Origin: Sialis fuliginosa
Lineage: Eukaryota > Arthropoda > Insecta > Megaloptera > Sialidae
NCBI GenBank assembly: GCA_961205875.1
Contig: OY540812.1
Span: forward strand, 3,844,001-3,908,000
Reading direction: 5' to 3'
Length of the DNA: 64,000 bases
Part shown: positions 1-64,000 of the stretch, in pieces
How positions within the stretch are numbered: position 1 is the stretch's first letter
Layout: every line of letters begins with the position of its first letter
Translations under genes and position numbers: made by a program
Notes under the pieces: generated by a model
Databases searched by the model: none
Seen by the model: the letters and a program-made list of their open reading frames with translations, nothing else
What the model was told of the DNA's origin: nothing

Positions 1-640
1 ATCAACTTTCCTATAAACGAAGAATTCACTATTAAAAACAAAACATGCATTGATTTAATTTTTTACATTTAAAAAACTTTTAAATTACATTTATTTTTAT
101 TACTTAATTTTGCTAAATTTATAATTTATAAGATATACGTCCAGTATTATCAAGTTTAACTAAATACTGCTTTAAGTAACTGTCATATTACTAACAGCGT
201 TTAAATTTGTTGATAATACCGGCTATAATTGAAAAATATTTTTTTTATTATTATAAAAATAAAACCGTTAATTTTAATTTACTGATACGCTAACACCACA
301 AAGTTCTCATCTAAAATGGGTTGATTATTTAAAATAAAATGTAACCCTACTATTCTATTCATACAGTCATATAGTTTAAATCGTGTTTTCATAATGCATA
401 TGTGTATGTAAGACTTTGTCAGAAATGGCAATATTAGAGTTAAATTAATCTTTGTTCGTTACACGAATGCTTACATTGCAGATCTAAACTTTACCGTTCA
501 CGGTCCCTACTCATTAGTACAATACATCTCCTACAGTACCATCCATGATAATTTCCAACTGGCCACAGAATTTTGAATCAGCGGTCTTCAAACAACGAAC
601 ATTCGAAAAAATAAGAGGTTCTCAATTCAATCAATAATAT
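1..640. other. AT-rich stretch, nothing recognised
   Basis: No convincing reading frame, RNA gene or terminal inverted repeat was seen. The sequence is AT-rich with short homopolymer runs. Confidence 0.5.
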
Positions 641-644
641 ATAT

Positions 645-1365
645 TATGTATGTTCTGATATAACTCCGAAAAATATCCACCAATTTGGACGTTTTTTTTG
701 TTTTTCTTTGAAAGAAAATACCCTCGATGTGGTCCCATACATTTTTTTAGAATCTTACGATGGATTTTTAAAACGGTGGAGGGTTTCAATTTGGCTGTTC
801 ATATTTTTTGTTTTTTTCGGGTTTAACTCCGACAAATATCCATCGATTTGGATGTTTTTTTGTTTCTTTGTAAAAATATACTCCCGATGTGGTCCCATAC
901 ATTTTTTTAGAATCTGACAATGGATTTTAAAAAGGTGGGGGGTTTATATTTTTTTCGGGTATAACTCAGACAAATATCCACCAATTTGGATGTTTTTTTG
1001 TTTGTTTGAAAGAATATACTCCCAATATGGTCCCATACATTTTTTTTAGAATGTGACGATGGATTTTAAAAAAGGTGGAGGGTTTCAATTTGGCTGTTCA
1101 TATTTATTGTTTTTTCGGGTTTAACTCTGACAAATATCCACCGATTTGGATGTTTTTTTGTTTATTTGAAAGAGTATACTCCCGATATGGTCCCATACAT
1201 TTTTTTAGAATCTGACGATGGATTTTTAAAAAGGTGGAGGGTTTCAATTAGGCTGTTTATATGTTTTATGTTTTTTTTCGGATATGACTCCGACAAATAT
1301 CCACCGATTTGGATGTTTTTTTGTTTGTTTGAAAGAGTATACTCCCGAGGTGGTCCCATATAATT
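645..1365. repeat. Five-copy tandem repeat, 162-bp unit
   Basis: Units start near 661, 823, 961, 1123 and 1285. Each opens with an 'actccgacaaatatcc' block, then 'gatttggatgtttttttg', 'gaaagagtatactcc' and 'tggtcccatac', and closes with a 'ggtggagggtttcaa' block. Spacing is 162 bases except for the second unit (138), which has lost about 24 bases. The last unit breaks off after 'gaggtggtcccatat'. Short frames inside it are repeat artefacts on both strands. The same text occurs once, unarrayed and inverted, near 56700-56850, so the array grew from a dispersed element. Confidence 0.9.
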
Positions 1366-1428
1366 TTCATCAGAATTTGACCATACACTTCGATGATACT
1401 TAAAAAAAACAACTAAAAAGTAGATATA

Positions 1429-1531
1429 AATATCTAATAATTAAATTTAACAGTTTTTTGAAGTCAGTGCGAAGCCAATAAAAAACTTTTAAATAATAAA
1501 AAAAAAACTGTTAAATTTAATTATTAGGTAT
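1429..1531. repeat. Short inverted repeat (hairpin)
   Basis: About 26 bases around 'taataattaaatttaacag' at 1434 recur inverted at 1504-1527, with an AT-rich loop of about 50 bases. It lies just right of the 162-bp array and could be a small MITE. No target duplication was identified. Confidence 0.65.
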
Positions 1532-1879
1532 ACTTTTCGGTGTTTTTAGGTTTTTTAAGCCTTTTTTAAAGTCGGTTTCTTATTTATTTTTTAAGTTTTA
1601 TATTATTTACATATATTTTTGTTGGAAAAATTAATATGACACAAGATAATAAATTCTCAATTAATAAAATAGAAAGAGAGTACTTGTAGACAAAGACATA
1701 CATATTATAATAAAAATTTTCCATTAAACTAACCTTGCTTAATATATATATTTTTTTTAATACTTTGAATTTTATTAATATATTCGTGTTGTAAATAAAA
1801 TTAAATTAATAAAAATAAAAGAACATTAATCAAATAGTTTGAGAACTTCTGAAACTTCTCATCCCCTGATATACACGAA

Positions 1880-2066
1880 AACGTACATGGCTCGTTTATA
1901 ATACGCAGCGCGTCGGTTCTTCTTCTGCTTCTCCGACGTCGGTATATATGACCCGCCAGCTCCGCGACTGGACCGTCCCCATCCACCCCCACCCACCCCC
2001 ACTCACACACACACACAAATACACACATACTGACCACGAGCGATCGTTCGCGCACACTTCCGGTCA
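1880..2066. other. GC-richer pocket with CA microsatellite
   Basis: Base composition rises sharply (several CpG, CCACCC runs) against the AT-rich surroundings, ending in an interrupted CA run at 2003-2031. A minus-strand frame covers it, but its residues are low-complexity translations of the CA run. It may be regulatory or merely unique DNA. Confidence 0.35.
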
Positions 2067-2244
2067 ATGTTAGTTGTATTTCCTATTTCCAATATTGGTA
2101 AATCTAGTCGTAACTGCTCGTACTTTTTATAATTCTATTCTTATTATTGTTGTATGGTTATTTTTCTATTTTATTATTTCATTAAATTAATTTGGACAAC
2201 AACAAAAGAAATTGGCTGTATTTTATTTATTTATTTATTAGTAT

Positions 2245-2347
2245 GTCCGGTATTATAGCCTACCTAACAAAATTTGCTAGCTTGCAAGCACTTTCAAACG
2301 GGGTATCAAACTTATATGACAGTTCTCTTGGAGTTTTTGACAGCGTA
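2245..2347. mobile_element. One end of a GTCCGGTATTATA MITE
   Basis: Starts GTCCGGTATTATA and continues 'cctaacaaaatttgctagc', matching the left terminus of the intact element at 38048-38377. Its 'cttatatgacagttct' matches the right arm of that element, so this copy appears deleted internally and lacks its other terminus. Confidence 0.6.
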
Positions 2348-2385
2348 TGTATTTTTACTAACCTTGAATAGACCCAGGAATTTGA

Positions 2386-2930
2386 GCTGGGCGTTGATGA
2401 GTCAGTCACTCAGAACTTTTTTTACTTCCATCTTCTGAAAGAAATGAAAGTATTGTAATACCATCGAAAAATAGTGTCCGAGATAATGACAGATTCTGAT
2501 TGTACTAACTTCAAAAATTAAAGAAAAGTTAATTTCTGCATGGCGGCTGTGCGTGTGTCTGTGAACGTTGCGAGTATTATCTCACTAATTTTGATAAGAC
2601 TTGGTACATTTATAGTTCAATTGAACCTTAGGGACATTTACTATTTGTACGTGCCTAAACAGCCATTGAAGGGGTAAAAACCACCCTCAAAATTTGAATT
2701 TTAAATACAAATTAATGTCATTAATTTATGTTGCTTTGGAAACAAATGCAACTAAATTCAAATTAGTTATTCTACGAATGTGTATTATGTTTTTGACATT
2801 AGAACATTATTTATGTATACAAAGATGAGTTTTATTTCTGATTTTTCATATATTAAAAATTATTTAAAAACATATTAAAGAACATGGAAGTCATGTATGG
2901 TTCTCCATACCGATATTTTACATCTTTCTT
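2386..2930 (+). repeat. Dispersed repeat ('GCCGCCATGC' family), copy 1
   Basis: Same sequence, inverted, as 4230-4707 and 50700-51290, and partly 52236-52470. Shared blocks include 'ggcggctgtgcgtgtgtctg', 'tgataagacttggtacattt', 'ccttagggacatttac' and 'acgtgcctaaacagcc'. It opens with a 'gttgatgagtcagtcact' motif also seen at 31069 and 58147, and ends with 'gaacatggaagtcatg' (about 2882). No coding capacity remains. Strand is relative only; class unknown. Confidence 0.75.
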
Positions 2931-3654
2931 ACCTACAAGATAATATTTATTCCAAAAATTTTATATTATTTTAAAATTTATATGAAAACTCGACAGTTCT
3001 TAATTAAAAATAAATAATTTAATTGTCTAAGAGTTGTATATATCAATTAAAACTAGCGGAATTCGTGGAAAAGACAAGCAGTAAATGCACCGCACAAAAT
3101 TAAAAGCATATTTCACATTGCAAACAAGCACACCAACACACACATATATTTCATAAACAAGAAAAGCACCAAGTCCGAGTGTATGGCTGACCATGACATT
3201 AATTAATGTATAGTGAACAATTTATTACAGCATCCCTCTCTGGACCTCGCAGCGCACCCACCCCGCCAGCTCTTACACGATTAAATATAAGGTATATAAT
3301 ATAACAACAGAGATCTCCCCCCTCGCGTACCCCCTGCTCCGCCGGGATACAACACTAAGTGCGCAACATTAATTTTACCTTATTCATTCTCAAGATATAT
3401 TAGCTACATTAAGATACTACACGATTCCCAGTATATTTAGCGGAGTTAATTCTTTCTGTTCAACCGATGCTGATTCTAAAGGTATATGTGTTGATGAGAT
3501 AAAAAGAGAGACAGAGATAACGAAATATGAAACAGATATATAGAATAGAAGAGAGAAGAATAAACACAAATATAAATAATAAGAAAAAGATAATTAAGTA
3601 TTAATATATAAATGGAAAAACATAAATTGGTAGATAAATAAGAAAATCAGTACA
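2931..3654. other. Unassigned sequence with a GC pocket
   Basis: Mostly AT-rich. A pocket at 3236-3350 is richer in C and includes 'cccaccccgccagctc'. No frame or RNA fold was supported. Confidence 0.4.
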
Positions 3655-4174
3655 TAAGGTATTGACACCAGTCTTGGACGCTTTAAGAGTAAGGTATACT
3701 GTTTTTTGGGATTTTGTAATTATTATGAACTCATGTTACTAATAAAACAAGTAACTCTTTATTAAATCAATTTAATTACCCAAGTCCACAATTTTAGTTT
3801 TCTTTTTAAATGATAGCCTTTTATTTTGTTTTTGTATATTTATGTTTTTTTTTTCTCCAGTAATGGGTAAAGTAAAACTAGCAATGGGCACACAGTGATG
3901 GACACTTGCTAATGATTACAAAATGATAGTACCTACTACGATATAAAAGTTATAAAACGAAAATCGTAAAATTTGAACAACACAAATAATTGGTTTCAAT
4001 GTCTATCATTTTGACATACATTGGCCGATTGTCATCAAATTAGGCTATTTTACAGTTAAGTGTCTATGGATTATGATTCAATAATGGCAGCAGTAATCAA
4101 ATATCAACAAATATTTCTAATTAAGACATTTGTCCAACACTGGGGTATTTTCCAAGACTGGTACCAGTACCTTA
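3655..4174 (+). mobile_element. AGGTACTGG TIR element, full copy
   Basis: Left end 'taaggtattgacaccagtc' and right end 'gactggtaccagtacctta' are terminal inverted repeats of about 22 bases. Internal blocks ('aacaagtaactctttatt', 'tgatggacacttgctaatg', 'tcattttgacatacattgg') recur at 7549, 12957, 19181, 29943 and 52828. TA lies directly outside AGGTA...TACCT here and in the other copies, consistent with a TA-targeting superfamily. No transposase frame: a non-autonomous element of 520 bp. Confidence 0.85.
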
Positions 4175-4229
4175 GTTAAATTAAGATTATATTTTAATAT
4201 TAAGAAAATATTGTTTTCGATATATATGA

Positions 4230-4707
4230 AATATCGGTATATGGAGAACCAAACATGACTTTCATGTTCTTTAATATCTAATTTGAGGATGGTTTTTAGC
4301 CCTTTTATAGCTTTTCAGGCACGTACAAATAATAAATGTCCCTTAGGTTCAATTAAACTATAAATGTACCAAGTCTTATCAAAATTAGTGGGATAATATT
4401 CGCAACATTCACTTTTTAGACGATGAAAATTACAAAATTTCGAATATTTATAAAACCCCTAATCCGATTAGCACCAAAATCAATAGGTCTGGAGTACTCA
4501 CTGAGACAAAAATTTTCCCCAAAAATAATTCAGATCGGTGTATTTTTACAGTAGTTATCGTGAACGAAAGAAAATTCTACATCCAGACACACGCACAGCC
4601 GCCATGCGGAAATCAACTTTTCTTTACGTTTTGAAATTAGTATAATCAGAATCTGCTCTTATCTCGAACACTATTTTTCTTTCAGAACATGGAAGTAAAA
4701 TGGATTG
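4230..4707 (-). repeat. Dispersed repeat ('GCCGCCATGC' family), copy 2
   Basis: Inverted copy of 2386-2930. It carries 'catgactttcatgttcttt', 'gcacgtacaaataataaatg', 'aatccgattagcacc' and 'cacagccgccatgcgg'. It contains an internal segment (about 4425-4570) that copy 1 lacks but 50700-51290 has, so copy 1 is internally deleted. Confidence 0.75.
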
Positions 4708-5372
4708 TCTAATGTATTTTTTTTTAAATTCTATTTTTAACGCATATTTTACATCATTTACAAAGTTCCAATTATTTCTGAATTGTGAATAAAAATGCAA
4801 GCTACGAAGAAAAGTCTGTTTGTATAGAAAATCTGCAATCACTTTACAAGCAAATGTAAAACATTGTTATGAATCAACATTTAACGTGTACCATATAAAA
4901 TGCAACTGGAATTTTATTCCAATATTTCTTCTGGTAACGTTATATATATTCGGTTTTCTTTTATCGCCGTATATGTACGCTCTCACATGTTTCGCCTTGT
5001 AGAAAAAGTAATAAAATAAATGGCTGCTCCTCAACTGTATGTATTGTTTGGCGGTGCGCGTTTCTAGCCGGAGCACATCCATCGCGAACTAGCTCGCGAC
5101 TCCAATGGATATTTTATGTATATTATTGTAGCCAAGAATTTATTTTTACTACATGTTTCATGGATCCCCGATATCTTTTATTGAATTGCTGCTGATGTAT
5201 TAAACGTTCAATCCCGATATCATAAAATATCCTTACTTTATTTTACGTAAATGCGGAGTTTTATTGAATATTCTACGATATACATACTTCATACTGAACG
5301 ATATAAGATTGGTTTATTTTTCAAAATAAATACAATCGATTTCTACATACAATATACATATATTACGTTGCT
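4708..5372. other. Apparently unique DNA with a small hairpin
   Basis: A GC-richer pocket at 5040-5110 contains 'gcgaactagctcgcg'. Just right of it, 'ggatattttatg' at 5107 returns inverted at 5220-5231 (12-bp perfect arms). Overlapping frames on both strands near 4820-5080 have no family resemblance. Confidence 0.35.
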
Positions 5373-5480
5373 GGTGAAAAAATCCGGGTAGCTCCGCGTT
5401 CTGTTTTGTCTTCTTGACGACGTTTTGGTCAAATCCTATCGGCCATTTTCAGGTCTGGTCTGAACTTTGACTAGTGACAA
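5373..5480. other. Fragment with a CTGAAAATGG...AAAACG motif
   Basis: On the minus strand the order is CCTGAAAATGGCC, a short hairpin, TTGACC, then AAAACGTCG. This resembles the layout in the palindromes at 18895 and 44356. It looks like an isolated end of a retroelement or foldback element. Confidence 0.35.
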
Positions 5481-6627
5481 GAATTTTGGAGTAGAAAGTT
5501 CTTAAGGATATTACCTGAAGTTTCACCTCCTCCAACGAAGTCAACTAAAAATCAGTTTATTGACTTTCTTTCAACTTTATAACAAAAATAGTTATATATA
5601 AAATTAAAGCTAATTAAATTATCTACAAAAAATATTTCTTACATATGTTTTGTCAAATTCATGCTTCACCGATAAATGACTGTCTCAACTCGAGCTAAGT
5701 TGCGCGATCTCCAATATTTTTAATTTAGTACACAGCGAGATATTTCTATTAAAAACTACCCTGTAATTCAATAGAAGCTTAGGACATCCCAATATTATAT
5801 AAGAATTGTTATGTGTTTATTAACATTTTAGCTATAACTGCTGCAAAAACACCTACTAAAAATTAATTCTAAACTATGTATAGGTACTAATGTATATACA
5901 AAACTAATTTTTAATTGGTGCTATTATTGTATTGTTTATTAATTTTAAATAATAACTATAGTTTCCTCATCTAAATGAAATGCTCTTTACGTTAGTATCT
6001 ATAAAATTACAATAGTTAAAAACTATTTAGAAATTAAGAATATCGGATCGAGATTGGACCGAGACCTGAGCGATACCTATAGTGTGAATTATTTCATTGT
6101 GTATTGTATATTTATATTTGATTGGAGCAAGACCGACTCGATAGTCTGAATCGACCCTTAATGTTAGAGAACTTTGCTATTTTATCAAAAATACATTTTT
6201 AAAATTCAGTGTTTTTCTAAAATCCTCACCACAAGAAACACAGAATTATTAAATCTGCCATCAACCAGAGCTTCTGTATTCATTTTTACTACTTCAATCA
6301 TAAAACAGAATAATCTAACATACATTCGAACAAAACCATGTTAGAGACAACACACAGTTGCAACTGTATATACGGTTGTAAAATTGCATTCTGTGTCTTT
6401 ACTGGCCAATGTCCAGCCAGCACGTACTCTCAACAATACTTTCTAATCTCATTCAAGTGCTTCTTGATGACTCCTGCAGATCCCAACCCTCCGGCACAAA
6501 CTTTGTACTACCACATTTCAATTTTCATTACTTGTATGGGTAGTTTATGTCAAAAATGTTTATCATAAATATTCTTAGAATTATATTAGATTTACTTCTT
6601 TGACGTATTTTTAATTACTAGATACTA
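5481..6627. other. Nothing recognised
   Basis: AT-rich sequence. A 76-residue frame beginning at 6338 has no signal peptide, repeat or recognisable domain and is probably chance. Confidence 0.4.
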
Positions 6628-6713
6628 CAGGGTGTCCGCACAGGGTGTCTACTTTCTGGAAAGTCAAGGAAAAGTCAGGGAATTTCTTTAAAATTCTGAA
6701 AAGTCAGGGAATT

Positions 6714-6741
6714 TATTATAATAATAATAATAATAATAATT
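6714..6741 (-). repeat. (ATT)n retrotransposon tail
   Basis: About eight ATT units, read on the minus strand, directly following the 3' region of the truncated retrotransposon. They mark its 3' end. Confidence 0.75.
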
Positions 6742-6833
6742 CGAATTTATTCAGAAAATCACCTAGTACAGGTATTGAGTATATCACAAAAAGAGAAATA
6801 AGAAAATATTTATAGGTACAATTAAAATTAAGG

Positions 6834-7088
6834 TCAAAATTCCTCGATCTTATAGTTACACTTGTCCACTAAGAGTAACTTGAATTTCTTTTTAAATATT
6901 TGTAAAGGGAGATTTTTAATTTCCTTTGAGAGTTTGTTGTATATTTTTATAATCGAGTTATGGACTCCATTATGAATAATATTTAAACGAGATTGAGTAG
7001 TTTTAAGATCACTTAAAATATCTGGAAAGTCAGTAAAAAAGTGTATAAATTTAACGAGTAAAAAAAGGTCTTCAAATTTTTTGTACAT
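6834..7088 (-). pseudogene. Non-LTR retrotransposon ORF2 C-terminus, 5'-truncated
   Basis: An 84-residue minus-strand frame ends in a pattern typical of CR1/Jockey-like reverse-transcriptase proteins: residues near 50-65 read IYNKLSKEIKNLPLQIFKKK, followed by a basic-hydrophobic stretch and a terminal IEEF. Downstream on the same strand, a short 3' region ends at 6714-6741 in an (ATT)n run, the usual 3' tail of such elements. Endonuclease and polymerase domains are absent, so this is a dead 5'-truncated copy. It lies inside the CAGGGTGTC element, whose ends flank it. The first Met is arbitrary. Family is inferred from pattern, not from a search. Confidence 0.7.
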
Positions 7089-7202
7089 TCTGGGGCCCCT
7101 TGATCACTTCTTGCCCCCGAGCTTCTAGTGGTCAGGAAATTTTGAATCTGTAGTCAGAGAAAAGTCAGGGAATTTTATTTTCAAAAAACAGTGAACACCC
7201 TG

Positions 7203-7548
7203 CCGCAGCTTCTCTCGCTTAAATACAGAAGTTAGATATATGGTATCGCGGAGTTTATTTTAGATATTTGTATTCTACACAATTCTATGTATATTGTTCA
7301 GTATTAAACGGTTTAGGTAGCGTATTGCAAAAGAGCGCGTTGACGGCAAACTTGTTTTCGACTAGATCGTCACTGCTTATTCCTTATGTTACCTGACGTA
7401 AGAAAATATATACTAAAACTTGTGTGATAAGCGCACTAACGGACAAACAGACAGAGAGACGTTGCGTTTTATAATATGTAATTAATAAAAAAAAATTAAC
7501 TGACTCATTTTATTTGGGTGAGTTTTTAAATAAATAAATAAATTTTGT
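7203..7548. other. Nothing recognised
   Basis: Short AT-rich interval between two transposons, containing a CpG-bearing patch near 7330-7370. No gene signal. Confidence 0.4.
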
Positions 7549-7791
7549 TTTTTCTTTTTAAATTATAGCCTTTTCTTTTATGTTTTTTTTCCCCAGTAAA
7601 GTAAAACCGGTAATGATGGACATTTGCTAATGATTACAAAATGATATGTACTGCAACACAAAAGTTATAAAATAAAGAATCGTAAATTTTGTAATGTAAT
7701 GACAGTAATCAAAAACAAATAAATATTTCTAATTTAGTGCATTTAATTAAACAAGAGTCCAACACTGTGGTATGATCCAAGACTGATGTCT
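7549..7791 (+). mobile_element. AGGTACTGG element, internally deleted fragment
   Basis: Blocks 'attatagccttttctttta', 'catttgctaatgattac', 'ataaatatttctaattta' and 'gatccaagactg' match 3655-4174 in order. Both outer termini are missing or decayed. Confidence 0.7.
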
Positions 7792-8077
7792 ACGATTCAG
7801 TAATTTGTATGCAGGATATGTACCTACATGATATATTAAAAGTTGTGGGTACATAAATTTACCTGATATACATACAATATGTATCAGAGTTAGTAGTCAC
7901 AGAACGCAATAACAACATAATTAACTGATGTTGAGCCTCCCCCCTCGCGCGTCCCTTTCTCAAACGGGTCCATCAATCTCTGGCGTGGCCAAATGGATCT
8001 TCATTATTGGCGTCCGCCTGCAAATATCCCGTCGATTCATTAACGTCTCATGCATTATGTAGCGTCGCCGCCCGCCC

Positions 8078-8079
<2 letters not shown>

Positions 8080-8129
<50 letters not shown>
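8080..8129. repeat. (AC)25 microsatellite
   Basis: Uninterrupted dinucleotide run of about 50 bases, following a GC-rich pocket (8022-8079). Confidence 0.95.
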
Positions 8130-8133
<4 letters not shown>

Positions 8134-9867
8134 TCATCGTACCGGTGTATATTTTAAGGATTCACAAACTTCTTCAATAAATATTGGTTACGGATACAAA
8201 AATGTCATTTTGTGTAGGATTCTCAATCGAAGTATTTAAATATCTACCTGCAATTAACTTTGATATGAATGATAATCTTTCGAACCTTTTATTAATTAAG
8301 GGGTTACATCTAATCGTCAGATCTGAAAATGAGACTTTTAAAAAAAAAAATTTAGAATAATAAAAAACAATCAAATGAAATTTGAAGGGTTTACAGTGCA
8401 TGTCTCAAAAAAAAATGTTTAATGAAATAAAAAACAAATTGGTGACTTTAACGTTGCTACACTGAGTGCATCTTTTTTGTTATGAGCTCCACTCCGGAAA
8501 AAATAACTTCCATGGATCAACATCCAGAAGAAAAAAAACAATCTCGTTATTTACAGTTTACACGATTATTAAAAAATATCGATTTTTACAAATTTGTTAT
8601 CACAAAAAGTTGATTTTTGACAAAAAACAATGACATTAAATTGTTTATAAAAAACGTAATTGTTAACCAATCGTAAACATAGTGTGTACTTCGATGTAAA
8701 ATCTATCTAAGAAGTTACAATTAAAATTTCAAGTCGATCGGATGAAAAATAACCAAGATAACTATTTTTCAATTTCTTACGAAAATATCTCGATAACTAT
8801 TAGGGAGCGTTAATTTGTGGAAGTCTTAAGCGTAAATTACATAAGGTTTTTTTCTAATTAATTATTATAAAATTCGTTAATTGCAATCAGTTTCAGCTAA
8901 TGTCCTTGCTTTTTCGTTTTAAGAGTCAATTAATTTTTTACTACGGTATATTTAGGAGGGGGGAGTCGCATCCTTACAAGGTAGGAAGAAAAGTTGAAAA
9001 TTCTCTTACGTAAATTATTATTTTTTAAGTGAAAATGTATTCGTTTAATTTTTATTAGTCAACATTATTCTTCTCTTTTAAATTACCGAAAAAAAAATAA
9101 GACAATAATAAACATAAAAACTTTTTTAAGATTAAAACAAAACACACAAAATATAAAAAAATACAATTAAGAAGAATAAATTATACAATTTTTTTGTTAC
9201 ATAAAAAGGTATTTTATCTCCAACTTCCATAATTTAGAAAGAAAAGAAAATAAATGAAAAGCTAACAGTAATGTGACGTAATAAAAAATAAAACGAGCGC
9301 GACACAACTGACATTAATTTCATGTTCTTCCTTCACACCCCTACCCCTCCCCCATCCGCCTTTTCTTGAAATGTTATTATTTTCAGACACAAAAACTGTA
9401 TCATCCCTCTCATTTATACAGCTGTAAAGTATTCAGCTACCGGCCCCAACCACCGGCGCCCCTTGCCCGCTGCCGCCCCGCGCTTGCATAACGCGCGTAA
9501 TGCTGGAATTGGTTTCGTCAGCGCTACGAATTTAATTATTTCAATTTTTTATTTTCCAAAGCGACAATGACGCTCATAAGAAAATGAAATGAAATTCTTA
9601 AGCGCTGTCATACACCCCTTACGACTACACCCCCATCTTTCGACGGGGGTGCGGAGCTTTATTGCACTTAGAATGTGAGCGTACGGGGTATACAATATGT
9701 TTCAAGCACCTCGTTAATATTACCGGTGGATTTTTGTTACTTTTCAATTATTTTTAATAACATTGCTTCAAATCTAAAAAAATTAAAAAATTTATATTTA
9801 ATTTTAATTGTACCTAATTTTAGACATCTAAATGATTGAAACATTAAAAATATTTATTTGAAAAATA
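8130..9867. other. No gene seen; two GC pockets
   Basis: Predominantly AT-rich. At 9330-9520 the sequence turns C-rich ('cccctacccctcccccat', 'ccaccggcgccccttgccc', 'ccgccccgcgc'). Near 9629 a 'cccc...gacgggg' hairpin occurs. These pockets may be conserved non-coding DNA. No TIR pair was found. Confidence 0.4.
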
Positions 9868-10106
9868 ACCTTGGGTTGCATAAAGCAAAATTAATCACGA
9901 TTAGTTAATCAGTTGTTTTAAAACCATTATTATGTTAATTCTAAAAAACAATCATATTTATGATAAATTTTATAAGGTAAAAAATGATCATATTTAGTGA
10001 ATTGTTCATTTACAAATCGAAATTAAGTTTAGAATTAACATTAACCATGGTTTGAAAACAACTGATTAACTAATCGTGGTTAATTTTGTTTTATGCAACC
10101 CAGGGT
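9868..10106. mobile_element. Palindromic MITE (ACCTTGGGTTGC ends)
   Basis: Ends ACCTTGGGTTGCATAAAG and, inverted, CTTTATGCAACCCAGGGT-type sequence (actual right end has TTTTATGCAACCCAGGGT). Arms of about 75 bases are nearly complementary ('gattagttaatcagttgtt' recurs inverted at 10053). TA lies on both sides (9866-9867, 10107-10108). No coding capacity. Confidence 0.85.
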
Positions 10107-10984
10107 TAATCTTATTTTTCTTCTATAAAATCCATTAATAATAAACAGGTTATTCCAATTTAAAAAAAAGTTATATTTCAATATATCTCTGAAATTCGAC
10201 ATTCAATTATTTTTTTGACACCGCCATTATTCATCCCGGAAAAAATACAGACACTTTACCCTTTTAACCGATCTTCTAGATTCAATAATAACAAAGTTAG
10301 CAATGATCACTCGATTCTGGCGATAGTACCTACATATCAGTTTTATAATACCTAAACAAACTATTAAATAAAACTAATTGTTTCCAATATTGCTAAAATT
10401 AAGTTAAATCGAATAAATTGAAAAACTATACAGTACGGAACACTAATACAAAAAGACTTAACTCGCACTTGACAAATTTTTATTTTTTATCATACTTGTA
10501 TAACTAATTATATAAAACACTTCAGAAATACAAACACATGTGAATCATTATCAATGTAAAAATATAAAAAAATAAATCTATAGTTTTTTGATTGCATAAA
10601 ATCGGACAGACAAATATGAATAGATGTAGAGAACATTCTGGGCGTGTGTAGAGAGCACAGATTAAATCTTCAGCGGCGGTGTCCTGGAGGAATGTCCGGA
10701 GGAATGCAAGGTGCCTGTGCGCTTGCTAAGATGAACACGAAATCTTAATAATTGCAACATAAACATTATGTTACGACCTACGCGCGCAATTAATGAGCGA
10801 TGGATGATGATATTACGCATTGTGAGCTTTTCACTTTCCTACCTACACTGTTATTTTTCACAGCTATATTTTTACGTTACTTATAATATTTTTAATTTCT
10901 TTAATATGTGTTTTTTAAATAAAAAAATATTTTCAGCGTATCAAAATTATGAAATTCAATAGTTATTTGATTTATTTTGTTATT
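10107..10984. other. Nothing recognised
   Basis: AT-rich apart from a mixed-composition patch at 10660-10740. A 64-residue frame from 10768 has no recognisable domain. Confidence 0.4.
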
Positions 10985-11095
10985 CAGGGTGTCCACTTTC
11001 TGGAAAGCCAGGGAAGCCTAAAGTGGTCAGGGAAAGTCAGGGAATTTATTAATTTTTTTTAGATAGTCAGGGAAAATTTTTTATAAAACGTCTCT
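10985..11095 (+). mobile_element. Left end of a second CAGGGTGTC element
   Basis: CAGGGTGTCCACTTTCTGG followed by three 'gtcaggga' sub-repeats, as at 6641. The matching right end was not found downstream. Confidence 0.65.
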
Positions 11096-11756
11096 ATATA
11101 GAATTTTGTGTAGAATTTCAATAAATAGAGCACTTCCGGCGAGTTCTCTCAATTACTGTCTATTAAAAACTCTATTTTTAATATCCAATTACTCAAAACT
11201 TATACGTCCAATATTTAAAAAAAATTTAAACTTTTCAGCCATTGTGATGACAAAAAAAAATTATTTTGTTATAAAAAATACTTTTTTAATAAGAATCCCG
11301 AATATTAAATCTGCCTAGGTCCCCAACTATCGCCACTGGATAAAGATCAAATACATTATAAGGGTTATAATAAATTCATTCAAATATGTACATTTTATTT
11401 AAAAAAAGATGGCGGAGGAATATAAATTCCGAACACGCGAACTAATTAGTTCGTTTTTAAATTTGATATTAACCAGTAGCAGCAACAACAGTGTCTAATT
11501 CATCTCTCCCCCTGTCTCTGCAGCATCATCATTTTATTCCGCTATTATAAAGTAGGAGGAGTATTCCATAAAACGAGGGCGACGCCGTTTTCATTGTGAA
11601 TATTAAATTAAAACACCAATTTCCTTGCGCAGTTGAGATACATTTAAGTATTATATATTCCGGTGTGGGTTGACGAAGTTTTGCTCCTCGATGCAGGACC
11701 GGATTAACGAGATTTTATAATTAATACGTTAACTGCCATCATACAAACATTTTATA

Positions 11757-12173
11757 CAGGCCCGGATTTAGAAATTTGCCGCCCCTAGGCAGTTGCGAAA
11801 ATTGCCGCCGCCCCTCCCCCCTCTCGAAACTAACAGTTTGTCATAGATGTCAAAATATAAAACTCAGGATCTTTTTTTTTTGGTTGCGTCAGTTTCAAAT
11901 TTTTATAGTTACATTAGGAAACATAAAAACTAAAAACTGAAGACCTTTTTTTTAGTCATGCTTGAGTTACATGTATAGAGAAATTATTGCTTATGTGTTG
12001 AAATTTTTACGTCTCGATTTTCGGATGGCATTCTCATCGATAATGGAATCAAAATCAAATTCAATTCCCACGAATATAACAAGTTTTCAAAGTTTTCACC
12101 AAAATTTGCCGCCCTTCAATTCTTGCCGCCCTAGGCAGTTGCCTACTCTGCCTGCATGGTAAATCCGAGCCTG
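11757..12173. mobile_element. hAT non-autonomous element with perfect 8-bp TSD
   Basis: Begins CAGGCCCGGATTTA and ends TAAATCCGAGCCTG, a 14-bp TIR with one mismatch. ATTTTATA precedes (11749-11756) and follows (12174-12181) the element, a perfect 8-bp target duplication as made by hAT transposases. A second inverted pair, GCCGCCCCTAGGCAGTTGC near the left and the same text in direct orientation near the right end, lies inside. It lacks a transposase, so it needs one in trans. Confidence 0.93.
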
Positions 12174-12207
12174 ATTTTATATCACTTTTCTTTTCCGAGT
12201 TACATGC

Positions 12208-12566
12208 CCTAACTTTAGCTTTTCTTATGGGCCACGAAGTTGGCTATAACATATTCGAATGTGTTTTTTACTCTACTTTACAACGATAGATATTCGAAAA
12301 TAAGTGGAAATACTAAATACTAGTGATATTTATAAAGTATTTTATTACAATTGTGAAAAACAAAGAAAAATAAACAAAAATTACAATTACAACAATCAAA
12401 ATAACAAATGAATATTTGAAAACAATAAACTCTTACAAAAAAAATGTTCTTACTTTGTTTCGATAAAAAGTATGACAAGTTACACTTCGTTGTAAAGTAG
12501 AGTAAAAAAATAAGTTCAAATATGTTATAGCCAACTTAGTGACCCATAAGAAAAACTAAAGTTAGG
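12208..12566. mobile_element. Palindromic MITE (CCTAACTTTAG ends)
   Basis: About 75 terminal bases are mirrored: CCTAACTTTAG, 'ttcttatgggccac', 'gttggctataacatattcg' and 'ctctactttacaacga' recur inverted at 12487-12566. The centre is A-rich filler without a frame. Target duplication unclear. Confidence 0.85.
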
Positions 12567-12956
12567 ATTAAATTATTTTTTTCGTACGCTCCTGTACCTT
12601 ACCGTTGATTCTTTTTGTTGTTAAAATATTGGATAGATAAATTGCAATTCGAAAATAAAAAATAAAAAATTATTATAGAAATTAAATTTTCTTGGAGTTC
12701 TCGTGGAAACCCGGCCCTGCTCTGCTCCGGTATTGTGCGTATACACGTTCATATTCCACTCTGTTGATGTTATTTAAATAGTTAATTACCTCCAATTCCC
12801 AATTCGAACATAAATTACTTGATAAACTTAAGGCGTTTATAGACATGAGCTTGAATAAATGTTATGCAGATATATTAATAAAATTTTATACGATTATATT
12901 ATAAACAATTTATATTCATTGTTTCAATAGATACAAATTTAATTATTAATATAGAG

Positions 12957-13701
12957 ACACCAGTCTTGGATCATACCCGTGTTTAATTTGCTTGCATGCA
13001 AAAGCAAATTAACTTCCAGCGAACGCTATCTGCTAGGTATCAAATCGTTATGAAATTGCTCGATGTCAACACTTATTTTAAGTTTGCTGACTTCTACTTA
13101 TTGCGCATACGTCAAGGTTATCACATGTACGATTTCATTCGCTACATCTGTGAGTGGTTGTCATTTATATTTAATACCTAGCAAATAGCGTTAGCTGGAA
13201 GTTAATTTATTTTTGCACTAGAAGAAATTTTTTATACCGGGCATAAATGTACTAAATTTGAAATATTTGTTGATATTTGATTACTGCCATTACTGAATCA
13301 TAATCTATAGACAATATATGACAATCGACCAATGGGTGTCAAAATGGTGGACATTTAAACTAATTTATTAGTGTATAAATCTATGTATTAATTATTATAT
13401 TATCATAGCATCTGCTTTACATTGTTTCAAAATTTACGATTTTTTATTTTATAACTTTTGTGTCATAGTACTTATCATATTTTAATCATTAACAAGGTTC
13501 CATCACTGGGTGCCCACTACTGACTATACTTTATCCATTACTGGTGAAAAAACATAAACAGAAAAAGGCTATACTTAATTTATAAAACAAATTGTATTTG
13601 CAAACTTTGGTAATTAAATTAATTTAATAAAGAGGTACTTGTTTTATTAGTGACAGTAAACCTTGCTCTTTAAAACGTCCAAGACTGGTGCCAGTACCTT
13701 A
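12957..13701 (-). mobile_element. AGGTACTGG element, reversed copy with nested MITE
   Basis: Begins 'acaccagtcttgg' (outermost bases lost) and ends 'gactggtgccagtacctta'. It matches 3655-4174 in reverse orientation and is 745 bp because a 221-bp palindromic element is nested at 12997-13217. Confidence 0.85.
12997..13217. mobile_element. Nested palindromic MITE (TGCAAAAGCAAATTAAC ends)
   Basis: Terminal inverted repeats of about 43 bases: left TGCAAAAGCAAATTAAC...GCTAGGTA, right TACCTAGC...GTTAATTTATTTTTGCA, with few mismatches. It interrupts an AGGTACTGG element and is therefore younger than it. A 61-residue frame inside is not thought to be a gene. Confidence 0.8.
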
Positions 13702-14368
13702 TTTGGAAGTTTTCATTTGGAAATTCGTTTGTTATAAAAATAATAAAGGCATGGTTCTTTATTATCAAAAACATGTTAATTAGAAAATTCCTGGTCTTGT
13801 CTCTGATGAATTTTTTTATAAAAAATATGTTTTTCCAATTCTTATATATTATACTTTAATTATCGATTTAAATAGCTAATTTTTACTAATTATTGTTTAT
13901 CTTTTTATAACCGAGACACTCGCTCGTATCTCGTCCGAATTTAAAGCATTCTCGTGCGTCGTGCAGTTCTAATCTTCACTCATAATTCCGTATTTTAAAA
14001 TGTAATTGTTAAATCAGAACCACAATTCCTTACAACGAATAAAACAAAACAAATTCAAGAACTCAAACACAACACTAACAATTGTTTACATAGACCAATT
14101 AATAAACATGTTGAGCGTCTTAGTTTAGGTCAAAGGTTTTACAGCTCCACTGTGCAATCAGCGTCCACTTGCGGCGACGCCTCGGTCAATAGACGCCAGC
14201 TCTCAAAGACGTCCACTCCGATGGAAATAACACCTGAAGGGAAACTTACTGTTGCTTGCATCTAGAAACTTTAAATATGTTACCTCTTGTGTGGAATCAA
14301 AGAAATGGTAGGTACATGGTTTTCTTTGATCTAGAGATTATTTGAAGCTCTATACCCATGTATATGAA

Positions 14369-14538
14369 CAGTGGCGTAGTAACGGGGGGGGGGGCATCGG
14401 GGACGACCCCCCCCCTGAAATATTCTGTGTTTTAAAAAAAACGTATGTTTTGAGAAAAAATTCAGTTCAAAATACCTTCAAAAAAATTAACTCATATGTA
14501 TTTCACCCCTCCCGAAATTTTTTCTTACTACGCCACTG
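14369..14538. mobile_element. hAT MITE (CAGTGGCGTAGTAA ends), 170 bp
   Basis: CAGTGGCGTAGTAACGGGG at the left is mirrored by CTTACTACGCCACTG at the right. TATATGAA precedes and TGTATGAA follows, a 7/8 target duplication. The host sequence is another dispersed repeat: copies at 45586 and 53630 read 'gtatatgaaatatacat' without interruption and serve as empty sites. Runs of G (14385-14393) and C (14407-14414) lie just inside the left end. Confidence 0.92.
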
Positions 14539-14574
14539 TGTATGAAATATACATATAGTATAAGTACAGTGAAG

Positions 14575-15000
14575 CATTTGAAGCATGAAATATGACAAAA
14601 AAATTTTGAATTTTAGATTTCGTTAGATTCCGAGATATGGCCTCTCAAAGTTTCAGTTTTTTTTTAATTTTAGAGAAAAATATTCGTAACTTTTGAACGC
14701 GTGGTTGGAATAGATTTTGAAATTTTTGAAAATTTGCATTTTTTCGATTTTTCGTGAAAATTTTTTTGATTTTAACACGATGATTTCAAATTCGTCATCT
14801 AAAATCAATTCCAACCACGCGTTCAAAAATTAGTTATTTTTCTCCAAAATTTTGATAAAACTGAAATTTTAAGAGGCTATATCTCGAGAACGGTTTGAGA
14901 TACAGACCTGCGGTTTGAAAATTTCAACTTTTCACATTGTTTTCTATATTAAAAATACAAAATTTTTAGTTAAATTTCATGGCTTTATTTCACTTTTCAT
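14575..15000. mobile_element. Foldback family 2, copy 1
   Basis: Shares 'atatctcgagaacggtttga', 'tacagacctgcggtttgaa', 'cttttgaacgcgtgg' and 'gatttcaaattcgtc' with 57341-58043 and 62085-62600. The two halves pair partly ('aattccaaccacgcgttcaa' at 14806 with the inverted text at 14694). Left arm shortened. Confidence 0.75.
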
Positions 15001-15054
15001 AAAATTTTCATAGAAAAATTACAACTTTTTATAATAATATCAACTCGAATACAC

Positions 15055-15141
15055 AATTACTTTAAGTAACATGAGTTTATGAGAATTATCCCAAAAATAC
15101 AGTATACCTACCTTACTCAAGACTGGTGCCAGTACCTTATA
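15055..15141 (-). mobile_element. AGGTACTGG element, terminal fragment
   Basis: 'taacatgagtttatgagaat' followed by 'caagactggtgccagtacct': the right terminus only, as at 13680-13701. Confidence 0.7.
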
Positions 15142-15830
15142 TTCTGATGTAAAATTTTAATTGAAAATTTAATGTTGAAATAGAAAATCAATTTTAAGAT
15201 ACATATCTACAAAGTTGCAAATAAAATAATTCTACAATTGTGTTCAAATGTATCAAAAGAGTCATTCCATTTATAATCATCAAATTTATTAAAATATAGA
15301 AGTTGCACTATTTTTAATTTTGATGAAAGTTTAATCAGTTGTTATTATACTTATTAGATAGCAGAAACTGTACTTAGAAAAATTTTAATGGCCATAGTTC
15401 GGGGGTGGTGACCGTTTTACCCTCTTAAGGTATGAAGATTTCGTCGATTTTCAACGTTTTTTCAACTCGCTATAGCACGCGTTCTAATAAAGCAATTACA
15501 ACGAGCTTAATGTCATTTGAAAGACTAAAGAATCTAGTTTCAATTGATCTAGCACAATTTAAAGTTTAAATTATTTTTTTGTAGATAGAGGCTTTTCAAA
15601 TTTATTAATAAAATTGTCATTTTTTCTATTTTTCGAAATTTATTGTGGCTCTAAGGTTAAACTGAGAAAGCTATAATTATGTGTAAGTTATGTTCATTTA
15701 TAGTACTCAGTACCCACAAAAAATCAGCTTGATTGATGCACATCTTTTATTAAAAAAATTTAGTTAAATATCGCAAAAATCACGAAAACACCAAAATCAG
15801 CTGTTTTCGAAGCAAAAAAAAGTTATGTGG

Positions 15831-16650
15831 GGGACGAGATAAAATTCTGAATTTTTTTTTACAAATGCTCTAAATAGTTATCTTTGAAGGCCTTATAGAT
15901 TCGTTTTGTTATTTTCATTTTTATAGCAACCAGAATTTTTTTTTAAATTTAAAAAAATACGAAAACTTCAAAAACGGTTATTTTTAAACATAATACAAAA
16001 ATATGTTGGGCACGAGATAGAATTCTGAATTTTTTTTTACAAATGCTCTAAATAGTTATCTTTGAAGGCCTTAATGATTCGTTTTGTTATTTTCATTTTT
16101 ATAGCAACCAGAATTTTTTTTTAAATTGAAAAAAATACGAAAACTTCAAAAACGGTTATTTTTAAACATAATACAAAAATATGTTGGGCACGAGATAGAA
16201 TTCTGAATTTTTTTTTACAAATGCTCTAAATAGTTATCTTTGATGGCCTTATAGATTCGTTTTGTTATTTTCATTTTTATAGCAACCAGAATTATTTTTT
16301 TTATTTAAAAAAATACGAAAACTTCAAAAACGGTCATTTTTAAACATAATACAAAAATATGTTGGGCACGAGATAGAATTCTGAATTTTTTTTTACAAAT
16401 GCTCTAAATAGTTATCTTTGAAGGCCTTAATGATTCGTTTTGTTATTTTCATTTTTATAGCAACCAGAATTTTTTTTTAAATTGAAAAAAATACGAAAAC
16501 TTCAAAAACAGCTATTTTTTAAACAATACAAAAATATGTTGGGCACGAGATAGAATTCTGAATTTTTTTAATAATTGCTTTAAGTAATTAACTTTAAAGG
16601 CCAATTGGCTTTTTCTTGTTATTTTCATTTTTCTAGTCACCAGACTTTTT
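15831..16650 (+). repeat. Left-arm tandem array, ~178-bp unit x5
   Basis: Units begin 'gggcacgagatag' (or variant) at 15831, 16008, 16186, 16364 and 16541, spaced 177-178 bases. Each carries 'aaatgctctaaatagttatc', 'attcgttttgttattttcat', 'atagcaaccagaa' and 'cgaaaacttcaaaaac'. The fifth is more diverged. Variants (for example 'ttaatgattcg' versus 'ttatagattcg') alternate in similar order in the opposite arm. Confidence 0.92.
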
Positions 16651-17065
16651 TTAAATCCTTAAAAGTGTAAAAACTCAGATATTGTACTAATCAATACTGA
16701 AGAGAATCTAAATTAACAAATCTTACACTTAATAATAGTATTTACTATTTCGGATTGAGTTTGATATTTTTTCAACTTTTTGATCAATTTCATTTTTTCT
16801 CTTTGATAGGTAAAGGTAGTTTTTTAATTACAACAGGAGATTCATTCAAAACAGCACAAACTTGGTTGATTTATCAAATACAGGGTTCAAATATTTCATC
16901 CCTGATATAGTAAATAATTAATTTTTTGGACATCACGACAATATTCATAATGAAAAGAGATATTTATAAAAACATATAATATTAAACCTTTCACAGAAGA
17001 ATAATAAGTATACTTCAAAATCAATTTAACAATTAATTTATTTGTATGCTTTAACATCATAAATA

Positions 17066-17091
17066 TAATAATAATAATAATAATAATAATA
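17066..17091. repeat. (AAT)n microsatellite in the foldback loop
   Basis: About eight ATA/AAT units in the single-stranded loop between the arms. A 95-residue minus-strand frame across it is low-complexity. Confidence 0.85.
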
Positions 17092-17144
17092 TAACACATA
17101 ATTTTTTTTTGTTTATTTTCGAAAATACATGATTTAAAAAAAAT

Positions 17145-17960
17145 CTGGTGACTAGAAAAATGAAAATAACAAGAAAAAGCCAATTGGCCTTTAAAGTTAA
17201 TTACTTAAAGCAATTATAAAAAAAAATTCAGAATTCTATCTCGTGCCCAACATATTTTTGTATTGTTTAAAAAATAGCTGTTTTTGAAGTTTTCGTATTT
17301 TTTTAAATTTAAATAAAAAATTCTGGTTGCTATAAAAATGAAAATAACAAAACGAATCTATAAGGCCATCAAAGATAACTATTTAGAGCATTTGTAAAAA
17401 AAAATTCAGAATTCTATCTCGTGCCCAACATATTTTTGTATTATGTTTAAAAATAACCGTTTTTGAAGTTTTCGTATTTTTTTCAATTTAAAAAAAAATT
17501 CTGGTTGCTATAAAAATGAAAATAACAAAACGAATCATTAAGGCCTTCAAAGATAACTATTTAGAGCATTTGTAAAAAAAAATTCAGAATTCTATCTCGT
17601 GCCCAGCATATTTTTGTATTATGTTTAAAAATGACCGTTTTTGAAGTTTTCGTATTTTTTTTAAATAAAAAAAATAATTCTGGTTGCTATAAAAATGAAA
17701 ATAACAAAACGAATCATTAAGGCCTTCAAAGATAACTATTTAGAGCATTTGTAAAAAAAAATTCAGAATTCTATCTCGTGCCCAACATATTTTTGTATTA
17801 TGTTTAAAAATAACCGTTTTTGAAGTTTTCGTATTTTTTTAAATTTAAAAAAAAATTCTGGTTGCTATAAAAATGAAAATAACAAAACGAATCTATAAGG
17901 CTTTCAAAGATAACTATTTAGAGCATTTGTAAAAAAAAATTCAGAATTTTATCTCGTCCC
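17145..17960 (-). repeat. Right-arm tandem array, mirror of the left
   Basis: Inverted units with 'tctatctcgtgccc' near 17240, 17417, 17595, 17771 and the outermost variant 'atctcgtcccc' near 17951. Same spacing and nearly the same unit variants as the left array. Confidence 0.92.
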
Positions 17961-18894
17961 CCACATAACTTTTTTTTGCTTCGAAAACAGTTGATTTTGG
18001 TGTTTTCGTGATTTTTGCGATATTTAACTAAATTTTTTTAATAAAAGATGTGCATCAATCAAGCTGATTTTTTGTGGGTACTGAGTACTATAAATGAACA
18101 TAACTTACACATAATTAGAGCTTTCTCAATTTAACCTTAGAGCCACAATAAATTTCGAAAAATAGAAAAAATGACAATTTTATTAATAAATTTGAAAAGC
18201 CTCTATCTACAAAAAAAATAATTTAAACTTTAAATTGTGCTAGATCAATTGAAACTAGATTCTTTAGTCTTTCAAATGACATTAAGCTCGTTGTAATTGC
18301 TTTATTAGAACGCGTGCTATAGCGAGTTGAAAAAACGTTGAAAATCGACGAAATCTTCATACCTTAAGAGGGTAAAACGGTCACCACCCCCGAACTATGG
18401 TCATTAAAATTTTTCTAAGTACAGTTTCTGCTATCTAATAAGTATAATAACAACTGATTAAACTTTCATCAAAATTAAAAATGGTGCAACTTCAGCACCT
18501 TGATGATTTTATATGGAATGACCCAAAAGCATTAATGTAAAACGAAGTATATAGTAATTTGAAAGAGACAATCTAAAGTTTAATATTACATGAACCGTAT
18601 ATCATTGTGGAGAACGCCGCAGTGCTGCAGAAATTATACCTTATATGCAAGAACCGACTGCAGAACTTTTATAATGTGCATTCCTGCCAACTTTCTTTCA
18701 CACCGTGTGATTCTTTTTCTACAAATATATTCTATGCAAGATATACTGTGGCTCAATTATCAATTTATCTACTGCAAATTTATTTTAGGTAAAATGTAAA
18801 AAAAGTAAGATTTTCATGATTTTTACTTTCTTATTTTATTTTATTTTTGTTTTTACATTCATAAAAAAGTCTTGAGGCTTCCGCGGTGATCTTG

Positions 18895-19079
18895 ATATGG
18901 ATCTTGGCTTCTGGGTGTAAGCCGCGTCGATTTGGTCGTGTTATCGGCCAACATTTCGTCACACATTGCAGTGGACATTTAGAAGAGCCATGTAGATGTC
19001 CATTGCAATGTGTGACGAAACGTTAGCCGATAACACGACCAAAACGACGCGGCTTACACCCAGAAGCCAAGATCCATAT
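18895..19079. repeat. Palindrome with 84-bp arms (GACGAAACG family)
   Basis: Left 'atatggatcttggcttctgg' to 'gtggacat' (18978) is mirrored from 'atgtccattg' (18996) to 'ccaagatccatat'. The arms differ at a handful of positions. Read outward from the 17-base centre, each arm gives 'atgtcca', 'caatgtgtgacgaaacg', 'cgataacacgacc' and 'gcggcttacacccagaagcc'. A single arm recurs at 44690-44790 and a decayed one at 24175-24260, so this is a head-to-head dimer of a dispersed unit. Confidence 0.88.
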
Positions 19080-19180
19080 GGTAGAGTCTATTTCGAGAAA
19101 AATCATGTAAAATAATTGGATTTTTTAATTGGTAATAATATAATATTAATTTAATCATCGCAACTTATTGTTATTGTAGC

Positions 19181-19677
19181 TAAGGTGAAGGCACTTGCTT
19201 GTTTTTTGTAATTCTCATGAACTCATGTTACTAATAAAACAAGTAACTCTTTATTTAATCAATTTAATTACCAAAGTCCGCAAATATAGTTTGTTTTTTA
19301 AATTATAGCCTTTTATTTTGTTCATGTTTTTTCTCCAGTAATGAGCACGCAGTGATGGACACTTGCTAATGATTTCAAAATGATAGGTACTACTACACAA
19401 AAGATATAAAAGAAAGAATCGTCAAATTTGAAACAATGTAAAGCAGTTGCTATGATGATATAATAATTAATTAATAAATTATACTCATAATTAGTTTAAA
19501 TGTCCACCATTTTAACACCTATTGGCCTATTATCATCAAATCACGCTGTAAAACAGTTAAATGTATATAGATTAATATTCAGAAATTGTAGTAATCAAAT
19601 ATTAACACATATATCTAATTCAGTACAATTAATTAAAAATTTGCCATTACTGGGGTCCTTACCAAGACTGTACCTAA
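19181..19677 (+). mobile_element. AGGTACTGG element, copy with decayed ends
   Basis: Starts 'taaggtgaaggcac' and ends 'accaagactgtacctaa'. Internal blocks match 3655-4174, for example 'aacaagtaactctttattta', 'gatggacacttgctaatg' and 'attggcctattatcatcaaa'. Confidence 0.8.
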
Positions 19678-20270
19678 TTTCATTGCAAATATTTTATATA
19701 ACATTGATATGTATGAGTATCGTTAAATCGAAGCTTTACTGTAATTGCAGACAATTATTGTCAAAGCACTTTAAACTCATGTAACACTTGTTAGGTACCT
19801 ACTTGTTTTTTTTCTGTACACAATCTATGACTTCAACACTTTTATACCATAGACAGCAAACTTTTGTTATAAACATGCACGGTTGTTTTTTGATCGATTT
19901 TTTTGTATGGCAGACAGTTTTATTGTTCATAGCCATGTGTTTATATTTTTTTCTGTACTATGTATGTACGTTTTTCTGAATGCTGCACTGACAATATAGC
20001 TAAAACAAAACTTAAAATAAGTCTAGGTTTTTGCAGTAATTCTGCATAAAGTCTAAAATAATTGAAAAAAATTAAAAAAACTTTTATTATAAAAATATCA
20101 AAGTATCTTATTATTTCAAAAAATATTCTTGCAATTAAAAAAAGATATAGTGTAAATATGGCTTCGATACGTCCAGTGGTTTAGGCCTGACGAGAACATA
20201 TACATACACACTAACGTTTTAATATTTAAGATTAAGAGGTGAAATATAAATAAAATTTTACAATTTATTA
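19678..20270. other. Nothing recognised
   Basis: AT-rich. A 63-residue frame at 19788-19979 is hydrophobic and Phe-rich but without a start context or homologous pattern. Confidence 0.4.
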
Positions 20271-20402
20271 TTAAAATAAACGCATTGATTGATTATAAAA
20301 TTGACAAAAATGGTATTAGTTGGTACATATACTTAAACAATTCAATCTAACACCGTTTTATGTTGAGTATAATTATATAATAGCTACGTAGGATAAATGT
20401 AC
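20271..20402. repeat. Direct duplication, copy 1 (~132 bp)
   Basis: From 'ttaaaataaacgcattgatt' to 'gctacgtaggata' nearly identical to 20687-20818, same orientation, about four substitutions. The two copies are 416 bases apart. Confidence 0.9.
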
Positions 20403-20686
20403 AGTCGCCTGCAGAACTCGTCTGGCACCCTAAAGGCTAGAATCGCTTACAACAGATTCCAAATTTAAAAACAAACATCATCGGTTATCAAGTTTAATAT
20501 ATTTAAATACTAAAATTCGGAATATCAAATATTTATTGCCACAAAATTTACGTATATTATATTATAAACGAAGAGTAGTTCTTTTTCTAGCAAATGAATT
20601 TCAAAATATCTGTCTTTGTTTGATACATGGAGACATGATTTAAATATTATAATAATCAAATGGGAAGAGCCTACTAAGTTATATGT

Positions 20687-20818
20687 TAAAATAAACGCAT
20701 TGATTAATTATAAAATTGACAAAAATGGTATTAGTTGGTCCATATACTTAAACAATTCGATCTAACACCGTTTTATGTTGAGTATAATTATATAATAGCT
20801 ACGTAGGATAGTTGTACG
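20687..20818. repeat. Direct duplication, copy 2 (~132 bp)
   Basis: Second copy of 20271-20402. Immediately to its right lies the GC-rich pocket at 20880-21005. The low divergence implies a recent local duplication. Confidence 0.9.
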
Positions 20819-21010
20819 TTTGTTTTTGTCCAATCCATCAAGCACAGACGTTGCAGCATTCCAATCATCAATCGTATTCGTTGTAATTACACCTCTGGCG
20901 GCGCGCGGCGGCCCCTGGGGGCCCCGAATCGCTGAGACATCAGTGCTGTTATTGATCACACATTACCGCGCGGCGTGACCGATCTCTAACCGCAAACCTC
21001 AGCGCGTAAT
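20819..21010. other. GC-rich pocket, possible regulatory DNA or exon
   Basis: Around 20896-20925 composition is almost all G/C ('ggcggcgcgcggcggcccct', 'gggggccccgaatcg'). A minus-strand frame (20959 to 20762) reads ITTNTIDDWNAATSVLDGLD in the middle, better balanced than most chance frames here, but it runs into the duplicated repeat and has no recognised domain. It could be a promoter, a 5' exon or neither. Confidence 0.3.
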
Positions 21011-21956
21011 AAAATCATCAAACCACTGTCACTTTATGGCACACTACTGACGAATTCTTGCACGTTTTGTGTCTTCCGTTTGCGATTTTCTTACTGTCAT
21101 TCTGTCTGGCTACGGTTATATATTTTCTCACATATTTACTCTCTAAAACTGAATTAACAAGAAATCATTAATTTATACACGGAGAAAAATATTTCATAAT
21201 AATCACTTAATTTTTAAAGAAATATTACTATTTGACCCAGTATTCTTAAAACGAGAGACAATTTTGTAATTCTTCCTTATTATTGTTAATATAAATTGTA
21301 AAAGACTGCTGAAATTTAACTATGCTGCATCGTAAAAATTATAAAATATAAAATATTTGTTGAGACATCTTTATTCAGCAATGACAGTGTAGACACAGCT
21401 CTCTCTCTCTCACACATACACACCCTCTCTCCTCACTGCGTCTTTATATAGTTGCACTGGTGGCCCCATAACTAAATACATATTATGTACGTATACTTTA
21501 ACATAAATTTTAAACTGAAAACACAGTACTGATGAGAGTTAACTTACTAAAATTACAATATGAATAGTAATTTTTGCGTGCAGAATGCAAGCTAACTCCC
21601 GTTCAGCAGTTTAGCCACGAAATTTTAAAATCAAATGTAATATCCACTAAACTCCGTATTACCAAATTCTCTTCATACGTGAACTTGTACATGTATGTAT
21701 ATATGAATTGAGATTAGCGACACCTAATCTGTTCGAATACAAGATTAGACGTAACTCATTAATATTAACCTCTTGCTTATTGGTTTACCATCCAAACCAA
21801 CTCGAAATTAATGTACGTTCAAGTAAAAACATTACATATATTGTACACATTGATTGATGTAACTTAACTTCTCAACACAACTACATATATCATTCAAATA
21901 TAGTAGTAATGATTCGCTGACTCTTCTATTCAGTAAGCAGAACAAGAAACGGCATT
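21011..21956. other. Nothing recognised
   Basis: AT-rich sequence, with a short CT/CA low-complexity stretch at 21400-21432. No gene or paired termini. Confidence 0.4.
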
Positions 21957-22265
21957 TTTTTATAAAGTTTGTAATATGTATAAATACCAACCATGTGGAA
22001 AGAGAAAATTCTTAAAAATTCACTAGTAAAAAATTGGTAACTAATAAATTAGAAGGGAGGGGGGGGTAACCCGAAAAGGCACAGATGTCCAGCTTGTCCC
22101 AAAACTTCTTCATCACTTTTTTATAATGTTTTTAATATGTATAAATACCAACCATGTGGAAAGAGAAAATTCTTAAAAATTCACTAGTAACTAATAAATT
22201 GGAAGAGAGGAGGGGGCACCCTGAAAAGGCACAGATGTTCAACTTGTCCCAAAACTTCTTCGTCA
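21957..22265. repeat. Two-copy tandem duplication (~160 bp)
   Basis: 'atgtataaataccaaccatg', 'gaaagagaaaattcttaaa', 'aaaaggcacagatgt' and 'cccaaaacttcttc' occur in order at 21976-22113 and 22137-22262. The second copy lacks a short 'aaaaattggt' stretch. Confidence 0.88.
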
Positions 22266-22539
22266 CTCGCGAAGTATATTTCTGCATATTCCGCCTTTAG
22301 AAATAATCTATTACTAAAATACACAAAAAAACTAATGCCTATAGCAAAAAATTTTGGAATTTCGACCTTTTATTTGGAATTTCATATAAATTGATTTATT
22401 TTACATTCTAAATGTACTTGCTTCATAAATTAATATTCAAGTAGTAAAGTAACAAAGAGGGGGCAGGTTTTTTTTATTTTCGTCGCCCTCCCAAAGAAAT
22501 AACAAATAATTTACTTACTCTGAATTATCTATAAAAAAA

Positions 22540-22648
22540 AACATCTGCCAAAAAAATTATTGAAATCGGAGAACAATTTTTTTGTCTCATTTTAAAACGA
22601 TCACAAAGCTTCTCGTATCTTCGATATCGCGAGGGAGCAAAAAATTAA
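22540..22648 (+). mobile_element. CTTCCTCG/CATCTGCC family, terminal fragment
   Basis: 'acatctgcc' is joined directly to 'gaaatcggagaacaat', 'tcacaaagcttctcgtatc' and 'ttcgatatcgcgaggg'. This is the two ends of the 26602-27261 element with the middle deleted. Confidence 0.7.
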
Positions 22649-22875
22649 GGTTTTATTTAGTTTTGCTTCGAGGTTTTAGGTCATTATATGTCAATAAAAT
22701 CGTTATATGTGATATAACATTATTTATTATTATAAACGTTTCGTCATATTTCAGACTTCTTCGGTATAAAATAAAAACAATCTACCTTTACACAACAATG
22801 ATACTTTTATATCACATATAACGATTTTATTGACATATAATGACCTAAAACCTCGAAGCAAAACAAAATAAAATC
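22649..22875. repeat. Palindrome with 69-bp arms
   Basis: 'ttttgcttcgaggttttagg', 'tcattatatgtcaataaaat' and 'cgttatatgtgatataa' in 22649-22717 are mirrored at 22807-22875 with two or three differences. The loop contains 'aaacgtttcgtcatatttc' followed by 'agacttcttcgg', the CGAAACG-type motif seen at 18895. Confidence 0.88.
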
Positions 22876-23630
22876 AAAAATGGTCATTTTCTTAAATTCT
22901 ACAAAAAATTATGTATACCCAGTAGGATAATCAAAATTTTATTTGAAATAAAATAAATAAACATAAACATATATATTAATTAATGACAGTGTTAGAGTTT
23001 CCCTATAAAAGATCCCGTGCAAAATAATCTATATTATTTACTTTCTCATCAAAATCCCCGTGCAGAAATAACAACAGTTAACATTCTGGAAGTTCATCAC
23101 ACAGATCCATTCTGCCCACAAGTTCACGGGTATGTGTGTGTGTGTATATGCGAACGTGCTTTCGTGGGTGTTTACAAACCCATCCAGGTCCGCAATTGTT
23201 AAATTATTGATAATAAATAAACAATATAAATAATTCCCATATTCAGTATTCTTTCAAATCAAATAAGTATAGTTTTACTTTTTTTAAATTTCAAATCATT
23301 ACAATAAAATATCACTTAATTGTTACAGCTCTTAAGATAAAATATTGATTGATGAATTTACTAATCAAATGCTCGATTTCATATATCTATGAATGTTATC
23401 AGATTGTTTAAAAAGGACAAGTATATCCCAAACCATTTTCTATCTTTTTCTTTTGACACGGCTCTGTTTTCAAGTTAGATGGCTCTGTCTATGGTCAGGA
23501 CCAATTTCATTATTTTTTAAACTGTGATGTTCTTTGAAAAAAATTGAAAGAAGTTATTTCAAGAAAACATAAATATTTTTTTTAATACTTACCAAAAAAC
23601 ATGATAAAAATAAATACAAAATACCTATCT

Positions 23631-24135
23631 GGGGTAAAAGTGAAACTAAATACAAATCTTTCATGTTTTTTGACAGTTAACGATACAAATTCATACTTTA
23701 ATTTTTTCTACTAGATGCGCTTATGAATAACCATTTTAAATACTTACGTCATAATTTGGGAAAAAGTGAAACAGGTAAGAGAAAAAGGTGAAACAGGCCT
23801 CTAATGGAAAATATTTCTCGAAAAATTAAAAGAAAAGCTACAAAGGCAACTTTTATTTATCTTCTTTATTGCATATCAATGTGAAATTGTAACTTTAATT
23901 AATATCTGAGCTATACTGAAAGTTATATACAAAGAATTAAAATTTAATTCACACGTTTTGACATCGACTAACAGGGAACTCTGTAGAGGTGACACATCAC
24001 TTATATTTTCAGGTCGCTTTAACAAACCTTTAATGATGATGTCAGTTTTTATAATTCTCCTATAAACAAATTAGTTTTTTAGTTGCAAGCTTGTTTCACT
24101 TTTACCCAATTTTTTTGGTGTTTCATATTTACCCC
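23631..24135. mobile_element. Probable MITE with GGGGTAAA ends
   Basis: GGGGTAAAAGTGAAAC at 23631 is matched inverted by GTTTCATATTTACCCC-like sequence ending 24135. Similar 'aaaagtgaaacagg' motifs occur at 23762 and 23786, and 'tttcacttttaccc' at 24094. No frame. Target duplication not identified. Confidence 0.55.
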
Positions 24136-24272
24136 GCTCGACCCTATATACATTGACGTGAAAATTAAAGACTTAATCTTGACTTCTGGGTACAAACCGT
24201 ATCAGTTTGATCATTTTATCGGCATAAAAACGTGTTCGACGTAGATTATTTCGTTACACCACTGCTTCTACA

Positions 24273-24322
24273 TGTGTGTGTGTGTGTGTGTGTTTGTGTG
24301 TGTGTGTTTCTGTGTGTGTGTG
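24273..24322. repeat. Interrupted (GT)n microsatellite
   Basis: GT repeats with single T interruptions. It continues at 24858-24878 beyond the hAT insertion, so both runs were once one locus. Confidence 0.9.
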
Positions 24323-24857
24323 CAGGGCCGGCCGAACGGCCAGGCGAATTTCGTGGTGGCGCCAATTAATAAATGAATAAACTTATTTTCTATGTTCTGT
24401 TCTAGGGCGCCAAATTTAAGCTGTATATATTTTTTGAATAATAGTTTTGATTTTTAAATTATAATTGATAAAAACTTATTTGCGATCGGCTATGATAGAA
24501 GATTAATTTGGATATTCTTTCAATTGAAAATAAAGTTGTAGCAAACTTCAATCTTGAGACAGCAATCGAAAATTTTGCAGACATGAAAGCCAGTAAGAAA
24601 TCTTTTATATAATTTTAGTTATATATTATTTATCAATTATATGTTATATTATATTATTATATTACACTAATGAATTAATAAAAAGTGTATTTAATGGTAT
24701 TTTTCATTTTTCTATACATTTTATTCATTTCGATAATTTTCTCACATGCTTTTTTTTGTGCGGATAATTTTTAATGATCGTCACTGTAGCGAAGGGGGGA
24801 GGGGGGGCTCAAAAAAAAAATTCGCCGGGGGCGCCAGAATCAAAAAGGCCGGCTCTG
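24323..24857. mobile_element. hAT MITE inserted in a GT microsatellite
   Basis: Starts CAGGGCCGGCCGAACGGCC and ends GGCCGGCTCTG. Inside these, 'ggcgaatttcgtggtggcgcc' at the left pairs loosely with 'attcgccgggggcgcc' at the right. TGTGTGTG precedes and TTTGTGTG follows, a 7/8 match for an 8-bp target duplication. No transposase. Confidence 0.85.
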
Positions 24858-26352
24858 TTTGTGTGTGTGTGTGTGTGTAAATACTTTGATATAAGTTTTG
24901 GCCAGCACGCGCGCCGGAGTGGACATTACACACAGCTGCCGCTCTTCACCGTATCTCGAGAATAAAGTACACAAGGAAACGAGAAAAAGAAGAACTTGAA
25001 AAATTAATTTGACCACAAACTGCATTGTGCCGAAACCAATAGGTCTTTTTTTACTTCTTTGTTTGTTGAATTCTTCAAGAAATTTTCTATTTAATACTGG
25101 AGAATTGTTGTGTTGTGTAAGTTAAAAGAAAATTATTTTATCTCTCCCCTAAATAAATATACTCAATCTAAAATAGTTTCTCCCATTCAATGATTTTCTA
25201 AGAATTTTTCACTACCGCAAATGTGTCCATTTTATTTCTATTACATTTCAGTACACTGTTGTGGCCAACGCATGACTTTATGTAGATAGATACTCGCATT
25301 TTTAATATTTTTACAACATATACAATCAAAGAAGTACAAATTCGACATTGCAAAATCATGAAAAAGCTATCACAGACAATTTTATCTATTCGGGAAGTGT
25401 CATTTTTACTATTCTTAAGTTGGCAATACGTTCTGTGGTTTTCAAAACTTTATAAACCTGGTATTTAATATTTATCGTTAATAGTTAATCATGATAGTGA
25501 AATAATTTTACTTTACTTTTAATTTCGAATATGGCAAAATATGAGCAAGGTGACGAGTGACGACAGTGATAAGTGTAAATTATAATATGTATGTATTCTA
25601 TCTGACCTAACCACAAATCTATAGATATGATTTTCGTTGCGTTCGTAGCATGCAATGAATATCAAAAAAATTAAAATCTTTTGAAAAATATTGTACAGTC
25701 AATGAGATGAATACAAATGCTCTAATTCATTCTACAAAAAAATTCAAGAGAATGGTGGGAGGTGAAGAAGGAGAAAAAATTACGAATAAACGAAACTCAG
25801 CATTTCAGATAAACAAGACTTAGAATAAACGAGTCCCGACTGTATTAGTATAAATTATGTAACTTTGAATTCCCTGTAACAGAACGTACAGTTCTTAAAT
25901 ATAATAATAAACTATTTTTAATACCAACGTCGTATGTTTCCAAAATAAAAAAACGATATAATCTTGATCAGTAGAATTAGAACGAGTAAAGAGATCAGAT
26001 GATACAAGGCAAGATGAAATACTTATTATATATAACAGATAAATGGTGTGTAAGAGTACAGATAAACAGTGCTCACCGAGCAAAGGAGCAGTGATTAAAG
26101 GACGGGCTTACGCGAGGCAGTAATTTTTCAATCGGACCCGTCTTTAGTCTCGTCGTGGGCACAAAAGCCAACAAATTACTCAGCTTAATGCTTAGGAAGG
26201 ATATCAATCTGGTCTCAGTAGGATTTATGTGTTATTCAAGATAAACTTCCGCTCTCAATGATATTTTCAAGAACATGTTTTTATGATTTTTTTTTATTAA
26301 TTTAGTTGGCATTAAAATATAATTCTTTCACCGTGTTACCATTTATGGTAAT
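24858..26352. other. No gene seen
   Basis: A GT run (24861-24878) is followed by a short mixed pocket ('gccagcacgcgcgccgg', 24901-24917) and then AT-rich DNA. Several 60-residue frames have no domain. Confidence 0.4.
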
Positions 26353-26566
26353 CTACACAGGTAAAAAATTTAACTTGGGCCAAGAATCCTTGTTTTATAT
26401 ATAACGAAAACAATATTTTCTTAATATAAGAAATGTAAGTACTTTTAATCCAACTATATTGTTTCATCCAACAATAATATATCTTATATTAAGAAAATTT
26501 TGTTTTTTTTCGTTATATATATAAACAAGGATTTCTTGACCCAAGTTAACGTTTCTACCAGTGTAG
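26353..26566. mobile_element. Palindromic MITE (CTACACWGGTA ends)
   Basis: Ends CTACACAGGTA and, inverted, CTACACTGGTA. 'tttaacttgggccaagaat', 'ccttgttttatatataacg' and 'attttcttaatataag' are mirrored at 26486-26552. Arms of about 90 bases, short loop. Confidence 0.88.
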
Positions 26567-26601
26567 CTGCGGTACTTGGTTTATCTTATGTCGTTATTAA
26601 C

Positions 26602-27261
26602 AAAAACATCTGCGAAGTAAATGCACAGTGCTTCCTCGTGCTAAATTCATCAAAGGTAGTTTTTATACAATTTTACTAAAAAATATTAGTTCGAAATTTT
26701 TCTTAAGACGCACCTGATTATTTTTTCGTATAATTTTTATTTGTGCAAACGTCAAAATGACAGTTAATATGTCAAAGTAAATATCAATTTAAAAAAAAAT
26801 AAATGACAAATGGGTTTTTAAAGCAAATTGAGATAAATCTTTGTATGGGAATATTTTACAACAAACGTTGTAGACCTATGTTATAGGAAATGTAATGCTC
26901 TACAAAAAAGATTCTTAAAATTTTCACGTTCTTGAGGTATTTTAAAAAAATATTTTGGGATGTCACCCCTCCCCCTTTCACTCAATTTTGATGATTTTGA
27001 AATGGAATCGTCCTCAAGCTAGACCCAACCATCCAACCAAGTTTCATTAATATCGGTTCAGTGGTTCATGAGTTATGCGTGTGGCAAGGATTCACTCGAC
27101 AGACACATAGAAAGACAGACAGACAATGAACGAAAAGTGTTTCTCTTGACCTGAAACAGAAAGATCAATTTATAATTCTGAAATCGGAGAACAATTTTTT
27201 TTCCTCATTTTAAAACGATCACAAAGCTTCTCGTATCTTCGATATCGCGAGGAGGCAAAAA
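26602..27261 (-). mobile_element. CTTCCTCG/CATCTGCC family, full copy
   Basis: One end reads AAAAACATCTGCGAAGTAAATG then 'gcacagtgcttcctcgtgc'. The other reads 'cacaaagcttctcgtatctt' then 'cgatatcgcgaggaggc'. Between them are 'ccatccaaccaagtttc', 'cagtggttcatgagttatgc' and a 'gacagacagacaatgaacg' motif, a reverse-complemented form of the common 'host-inhibition' style non-coding repeat. Other copies: 38998-40268, 54953-55509, fragments 22540 and 31990. Confidence 0.75.
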
Positions 27262-27945
27262 TAGTTATAGTTTTAACTCAAGTATCATATACCTATGTAC
27301 CTACAATACAGTAAAAAATAGCTACTTATATACTATAGTATAAAAGTTGTCTAAAAAGTTCAGCTAGGATCTAGACGACAAAAATAAACTAATAAAAAAT
27401 ATCTATATACAGGCTGTCCCATAAGTCCGGATAGAAAAAGATTCAAAATTTTATTACATAGATTATTACAATAAAATGTTATAATAAAGTATTTCGAAAC
27501 GAGACTAGCAGGAAAATTTAAAATATAACTCTCTATTGATAGATACTGATTTACAGGACAGTCTATTGAAAATACGTACGTGACTGAGTTATTTTGTTTA
27601 AATAATCTCATCTGGCGCAAGATATTGTGTTTGATATTTGAGGAAGCTATTGCCAGAGTTGATTATTTTCTGCAATGTGGGATGGATCTCTAATAAAAAT
27701 CTAATCTCGCTGATACCTTAGACCCCAATATCCTTTTCCCATCAGCTTTATTGTATCGAGATATTTGCTGGAAGTATCATAAAAGGAACACAACACGTTC
27801 TCGCGCTGATATATTTCTTTGATGTGATGACCCTGTAGTCGTCATCCACTGATGCAAGGAATTGTAACAATAGGCTGTCGCTAAATATGTTATTTGTTAT
27901 TAATCTTTCAAATAATAATCATAACTATTGATCCCACATTTTATC

Positions 27946-28552
27946 CAGGCGCATATACAAGGGATCATGACCCTCCCCAAGAATTAAAAAAATACCTACA
28001 CTAGATATTATGAAGGAATCCGAAAGTTATTTAAAGTAGAGTTCAAATCACTATGTATTAATAAATTTTCAACTATAAAATCATTTGAATAAAAAAATGT
28101 ATATTTTGATAATTAGCTCCTTGACACGTAGAAATGAAGATTGACATACTATTTTTAATATACTTATTAGTAATTATTTTATATGAGTTACAGGAAATTA
28201 ATTTGACTTCATTTCTAGTTGCCATATTGTGCATCTCTCTCCACTACCGTTTATTGCAAAATTCGAATTTATAAAATAAACAATCAAGTAAAGAATTTGC
28301 AGTCAAAGAAAATGTTTGTTAAGTAATATCTCGAAAACAACAGCTCTAAATAAATTTTGATTTGTAGTTTATTAATCAGCGAATATTTCTGTATACTTTT
28401 CTGTAATTTTTTTTACAAAAACTAAAAACAATAAAAAATATTCTGAGATTCATTTTACATTTATTTCAAATATGTATATGCTGTTATTAGAAAGTTTCAA
28501 TAATTTTTTTCTATATGACCCCCACCGAGAAGTAAGACTGTATACGCGCCTG
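27946..28552. mobile_element. hAT non-autonomous element (CAGGCGCATATAC ends)
   Basis: CAGGCGCATATACAAGGG at the left and, inverted, CAGGCGCGTATACAGTC at the right. ATTTTATC precedes (27938-27945) and ATTCTATC follows (28553-28560): 7/8 target duplication. C-rich 'catgaccctcccc' and 'gacccccaccg' lie symmetrically inside the ends. Confidence 0.9.
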
Positions 28553-29942
28553 ATTCTATCACGGAACCTCAGACTGGGACTCCTAAGAAATTTTTTTGAA
28601 CAGGTCTTTTTTTTGTATGTTTGAATGACCTTTTAGGGAAAAAAATCATAGGAATGTCTGAATGACCTTTTATAGGAAACAAAAAAAAAATTTAGGTTTT
28701 TAATTTATAATTTTAATTCGTAAATACCAATCAATGAGTTTTTTTTCGCCGCGCCGGGCCCCTTTAGCCCCGGGTCCCAGAACTAGAGTCCTGACACTCC
28801 CTCCCACCCCCCTCCATGTGGGTGCCCTGATAAAAACGCATGTTAAAATTATTTTTAGTGTCTTAAACTTAAACGACCGTATGTATGAAATTAATCCATT
28901 CTAACTATTTTATCTATGTCTTTCCGTCTGTATACCCTGTAACACAAAAACGACAAAAAGGTGAAATTTTATATTTTTTGAAATGATCTTACCACCGGAA
29001 ACGGATGTTTACTCGTATCAATTTTTGAAACGGTGAGTATTAGAAGAAAATATATAAGATAAAAATAATTGAGAATGTTAGTATCTAGTACCAACCGAAC
29101 AAATTTTATGAAAATGATCGATTTTTTTAAATTATATTTATATTGGTTCATAATATTTATAATACCTACAATTTGTAGAGAATGTTCTATTTTATTATTA
29201 ACTAGATGTGCCCGCTCAAAAAATTACCAAACAAAATCTAATCAGAACAGAAAGTATAAAAAATCTTTTTTGTTTAAATTTAAAAGGTTATTATTGAAAA
29301 CAAAATAAACGCACGCTCCCCCCTACCCCACGCCCTGACATGGCTCCCCAATAATATTACGGTAACATATTATTTATTTCAAGTTATTTCCTAAACTATA
29401 AGACCAAATGGGATGTTGTAAAGGGCAAATTATATATATATATCTAATTTTTCCTATTTCTCTAATGAGCATCCGACTAAAACATGATAATCTAACGTGA
29501 CCAGAGAGCATCGTATTTGTAATAATTGACCAGTTATACAACACCGCGCGTATCGCGAGACACGTGCACTGCCGCCTCCACCTTTCTGTGCAAAAAGAAA
29601 ACACGCTGTTAACGCTCGCGTCCGTGTTTTCTATTTCTTTTGTCTGCGGGGCGGTTTCTTTATCAAAGTTTGATTAGTTCTTCTTCTCGAACGGCCCGAG
29701 GCGCGCGGATTGAGTTCACCAACAAATGCTGGACACTGGTCATTTTTCTCTTACGTTTTCAATCTACTGTTATATTCGACCGCGTCCAAGTTTCACATTT
29801 TATCGAGAACGGTATCTTACACTTTTATTTATACCTTTTGTATTTTCCACGGTTAGTCTGTTTCAAAAGTATTAAATATTTATTTTAACTGCATGTAGCA
29901 AAGTCAGATTCATTTTTAACTGTTATTTTAGCAATAAATGAA
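28553..29942. other. No gene seen; fragments and a GC pocket
   Basis: Contains a small direct repeat of 'tgaatgaccttttagggaa' (28621, 28659), a decayed fragment of the 'cgtctgtataccctgtaac' repeat family (28880-29020; 'ccggaaacggatgtttactc'), and a CpG-rich pocket at 29540-29720 with CACGTG. Frames here lack domains. Confidence 0.4.
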
Positions 29943-30628
29943 TAAGGTACTGGCACTAGTCTTGGATATGACCCCAGTGATGGCTATTTTTTATTTAAAT
30001 GTACTGAATTAGAAATATGTGTTGATATTTGATTACTACAATTTCTGAATATTAATCTATATACATTTAATTGTCTTACAACGTGATTTAAGACAATCGA
30101 CCAATAGGTGTCAAAATGGCTTTTTTTAAATTAAATGTACTGAATTAGAAATATTAGTTGATATTTGATTACTGCCATTTCTGAATATTAATGTATATAC
30201 ATTTAACTGTCTTACAGCGTGATTTGATGACAATCGGCCAATAGGTGTCAAAATGGTGGACATTTAAACTAATTATTAGTATAATTTATTTATTAATTAT
30301 TATATTATATAGCAACTGCTTTACATTGTTTCAAATTTGACGATTCTTTCTTTTATATCTTTTGTGTTGTAATATTTATCATTTTGTAATCATTAGCAAG
30401 TGTTCATCACTGCGTGCTCATTACTGGTTTTACTTTATCCATTACTAAAGAAAAAACATAAGCAAAATTAAAGGGTATAATTTAAAAAAAAAAAAAAAAA
30501 ACTATATTGGCGAACTTTGGTAATTAAATTGATTAAATAAAGTTTGTAACATAAGTTCATGAGAATTACAAAAAAGAAACCCGTCAATCACAAAAACAGT
30601 AAACCTTAACTGGTGCTAGTACCTTACA
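29943..30628 (-). mobile_element. AGGTACTGG element with internal duplication
   Basis: Perfectly recognisable ends: 'taaggtactggcactagtc' and 'actggtgctagtacctta'. A segment of about 137 bases ('tactgaattagaaatat' to 'caataggtgtcaaaatgg') is tandemly duplicated at 29999-30118 and 30136-30255, making this copy longer than 3655-4174. Confidence 0.88.
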
Positions 30629-31359
30629 ATTAAATAACATTAGTTGTAATAACAATTAGATACACTAAAGTTAATTTAAAATATATAGCAATTAAAAATA
30701 CTGCAATTTGATTGGTTCAGCTCGAAGTACCATTAATTTTGTATGCATATACATTATAATTATATACTTTTTTGCCAATTATGACATCAACTGAATTCAT
30801 TATTTTCAACAGCTTATATTTAATATCTCGCATACAAGATGGTGAATATTAATGAAATTTTGTATTAAATTAAATGTTTTATTTTTAATCTAGTAGATAT
30901 TTACTTCAAAATATCTGTAAATACGTCATTTCTGCATTAATTTTTAAAAAACATTTTTGATTTTTTATTGCGTTAAAATACATTTATAAACGACTTAATT
31001 TCAGAAAATCCCTTTTTAGCAAGTGCTGACGTTAATTTTATGTTTCTGGATCAATTGACTTAGACTGGACGTTGATGAGTCAGTCATTCAGGACTTCTTT
31101 CTTTATATATATAGAAAAATTTAACTTTTTGTGCAAAATAAACTTTCTATCGTATAAACGAATTTTGATAAATTTTGAAATAATAATTTGAATAATATAG
31201 GGGAAAGTCGGTTAATTTGGACCATGTTTTTTTTTAATTAAGATATTTAGTATACTAGTTTTAGGTTTAGACAAATTATTTTTTTATGAAATGAAACAGC
31301 ACTTTATAGATTTTGTTTTTATAAAGTATTAATCAATATAATTATTATAAACTATATTT
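30629..31359. other. No gene; tail motif of a dispersed repeat
   Basis: 'tttcagaaaatccctttt' (31001), 'gactggacgttgatgagtca' (31064) and 'ttctttatatatatag' (31098) form a module also found around 34420-34530 and 58090-58200. It may be the 3' end of a non-LTR element or SINE. Confidence 0.45.
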
Positions 31360-31560
31360 GAGGAGGTGAGTTACAAAACATTTTTAAAACATCGAGGTGT
31401 CAATGGATTTTGAAAGAATATTTGTCAGTTTTGAGCAAAACTCACTGTGTTTGTGTGAATTTTTCTCAAAAGTGATATTATGAAATTACATTCTTTCAAA
31501 ATCCACTGAATCTCGATTTTTTTTTAAATGGAACGAACGAGTTTTGGAACTCACCCCCAC
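31360..31560. repeat. Inverted repeat, ~60-bp imperfect arms
   Basis: 'ggaggtgagttacaaaac' and 'tggattttgaaagaat' (31361-31421) pair with 'attctttcaaaatccact' and 'gttttggaactcacccc' (31489-31558). MITE-like; TSD unclear. Confidence 0.6.
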
Positions 31561-31989
31561 ATTTTTATTATAGATATATAAAAAATATCACCTCAACCTT
31601 TACCATTAACCATCCGATTCAACAACATTAAAATCAACTGTTATAAAATAAAAAAAAAGCACAATCAGACGCGGCCGCATCTGCCGAGAGCTTTCGCTGG
31701 AAATCGCGAGGTGAAAACAGTAGAATATAATGGGATGAGTGGGAGATAGAAAGAGAGAACAGCAGTCTGTAAAAGGGTGGAATCGCCTGGGGATGGGAGC
31801 AAATGTGGAGATGGCCAGTGCTGGCAGTGGCAGATACTCTTTTCGTTTTTCTGTATCCCAACTTCTTATTCTTTCAAAAAGACAGAGTAATGTTGTTGTT
31901 TTTTTTTCTCAAAAAATAAATACATGTCTTGAATCGTGTACCTGCAAAAGACTGGACGAATTATTTGATATAGAAGAATGTACACTGTT

Positions 31990-32362
31990 AAAAAAATGTT
32001 CCCAGCTTTAAAAATTCGTCATTTGTTTTTTTAAATTATTATTTTCTATGACATGTTTAATGTCATGTTGACGTTTTAAATGTCATTTTGATGTTTTAAA
32101 TGTCATTTTGACGTTTGCTCAAATTTAGATTTAGATTGAAATTGTCAAGAAATTAAAAATATACGAAAACATAATCAGGTGTGTTTTAAGAAATATTTCA
32201 AACTAATATTTTTTAGTAAAATTGTATAAAAATTAAATGGTTAACCAATACCAGGCAATTTATCTAAACACTATCGGTTTTTATTTAAATTGTTCAATAA
32301 TTAACTGCCTTTGGTGAATTTAATACGAGGAAGCACTGTGCATTTACTTGGCAGATGTTTTT
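31990..32362 (+). mobile_element. CTTCCTCG/CATCTGCC family, one half
   Basis: Right part 'aaacactatcggttttta', 'tacgaggaagcactgtgc' and 'cttggcagatg' matches 40150-40262. It includes a 22-base tandem ('aaatgtcattttgacgtttt') repeated about three times at 32048-32116. Confidence 0.65.
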
Positions 32363-32681
32363 TTTAATCAAGATTAAAATTAGACAAAATAATTTTAATT
32401 TTATTTTGATCACTTACTATACAGAGACTATCTGCGAGGTGTCAAAACGTAATGAATTTGCTCGGGATTTTAGGTTAGGTAAATTTTATAATGTACAGTT
32501 ATCACTTCTGCTTTTAGATCGCTGATTTCTACTTATAAAAACCATACCGTTATTTAGAACTGTCAGTAGCGGTAGCTTTTGATACAGAGAAAATTCTTTA
32601 ATTTAGACGATACTATTATGATTTCTTTTTATATCTTATATATTTATATTTTACATTTATAAACTCATTTTTGTCTTCCAC

Positions 32682-33212
32682 TAGACTTATGTAGTTCACG
32701 AACGAACTAGTTCAAAAGAGCGCCCCCACACGAGAACTAGAGGAACTAGTTCGTATGCGCTCCAATCTTCTAGTTCAAAAGTTCCCGATACACTTCAAAT
32801 ACACTGTTCTAAAAATGAGATTGTACGATTTTTATGTTCAATAATTTACGTTTTCAATACTTTATTACCAATTTTGAATTTGTTTTACTAAAGATATATT
32901 ATATTGAATTTTTTTAGTTCACATGAATGCAATATGTCTGTCAAAATCACGTGATTTTTATATTATTTTATGACAATCAACAAAAAAGAATGTCACAGAT
33001 TTTAATGAAATTAAAATATATTGCTTAAATTACTATACAATAAATAATGTATCATTGAAAATGAAAAAGAGAAGATTATTGAAAATATATACATTAAAAA
33101 TCCAACAATCCAATATATCTAAATCAATAAATTGTCATCGTATAGTCCGGAAAAAAATTCTATGAACTAAAAGAACTAGAAGAACGAACTAGTTCATTAT
33201 AGCCCAACTCTA
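32682..33212. mobile_element. Decayed hAT MITE (GAACTAGTTC ends)
   Basis: Left TAGACTTATGTAGTTCACG with 'aacgaactagttc', right mirrored 'aacgaactagttcattat' ending AGCCCAACTCTA. Outer bases are mutated from CAG/CTG. CTTCCAC precedes and CTTCCCAC follows: an 8-bp duplication with one deletion. 'ctagttc' sub-repeats are frequent near both ends. Confidence 0.65.
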
Positions 33213-35794
33213 CTTCCCACCTCCACGAAAAAACCTTAAGTAAGTTACGAAAGATTTATTAATTCAGAATGCGGAGACAGATTATTGCTAGATCATATAA
33301 TAATTACAAATACATTTCCCTAGCGAGAGTTATTTACCTCCCATATACCAAAGAATATTCGTATGTATATATTTTTACTACGCGATAGATAAAAATTTCC
33401 ATAAATCTCAAAACAAAAACACACCTTTTATGAAAAACAGATTTTCATCTAATTTCGAGAAAACACTTTAACTCTATTACACACGCAGAGTTTGAAAACA
33501 AAACTTCTGGAAATAAACAAACGGCTCTAAATGCAGAATGAAAGAAAATTCAGTTAGTATTATTTTTAATCTATTTTCGTTCATCCAAATAAATTTCTTT
33601 ATCTTTCATGACAATAAATATTGCAGTCAGAAATCGAAACGTAGAAGCGGACACAATTCTGTACAACAATCCATTTCTCCTCCCTCACCATCCCCCCCCC
33701 CTCCCCCTATACACTTTACAGACTCATAATTTAAAGAACGGAGTGTTTGTTTCATGGGCAGGTGTTGTGTGAGGTAAAATTGAGATATATTTATTTAATA
33801 ATCTTTATATAGAAACATTGCCAAAAATTATTCTTATTCTCTCTAAAACTGAAAACACTAATTCATAGTGAATATTCACTACTTGAATTAGTGAACAGTC
33901 ACTTCTAATCTAAGGTTTTTATTTTATTTATTTCTGATGTCAAAAACTGATGACAATAATCTCTTAATTATTCATAACCTAACCTAACCTAACCTAACTT
34001 TAATGTCAGTTATGAATATGTCAATTATCATAGGCTAATTTATAACAGAATCAAAATTAGTGAAAAATGTTTATTGCCAACACACAAAAAATTATTTTTG
34101 TGTGTTTTTAATTTATTGTTATTAACTCACTTAAAACAGTTGAATCGTATATGTTGATAAACTAATTGATTCGTATTAGTGAAATTTAAAATGACTAATT
34201 TCATTAGTGAAATAACTACTAATTAAGTTTTAGACAATTGATTTTTAAAGCTTATTTAAAATTATTAACTTACTATATTATCTACTGATTTTTTATTTTG
34301 ATACTGAACAAAGGATTTAACAAAAATCAAAACTGTACTTTTTATCTTTAACAATTTTTAACCCCTTATTTAACAGAAGATTATTTTGCCTGAAATTCAT
34401 TTTTATTAGGGGATAAATTTCAGAAAATCCCTTTCTTAGAGTATGTTTACGTCCTAAAAGAAAGACACCTCTACAGTTTTCTAGGTCCTAGGGTTTGGGT
34501 TGATGAATCAGTATTCAGAATTTATATAAATATGTTTCAATTTTTTATTTTATATCAAAAAATATCACTAAAATTATGATTTTAAATAATGAAATAGGTT
34601 AAAGATTCTAAAAAATGTATTTATTTTTATATTAAAAGCGAGATTAATATGATTTTTGTTAAAATAGAAACACAAAATACAGCAATCCGCCATGTTTGAT
34701 AAAACACCAGTCAGAGTGGATGACGTCACGGCTAATTAATATCTGCACTGTTTATAGATTATTTTGTGGTTTTAAATTATCAATTTGCTCAGTTTTGTAC
34801 TACCAAAACTAAAGCGATGGAACAAGGATTTATTATTGTTGACAAGGAGTCTTTACATAGGCGTGACGTCACAAACGCGTCATGACACCTGCGAGCGTTT
34901 TGGCGTCAAATTCAAAATTAGTTTTAAAAGAGTCAATTTTTGTGATGTAACCTTTATTTTCAGCAGAAATGGAAATAGGAGACACGTAAGATCATCATAA
35001 AATAGTTTTTAAAAATTAGGCATCATTCAAAGGTCATACAATTTTCTCTACCTTATTTTAGGCGAAATCTAATGATAATACGCAAAGACTTGGGGGAATT
35101 CTTAATACCGACTAGGTAAATAAAACAATAAACATGAATCCATACACATACACTCACACATACATATAGAGCGTCGGTCGGCGCATTGTAAATATATTTC
35201 TTTCATCCTCCTTGCCGCTCACGCTTCGCCGAGAAGAAAAGCAGTTTCATAAATCTGCCGCGAGATATATGTGCTCACAATTTCCGGGATCCGGCCATTA
35301 CGTTACCGGAGCCCGGAGTGGCGGTGGAAGGGGTGTGGGCGGACGCTGTACTCCGGAGTCTTGCTACAGACCATCTGCGACCTCGCGCGAGCTGTTGATA
35401 CTGCTCATATAGGTATCGCCGTTTTGTGATTGTCATAAGTTTTCAATTTATTGTGAAATAAAATATATACATTACCGAATATATCGACTTTACTTACAAT
35501 TAAATTTAATTGATTATTTCAATTTGTATTGTTACGTAAATCACATAAAACATAGCAAAAATATATTTTAATTATAATTGTTAGTAAATCAAGACAATAT
35601 TGTAGTAAAGTAGCAGTTATTTAGTATATTAAGTACATATTTAAAATAATTGCTGTACTTTGTTTTTAATTAGACAGATAAATTATGTAATTGTATTGTA
35701 TTTTCTATGGTCTTCCATATGTGAAGTTGCTCATAATGAGTCATTAGTTCTCATGTAGCTAAATTAAGTCCAATATATTTCATATTAGATACAT
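33213..35794. other. No gene; dispersed-repeat remnants and GC pocket
   Basis: A low-complexity C-rich run occurs at 33690-33710. At 33850-34215 several 'attagtgaa' motifs are scattered in both orientations. A 'gggttgatgaatcag' tail module lies near 34495. A CpG-rich pocket at 35160-35400 is non-repetitive. The frame across it (35212-35412) is Gly/Arg-rich and not recognised. Confidence 0.4.
33976..33999 (-). repeat. Interstitial insect telomere-type repeat (AACCT)4
   Basis: Four perfect AACCT units plus a partial fifth, i.e. TTAGG on the other strand, the standard insect telomeric motif. Confidence 0.85.
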
Positions 35795-36106
35795 CGATAC
35801 CAATATTATAAATGTGAATGTGTCCCTGTCTATCTGTCTGTCTGTTTGTTACCTTTTCACAGCTAAACCGCTGAGCCGATCTTAATTAAATTTGGTAGGG
35901 ATATAGCTTACGTCCTGAGGAATGACATAGGATAGTTTGTATTTCGAAAAATTGATAAGATAAAAAAAATGGGTGTTTTTTGGCGTAGTGACATCTAGCG
36001 TACAAATGCGAAACTAAAAATCTGTTTTATCGACTATCAGAACAGAAATCTATATGACCTAACCTAAATTCCATGCAGCCGAAGTCGCGGGTAACAGTTA
36101 GTTAAA
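35795..36106 (-). repeat. Widespread arthropod dispersed repeat, decayed copy
   Basis: On the minus strand: 'aactaactgttacccgcga' then 'cttcggctgcatgg', 'ctatcctatgtcattcctca', 'gatcggctcagcggtttagc', and 'aacagacagacagatagaca' before 'ttataatattggta'. This order is typical of a very common insect non-autonomous repeat family. Related fragments are at 29200 and 40330-40455. Confidence 0.65.
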
Positions 36107-36352
36107 GTATAAAATATAAAATGTACGATTTAAGTCACATAAAAAATATAGACTAACTATACATATGTATGAATGGTTTCTATAGAGAAAATTTGTATAG
36201 AAAAATTATAATTAATTTTTATCACATAATAACAATCTTTAACAACCATTATCAACAAAATAATAAGACTGATTTTATTTAATTAAAGTACAAATGTTTT
36301 AAATTCCAAAATAAATCCATAGATAATATATCACATAACTAATATGCCATTA

Positions 36353-36412
36353 AAAGTGCTTGTTAGCTAAAAAAAATTGTTAACTTTTTTATAATACCGG
36401 ACATATTAGTAT
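36353..36412 (-). mobile_element. GTCCGGTATTATA MITE, terminal fragment
   Basis: 'aaaagtgcttgttagctaa' to 'ataataccggac': one terminus of the 38048-38377 family. Confidence 0.65.
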
Positions 36413-37018
36413 TTAAAAAACAGCACATTATTATTATAATCAGTCAGTGGAACGGTGTTGTTATTAAAGCAAACAGACCAGCAAAATATTCAGATATATA
36501 TTAGTTGCATAATAAATTAGATGACATATATTTCTTTATAGTGACCAACTTTTTTTATACTTATTTAGGTTCATTTCGTATACATACATATGTGTATATA
36601 TATGTACTATGGAGAAAAATTAAAGTCAAATTTTATGAAAAATTACAATTCCTAAATAAAAATTTACTATGTGTATTGCCATAATTTATTGTATTTTAAA
36701 ATAAAGGATTATAATTTTTCCTAAAATGTGAGTTCCATTTTTCTTCGTGAATATTAAAAAATATTTATAAAATCAATGCAGTTGTTTTCTTGGTAAATAA
36801 AACTACTATATTTATTATAATACAAAATCTATGATATTTTGAAACAGTTATAGATACTACTTTCAAAATTAACAGTAATTGATTTATTTATATTTATAAC
36901 AAATATATATCGCTGATTGGAAACACCAAAGACAGAAGCCTCCTTCCCCCTCCTTACTATCCAAAAAGTTTCTGAGGGTGCTATATGAGCACAAAACTCC
37001 TCAATCGGTATTTTATAG

Positions 37019-37204
37019 CAGGAATTATCAACCGACGGGTCGCAATAAATTTTAAAAAAATGTATGCAAATTATATTTATTATTATTAATTTATAAATAT
37101 TATGTTATTTTGAAAATGTATAAAAATAGTTCTAAATTGACCGGTCTAGGATAAAAATAAACATAGGTATTTAACCGAGTCAAAGTTTCGGTTGAGAAAC
37201 ACTG
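37019..37204. mobile_element. hAT MITE (CAGxxTTxTCAACCG ends)
   Basis: CAGGAATTATCAACCGACG at the left and, inverted, CAGTGTTTCTCAACCGAAAC at the right. TTTTATAG precedes and TTCTAGAG follows (6/8). The inner 'gggtcgcaataaatttt' is common in such elements. 186 bp. Confidence 0.75.
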
Positions 37205-38047
37205 TTCTAGAGACAACAAAATCAAGATAAATAAAATTTTCAAGTAACCAAGAATGTATAAAATATGCATTTATTTAGAAAAAGTAACTAATGTTGTTGT
37301 TTTTAATTGCCCCCATTTACTCTCCAATCTACCTGTGGTGTTACAGAAAAGTTAAATAGGTAATTAGATATGTTCATACAGTGGAGTATCTAAATAAAAT
37401 ATAATATAATTTCTTTCATATAAAATCATTATATAGAAAAATACGAGAAAATGTATACCTACAAATACTTATTTGATTTTCTTTACAAAAATCATTATTT
37501 TATATTTAGAGTGTAGTTTTCTTCTGTAGGCTTTCGTGGTCATTGTCTAAATGAACTATTATTGCTCACGTGTTATTTCACTTGACGTTTCGACTCCCAT
37601 ATCGGAATCTTCTTAAGTGTTTCTGAAATTGATTTCTTATGAAGAAATGTAAAAACTAAAAATGGAATAGGCTGGTAATTTTTTTAATTAAAATAATGTC
37701 ACTTGTACTTTCATCTGGTAAGCTCCCAGTCTCATAGAGTCGACTATACTAACATTTTTAAGTACCTATTATATCAATTTTCAATATGTTTCACAAAAAA
37801 GTTTATAGGGGTGATCCTTAAAACACGCCACGCAAAATTCACGTATTTTTACCCCCCCCCCCCCCTCCCTTTTTCACGCTACACCACTATTTTTCCAAAT
37901 CACTTCCTAATAATACTTCACAAAACCTGCCCCCCCCCCCTCCAAATGAATTAATATTTTAATATTATTAGTAACATAAAAAAATTATTTCTAAACATTC
38001 TTGTTTATTCATAAATTTTTTTAATACAAAACTATTGTAATTCTTTT
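37205..38047. other. No gene; motif fragment and poly-C runs
   Basis: A fragment 'tcacttgacgtttcgactcc' then 'atatcggaatcttctt' (37577-37616) has the CGAAACG-type motif. Poly-C runs stand at about 37852-37866 and 37930-37940. Confidence 0.4.
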
Positions 38048-38377
38048 GTCCGGTATTATAAAGGACCTAACAAAATTTGTTAGCTAGCAATTACATTCAA
38101 ATGGGGTATTAATTCTGCACTAGTATCTATGGATTAGTTATGGAATTTAGAGCAGTGACACTTCAACTAATTGTAACACAGTTGGCATCTTTGACCGTAC
38201 AAAATAATTTTCATAACATCACCGCTGTTTTAATACCGTTTGTATTTACCTACAACGCGTGCGCGAAACTTGTCAAAGTCATCAACAAACTCCACAAGAA
38301 CTGTCATATAAGTTTGATATCTCAGTTGAAAGTGCTTGTTAGCTAACAAATTTGTTAGGTCCTTTATGATACCGGAC
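38048..38377. mobile_element. GTCCGGTATTATA MITE, full copy (330 bp)
   Basis: Left GTCCGGTATTATAAAGGACC and right GGTCCTTTATGATACCGGAC. 'taacaaaatttgttagcta' continues as 'tagctaacaaatttgtta' at the right; arms of about 45 bases. A 68-residue internal frame (38140-38346) ends in the TIR and is not believed. Fragments at 2245, 36353 and 41784. Confidence 0.9.
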
Positions 38378-38399
38378 ATTTTAAAAATTGCTGTAAGTA

Positions 38400-38787
38400 A
38401 TTGAAACGTTGCATCACGTCACGTAATTTTGTACCCCCTTCCCCCTGCTATTCACATATCATCACGCTAAGCAATTGCCCCCCTCTCTTTCGCCCTTTTT
38501 GCGAACGTATGTTATAGATGACCTCTAACACATAATCTAAAAATAACTAAAGCCTCAAACTTTACCGTAAACTCAAGTTCCCAACGCTACTGTGCCGTGA
38601 GTGTTTACAAAGATCTCTCCCAGAGTTTGGTGGGCAGGGAGGGGGGGGGGGTTGTACAGTGAAAAGGAGGTGGGGTGGGGTGCAAGTCAGAACCTTAGAC
38701 GTGATAGTATAATTAAGACACGACCCACAACAGCTACTGTCGCGGTTAGTTGTCGTTGCGCTACGGAGCCGATGATGGGACCAACCC

Positions 38788-38788
<1 letters not shown>
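38400..38788. other. GC-richer pocket with poly-G
   Basis: Contains 'ttgcatcacgtcacgtaa' (38411), a G13-type run near 38640 and 'aaggaggtggggtgggg' (38665). Frames on both strands are translations of this low-complexity sequence and the adjacent CA run. Confidence 0.4.

Positions 38789-38835
<47 letters not shown>
38789..38835. repeat. (AC)23 microsatellite
   Basis: Uninterrupted AC run. Frames of 90-95 residues crossing it owe their length to the repeat. Confidence 0.95.
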
Positions 38836-38838
<3 letters not shown>

Positions 38839-38997
38839 GCATTCGCGATGTAATTCTATACACTTTGTCTGTGTGTACGTATGCTTAATCTTAGAGCTTT
38901 AGTTAATCTAATCACTTTTACAGCAAATATCACGATCTTATTTTGTCTAATAATTCATTATTGAATTACTGGTTTAATCGGATTTACTTCTTTTGAA

Positions 38998-40268
38998 CAA
39001 TTATATTTTGCTTCCTCGCAATATCGAAGATACGAGAAGCTTTGTGATCGTTTCAGATTGAGACAAAAAAAATGTTCTCCGAATTCAAAATTTTAAATTG
39101 ATTTATCCGTTTCACGTCAAGACAAACAGTTTTCGTTCCGTGTTTGTCTGTCTGTCCGCCCGTCAATTTAAATTTCTTAATAATAGCCGAAGGAGGTTAC
39201 GAAGGTCTTCGGGCATTAGATAGTCTTAAAGATAATGGTGTAAGCTATATTTTAAAAAAAACTGGAGTCTCCTCGATCGCCCCAAGCTGACATATTAACT
39301 ATTCAACTTATTTGTTAAATTTTCAATTTAAATTTCTTAATAATAGCCGAAGGAGGTTACGAAGGTCTTCGGGCATTAGATAGTCTTAAAGATAATGGTG
39401 TAAGCTATATTTAAAAAAAAAACTGGAGTCTCCTCGATCGCCCCAAGCTGACATATTAACTATTCAACTTATTTGTTAAATTTTCAATTTAAATTTCTTA
39501 ATAATAGCCGAAGGAGGTTACGAAGGTCTTCAGGCATTAGATAGTCTTCAAGATAATGGTGTAAGCTATATTTTAAAAAAAACTGGAGTCTCCTCGATCG
39601 CCCCAAGCTGACATATTAACTATTCAACTTATTTGTTAAATTTTCAATTTAAATTTCATAATAATAGCCAAAGGAGGTTACAAAGGTCTTCGGGCATTAG
39701 ATAGTCTTAAAGATAATGGTGTAAGCTATATTTTAAAAAAAAACTAGAGTCTCCTCGATCGCCCCAAGCTGACATATTAACTATTCAACTTATTTGTTAA
39801 ATTTTCAATTTAAATTTCTTAATAATAGCCGAAGGAGGTTACGAAGGTCTTCGGGCATTAGATAGTCTTAAAGATAATGGTGTAAGCTATATTTTAAAAA
39901 AAAACTGGAGTCTCCTCGATCGCCCCAAGCTGACATATTAACTATTCAACTTATTTGTTAAATTTTCAAACCGATTTTGAACCGATATTATTGAAACTTG
40001 ATCGGATGGTTGGATCTAGCTTGAGGACGGTCCCATTTCAAAATCATCAAAATCGTATGTAAGGGGGAGGGGTGACACCCCAAAATATTTATTTTTTCAA
40101 GATATCTCAAGAACGACACATGTTACGTGAAAATTGTATAGAATATTTTTTCCATTCCAGGCAATTTATATAAACACTATCGGTTTTTATTTAAATTGTT
40201 AAGTAATTAACTACCTTTGGTCAATTTAGCACGAGGAAGCAGTGTGCATTTACTTGGCAGATGTTTTT
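38998..40268 (+). mobile_element. CTTCCTCG/CATCTGCC element carrying a tandem array
   Basis: Begins CTTCCTCGCAATATCGAAG and ends 'gtgcatttacttggcagatg', both as in 26602-27261 (opposite orientation). Non-array parts are 38998-39162 and 39966-40268. The region between, where other copies have ordinary internal sequence, is occupied by five 160-bp units. The array therefore arose in, or was carried by, this element. Confidence 0.8.
39163..39965 (+). repeat. Five-copy 160-bp tandem array with exon-like frame
   Basis: Units start 39163, 39323, 39484, 39644 and 39805 and differ by only a few bases. Each contains an open stretch AEGGYEGLRALDSLKDNG followed by about 16 residues and TGA. It is preceded by 'cttaataatag', which resembles an intron end. 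Units 1 and 3 keep the frame; units 2, 4 and 5 shift in the oligo-A run (9-10 instead of 8 A). Unit 4 also has Glu-to-Lys changes and unit 3 an Arg-to-Gln. The peptide is not one I recognise. It may be a captured last exon; independent translation is unlikely. Confidence 0.9.
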
Positions 40269-40329
40269 ACTTTCTTATACTCTTTTTATGAAACATATGT
40301 AATACTAGCAGAATTTGTATTTTTTATCT

Positions 40330-40455
40330 AATCAATATTTTCGGGATAAAAATTAGCCTGTGTCCTTCCTCAGGATGCAAGTCAAATTTCATTAAGATCG
40401 GTTAAGCGGTTTACCTGTGAAAAGGTAATAGACAGACAGAGTTACTTTTGCATTT
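40330..40455 (-). repeat. Fragment of the widespread 'GACAGACAGAGTTAC' repeat
   Basis: 'cctgtgtccttcctcagga', 'tttcattaagatcggttaag' and 'agacagacagagttactttt' then 'gcatttataat'. Same family as 35795-36106, in the other orientation. Confidence 0.65.
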
Positions 40456-40485
40456 ATAATTTGCTTTAGAAAATTCATAAAAAAT

Positions 40486-40681
40486 CGAGAAAAAAATTAT
40501 GAAATTCGTCTGTAAATTCGCTTAAACATATGTGCCTATCAAAAAAAAAATCGATCGCACCGAGGATCGAACCCGGCCATTCACGGTTGTCAGCCCGTAA
40601 CACTAACGACCGAGCCACCGCTAGAGTTGCATTTGACTTCAACTGGATTGTTTGAAGAGGAATTTCATAATTTTTTTCTCG
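40486..40681. mobile_element. 196-bp inverted-repeat element bearing a tRNA-like core
   Basis: CGAGAAAAAAATTATGAAAT (continuing TC) at 40486-40507 is mirrored perfectly at 40660-40681: 22-bp arms. Similarity continues inward with mismatches. The middle holds a tRNA-like sequence on the minus strand. It could be a MITE that captured a tRNA-derived SINE head, or a SINE flanked by chance palindromic copies. No target duplication is evident. Confidence 0.65.
40551..40625 (-). ncRNA. tRNA-derived (SINE-like) sequence
   Basis: On the minus strand, a box A-like TGGCTCGGTCGTTAGTG is followed 31 bases later by a box B-like GGTTCGATCC. CCGGG-TTCGATC-CTCGG folds as a T arm (one G-U pair) and TTACGG/CCGTGA as an anticodon-like stem around GCTGACAA. 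The acceptor ends do not pair and the anticodon loop has eight bases. It is therefore not a functional tRNA but the Pol III promoter head of a SINE or a tRNA relic. Confidence 0.65.
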
Positions 40682-42136
40682 TTTGTTTATGTGTTTTCCG
40701 TCAAATGCCTTTGTTTGTAGGTTTGTCTATGCCACGTAAGTAAGTATTGTTAACGTTCTCTGAACCTGTTTGTTTGTCTGTCTATCTGTCGGTCTGTAGA
40801 CGCTGTGACACAAAAACGATAATTAGTGACATTCTAGGTATAAGAAAAGCATTTATTGATAGTTAAATGTTAATTTTAAAAGGGAAAGTTAATATTATTT
40901 GTAACCTTCCAAAAAAAATTTACACATATTCATAAGTATTACCAAAAGGTTGAGCTATTTAGTAAAACTGATGTGATAGAAGAACAATATAGTTTTCACA
41001 TTTGGTTTCAACATGTTTGCCTTTGAGATCAACTATTCAGATCTCTAGGACAGAGAAAAAGTGTTTTTTGTTGCTCACAATCAGTGTAATTTTTATTCCA
41101 CTGTATTATAAAGAATTTGCTTGAAAGAAAGGCAAAGCAGTATGATTGGTAGCTGTGTTTCGTTGTCTATGAATCTTAACAATTTCGTTTTTACATAGAC
41201 AAAATAACAAAATTCAATACCTTGAATATTTTCATCATAGCAAAAAATGCCAGCTCTTATTTATTGTATAAAAATTTAAATAAAAAGCATATTATTTGCA
41301 ATTAGACTTAATTTGAAGAATATTCATGAGCAAATTTTAAATTCAAACCAACAAAAGAAAACTTAAATACATCTTTTGTCTATAAAGTTGGATTCAAAGT
41401 TTGGAAATATTTTAATTAAACTGAACGATTATGAAAAGCGTCTTCATTACACAGAACGTCTCTCTAATTATGTATGCAGAAAGAGCAAACGCCGCGCCCC
41501 GAGTTTGTGGCTAAAATATGCAGAAATGTTTTTAGAATTCGTTCATTAGTATATGAGTCGCCAGGGACTTATAGCGTCGGCGACTCCCACCCGCTTCAAA
41601 TTTCCATTCTCATTAGTCAAGTTGGCAGCAATGCAACCGCTGAATGTAAAAACAATTATACAAAAATACAAATCAAATAACACAAACATGTCGATTGTTA
41701 ACACTAAATTCTTTGCTTTACTTACAGTTTACAATATTTGAATTTTCGTTTATGATATATCTACTCCATACTGTTATTCTAATGTCCGGTATTATAAAAG
41801 TACGTTTACACAGCGCGGTTTAACTATAACCGATGTAGTTAAACCGTTTCAAGTGGTGCTGTTTACACATACGAGAATAAGTGACGTCAGCTGTAATTAT
41901 AATTCCGATTTGAAATACGCTAAAAGTTCGATGGTGTAGGGAAAATAAAAGTCCAAAAATTTATTATATAATCTGAGGTCGTTGTCCGTGAAATGGACAA
42001 AAAAAGTTTTAAAATTCGAAACAAAATAACTTTAGTAGATAATAATATATATAAAAAGCATTTTTTAAAGGTTTTCTTTTTTAATAAAAAGAACCAATTT
42101 TAAATTTATCTAAATCAATTATCATATAGCCTAAAC
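40682..42136. other. No gene; small TIR fragment at 41784
   Basis: A 'gtctgtctatctgtcggtct' relic lies near 40775. At 41784 GTCCGGTATTATAAAAG is a MITE terminus, followed by 'acacagcgcggtttaacta' and inverted 'tagttaaaccg' (41816-41851). Overlapping frames at 41474-41741 were not recognised. Confidence 0.4.
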
Positions 42137-42391
42137 CAGTGGTATTCACACTTTGTCGACTCACGAAACCTTTAAGGTTTTTTAGGCGAACCCTTTCCCA
42201 CTCTTAATTCAAATGGAATGCATTAATTTTCAAATATAACTAAATTAAACTATCTTTATATTTTTAGTTAATAAACACTTGTAATTAGTACCTATGAGTA
42301 TATTATAATTTTTTTCTAATATTTATTTTGACTCGTATAACCCCCAGAGAGGAACCCCGGGATTCCTCAGAACACAGTTTAAAGACCACTG
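42137..42391. mobile_element. hAT MITE (CAGTGGT ends), 255 bp
   Basis: CAGTGGTATTCACACTTTG at the left and 'cagtttaaagaccactg' at the right: the CAGTGGT...AAACTTTG signature common in arthropod hAT MITEs. GCCTAAAC precedes and GCCTAAAA follows: 7/8 target duplication. Confidence 0.9.
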
Positions 42392-44355
42392 GCCTAAAAC
42401 AAATAATTAGTAGTCTTAAGCTTTTTAACATTGAAACTCTCATAAAAATTAAAAAATAAAGTCCCTTCAAAAACATACCAACGAGGTTCCACTGTATATT
42501 AAAACTAAAAATATTTGTATTGTATACATCATTAAATAAAAACAACCAAATTAACCGTCACTTGTGAAAAATGAAGCAATTATGATATCAGCGTATTAAA
42601 TATCTTTAATAAAAACAAATCTCTGTATAAAAATAATTCTCTCCTCCCCTTATGCCTGTCGACTTCCTTTTGTTCGGCACTTCATCACCGCAACTTCATT
42701 TTCCTTCTGAAGTTTTCCTTGTTCAACAAAAACCCTTGAATTAATTTGATGAACAATCGAGAGTTTGCAAATTCTAATATTACATTATTCTTTTCTTTTA
42801 ATCCTTTGTATAAATCTTTGACTTTGATTCTTGCTGCTTTTCCCCTATGTCAATAGGTTTTTTTATGAATTTATGCGAATTCTTTTTTATCAAGGAAAAT
42901 TTACAATTTTAAGTAGAGTTTCTGTAATTTGTTTTAAGGAGATTTGTAAAAGAAAAATTTTGATTAACATGGTTTTCCTTGCAGGCATTTCAGTTCATTC
43001 AGGGATGGGGAAAATTACATACTTTTATTTAAAGTATTACCATCTTAATATCCGTATTATTTCAGTTTTAATATTTTTTTTTACATAAAAATTACTTAAC
43101 CGATTTTGATGGAACTTTTACTGTTATAAATCTTAAAACCCTAGAATTAATATAATCATTTATTTACTCAGGCCCGTATTAAATAAATTTTATAAATGAT
43201 ATTTTCTAATAAAAATTTAGATAGATACCTTCAAAAATAAAAAAGGGTAATCAATCGCCATGGTAGGGGTGTAGGGCTTACGATTTTGGAGTAACCAGTC
43301 GTACGAAGATTCTGGTGTTTTATATAAATAAAATCAAATAAATAACATATTTAACAAATATTAAATATTTTTTTTATTACGTAAGGCTTTAGGGTGAAGA
43401 GGGGTCCGTAAAACTTAATGACTCCTTAGGGGGGGGGGGGGTCGAAACCGTTACTTACATATAGATTTTTTTTAAATTAATTATTTTAAAATACGTTAAT
43501 TGGAATTTGCTTTTTTTATAAGTCACTTAAAAAATTTTAATCAATTTTATTTTCTTCTACAATACTAATATCAAAAAAAGGAATCGAAAATAATTAACAC
43601 TCCCCAAGATTAACTGCATATTAACAAAGTTATATAAATAAATGAAACGTCACATATTAATTATACTAATATTTTTCAACGCATCCAATTTTGTCGTGGA
43701 ATATTAAACAAATATTCAAAACACTGTGAAGTCAGTAACAGAAATATTGTAACAAAAAGTGTCAAATAAATCTTCTTTCATAGATAATGTCTCACTGATT
43801 CCAAAGAAAACAAGCTAGACAATAAGTCTTAAACTAAAATAAACTGACATATTTTCTTCGCATATTTTACAGATTATAAATGTCTTTTGTTATACAATGC
43901 TTGTAATAATTTACCAAATAAAATATATATCTATATAAAAAAAAGTACAGACCAACATTATGACATCCAAAACAAACGTTATAAATAAGAGGAGATAATA
44001 TATCATAGACACATTTAATTGTCTGTACTAGAATGCTTCCAAAGTTACCATGCATTATTTGTTTGAATTGTTCTCTTCTAAAAATATCATTGGAATATTT
44101 AAAAATAAATTGATTAGAACATTTCAAGCTTTTGATATATTGTGTTTCGTTTAATAAATTATAACAAATACGTACAACTAAAATTTATAATTATTATGTT
44201 AACTGCATTATTATTTAAATATCTATTGATAAATTATTAACAAAATAAATACAAAACTAATTAACAATAAGTCTCATCTCGTAAAAATTGAAATCATCTC
44301 GTCTCACGTACAGTCCTCAATCAGAAAAAAAAATTTTGCGATTTAAAAAAAATTT
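42392..44355. other. No gene seen
   Basis: AT-rich. An isolated hAT-like start CAGGCCCGTATTAAA stands at 43169 without a partner. A short repeat 'ccctagaattaatataa' at 43139 is shared with 52028. A G12 run stands near 43430. Frames at 42303, 42831 and 43867 lack domains and are AT-biased. Confidence 0.4.
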
Positions 44356-44500
44356 ATTGAAGAATAAGTATCGAAGCTTTCGATTCACAGATTCATCGTC
44401 AGGCTATTTGAGAACGATGTCGTTATCTCAACAATATTACTATAGTAATAGCCTGACGATGATTCTGTGAATCGAAAGCTTGCGATACTTATTCTTCAAT
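44356..44500. repeat. Palindrome with ~53-bp arms (CTGACGATGA motif)
   Basis: 'attgaagaataagtatcg' and 'tcacagattcatcgtcagg' (44356-44408) are mirrored at 44448-44500. The right arm reads 'cctgacgatgattctgtga' then 'atcgaaagc': a CTGACGA block, a 5-bp hairpin GATTC/GAATC and CGAAAGC. Confidence 0.85.
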
Positions 44501-44674
44501 AAAAATTTTTGACGTTTTGACAATTAATTTGTTCTTATTTAATATTTTAACGTCACTATAATATTTATTTTAAGTATTACCTATATAAATAGCTATAATT
44601 TAATTTAACAGTTGGTTCCAAGTCAATAAAAATCTTTTTAAGAATAAAACCGACATTCATTTCACTTTTAGAAG

Positions 44675-44800
44675 AACCCTGAAGATGTCCACTGCAATGT
44701 GTGACGAATCGTTGACCGATAACATGACCAAACAGACGCGGCTTACACCCAGAAGCCAAGATTCATATCAAGATCACCGCGAAAACTTCAAAACTTGTAT
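44675..44800 (+). repeat. Single arm of the 18895 palindrome family
   Basis: 'ctgaagatgtccactgcaat', 'gtgtgacgaatcgttgacc' and 'cggcttacacccagaagcc', ending with 'atatcaagatcaccgcg'. It extends past the arm at 18895 and shows the unit exists without its mirror. Confidence 0.8.
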
Positions 44801-45339
44801 ACTTTTCAATTTTTTTTAATTGGGTTTATTTTTTTCTTAAAAAAGTTTTTGTAGGATATTAGAAAATTAAAATAAAGTTAAATAACGCCTAACTAAACAC
44901 AATTACATATATTATTGATTTGTCACATTTCTTTTTGAAATAATTTTCACTTACGAAAAAAATTTGAAAATAATCTAAAATGCGTAACTCAATATTTAAT
45001 TTATAAAATCTACATTTACACAATTTTCGTTATATAATACACACCGATAGTGATTTTTATTTGTACAATACATCGACTCTGAAAAAAATTTGAATCACTC
45101 ATTAAAAAGAATATAAATGAGCCTCAATATTTATAAAAGATAAAATCTATATTTACACAATTTTCTTTATATAATACTCACTGACATAGTTTTATTTGTA
45201 CATCGACGTCTAAATATACCCCAAGTAGCAATCGATCTTTTAAATTACCCAAATATAATACGTCATCATAAAAATATCATAAACAGTGTAACTAATTGGG
45301 CTTGTAATGGAGAGAGCGTAACTCTGAAATTTAATAAAC

Positions 45340-45520
45340 GAGAATGTTAATAGGGCGCAACGCATGCGCAGTGTGTCGCACCGTATGTCATAAATAAGCG
45401 TGGGTACTTCATAAGCGCGACTTGTTTATGAGCCGCGACGGACGGCGATGGTGCCAACGTCACGACGTCCGACACAGAACTCTCACAGAGTATCTAGACG
45501 TGCACAGAGATATACAACCC
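45340..45520. promoter_or_regulatory. CpG-rich pocket with NRF1-like site
   Basis: Non-repetitive block with many CpG. 'caacgcatgcgcagtg' at 45359-45374 contains the GCATGCGCA core bound by NRF1-class factors in animals. Such blocks often mark promoters, but no coding exon is seen beside it. Tentative. Confidence 0.35.
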
Positions 45521-45574
45521 GGGAAAAAAAATTCGTAAATCCTGACATGTAAATGAAGACCCCTTTTTACTTTC

Positions 45575-46200
45575 TTATACCATGTATATGAAATATACAT
45601 TAGTATAAGTAAGTATAGTGAAGCCGATTTTTTTCGAACTCCGGATTTTGGCGGAATTATCTATTTTGACCTTTCCTGAATCCATTCTGACTATTTTCGC
45701 CATGATGTCTGTGTGTCCGTCTGTCTGTCTGTCTGTCTGTCTGTAAGCGCTGTAACTCAAATACGACAAATCGTAGAAGGGTGATATTTTATATTTAAGA
45801 TTAATTTTTGGCTGGAAGAAAACGTCCTATTTTTGAAAACGATCTTTCAACCGGATACGGATGTTTACCTATGTACGTCGATTTTTTAATTTTTTGAATT
45901 ACTCTGAAACAGTGCGAAATAGAGAAAAATGGTCATGTTAAAAAATGTAGGTAATATCTATATCTATAATTTATGTTCTATTCATTTTTTTGTAAAAACG
46001 AATTTTTGAAAAAAAAAATTTATTATAATTCAAATGGTTCATAACACAGAAAAAATGTATGGGGAATAAATTATAGATAATAACATACTCGACATTTTTT
46101 ATCTAAAACATTTTTTTCTTATTTCAAAAATAATTCAAAAATCCAAAAATTTACAAGAGTAAACATCCGTTTTCAGTTATTACGTTAAAAAGTCACTTGT
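45575..46200. repeat. 'gtatatgaaatatacat' dispersed repeat, best copy
   Basis: 'ccatgtatatgaaatataca', 'agtatagtgaagcc', a TGTC array (45714-45744) and 'ttcaaccggatacggatgtt'. Partial copies: 53625-53890, 60375-60500, 28880-29020, and the hAT-interrupted one at 14350-14580. Similar in style to other non-coding insect repeats containing CTGTCTGTCTG. Confidence 0.75.
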
Positions 46201-46392
46201 TATATAAATATAAAATTATTCATTTTGTTCTTTCTTGTTAGTTTGTTAGAAATGTTTTAATAAACAAAAAATCACGTATACAATTCACTGTTAGTTAGGT
46301 TAGGTATAAGAAAGTCCCGTGGTTCCCAAGGCAGATATTTTATTTTACTTTATCCTTTTTTTTAATTTATTAAAAATTTACTACCCTAATCT

Positions 46393-47006
46393 CAGGGATT
46401 TGAACCAGAATTTATTTATGGTTCGAGTTCAACATGTTGCAAACTATTTGGGTTCAAAAAACCGTTCGGGTTCAAGTTTATAGTTAAAAGAAAATTATTT
46501 TGTTTGAAGAAAAATTATAATTAACAATTTAAATTAAACATTTTCTAAAGAAGAAAAAAACATTAATAGCCATTAAAATATTGCTAGAAAAAAGGGCAAA
46601 AAATAAAATTACATTTTAAAGATTGAAATTTTTATTTTTCAGATTTTTTTTGCTTTAAATGTAATTCAGTTATAGAATTAAAAAAGAAAGTAAAATATAT
46701 GTAAATTTCAGTAGTTGACTTGATAAGTCACATCATACCATAAAATTCAAACAGATTTCCAATATTAATACATTTTATAATCTCTTTTAAAAATTATTGG
46801 AGGAAAATATTAAAATATTAAAAATAATTTATTGAACCTTTTAAAAAATATATGGTTACCGGTTATCCATGAAAAGGTTCGGGTTCAGATTCAGGTTCGT
46901 TGACTTTAAGATATAGCGGTTCGGTTCGGGTTCAGGTTAATGAAAAATACAGGTTTTTTCGGGTTTATGGTTCGGGTTCGGGTTCAGGTTCAGGTTCAAG
47001 TCCCTG
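46393..47006. mobile_element. hAT element with GGTTCGGGTTCA sub-repeats
   Basis: Starts CAGGGATTTGAACC and ends GGTTCAAGTCCCTG. CCTAATCT precedes and CCTACTCT follows: 7/8 target duplication. Sub-terminal regions, especially 46860-47000, are built of repeated GGTTCG/GGTTCA hexamers, likely transposase-binding sub-repeats. The middle is AT-rich without a frame. Confidence 0.88.
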
Positions 47007-47782
47007 CCTACTCTACACTTTTGCTTGGGCGGAATGTTAATTACTCCCCCCTCCTTCATTTTTTTTGAAAAGTCAGAAAAACTAACTAAAATTTTTTAGA
47101 ACAAAAAAAATGCTTAATGAGTTTAAAAAATTCTATTGATCTTTACCCCCTACCCTCCTATCTAATCTAAAGATCACCCCTAATTTTTTTGTCTAAATGT
47201 AAACTGTATACTGAGTATACTATCTACAAATTTGAAGAAAATATTGTTTTATACAATGTCAAAATAATATATTCATAATTTTAATAAAGCTCCTTTCTAC
47301 AACTTCCTACTTCTATGTAACCGTGTTACATCTCAAAACGGCCAACAGAGCGCGCTGACAAAGCCAAGCGGGCGTACCAACATAAAAACGTTGTTATATT
47401 TTGACAGCTTTAAATAAAATGACTATTTGAGTAACACTTTGTTTTTGTTAAACGTATATTAAATTCCTCTTTAAAATATGATTTATTACTGTTTAAAACA
47501 TCATTTATCATTCCAAATTTCATATTCTAATGTTTACACAAGTTTGCCGACTCGAATGTTAAAAGAAATAAATATTTCTTACTGCGATTATTAATTATAT
47601 GTAGTTGTTGACAGCTAAAGTATATTTTTATGTAAAAATATTATTAATTGAACATTTTTTATGTACTTATATAATATATTATGATAATATGCCGTTCAGT
47701 AATTATTTTAATTTGAATTATAAATATATTACACAGGATGGTCCGGTTTGGGATACAGATATTTTATATAGAAGTTGATTAC
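47007..47782. other. No gene seen
   Basis: AT-rich, with one CpG patch ('cagagcgcgctgacaaagcc', 47345). At 47738 'caggatggtccggtttgg' looks like an isolated transposon terminus just outside the following inverted repeat. Confidence 0.4.
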
Positions 47783-47999
47783 AGTTTTTCAATTATAAAT
47801 TTATCTAAATTAATCCCCAAAACATTTTATAATAACGCTTTTAGCACCTGTTGTAGTTTTAAAATTATGTAAACTACCATTCATAATAAAATTATTTAAT
47901 CATAAACAAAAAAAATATATGACTGTTTCATTTAATAGGGTAGGTAGCAAAATAGTCACATTGGGGATTAATTTAGATAAATTTATAATTGGAAAACTA
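47783..47999. mobile_element. MITE-like inverted repeat, 37-bp arms
   Basis: 'agtttttcaattataaattt' and 'atctaaattaatcccca' (47783-47819) are mirrored at 47962-47999. The outer parts diverge, so the true ends may lie further out (about 47738 and 48020). Confidence 0.7.
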
Positions 48000-49556
48000 T
48001 AAGACCTGTATGGTGAATTTGTAGGTAACATTATGACACACCAAACACCAAAATAATGATGATGTAGGTTTTTTTGAAGAAAAATGTTATTTTTATAAAA
48101 ATTTGCAAAAAAATAAATTTATTTTTTGACTTTGATGAGCAATAACTCTGAACTGAAAACACGGCTAGTAATAATACTAATACTGAAAAATATGTTAGTT
48201 AATTACCTATGAAACTAACTCATTGTGGTTGCTTTAGTTACGTTACTTTGGAAGTTATGAGATAATCTTTCTTAAGTACTACTCTGAAAGAAGTTTTTAA
48301 ACAGCCTGTAGCTCAGAGGGTGTTGAAAATAGACCCCCCCCCTCTTTCCGTGCAGTTTTTTACTCACAATAAGCCAAGGAATTAGCTCTTAAAATATCTG
48401 TAAATTTCTTCAAACGAATGTTGTCACGTCATAATTAGAAGAATAAATATTTAAAAAAATATAATACAATAATATAAATATTATGTATTTACTTAACTAT
48501 TTTATCTACCAAATTAATATACCTAAATCACAAAGTTCGTTTTAACTATAAAAATTACTTGCAGGTTTATATAGCAGGTAATTATTGTTGAAACACGAGT
48601 AAGCATGCAAGTGACAGTAGACAGACGGACGGACAAACGCACGCACACAGATGTCAGCGACACTGCGTGCGTTAGTGGAACTTCAGAGAGCTTTACGCTA
48701 CCGTTGGCAAAGGAATACGCCAGAGCGCTTGATTTTTCAATTTGCGATCGTTCACAAGTTAAATCTTCTCAATTTTCAATCATATAATAGGTAGATATAT
48801 GTTTACAGCTGTGTTTTATTGATGTACCTATTGAATTTTACATTTTAGATTTTTTTTAAATAGTATCTATTTATTTTCAATTATAGACCATTTATATCGC
48901 ATCATATTTCAAAATGTACAGTTCTTTTCTCAAAGAAATTTAAAAGTACGTATATTAAATATTATATACATAAATATGTAGTGTATAGTCAGGGCCGTAA
49001 TCAGAGGGAGGGGAAGAGGTTCAAACCTCTTTATTGCGTGAGTAAAATAGTCTAGTAATTAAAAATAGTCCAGGCTAATAAAATAATAATAAAATTTGTT
49101 TTTAGCAACTTTTTTCTGCGTAGCGAATAAACAAATGATTTTTTTTTAACTTTTATTTGTATCAACAATTTTTTATACAATTTTATATATTCAGTTACGG
49201 AGATAAACAAAAAAAAAACTAACTGCACCCTTATTTTCAAAATTACGCCAAAAAGGCATCGTACCCATTCATAAAAACTCAGTGTTAGACTTACGACCGC
49301 TCCCTATGAAACCCCCTTAAAAAATTGCTGCCTACCCAAAATGAACGGTTACCCTATTTTTTACGACGCTTTGACTATACTACTGGATTATATTTGTATT
49401 GATTATATTTACCTCTCTCCCCACCCCCCTGAAAAATATATAAAATATTTTTTAATTATGATTTTTCTGCAACTATAACTATATTATTTTTACAGTGTTC
49501 TAAGTCCACAAATTAAAGTTTCAAGATATTATAGGTTTTTTGTTTCAATATGTATA
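48000..49556. other. No gene seen
   Basis: AT-rich with a CpG-bearing pocket at 48600-48740 (frame 48605-48787, not recognised). A CAGGGCCGTAATCAG hAT-like start stands at 48992 without a convincing partner. Confidence 0.4.
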
Positions 49557-49965
49557 CAGTGTATTCCAAGTTGATTAAACCATAGGAAATTTAACATGGA
49601 GACAATTAGAAGTGTTGTAGTAGCCTTTGATCGAATTTAACGATGTATCATTGGTACATTTTGAAATGCCGCCACAAAATTTAGTAAAAGTGTCATTAGT
49701 ATTTTGTTTTCAATTGTATATCTGCCAAAAAATATTATAATAATTTTATCTAGGATGCTAACTTTAATTTCATTAATGTATTTTAATCTTTATTGAAGTT
49801 GAAAATAAAACACTGTTGATTAATTTAAAAAATTTCAGTTAGTTTCGAGGCGGTATTTCAAAATGCACCAATCACACATCGTTAAATTTGACCAAAGGCT
49901 ACTACAACACTTCTAATTGTCCCCATGTTAAATTTCCTATGGCTTAATCAACTTGGAATACACTG
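49557..49965. mobile_element. Palindromic MITE with TA target (CAGTGTATTCC ends)
   Basis: CAGTGTATTCCAAGTTGATT at the left; the right end mirrors it (AATCAACTTGGAATACACTG). 'aaatttaacatggagacaat' and 'agaagtgttgtagtagcc' are mirrored too, giving arms of about 90 bases. TA flanks both sides, as in Tc1/mariner-like insertions. Confidence 0.9.
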
Positions 49966-50129
49966 TATACTTATTTAACTTTTTAATAGTAAATAACTAC
50001 ATACAATTTAATATTTAGCATTCTAAACACAAAATACAGTTTAAAAACAGTTTGAGAACCACTGCACCAAGACGGGATACATAAAGCCCTTATATTCCAG
50101 TACATAACCCATAACTATATTTCACAATT

Positions 50130-50345
50130 TACCGCTAGAGAGCGGGGCAGAAAGCTGCGTTCGCACGTCTCTCTCACAACCACAATATTCCTTGTATTTC
50201 GGTCTCTCTCGCACCCGCGCAATCGCGTACCGACCAATAGCATCGCTGTTTTATATTAGATCCATAAATTCATCATATCATATACACTGGCCCCGGACTC
50301 GGCCATTGGTCGACTCCGGAAGAACGAATGTACGTCAAACCTTAG
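50130..50345. promoter_or_regulatory. CpG-richer block with CCAAT boxes
   Basis: Unique-looking DNA with 'gaccaatagcatcgctg' (CCAAT 50234-50238) and an inverted CCAAT at 50305-50309, next to 'gttttatatta'. Could be a promoter; no exon follows on either strand. Confidence 0.35.
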
Positions 50346-50393
50346 TATACGGTATAGGTAAAGCACGATGTGTATTTTGTAAGAATGTGGATA

Positions 50394-50427
50394 TGTGTGT
50401 GTGAGTGTGTGTGTGTGTGTGTGTGTG
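50394..50427. repeat. (GT)n microsatellite
   Basis: GT run with one GA interruption. Confidence 0.9.
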
Positions 50428-50699
50428 CCGGATGAGGATGTTTGCTGAAAATGCATTAAAGACGAGAGTTATATGCAGAATGACGTTTTATTATTTTTAA
50501 TTAAATAATAAGATTAAGATAAAATATCGGTATGGTTCTTTCTATCTTTTTAAATAATTTTTAAATATTATTTTTTTTTTATATTTTATTTATATAACCT
50601 ACTATTATGAATATAAATTTCGTAATACATAAAAAAACATATATACTTACGACGGTTACAGCTTTTATTGCCATTTATATATATATAGACTCTCATTTC

Positions 50700-51290
50700 C
50701 TAATGTCCAAAACATAATACACATTCGTAGAACAACTAATTAGACAATCTGAATCACAGATCTGAATTTAGTTGCATTTGTTTCCAAGGCAACATGAATT
50801 AATGACATATTAATTAGTATTTAAAATTCAAATTTTGAGGGTGTTTTTCACCCCTTCAATGGCTGTTTAGGCACGTACAAATAATAAATGTCCCTTAGGT
50901 TCAATTGAACTACAAATGTACCAAGTCTTATCAAAATTAGTGAGATAATACTCGCAATGTTCGCTTTTTAGACGAAAAAAGTTACAAAATTTCAAATATT
51001 TCCAAAACCCCTAATCCGATTAGCACCAAAATCAATAGGTCTGAAGTACTCACTGAGACAAATATTTTCCCCAAAAATATTTCAGATCGATGCATTTTTA
51101 CAGTAGTTTTCGTGAACGAAACAAAATTCTACATCCTGACACACAGACACACGCACAGCCGCCATGCGGAAATTAACTTTTCTTTACGTTTTGAAGCTAG
51201 TACAATCAGAATTTGTCATTTTCTCGGACACGATTTTTCGATGGTATTACAATACTTCCATTTCTTTCAGAACATGGAAGTAATATAATA
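50700..51290 (-). repeat. Dispersed repeat ('GCCGCCATGC' family), longest copy
   Basis: Collinear with the inverse of 2386-2930 and same-sense with 4230-4707: 'aatgtccaaaacataatac', 'taggcacgtacaaataat', 'cagccgccatgcggaaatt' and 'tcagaacatggaagta'. It retains the segment 50960-51130 missing from copy 1, so is the best template for a consensus. Confidence 0.8.
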
Positions 51291-52827
51291 TTATTATGTA
51301 CATACATAATCCTTCATAAATTGATCTATTTCAATGCAATCTGAATTCAATTTTCTAATATACATGCAATGGTAGAATTTGAACTTTAAAAAAGGTTGGC
51401 ATGTTAGTACGGCCCTCTAAAAATTTTATTCTAAAAAAAATATCATTCGACATTTACGTCACGTAAAAAAAAAATATAATCCAGTTTTGTTTTCTATAAT
51501 CCACGCATGTGAAGTACCAACAAATCTTAGTTTCTAAATCCAATACACACTAGTTTATCTTTACACAGTCTTGGTCTTTTGTGTATAAGCCGTGAGTCCA
51601 TCACCAGTTGAGACTGTGTGTGTTTTGTTCACACACACACATAACACACACACACACGTTGACGTGAAGGAGGTTAAGAACACTAGGACGTAGTGAAAAA
51701 TGTACCCCCTCGCCGTGTGTGTCCGAGATGACCCTTAGAAGACTCGATTGTGTTCTTTGAGTCGAATGGAATCTCTTGATGTATTTTCTTAGGACCGCAT
51801 TCAGACATTTTCTAACATAATATTAATGTTTAACTTATATCACCAATACTTATATGTATAAATCTGTAAACTCTGTATGTTATATTATATTGTACAATTT
51901 ACATTGTTTTGGGGGTTATGAATTCATGCGTAATGAAATTTTATCAGATTGTTTGTTTGTTCGAATTTGAGACAAAAACTGCTTAACTGAGTTTGACGGG
52001 ACTTTCACTATTTGAGAGCCCAATACCCTAGAATTAATTTAAATTCATTTATTTAGAAAAATTAAAAATGTGTAAAAAAAATGACAATATATAAAATAAT
52101 AAAATGCTATTGACTTCGTTGGGGTGCCAATCGAAGGGTCTTGACGTAAATCTAATCTGAAGAAAAGGATTTTTCGAAATTGTGGTGTGTAAAAATATTT
52201 TTTGATCGGATTTACTTGAAACTTAGCATGAATAAATATTCTACAATACAAATAATGAAACATGTATTTCAGTATTTTTTTATACGTGCCATAGAAAGAG
52301 TGAAAACCACTCTCAAAATTTGAATTATAAATACGTTTGAAAACAAACGCAATTAAATTCAAATTATCAGATTAGTTATTCAAAAAATGTGTATTATATT
52401 ATTCACATTATAGAAATAATAGAAAACAAATATTCATAACACAAAGGTGAGTTTTATTTCTGACTATATGGAAACAATAAATAATCAGTATTGAAGTAAT
52501 TTGGTATAGTCATACAATGTTGGGAAAGTTGGTTGTGTGGATCTCAAGAGTCGAACCCAGTGCTTTTTTATCAAAGGGCTCAACGTCTCCCACAACCACT
52601 GCATATACTACATATATTTGCACCAGTTATCAGATATTTACCTGATTACACCTCTGTTCGGAAACTGACCAAATGGATCCAGATGTTGATATTACATTTT
52701 CCATTCCCTATAATGCAATGACCAATACTCTCCAGAGACCACGTCTGTATCTAGGTATGCTCTTACATATTTATTATATACATAAATCCTATATACATAC
52801 ACGTAAATGTATATTTATATTAAATTG
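51291..52827. other. No gene; partial repeat copy at 52236
   Basis: Includes CA-rich low complexity (51628-51656) and a fragment at 52236-52470 ('accactctcaaaatttga', 'gcaattaaattcaaatta') of the GCCGCCATGC family. Frames at 52533 and 52673 lack domains. Confidence 0.45.
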
Positions 52828-53175
52828 TCCGCACCAGTCTTGGCATAGACCCCAGTAATGGCAAATTTTTAATTAAATGTACTGATATTTGATTACTACC
52901 ATTTCTGAATATTAATCTATATACATTTAACTGTCTTACAGCGTGATTTGATGACAATCGGCCAATAGGTGTCAAAATGGTGGACATTTAAACTAATTAT
53001 TAGTATAATTTAATTATTAATTATTATATTATCATAGCAACTGTTTTACATTGTTTCAAATTTGACGAGTCTTTCTTTTATATCTTTTGTGTTGTAGTAC
53101 TTATCATTTTGTAATCATTAGCAAGTGTCCATCACTGCGTTGTTCTTATAACGGCCATAACTGGTACCTTTACCT
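52828..53175 (-). mobile_element. AGGTACTGG element, truncated
   Basis: Begins 'gtccgcaccagtcttgg', continues 'gaccccagtaatggc', 'gtcttacagcgtgatttga' and 'caataggtgtcaaaatgg', and breaks off after 'gcaagtgtccatcactgcg'. A short 'aactggtacctttacctt' remains of the far end. Confidence 0.8.
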
Positions 53176-54439
53176 TATGTATCGATATATAGATTAAGAC
53201 ACTAATAAATAATAATTATATCACAAAGTTAATATACTTCTTACCTATAATAAATGGTAAATTACGATTTGAATGTTTTGTTGAAATTGTAATTAGTTAT
53301 AAGTTAGTTTGTTAGAGTTTATACGTTTTGTATTGTTCGCGATGATAATACTCTTCGGGTATGTTGACTTATATGTTTGTAGTAGTGTAGTAGATTTTAA
53401 GCAAATCCACAAATCCCTCTATTTACATACTTCCTTTAAAATACATAGGGATCAACATCCTTTGGGACATCTGTTCTGTTCTCATACTGGCCACTGGACA
53501 ACATCACCTTAGCGCTAAGGCTCTCTCACACACACACACACACACTTCGTTTTGTATTATACTATCCATTTATGTATAATATTTGTTTAACATAAAAAAC
53601 ATATATTAACAATTTTTACTTTCTTATACATGGGTATATGAAATATACATATAGTATTTATAAGTAAGTATATAGTGAAGTCGATTTTGATGGAATTATC
53701 TATTTTGGCCTTCCCTGAATCCATTGTGACTATTTTCACTATGATGTATGTGTGTCTGTCTGTAAACGTTGTAACTCAACGACAATTCGTAAAAGGGTAA
53801 AATAAGATTAATTTTTGTCTGAGAATTGAAAACGATCTTTCAACCGGATACGGATGTTTACTGAATTCGATTTGGCAAGAAAAATTTTTCTCTACAATTT
53901 GTTTTTTTTGTATTGTTTTACGACCATTTTTGACCGAGTTATTTGCGATCAAACCAAGAAATTCTTTCTTAACTCAGAACGCTTATAAATATAGAATAGA
54001 TGTTCGTTAAAATAATCCAAAGGTAGATTTGGGAAGTATTTTCTTCATTACTCGGTCAAAAATGGTCGCACAGTGATATAAAAAAAGCAAATTGAAGTAA
54101 AAAATATGATCTACAAAACGTAATCATAAGATTTAGTAAAAAAAATATAGAAGCTTTCAAAATTAATATACTAAGTATTCTACTTTTTGCTATTTTTATA
54201 TTTTATTGATGAAATAAAAATTTGGAGGGGTCAGCAATATTTTGCGTTTTAAAAACTTGTCGAACAAAGTAAAAATATGATCGAAGAAATAAAAGGTAAA
54301 TATAATACAAAGTATTACAAAGCACAAATCTAATAACCATATGAAACTAATTGCAAGTCGTACTAGAAAAATCATAAAATAGAACAGTTTGAGGATCACT
54401 GAGCTATATATATATACACCACGTACACCACTGGCTCTT
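53176..54439. other. No gene; CA run and dispersed-repeat copy
   Basis: A short CA run lies at 53525-53547. A copy of the gtatatgaaatatacat family lies at 53625-53890. An isolated hAT-like end 'cagtttgaggatcactg' occurs near 54386. No domain-bearing frame. Confidence 0.5.
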
Positions 54440-54715
54440 GCATATCTCCAGCTGATTGCAGGGAAGCGAGATATCTCATTCTACACATTTTATCGATCGA
54501 GTTGTATTCATATACGCGACGTCAAGCGACGCTGGCTGTGGAAGGAGGCGTCTTTTATACGTGCGCTTTCATATTTCTAACCAATAACGGGCGAGTTATT
54601 AATTTCATATACCGTTTATGATTGGCCAGCGATATGAAACGTAGTTACTCAGGTCGGCCAATAAGAAAGCGGTTATGATATGGGCGTCGCGACGCTAGTC
54701 CCCCTCTTACGATAT
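54440..54715. promoter_or_regulatory. Block with three CCAAT boxes
   Basis: CCAAT at 54581-54585, inverted (ATTGG) at 54621-54625, and CCAAT at 54658-54662, spaced 40 and 37 bases. The flanks are richer in CpG than the neighbourhood and contain 'cttttatacg'. Regularly spaced CCAAT boxes suggest NF-Y binding and a promoter or enhancer. The target gene is not in view. Confidence 0.45.
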
Positions 54716-54952
54716 AAACACATGATTTATGGTTGGGGTATTAAAGAAAATTAACTATACTGTCCGTGGAAAGCATTGTATCACTTTTTGTATTAAATGT
54801 TATGTCAGTGAAGATTAATTATTTAAGATGAAAATTGGACGATTCTTTATGTTTGGGTTTGTAACAATATTTTTATATAAACATAACACTATGAGCTATT
54901 TTTAAAATGGACAAAGCTCATTAATATAGTTGAAGTAATTTATTTATTTTAA

Positions 54953-55509
54953 AAAAAACATCTGCCAAGTAAATGCACAGTACTTCCTCGTGCTAAATTC
55001 ACCAAAGGTTGTTAATTGTTGAACAATTTAAGTAAAAACCGATAAATTGTTCAGATAAATTGCCTGACATTGGTAAATCATTTAATTCTTATACAATTTT
55101 ACTAAAAAATATTAGTTCGAAATTTTCTAAAGACGCGCCTGATTATTTTTTTCGTATATTTTTAATTTTTTGACAATTTCAAAGTAAATAGGTTTGTAAG
55201 GGAATATTTTACAACAAATGTTGTAGATCTATATTATCGTTCTTGAGATATCTTGAAAAAATAAATATTTTGAAATGGAGCCGTCCTCACGCCAAACCCA
55301 ACTATCCAACCAAGTTTCTATAATATCGGTTCAGTGGTTCATGAGTTATGCGTGTGACAAAGATTCAGGGGACAGACAGACAGACACGGAACGAAAAGTG
55401 TTTGTTTTGACCTGAAATGGAAAGATCAATTAAAATGTTTTGTCTCATTCTAAAACAATCACAAAGCTTCTCGTATCTTCGATATTGCTTCCTCGCAATA
55501 TCGAAGATA
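54953..55509 (-). mobile_element. CTTCCTCG/CATCTGCC family, near-full copy
   Basis: Starts AACATCTGCCAAGTAAATGC and ends 'cttctcgtatcttcgatatt', then 'gcttcctcgcaatatcgaag'. The last 34 bases form a perfect palindrome around the CTTCCTCG end. Internal blocks match 26602-27261 with one deletion. Confidence 0.78.
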
Positions 55510-56115
55510 TGTATAAAACAAAATTATAAAATATAATATCTAAATAAGAAATGCTAAACCTCCCCCATTATTTAGCAGAACATTTGGACACTGTCATGCA
55601 GTAAAGTTTTTTATATATATAATTCAGATTTTACTGAAAAATGTACCTATCTAATAAAAAGAAATGTAACAAAATCACAAATGTGTTTTTCTTCGAAAAA
55701 ATTAGCTTTGTGTGGGTTGATACATTAGTGCATGACACTGTCCATTTATTGATGAAAAGTAATTTATTTTAAACGAAATGTCCAACCACTATTTCACAAT
55801 AATTCACTTGCAGTAATAATATAAATTTGACACTTATGCAATAAATTATGTCTAACATAAAACCTATTAGAAAATTGCTTGACCATCAGAACTGACCATC
55901 GCAGAGTCGATACATTCAGTCCCTCTGGATTTCCTGTACAGTTCACACATACATACTCACACATTCACGTATGCACATGCATTCTGCATATATATACCAG
56001 TGGTTTTAAAAAGTTCAGTCCAACTTCAAAAACGATTTTTTTCAAGTTTTGTAAAACTGAATAATTTAAGTATTTAATTAATATGAATTTACGTTAAATA
56101 TAAATGTAAATAATA
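55510..56115. other. Nothing recognised
   Basis: AT-rich, no paired termini or supported frames. Confidence 0.4.
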
Positions 56116-56439
56116 TCTATATATATAAAAATGAATGTTCGTTTGTGTGTGACTTATAGACTCCGGAATTACTGAACCGATTTCAATGCGGTTTTGACCA
56201 ATAGTCAGACAATTTTTACGAGCAGTATCGTGGCTAATAATATTTTATGAAAATCTAAGATTTAACATCAAAAGATTAAAAAGAATCTTTTGCACAGTGT
56301 CTTTTTTTTCTGTGATGTCAGAGCATAAAAACACAGTAGCCATGGAATATAAGACGCTGAAAACAATTACTATATGTGAATGATTACTTTATGTTTAATT
56401 AAATTAATATCCCCGGGTAACACCGGGCCAATGCGCTAG
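56116..56439 (+). mobile_element. Non-autonomous Helitron, 324 bp
   Basis: 5' end TCTATATATATAAAAATG after an A; 3' end GCGCTAG followed by T, i.e. insertion between A and T. A hairpin CCCGG-GTAACA-CCGGG ends about 10 bases before CTAG. These are the defining Helitron signals. 'ccgatttcaatgcggttttg' near the 5' end is also common in insect Helitron ends. No Rep/helicase frame. Confidence 0.85.
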
Positions 56440-56539
56440 TTATAAATAAATTTGCAGAAAATGTAAAAAAAAAATATATCTAAATATATTTTGTTTATAG
56501 GTATTTGTACATTTGTAATTAAATTACTATTACCGTAGA

Positions 56540-56850
56540 TTTTTTTTTTAGCAGCACATTTTTAAATAGTTTATTTCTCAGAAGGGCGCTAAAATGTCTT
56601 AAGACGGTCCCACCAAGAAACATACATATGTCGGAGCAAATTTTTAAATAATAAACTTTTTTTAAAATATATAAAACTTTTTATATTTTTCCATTTTGAG
56701 TTCCATGTGGCATATCTCGAAATCCATGGTCAGATTCTAATAAAATTTATATGAGACCTTTTCTGGGGTATACTCTTTCAAAAAAACAAGAAATCATCCA
56801 AATCGGTACATTATTTTATGCCACATCATACATAAAAATATAATTTATTG
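56540..56850 (-). repeat. Dispersed parent of the 162-bp array
   Basis: On the minus strand: 'accgatttggatgatttctt', 'ttgaaagagtatacccc', 'ggtctcatataaattttat' and 'cagaatctgaccatgg' style blocks, then 'tcgagatatgccacatgg'. These match the units and right flank of 645-1390. Confidence 0.7.
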
Positions 56851-57340
56851 TTGAATTGAATTTTTATAAACAAAAAAATATTCAACCATCATCAAATTTA
56901 TGAAAACCTTTGAAGGAACCCCGGTTGAAACACACACACACGCACATATACACATACACAATAACATCGACGCGTCCGCTTCCCTCTGTTCAGATGATTC
57001 GCTCGCCTTTGTCCAACGGACGTGCTTCACGTTTATTGGATTTATGTCAATTAATGTTACCACTTGAAATATTGCAAATTTCACATGATACAAATGCAGT
57101 AACCACTACGTTGTACACTGTACATATCTTGCTAATTCTTACAGTGGCGAAGCGTCCATGGAAGCAGAGGAAGCAGTGCTTCCCTTACTTTATGGCTAAA
57201 TTAATACAAATCTGTGTTTTCAGTTAATAAATAATTTAAAAATATTATTAGAATATTCGTCTTTATGCGCAAATCAAACATTTTAATCAAAAATAGCATT
57301 TAATATTAATTTACACGCTCAGTTATAATACTATAATACC
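56851..57340. other. No gene; isolated hAT-like end
   Basis: A short CA-rich stretch lies at 56931-56960. CAGTGGCGAAGCGTCCATGG at 57143 is a typical hAT terminus without a visible partner. The opposed frames here are low-complexity. Confidence 0.45.
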
Positions 57341-58043
57341 TCTACGTCTTATTTTCTTGTATTTTAGTCAATATTTGTATGACGAGTTGAAAGAAATTTC
57401 ACTAAAAAATTTCGAATTTTTGATTTCATTAAAAGTTTATTGTATAGAAAATGATGTGAAAAGTTGTTTGTTTCAAACCGCAGGTCTGTATCTCAAACCG
57501 TTCTCGAGATATAGCCTGTCAAAGTTTTAGTTTTTTTAAATTTTTGGAGAATAAAAGCCATAACTTTTGAACGCGTAGTCGGAATTGATTTTAGTTGACG
57601 GATTTGGAATCAGCGTGTCAAAATCTATATAATGACATGTACAATACCTTAAAACTCGAGAAAAAAAATATACCTTAAAAAAAATGTCGTTTTTTGACCA
57701 AAATTTTTTTGTCGGATTTTAAAGTATTATACATGTCATTATATAGATTTTGACACGCTGATTTCAAATCCGTCAAGTAAAATAAAATCCGACCACCCGT
57801 TCAAAAGTTATGGCCATTTTTCTTCAAAAATTTGAAAAAACTAAAACTTTGAGAGGCTATATCTCGAGAACGGTTTGAAATACAGACCTGCGGTTTGAAA
57901 CAAACAACTTTTCACTTTATTTTCTATACAATAAACATACTTTTAACGAAATCAAAAATTCGAAATTTTTTAGTGAAATTTCCTGCAGATAACTTCAACT
58001 CGTCATACAAATATCGACCAAAATACAAGAAAATAAGACGCAG
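57341..58043. mobile_element. Foldback family 2, full copy with ~340-bp arms
   Basis: 'tctacgtcttattttcttgt' at the left is mirrored by 'acaagaaaataagacgcaga' at the right, and the arms match inward almost to the centre: 'atgacgagttgaa', 'aaaccgcaggtctgtatctc', 'cgttctcgagatatagcc' and 'tatataatgacatgtac' all recur inverted. The loop is only about 40 bases. Related copies: 14575 and 62085. No frame. Confidence 0.9.
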
Positions 58044-58089
58044 ATAAATATATCAAAATATAATATAAGTCAACACCCTACTTGGATGG

Positions 58090-58200
58090 TGCTTACAACA
58101 TTAAATAAAGGCACTCCTGAAATTTCACGTTTCTAGATTCTGAAATTCGGGCTGGACGTTGATGAGTCAGTCACTAGTACTTACCTCTTTATAGATTAAG
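58090..58200 (+). repeat. 'GGACGTTGATGAGTCAGTC' tail module
   Basis: 'ggctggacgttgatgagtca' then 'cctctttatagatt'. Shared with 2386, 31064 and 34495. Possibly the 3' tail of a non-LTR element or SINE. Confidence 0.55.
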
Positions 58201-58446
58201 ATAACAAATACCTATTTATTTAAATGTATTAATAAAAGTTAAATGTTTCAGAAAAATACTGTTTTTTTTATATAAATTATCATAATAATATATATTTCAA
58301 ATATATCAACAAAAACAAATAAATAGATAAATAGTAAACAAAACAACATTTACATCTTTACATATTATAATTATTATAAGTAATGTATTTAATTAAATAT
58401 TTAAGACCTCAAATGAATTTAATCATTTCAGATCTTATATATATTT

Positions 58447-58452
58447 TTTATT
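58447..58452 (-). terminator. Possible poly(A) signal of the Osiris gene
   Basis: AATAAA on the minus strand, about 415 bases after the stop codon. No canonical AATAAA was noticed nearer, though ATTAAA variants exist in this AT-rich DNA. Weak. Confidence 0.3.
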
Positions 58453-58865
58453 ATTGTGGATATAAAAACAATTGTATCCATATAGGTATGTATTAATAAA
58501 TATATAGCAGTTATGCTAAAAAATTATAATGCATGAAATTACATGTTTTTTTTCACATAATATATGTATATTCGTTTAGCGTATATTTTATATAGTAATT
58601 CAACATATAATAACTGTATTTTATGTACAAGGAGAAATAATAAAACAGTTCGATTAATCGGAACATCAATCTGGTTAAGTATAGTATTAAAAAAATTGTA
58701 GGTATCGAAAATTTATAATTGAAATTATAAAAAAACGATTACTGTTAATTAATCATTCAGAACACACATTTTCACATAAATAAATAAACATTTCATCAGT
58801 ATAATTATTACTGCAATATGCAATAATAATTAATTAAACATTTGCCCAAACGTACTAAAAAGTCT

Positions 58866-59570
58866 TTACAAATTTCTGTACCCTCTGTAAGGATCATTCG
58901 GGTGGAATCCTTGGAAGTAAACCCTGTCTTCAATCTTATCCGGAACAGTGTGTACTTGAAAACTGGCCGACTCGTGTTTTTCGCTAGCGAATAGTTTCCT
59001 CAGTGTTACCATACCAGCAATCAGCAATGCCATTTTACTGGCTAATAAAGCATGCCCTGCCAGAACGGCAAGGGTTTTTATAGCCAGAGGTCCGACAAAA
59101 CCACATAAGACCAAAAGAGCCATCACGTAAAACGGGGCTGACTTCTTTTCTGCCTTCTTCTTATGTAATTCTTCAATATGACCTCTCATCTCGACGCCAG
59201 TTTCATCTTCGAAGGAAGAATCGACACTGTTGAAGTCCACTTTGACGGTATGAGTTTCAGCGAATTTTTTCAACGCTCTTGAAAATCTTTTATCAGGATC
59301 TGTTTCCAAATTTTGAACGAAACCTTCAAGGTTTTCTTCGTTGTTTTTCACTAAAGAAACTCCATTGAACAATGTGATGTTTTTCAGCACCGCCCTTTCG
59401 ACAGCTGCTACTGCTTTGTTCTTTAAACAATAAGAAGGATCACTTTGACCTTTAGCACAATCGTCAAACATTCGTTGGATGACCATAAACTCACTACTGG
59501 ACCACCATGATGAAGCATTGCAAGAACTCAGAGCAAATAATATAATAAACACTGTTGTATTAGACATCAT
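58866..59570 (-). CDS. Osiris-family protein (DUF1676)
   Basis: A 234-residue secreted or membrane protein of the insect-only Osiris family, whose members are expressed in cuticle-forming epithelia and linked to cuticle and trafficking roles. Residues 1-20 form a signal peptide. Two cysteines, C38 and C48 (DDCAKGQSDPSYC), match the paired-cysteine region at the start of DUF1676. The segment AVLKNITLFNGVSLVKN (about 60-76) is the typical middle. A basic stretch KKKAEKK (137-143) precedes a hydrophobic region, about 146-190, with GP at 160-161, probably one or two membrane passes. The C-terminus is short: FHPNDPYRGYRNL, without an evident AQxLAY-type motif found in many Osiris proteins. Length is in the family's range. 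ATG-ATG start; I took the first. One exon, ending TAA. Which Osiris paralogue it is cannot be decided. Confidence 0.92.
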   Translation of the reverse strand: MMSNTTVFIILFALSSCNASSWWSSSEFMVIQRMFDDCAKGQSDPSYCLKNKAVAAVERAVLKNITLFNGVSLVKNNEENLEGFVQNLETDPDKRFSRALKKFAETHTVKVDFNSVDSSFEDETGVEMRGHIEELHKKKAEKKSAPFYVMALLVLCGFVGPLAIKTLAVLAGHALLASKMALLIAGMVTLRKLFASEKHESASFQVHTVPDKIEDRVYFQGFHPNDPYRGYRNL

Positions 59571-59610
59571 TGTTGATGTTATGATATGAAACGTTTGAAG
59601 AACTTTAAGA

Positions 59611-59655
59611 GAATGATTTGGAATATGTTTGACGCAGCGTTTAAATATATTTAAG
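59611..59655 (-). promoter_or_regulatory. Candidate core promoter of the Osiris gene
   Basis: On the minus strand, AAATATATTTAAA (59643-59655 region) lies about 35 bases before TCATTC (59611-59616), an arthropod Inr-like sequence. That would give a 5' UTR of about 45 bases. The TATA lies within a near-palindrome, 'gcagcgtttaaatatattta' then 'agctgc' (59634-59659). Confidence 0.45.
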
Positions 59656-59659
59656 CTGC

Positions 59660-61440
59660 ACTAGTTAAATAGGTAAATAGGAATTAATAAACAGTAACTT
59701 TACTTATTAAAACACGCGAGATGCGTATATCGATTCGCGCCAGTGGGTTTTTTAGTTTCTTTGCTATTTTAAAAAATACAATCAATTATGCGTCTGCTTT
59801 TGTTAAATTTTTATAGCGTAAGTACATGCTATTAAAAATATAATTTTTGGGTTATTATAGTTTTTCTTTATAGTCTACTTAATTCTATTAATTCGAAAAT
59901 GTTAACTCTTGCTTTTTATGGAAATGAAATAGTGAAAATGTGTACTACAATTCTTAAAACATATATCAATATTTTAAGGACATGATAGTTGAAACTATTA
60001 AAAATAAAAAAAATTTATTACATTTAAAAAATCGTATAGTATAGATTTGTTTATAGTGTCTTAAAAGTTTTTTTATGGATATCAGGAGTTGTTTTAGTGT
60101 GTAGCTGTAGCTTGTTTCTGCAGTTCAAAAAATGAAAACTGCAGTTGTAAAAGTTATTTTGTGTAGTTGAAAAATTGCTAGTAGACAAAAAAAATATGAA
60201 CAAAAAAAAAGGTATTTGCAGTTGAAAAATATTCTTAAAATAAACCCTGATGGATATACAATGATACATATAATGAATTGTCAAGAATAAAAGAAGAACA
60301 ATAATTTATATTTAGATTGCTAAAATTAACATTTATATTTATACAGATAAGTTATTTTGTATCCATTTTTATCATTATATATGAAATAGTAAAGTATTGT
60401 AAAGCCGATGTTTTTCGAATTCAAGATTCTGATGAAAATATCAATTTTTACCTTCTCTGAATCCTTTCTATTGTCAGTCTGTCTTTCTGTAGACGCTGTA
60501 ACGACAAAACATAGGATGATATTTTATCTAAATGATCAAAAAACATATTTTTATATTTTTTAATTATTTTTGAAACAGTGCGATTTAGAATAAATATTTT
60601 TGATAAAAATTGTAAAGAATATTATTATTTATAACTGTTGTAACAAAATTTTTTTTATTTTAAAGAAATAATCAATTTTATTTTATTTTATCTGAAATGG
60701 TTGATAATATGCAGAATTTTTTTATATAATAATAGAAATAGGTTGGGAACGTTATTTTCTATATTATATGTTCTATTCATTTTTTTATATTTTTTTTCTG
60801 TAAACTATAAAGATTTATATTATATGTAGATACATTGTACAATTGTACATACACAATATTATGTATAAGAAAGTTTTACGGCACCCCTGACAATTTTTTT
60901 AAACATATTCTTATTATTTTTAATACGTATCTTATATTATTTTACAAGAATACTTTTTTAAACTTAATATTTTCGAATTAATTTTTTCAATTAACAAGGC
61001 AATCACTGTCCATCTTCCACACGCACCTGTGTTGTCAGTGTTCAAAGTTTCGTTTTCCGTTGGAAAAGGGTTAAAAGATCCACCTGACCTTCAAAATGTG
61101 ATTCAAGCAGAAATGATTAGTGGCAATTAAAAATTTAATAATTCGTTGATGTTAAACCGTGTAACTAAATTGGTATAAGTGATTCTAAGTGTTTCACCCA
61201 AATTTAATTAGTTCTAATAACATATTTTAAAATACATACATTTTTAATGTAGACATTAATTAATTTTTTATGTCGTGTATATTTTTTACATCGGTTTCTC
61301 TTGCTTTATTTTTATTAATATTTATGTGTATATAGTCTATTTAATTTTCTGTAAAAAATTTTTTATTTTATTTTTTATTGTTGAAGTAGGTATAAGGTTG
61401 CCAGAATATGTTCTCTTTTTGATCATTGATTTTTCTTTTT
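59660..61440. other. Intergenic; dispersed-repeat relic
   Basis: AT-rich. A decayed gtatatgaaatatacat-family copy is at 60375-60500. A mixed patch at 61005-61090 ('ccatcttccacacgcacc') may be unique. A 77-residue minus frame at 60051-60284 was not recognised. Confidence 0.45.
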
Positions 61441-61442
61441 TT

Positions 61443-61600
61443 TAGGGTTCCGAAGAAACCCTATTAATCTCACTTTGTCGTCCGTCCGTCCGTCCGTCCG
61501 TCCTTTTCACTCAAAGCTAAATAGCTCGTAAACTACTTATATAAGCTAGAAACTTGAAATTTTTACTGATTATGTAAAATGACGCCTTCTAATAAAAGAT
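61443..61600 (+). repeat. 'AGGGTTCCG' dispersed repeat fragment
   Basis: TTAGGGTTCCGAAGAAACCC followed by a CGTC/CCGT array (61479-61504), then 'aaatagctcgtaaactac'. This matches the start of a common insect repeat whose ends read AGGGTTCC. The far end was not found. Confidence 0.55.
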
Positions 61601-62084
61601 GTACAAATATATTGAAAAAATAATTTTTTCAGGGGGGGCACTAAGGAACTAAAGCTAGATAATTTTTTTTTTATCTAATTCTAACCCTAATTGTTTACCA
61701 AGGAATAAAAAAATTAAATGATCGCCATAGGCATTTTGGGGTAATTTCAAATTTTCAAGGTATACTCTTATAAATAATCTCCAAATAAATAAAGATCTGT
61801 ACAAAACCCCTGGCTCTCCATCTGAATGGTAACTCAAGCTCAGAGCCGTACTTAGACATTTTGTGGCCTGAAATAAGTAAAAATTATTTATGTTTTTAAG
61901 AATTTAAAAAAATCTAGTATTTATTTCTAAATGTTAATTTCTGCTTGACCATTGTTACATAATATATTCTCTATGGATATTCACGCATTTGAATGTACGT
62001 ATATATCAAAGCATTTGTTTTTAGTAATAGTAGTTTATGATAGTACTTCTTATTTTTTATATTTGAGTTAATATATGACATATC
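61601..62084. other. No gene; isolated hAT-like end
   Basis: CAGAGCCGTACTTAGACATT at 61840 looks like a hAT terminus, partner not seen. Otherwise AT-rich. Confidence 0.4.
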
Positions 62085-62600
62085 TCGAGAAAGATTTGTT
62101 AAAAGTTGTTTCTTGTATATAAAATGACGTGAAAAGTTGAAATTTTCAAACCGCAAGTATGTATCTCAAACCGTTCTTCAGATATAGCCTCTCAAAGTTT
62201 TAATTTTTTCTAATTTTTGAAGAAAAGTTGCCATAACTTTTGAACAGGTGGTCAAATTTAATTTTTGTCGACGGATTTGAAATCAGAGTGTCAAAATCTA
62301 TATAATGACATGTATAATACTTGAAAATTTGACAAAAAAATGTTTGGTCAAAAATCGATATTTTTTTAAGGTATACCCATTTGAATTTTTTCGATTTTTC
62401 GCGAAAAAATTTTCTCAAGTTTTAAGGTATTATATATGTAATCATATAGATTTTGACACTCTAATTTCAAATCCGACCACTCATTCAAAAGTTATGGCCA
62501 TTTTTCTCCAAAAATTTGGAAAAACTAAAACTTTGAGATACTGACCTGCGGTATGAAAATTTCAACTTTTCACGTCATTTTCTATACAATAAACATATTG
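62085..62600. mobile_element. Foldback family 2, shortened copy
   Basis: 'aaaatgacgtgaaaagttga', 'tatgtatctcaaaccgttc' and 'tcaaaatctatataatgaca' in the left half pair with 'tagattttgacactctaa' and 'atttcaacttttcacgtca' in the right. The right arm has lost the 'tatatctcgagaacggt' segment. Frames on both strands (62200-62544) are palindrome artefacts. Confidence 0.82.
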
Positions 62601-63186
62601 TGTAAATAACAGCATCCTGTTGTATACACATTCACATGCAATAGATATTATATTATTTATTCAAGTACGTAATCTATAATACATCTTCCATATCTTAACA
62701 AAGTAGTTCCTTCCGATTATAACTTATTAAATATACATCCCGAGCGTTAATAATATACACGAACTTGAGCGAATTAGAACTCGAAATTTATTATAACAGT
62801 TATAGATACTTTCTATGCTACTTCAATCAATCTAATTTCATATTCCAATTCAAATAAACAATTTATTATTGACAGTTGTTCCTTAAATACGCTTGTTCGG
62901 TAATGGCGACAAAGCAATAATTTGTATTATTTTCAAAAATAAGCTTTCAATTGTTGAAACTCCACGAAAATAGTACACGTGGTTCCCTCAGTGGTGATAT
63001 CCAGAACTAATTTTTGGTAACAGGGGTGACACATGACAGTTTACAACTTCGTGATATCCAAAAGTATTACAGATTCCTTCTTTACTGTAAGTTTACTGTC
63101 ATCGTATTTTTCATCTGTGTAATTATTTTAGGTTATAAAATGCATAGTTATTGAATATTTAAAATAAAGAAGATTTTAATTTAAAA
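62601..63186. other. Upstream region of mRpL3
   Basis: AT-rich, with 'gtgatatcca' at 62994 and 63050. No transposon termini. The mRpL3 promoter should lie in the last few hundred bases. No TATA or Inr stands out, as expected for a housekeeping gene. Confidence 0.45.
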
Positions 63187-64000
63187 ATGACTTCTCTTAC
63201 ATGTCAAATTCTGGCTATTCGCAACCGATTATTGAATTTAAGGTATATACTATTTTTTAATATTAAAGTAATATATATTGACATAACCTTTATTTTAGTT
63301 TACAAAATAATTATATACAAACTCGTGGTAAAACAATATTAAATAGACCAAGACTGAGAAATCCAACTTGGTTTGTACGAAAAACTCGTGTTGTGAGTAT
63401 AAAACTTAACATATTTTGATACAATTTTATATTTTTATTTTATTGCATCCTCACAACAGCAAATGTAAGTAATCAATAATAATTGACATTTGTTTATAAT
63501 GTAAATATAAAGAAAACTTGCTTTTGTGCAACAGTAAAAGTTCTCTTGCATTTTTTCATATCATGTTAAAGCGATGTAATAAAATGTCAGGTTAGGTTAC
63601 CATAAGGCAAACAGAAATATATCTTCATTTATTTCAGCTTCACGATGATTTTGTAACCCCTGATAATTCAAAATTTATTAAAGAAGTAGTAGCTGAAAAA
63701 TACGGTCCTCCAGCAATTATAAGTGGAATACCTAGTTATAACACTCCGCTAAAAATAGAACCTTTACCTGAGGTACAATGGACACCAGGGTTACGAAGAA
63801 CTGGTGTTATAGCAAAGAAAATTGGAATTTATCCAATGTGGTTAAAAAATGGAAAAAAAATTCATACAACACTATTACAAGTATTTTCATTTTTAATTAT
63901 TCCACTATTGAATTAATTGATTATGTATTTTTTCTTCAGATCGCTGATTGTCAAGTTATAAAGTACATACCACCTGAAACATACAAACAAACACGAGAAC
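63187..64000 (+). CDS. mRpL3: Mitochondrial ribosomal protein L3, 5' part
   Basis: Nuclear gene for uL3m, a protein of the large mitoribosomal subunit that binds rRNA near the peptidyl-transferase centre. Four exons are visible: 63187-63242, 63299-63392, 63638-63880 and 63940 to the window edge. The introns (56, 245 and 59 bases) all begin GT and end AG and keep the frame. About 151 residues are encoded here. The first 50 are basic with almost no acidic residues, fitting a mitochondrial targeting peptide. GLRRTGVIAKKIGIYPMWLK in exon 3 is the diagnostic start of the L3 fold, followed by TTLLQ, then DCQVIKY in exon 4. The rest, including the L3 core loop, lies beyond the window. The start is the first ATG after an in-frame TAA at 63160-63162. 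Divergent from the Osiris gene. Confidence 0.95.

Follow-up and report, generated by a model that had tools for sequence, protein, structure and literature searches.

The window, the 64,000 nucleotides of Sialis fuliginosa DNA analysed here, contains a long palindrome that is a real mobile element, non-coding and one among more than 100 copies. Judged by its sequence, the element (15259-18524) is a non-autonomous foldback-type DNA transposon, and for the window itself it is an ordinary mobile-element insertion. Elsewhere in the window, an open reading frame at 58866-59660 matches DUF1676, which we take to be the insect Osiris family.

Long terminal inverted repeats make up most of the element, with arms of ~1.4 kb each in a total of 3.27 kb and a unique middle of ~0.47 kb (Table 1). 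The near-identity of the inverted arms claimed in the original prediction was confirmed by three inverted repeat pieces (I1, 609 nt, 95%; I7, 299 nt, 97%; I16, 95 nt, 98%). So was the presence of five ~178-bp units per arm, as the 178-bp tandem array runs to 4.7 copies and five unit anchors in each. Over 563 columns, the alignment of the two outer arms shows 13 substitutions and 10 gap columns. The borders, first placed at 15260-18523, lie one base further out on each side.

Table 1. Parts of the foldback element in the window (window positions)
Feature	Positions	Strand	Basis
Left target-site duplication AAAA	15255..15258		Sequence and 4-bp rule from 24/24 assembled A-B copies
A-type tip GAGTCATTCCATTTATAATCATCAAATTTATTAAAATATAG	15259..15299	+	Arm-specific in 22 compared A-B copies
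Left outer arm	15300..15821	+	No left- or right-specific variants found
Left tandem array, 178-bp units	15822..16657	+	5 anchors: 15822, 16000, 16178, 16356, 16533
Unique middle	16658..17130		40 scored genome matches, 94-100% identity; opposite orientation in two copies
Right tandem array, 178-bp units	17131..17969	-	5 minus-strand anchors: 17969, 17791, 17612, 17434, 17256
Right outer arm	17970..18495	-	Arm comparison
B-type tip GGGTCATTCCATATAAAATCATCAAGGTG (minus strand)	18496..18524	-	Tip search and column comparison
Right target-site duplication AAAA	18525..18528		Sequence and 4-bp rule

Family members, target sites and unit arrays

The genome search for other palindromes with similar ends that had been proposed with the original prediction found 123 exact matches to the A tip and 146 to the B tip, with 0 matches to reversed control patterns; the family termini read G(A/G)GTCATTCCAT. 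Pairing of 180 of the 269 tips (80 of 123 A and 100 of 146 B) gave 78 facing pairs, 68 of them A-B, 10 B-B and 0 A-A, with 24 tips unpaired. The lengths of many paired elements differed by ~178 bp. From the 68 A-B pairs, a sample of 24 elements was assembled, comprising the copy in the window, 20 on C1 and C2 taken in list order, one of 5.2 kb and two short copies; another five with an A end on C1/C2 lie outside this set.

All 24 assembled A-B elements are flanked by 4-bp duplications, as are two of two further copies, compared to a 4-bp fit in 22 of 552 pairings with the wrong partner. Copies are thus dispersed and carry target-site duplications of their own, and together with the arms, the dispersed tips and the tip pairing this supports the earlier claim of a foldback-type mobile element. 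The duplication had been read as the 6-bp CAAAAG, and 6 bp had been expected at other copies as well; a 6-bp duplication fits in only 7/24 copies, and the real duplication in the window is the 4-bp AAAA. The family favours C-NNNN-G targets, with C before the duplication in 14/24 copies (P about 2e-6) and G after it in 13/24 (P about 5e-6), and together with the G and C at the ends of the element itself this preference accounts for the apparent six bases. Polinton/Maverick, suggested by the AG start and the apparent 6 bp, was ruled out by the same 7/24 count. The duplications comprise 17 different 4-mers, none of them the TTAA target of piggyBac, and at 4 bp they are shorter than expected for Galileo and the P superfamily (7 bp) or for Tetris and Mutator-like elements (8-10 bp).

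Tandem arrays of variable length are present in 22 of the 24 assembled A-B copies, with 2-18 anchors per arm (left 3-18, right 2-11; r = -0.32 between the arms of an element). The two short copies (368 and 563 bp) have no unit at all and still have 4-bp duplications. Unit numbers are equal in the two arms of 3/22 elements and unequal in 19/22, so that arrays of equal length are not the rule. Each arm gains and loses tandem units separately from the other, and the five-by-five mirroring of the window copy, found in 2/22 elements including it, is a coincidence of that copy.

The claim that units follow nearly the same order in the two window arms held only in part. When unit n of the left arm was aligned with unit n of the right, same-number pairs across arms averaged 5.3 differences, compared to 9.5 within the left arm and 11.5 within the right (units 1-4). 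L1 and R1 differ at one position, L2-R2 at 6 and L4-R4 at 5; L2 and R3, however, differ at only one, and L3-R3 differ at 9, so that one-to-one order is only partial. R2 and R4 resemble mosaics put together from units of the left arm. For later units, the nearest relative was in the same arm of other elements in 87/145 cases and in the other arm in 20/145.

A candidate transposase and its lineage

A 7.2-kb relative, L039 (C3:3036130-3043357), carries two overlapping transposase-like frames of 854 and 616 aa between B tips. Its arms are ~94% like those of the window copy, the element is rearranged and frameshifted, and no other near-complete copy turned up among the candidates scored (71/255 and 53/97). 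With that divergence, the rearrangement, the frameshift and the single near-complete copy, an L039-type enzyme is no more than a candidate mover of the A-B copies. The L039 frames might have arrived by nesting; nesting within inverted repeats of their own was set aside, as no inner inverted repeat of more than 12 bp was found flanking them. Of four stretches on C14, one fragment (L090) was considered as another coding copy sharing these ends and rejected, since it has no matching arm.

A 5.9-kb element that has terminal repeats of 533 bp encodes a related protein. Its duplications, read by eye, are 3 bp (TAT, ACA and TGT) in 3/3 compared copies of that type, although they could also be read as 2-bp TA. 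Searches of Pfam and PDB with the L039 proteins and the relative returned weak unrelated matches only (best E 0.032 and 0.0085, respectively), and an NCBIfam PIN match (E 0.004) fell below its cut-off. No Pfam THAP match at E up to 1 was obtained for either L039 frame or the 1525-aa relative, which argues against a P-type (THAP) transposase provided that L039 is the partner of the family. The acidic motifs IIDGG, VVFDGY, DDAD, EDxDxLV and GCDTTSA are conserved between the two families and may be XPG/PIN-like. The 4-bp duplications, together with the related protein in a transposon with 3-bp duplications, fit Academ(X), for which 3-4 bp are described, as a candidate placement.

Tips, arms and probable exchange between arms

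In the 22 elements compared, the first ~39 bp of each arm are almost fixed as A or B: 17 of the first 39 columns differ between left and right with a frequency difference >0.8. Between bases 60 and 540, by contrast, the largest left/right frequency difference among 155 variable columns is 0.18. Columns 558-566 were excluded, as the left/right difference there comes from the 555-base cut, left arms being 9 bases longer. No left- or right-specific variants beyond the tips were seen in the 22 elements, and on the arm tree 17 switches between left and right labels are needed, compared to a mean of 15.0 (sd 1.7) after shuffling. Mixed columns and arm tree refute the idea that, beyond the tips, left arms and right arms form lineages of their own.

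Arms of one element resemble each other more than they resemble those of other elements. The median difference between an element's own left and right arm is 0.73%, compared to 1.88% (left-left) and 1.66% (right-right) between elements, and an arm's nearest neighbour is its own other arm in 12.8 of 44 cases (expected 1.0). Fourteen substitutions are private to one element yet present in both its arms; they occur in 6/22 elements, and 4 of the 14 are in the divergent copy C1_33295347. Counter to exchange, one three-member subfamily and one pair have left arms nearest to left arms and right nearest to right.

Of the 34 elements that have a listed A tip, 2 carry the middle in reverse orientation. 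This count omits three assembled copies in which a 31-bp piece of the middle of the window copy is present, in reverse, and four copies that have arrays and nothing of that middle. The two reversed-middle copies are 99.8% alike and have different duplications (TGAT and ACAG), indicating that the flipped form has transposed.

The two B-B copies C6:15413393 and C3:32285483 end in a B tip on both sides and have neither an A tip nor a duplication (ATAA vs TTAT). The DNA beside them is itself mirrored, over 3,083 bp (97.1%) in the C6 copy and 1,618 bp (98.4%) in the C3 copy, and it matches the right flank of the A-B element C1:30091077 over 1,991 and 725 bp, respectively. The repeat beside these palindromes is common, and is also found near the left flank of C1:30091077. 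The outer left arm of the C3 copy is an inverted copy of its outer right arm, and two stretches compared between the C3 and C6 copies are 99.6-99.7% alike, so that one inverted copying event could explain both. Mirrored flanks of at least ~60 bp were found in 8/10 B-B copies, those of L039 and C5:33140359 being ~20 bp; most B-B copies form one 1.9-kb class.

The shared-private variants, the inverted middle and the two copies with mirrored flanks point to exchange between arms. We put at roughly three in four the probability that this is a foldback transposon moved by cut-and-paste in trans, whose arms are of mirrored origin and continue to exchange within elements. An Academ-like transposase, such as that of L039, would cut and paste the element in trans. 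Both arms would go back to one end of an element, copied in mirror image; the array common to the two and the lack of left- or right-specific variants beyond the tips suit such an ancestor. Both window arms match the right end of L039 over 505-535 bp, compared to the ~474 bp of its own terminal repeat, which suggests mirroring from that one end, although the left arm of L039 may merely have been shortened by its rearrangement. Later exchange inside elements, by conversion or crossing-over, is indicated by the shared-private variants, the own-arm nearest neighbours and the inverted middle. It would keep the arms alike and leave the tips untouched; in the simplest view, the tips mostly stay A and B since an exchange that stops at the limit of homology cannot extend to them. 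A single event would have flipped the middle, now present in two copies, and copying beyond the tip, in one or two events, would have produced two B tips together with mirrored neighbouring DNA. The original prediction had opposed an array that preceded mirroring to gene conversion between the arms; both seem to be involved, and the arrays also change in each arm alone.

One recent mirrored ancestor, with arms too young to have diverged and no continuing exchange, would by itself leave no left- or right-specific variants beyond the tips. In the three-member subfamily and the pair, moreover, left-left and right-right differences (0.0-0.4%) are smaller than those between an element's own arms (0.8-1.3%). 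We nevertheless consider this unlikely, as it does not account for private variants that the two arms of an element share and that none of the others of the 22 has, for the excess of own arms as nearest neighbours, for the inverted middle or for the two B-B copies with long mirrored flanks. Selection on both ends, with the arrays kept as extra transposase-binding sites, could make arms alike without exchange, and tandem repeats within the long repeats of Galileo are indeed described as holding extra binding sites in the available text of PMC3688188. It is very improbable here, given unit numbers of 2 to 18 that differ between arms in most copies and the 4-bp duplications of the unit-free copies; selection would also not place private variants in both arms.

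It is possible, if on balance doubtful, that the B-B palindromes are insertions into targets that were already palindromic and say nothing about arm copying. In the 1.9-kb class, the flank is a mobile repeat that has ends of its own, GTGGAGAGCC, and AATT at the junction reads as a 4-bp duplication; the C6 and C3 copies, in contrast, lack both a duplication and an A tip, and the inverted outer arm of the one and the close likeness of the other are better explained by copying. Long palindromes are an assembly hazard, and foldback reads can be blamed for them. That the palindromes here are artefacts of this kind is scarcely credible, as duplications of 17 different sequences flank the 24 assembled loci, the outer arms of the window copy differ from each other, and the mirrored flanks differ by 1.6-2.9% where foldback reads would mirror almost perfectly.

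Related systems and the proposed birth of palindromes

Drosophila FB elements likewise have inverted arms with tandem repeats, and differ in their 9-bp duplications, compared to 4 bp here; on duplication length, the earlier statement that the element is not FB is supported. The family appears to come from a transposon lineage other than that of the fruit-fly foldback elements.

Terminal repeats that are long and internally repetitive are found in transposon groups unrelated to one another, according to the available parts of PMC3573991 and PMC3688188. Galileo, a Drosophila member of the P superfamily, is described in the accessible text of four papers (PMC3573991, PMC4168063, PMC2775673, PMC3688188) as having long terminal inverted repeats that in some subfamilies contain direct tandem repeats, repeat numbers that differ between the ends of one copy, inner sequence recruited into the arms, and two-arm copies without transposase that outnumber nearly complete ones; in two D. 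buzzatii copies, arms are >99% alike within a copy and ~7% different between copies. Its duplications are 7 bp and its transposase P-type, whereas the protein would be another one here if L039 is the partner. Units are described there for one D. mojavensis subfamily (~210 bp) and one D. willistoni copy (~140 bp), compared to arrays in nearly all of the assembled A-B copies here. Tetris of Drosophila virilis (available sections of PMC4079207) shares the order of flanking domain, ~220-bp tandem units and middle, with AT-rich units of variable number and an encoding partner that was not found; it differs in its 8-10 bp duplications, in having three structurally complete copies and in units grown into satellite arrays. 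For AcademX, the text available of PMC10045372 relates duplications of 3 or 4 bp to the encoded nuclease, in line with 4 bp here, 3 bp in the 5.9-kb relative and a stretch that, read by eye, may be nuclease-like, and that text does not mention long, internally repetitive arms. No precedent for an Academ-related lineage with such arms was found in the literature searched, which covered few subscription papers. The kind of element, as in Galileo and Tetris, is thus already known; the lineage and the contrast between tips and arms look new.

Internally repetitive arms are here linked to an apparently Academ-like transposase. We tentatively suggest that in an Academ-related lineage, arms may be kept alike by repeated inter-arm copying from which the terminal ~39 bp escape, and that overshoot might mirror kilobases into large palindromes, some with satellite DNA or another mobile repeat between the new matching ends. 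Arm likeness is hard to study in a few copies, and the more than 100 copies of this family make arm-to-arm exchange measurable. With a border between near-fixed tips and mixed arms, one inversion and kilobases of mirrored flank, the birth of palindromes becomes measurable as well.

Borders, tips and target sites of the foldback family

The window copy is a real foldback-type non-autonomous transposon. Its arms, ~1.4 kb each and each carrying a 178-bp tandem array, are inverted copies of one another, and the original prediction of a foldback-type mobile element was borne out by these arms, by the many copies in the genome and by 4-bp target-site duplications. With a 301-bp query spanning the left border, 410 candidate places came up, and the 40 that were scored matched it at 97–100% identity. 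Apart from the window itself, these alignments started at query bases 43–60, mostly 58–60, which is at or near window 15259, so the left border is a real element end. Taken with the duplications, the border matches move the limits from the 15260-18523 first proposed to 15259-18524.

The A tip (AGTCATTCCATTTATAATCATCAA and a one-base variant) had 123 exact pattern matches in the genome and the B tip (GGTCATTCCATATAAAATCATC) had 146; the reversed control patterns of both had none. Pairing, which took in 180 of these 269 tips, yielded 78 facing pairs (68 A-B, 10 B-B and no A-A) and left 24 tips unpaired. The A-B elements are 2.4–4.1 kb long, save two at 0.4–0.6 kb and one at 5.2 kb, with ~178-bp steps separating many of the lengths, and the B-B elements measure 0.5 kb (one), 1.9 kb (six), 2.6–2.9 kb (two) and 7.2 kb (one).

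Target sites were sampled in 24 of the 68 A-B and 8 of the 10 B-B elements, assembled with their flanks. A 4-bp direct repeat lay directly outside G(A)GTCATTCC...GGAATGACCC in all 24 A-B elements, as it did in two more assembled later, compared to 22 of 552 pairings in a wrong-partner control. The base before the repeat was C in 14 of 24 (P ~2e-6 against window base frequencies) and the base after it was G in 13 of 24 (P ~5e-6, same comparison). The element has G as its first base and C as its last, so that insertion at C-NNNN-G mimics a 6-bp repeat, and one was apparent in 7 of the 24. The 6-bp duplication CAAAAG originally put forward as a candidate is thus ruled out, its six letters being completed by the element's own G and C; other copies with these ends are abundant, as had been anticipated, with duplications of 4 bp rather than 6.

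Features of the window and related loci
Feature	Location	Description
Window	C4:3844001-3908000	genome searched: 392 Mb, 20 contigs
Foldback element (window copy)	window 15259-18524	A tip, left arm, unique middle, right arm, B tip
L039	C3:3036130-3043357	7,228 bp; a B tip at each end
Reversed-middle copies	C6:8492254; C6:17763344	duplications TGAT, ACAG
Palindromes (L075-L078)	C3:32.28 Mb; C6:15.41 Mb	large; 99-bp-period repeats on both sides of B-B element
Mobile repeat (L079, L063, L080; L081, L062, L082)		2.2 kb, ends GTGGAGAGCC; holds mirrored piece of foldback family; TA adjoins both ends (two copies compared)
Interspersed repeat	window 2561-2772, 4293-4575, 50772-51127	also adjoins L039 transposase frame (5604-5965); 85–89% identity
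Tandem array	window 653-1367	~163-bp unit, 4.6 copies
Tandem array	window 39163-39969	five copies of 161-bp unit, 97% alike; by sequence a dispersed satellite, in short arrays at many genome places (931 first-look candidates, 40 scored)
Reading frame	window 58866-59660	264 aa; DUF1676 domain (E 5.8e-23), which we take to be the insect Osiris family

Probable exchange between the arms

Across 22 A-B elements, 17 of the first 39 columns split left from right arms with a frequency difference >0.8. At bases 60–540, none of the 155 variable columns had a left-right difference >0.18. In a tree of the 44 arms, the left and right labels changed 17 times, like random labels (mean 15.0, sd 1.7). The mean tree distance was 0.0104 between an element's own arms compared to 0.0209 between re-paired arms (0 of 2000 permutations), and the nearest neighbour was the own other arm for 12.8 of 44 arms, compared to 1.0 expected. 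Fourteen substitutions, in 6 elements, were private to one element yet present in both its arms, and 70, in 17 elements, were confined to one arm; a divergent copy (C1_33295347) contributed 4 and 30 of these, respectively. In a subfamily of three elements and in a single pair, left arms were nearest to left and right to right, so arm exchange would appear to come in episodes.

Anchors, each marking one array unit, numbered 3–18 in left and 2–11 in right arms of the 22 array-bearing A-B elements. The two numbers were equal in 3 of 22 and correlated at -0.32, with one 18-unit outlier; the mirrored five-and-five arrays first noted are therefore no rule of the family and reflect the chance of one copy. 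The nearly matching order of unit variants in both arms of the window copy, also proposed originally, held for the first units L1 and R1 (1 base different) and broke down further in. There L2 pairs with R3 (1 difference), same-number units show 6 differences (L2-R2), 9 (L3-R3) and 5 (L4-R4), and R2 and R4 appear to combine pieces of different left units. Among 189 complete units, first units formed a separate class, with 5.5 differences among themselves and 13.8 to later units. For the 145 later units, the nearest relative lay in the own arm of the own element for 25.4 (4.7 expected), in its opposite arm for 11.9 (2.6), in the same arm of a different element for 87.3 (67.3) and in the opposite arm of a different element for 20.3 (70.4). 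By these counts, arrays expand within an arm and also move between arms, but recent amplification brings whole arms along. No array-unit column had a left-right frequency difference >0.28.

The unique middle was scored at 40 places from 91 candidates. In the 34 with a listed A tip (the other 6 were without one), it stood in window orientation 32 times and reversed twice. At 99.8% identity and with unlike duplications, the two reversed copies argue for one flip, by a single crossing-over between the arms, after which the flipped element would have moved. Among the 24 assembled A-B copies, the middle was in window orientation in 15, three retained just 31 bp from one end, reversed, and 6, including the two short copies, gave no match.

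The B-B copy C3:32285483 carries its outer right arm a second time, inverted, where the outer left arm would be; C6:15413393 is 99.6–99.7% like it (two stretches compared). Within each of these two copies the left and right flanks mirror each other, over 1,618 bp (98.4%) and across all 3,083 bp fetched (97.1%), respectively, and neither has a target-site duplication. An ordinary A-B element, C1:30091077, has a right flank that matches those of the C3 and C6 copies over 725 bp (99.6%) and 1,991 bp (98.2–98.5%), respectively. Most simply, the right arm would have served as the template for recopying the left, with copying continued into the adjoining DNA. A 99-bp satellite lies within the flanking repeat, and the C1:30091077 copy has a related stretch near its left side too, so the overshoot would amount to one event or two. 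In the one copy tested, the 1.9-kb B-B class joins the right 1.1 kb of the 7.2-kb copy to an inverted duplicate of that copy's final 0.8 kb, at 96–97%. It sits within a mobile repeat whose ends read GTGGAGAGCC; a comparison of two copies gave 2,225 bp in common at 99.9% and nothing beyond. For this class, the element may have inserted into a site that was already palindromic, instead of arising by overrun copying. Mirrored flanks of at least ~60 bp were present in 8 of the 10 B-B copies, and those of L039 and C5:33140359 extended only ~20 bp.

A transposase-like relative and known systems

L039, the sole near-complete copy among the scored candidates, has two overlapping reading frames (854 and 616 aa, minus strand), and no inverted repeat >12 bp was found between the stretches flanking them. 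Its arms are 94% like those of the window copy. In both window arms, the match to its right end runs for 505–535 bp, past the ~474 bp of the L039 terminal repeat. This suggests that the window arms arose by mirroring one element end, unless the left arm of L039 was cut short. The L039 protein shares 42–47% identity with one whose 1551-codon frame is intact (1525 aa when started at ATG); this protein came up at eleven places whose scores were equal or almost so. Three of these (L083, L084, L085), compared in full, are copies of a 5.9-kb transposon with this intact 1525-aa protein, 99.97–99.98% alike. Their terminal repeats are 533 bp long, their ends read TAGCCCAGTCATATTAGG and their duplications are of 3 bp (TAT, ACA and TGT, read by eye); the transposon was apparently active recently. 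In our own reading, conserved acidic motifs of the L039-type proteins resemble XPG/PIN nucleases. The NCBIfam PIN model matched weakly, under its cut-off, and Pfam and PDB searches returned weak unrelated matches only. The available passages on AcademX describe 3 or 4 bp duplications, tied to an encoded nuclease (PMC10045372); the duplication lengths and the putative nuclease seen here would fit this, which makes the foldback family a candidate relative of Academ.

In the passages available, Galileo (PMC3573991, PMC4168063, PMC2775673, PMC3688188) and Tetris (PMC4079207) have long terminal repeats with tandem units, unequal unit numbers between ends and, in two copies, arms closer within than between copies; the Galileo units hold extra transposase-binding sites. 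As far as these passages go, the foldback family is like both in how it works and unlike both in duplication length, and also in transposase if L039 is its partner. Among the papers listed by a literature search that took in few subscription titles, none dealt with arms of this type in an Academ-related family, and as far as we have seen this is a new lineage. The family is a useful natural record of arm exchange.
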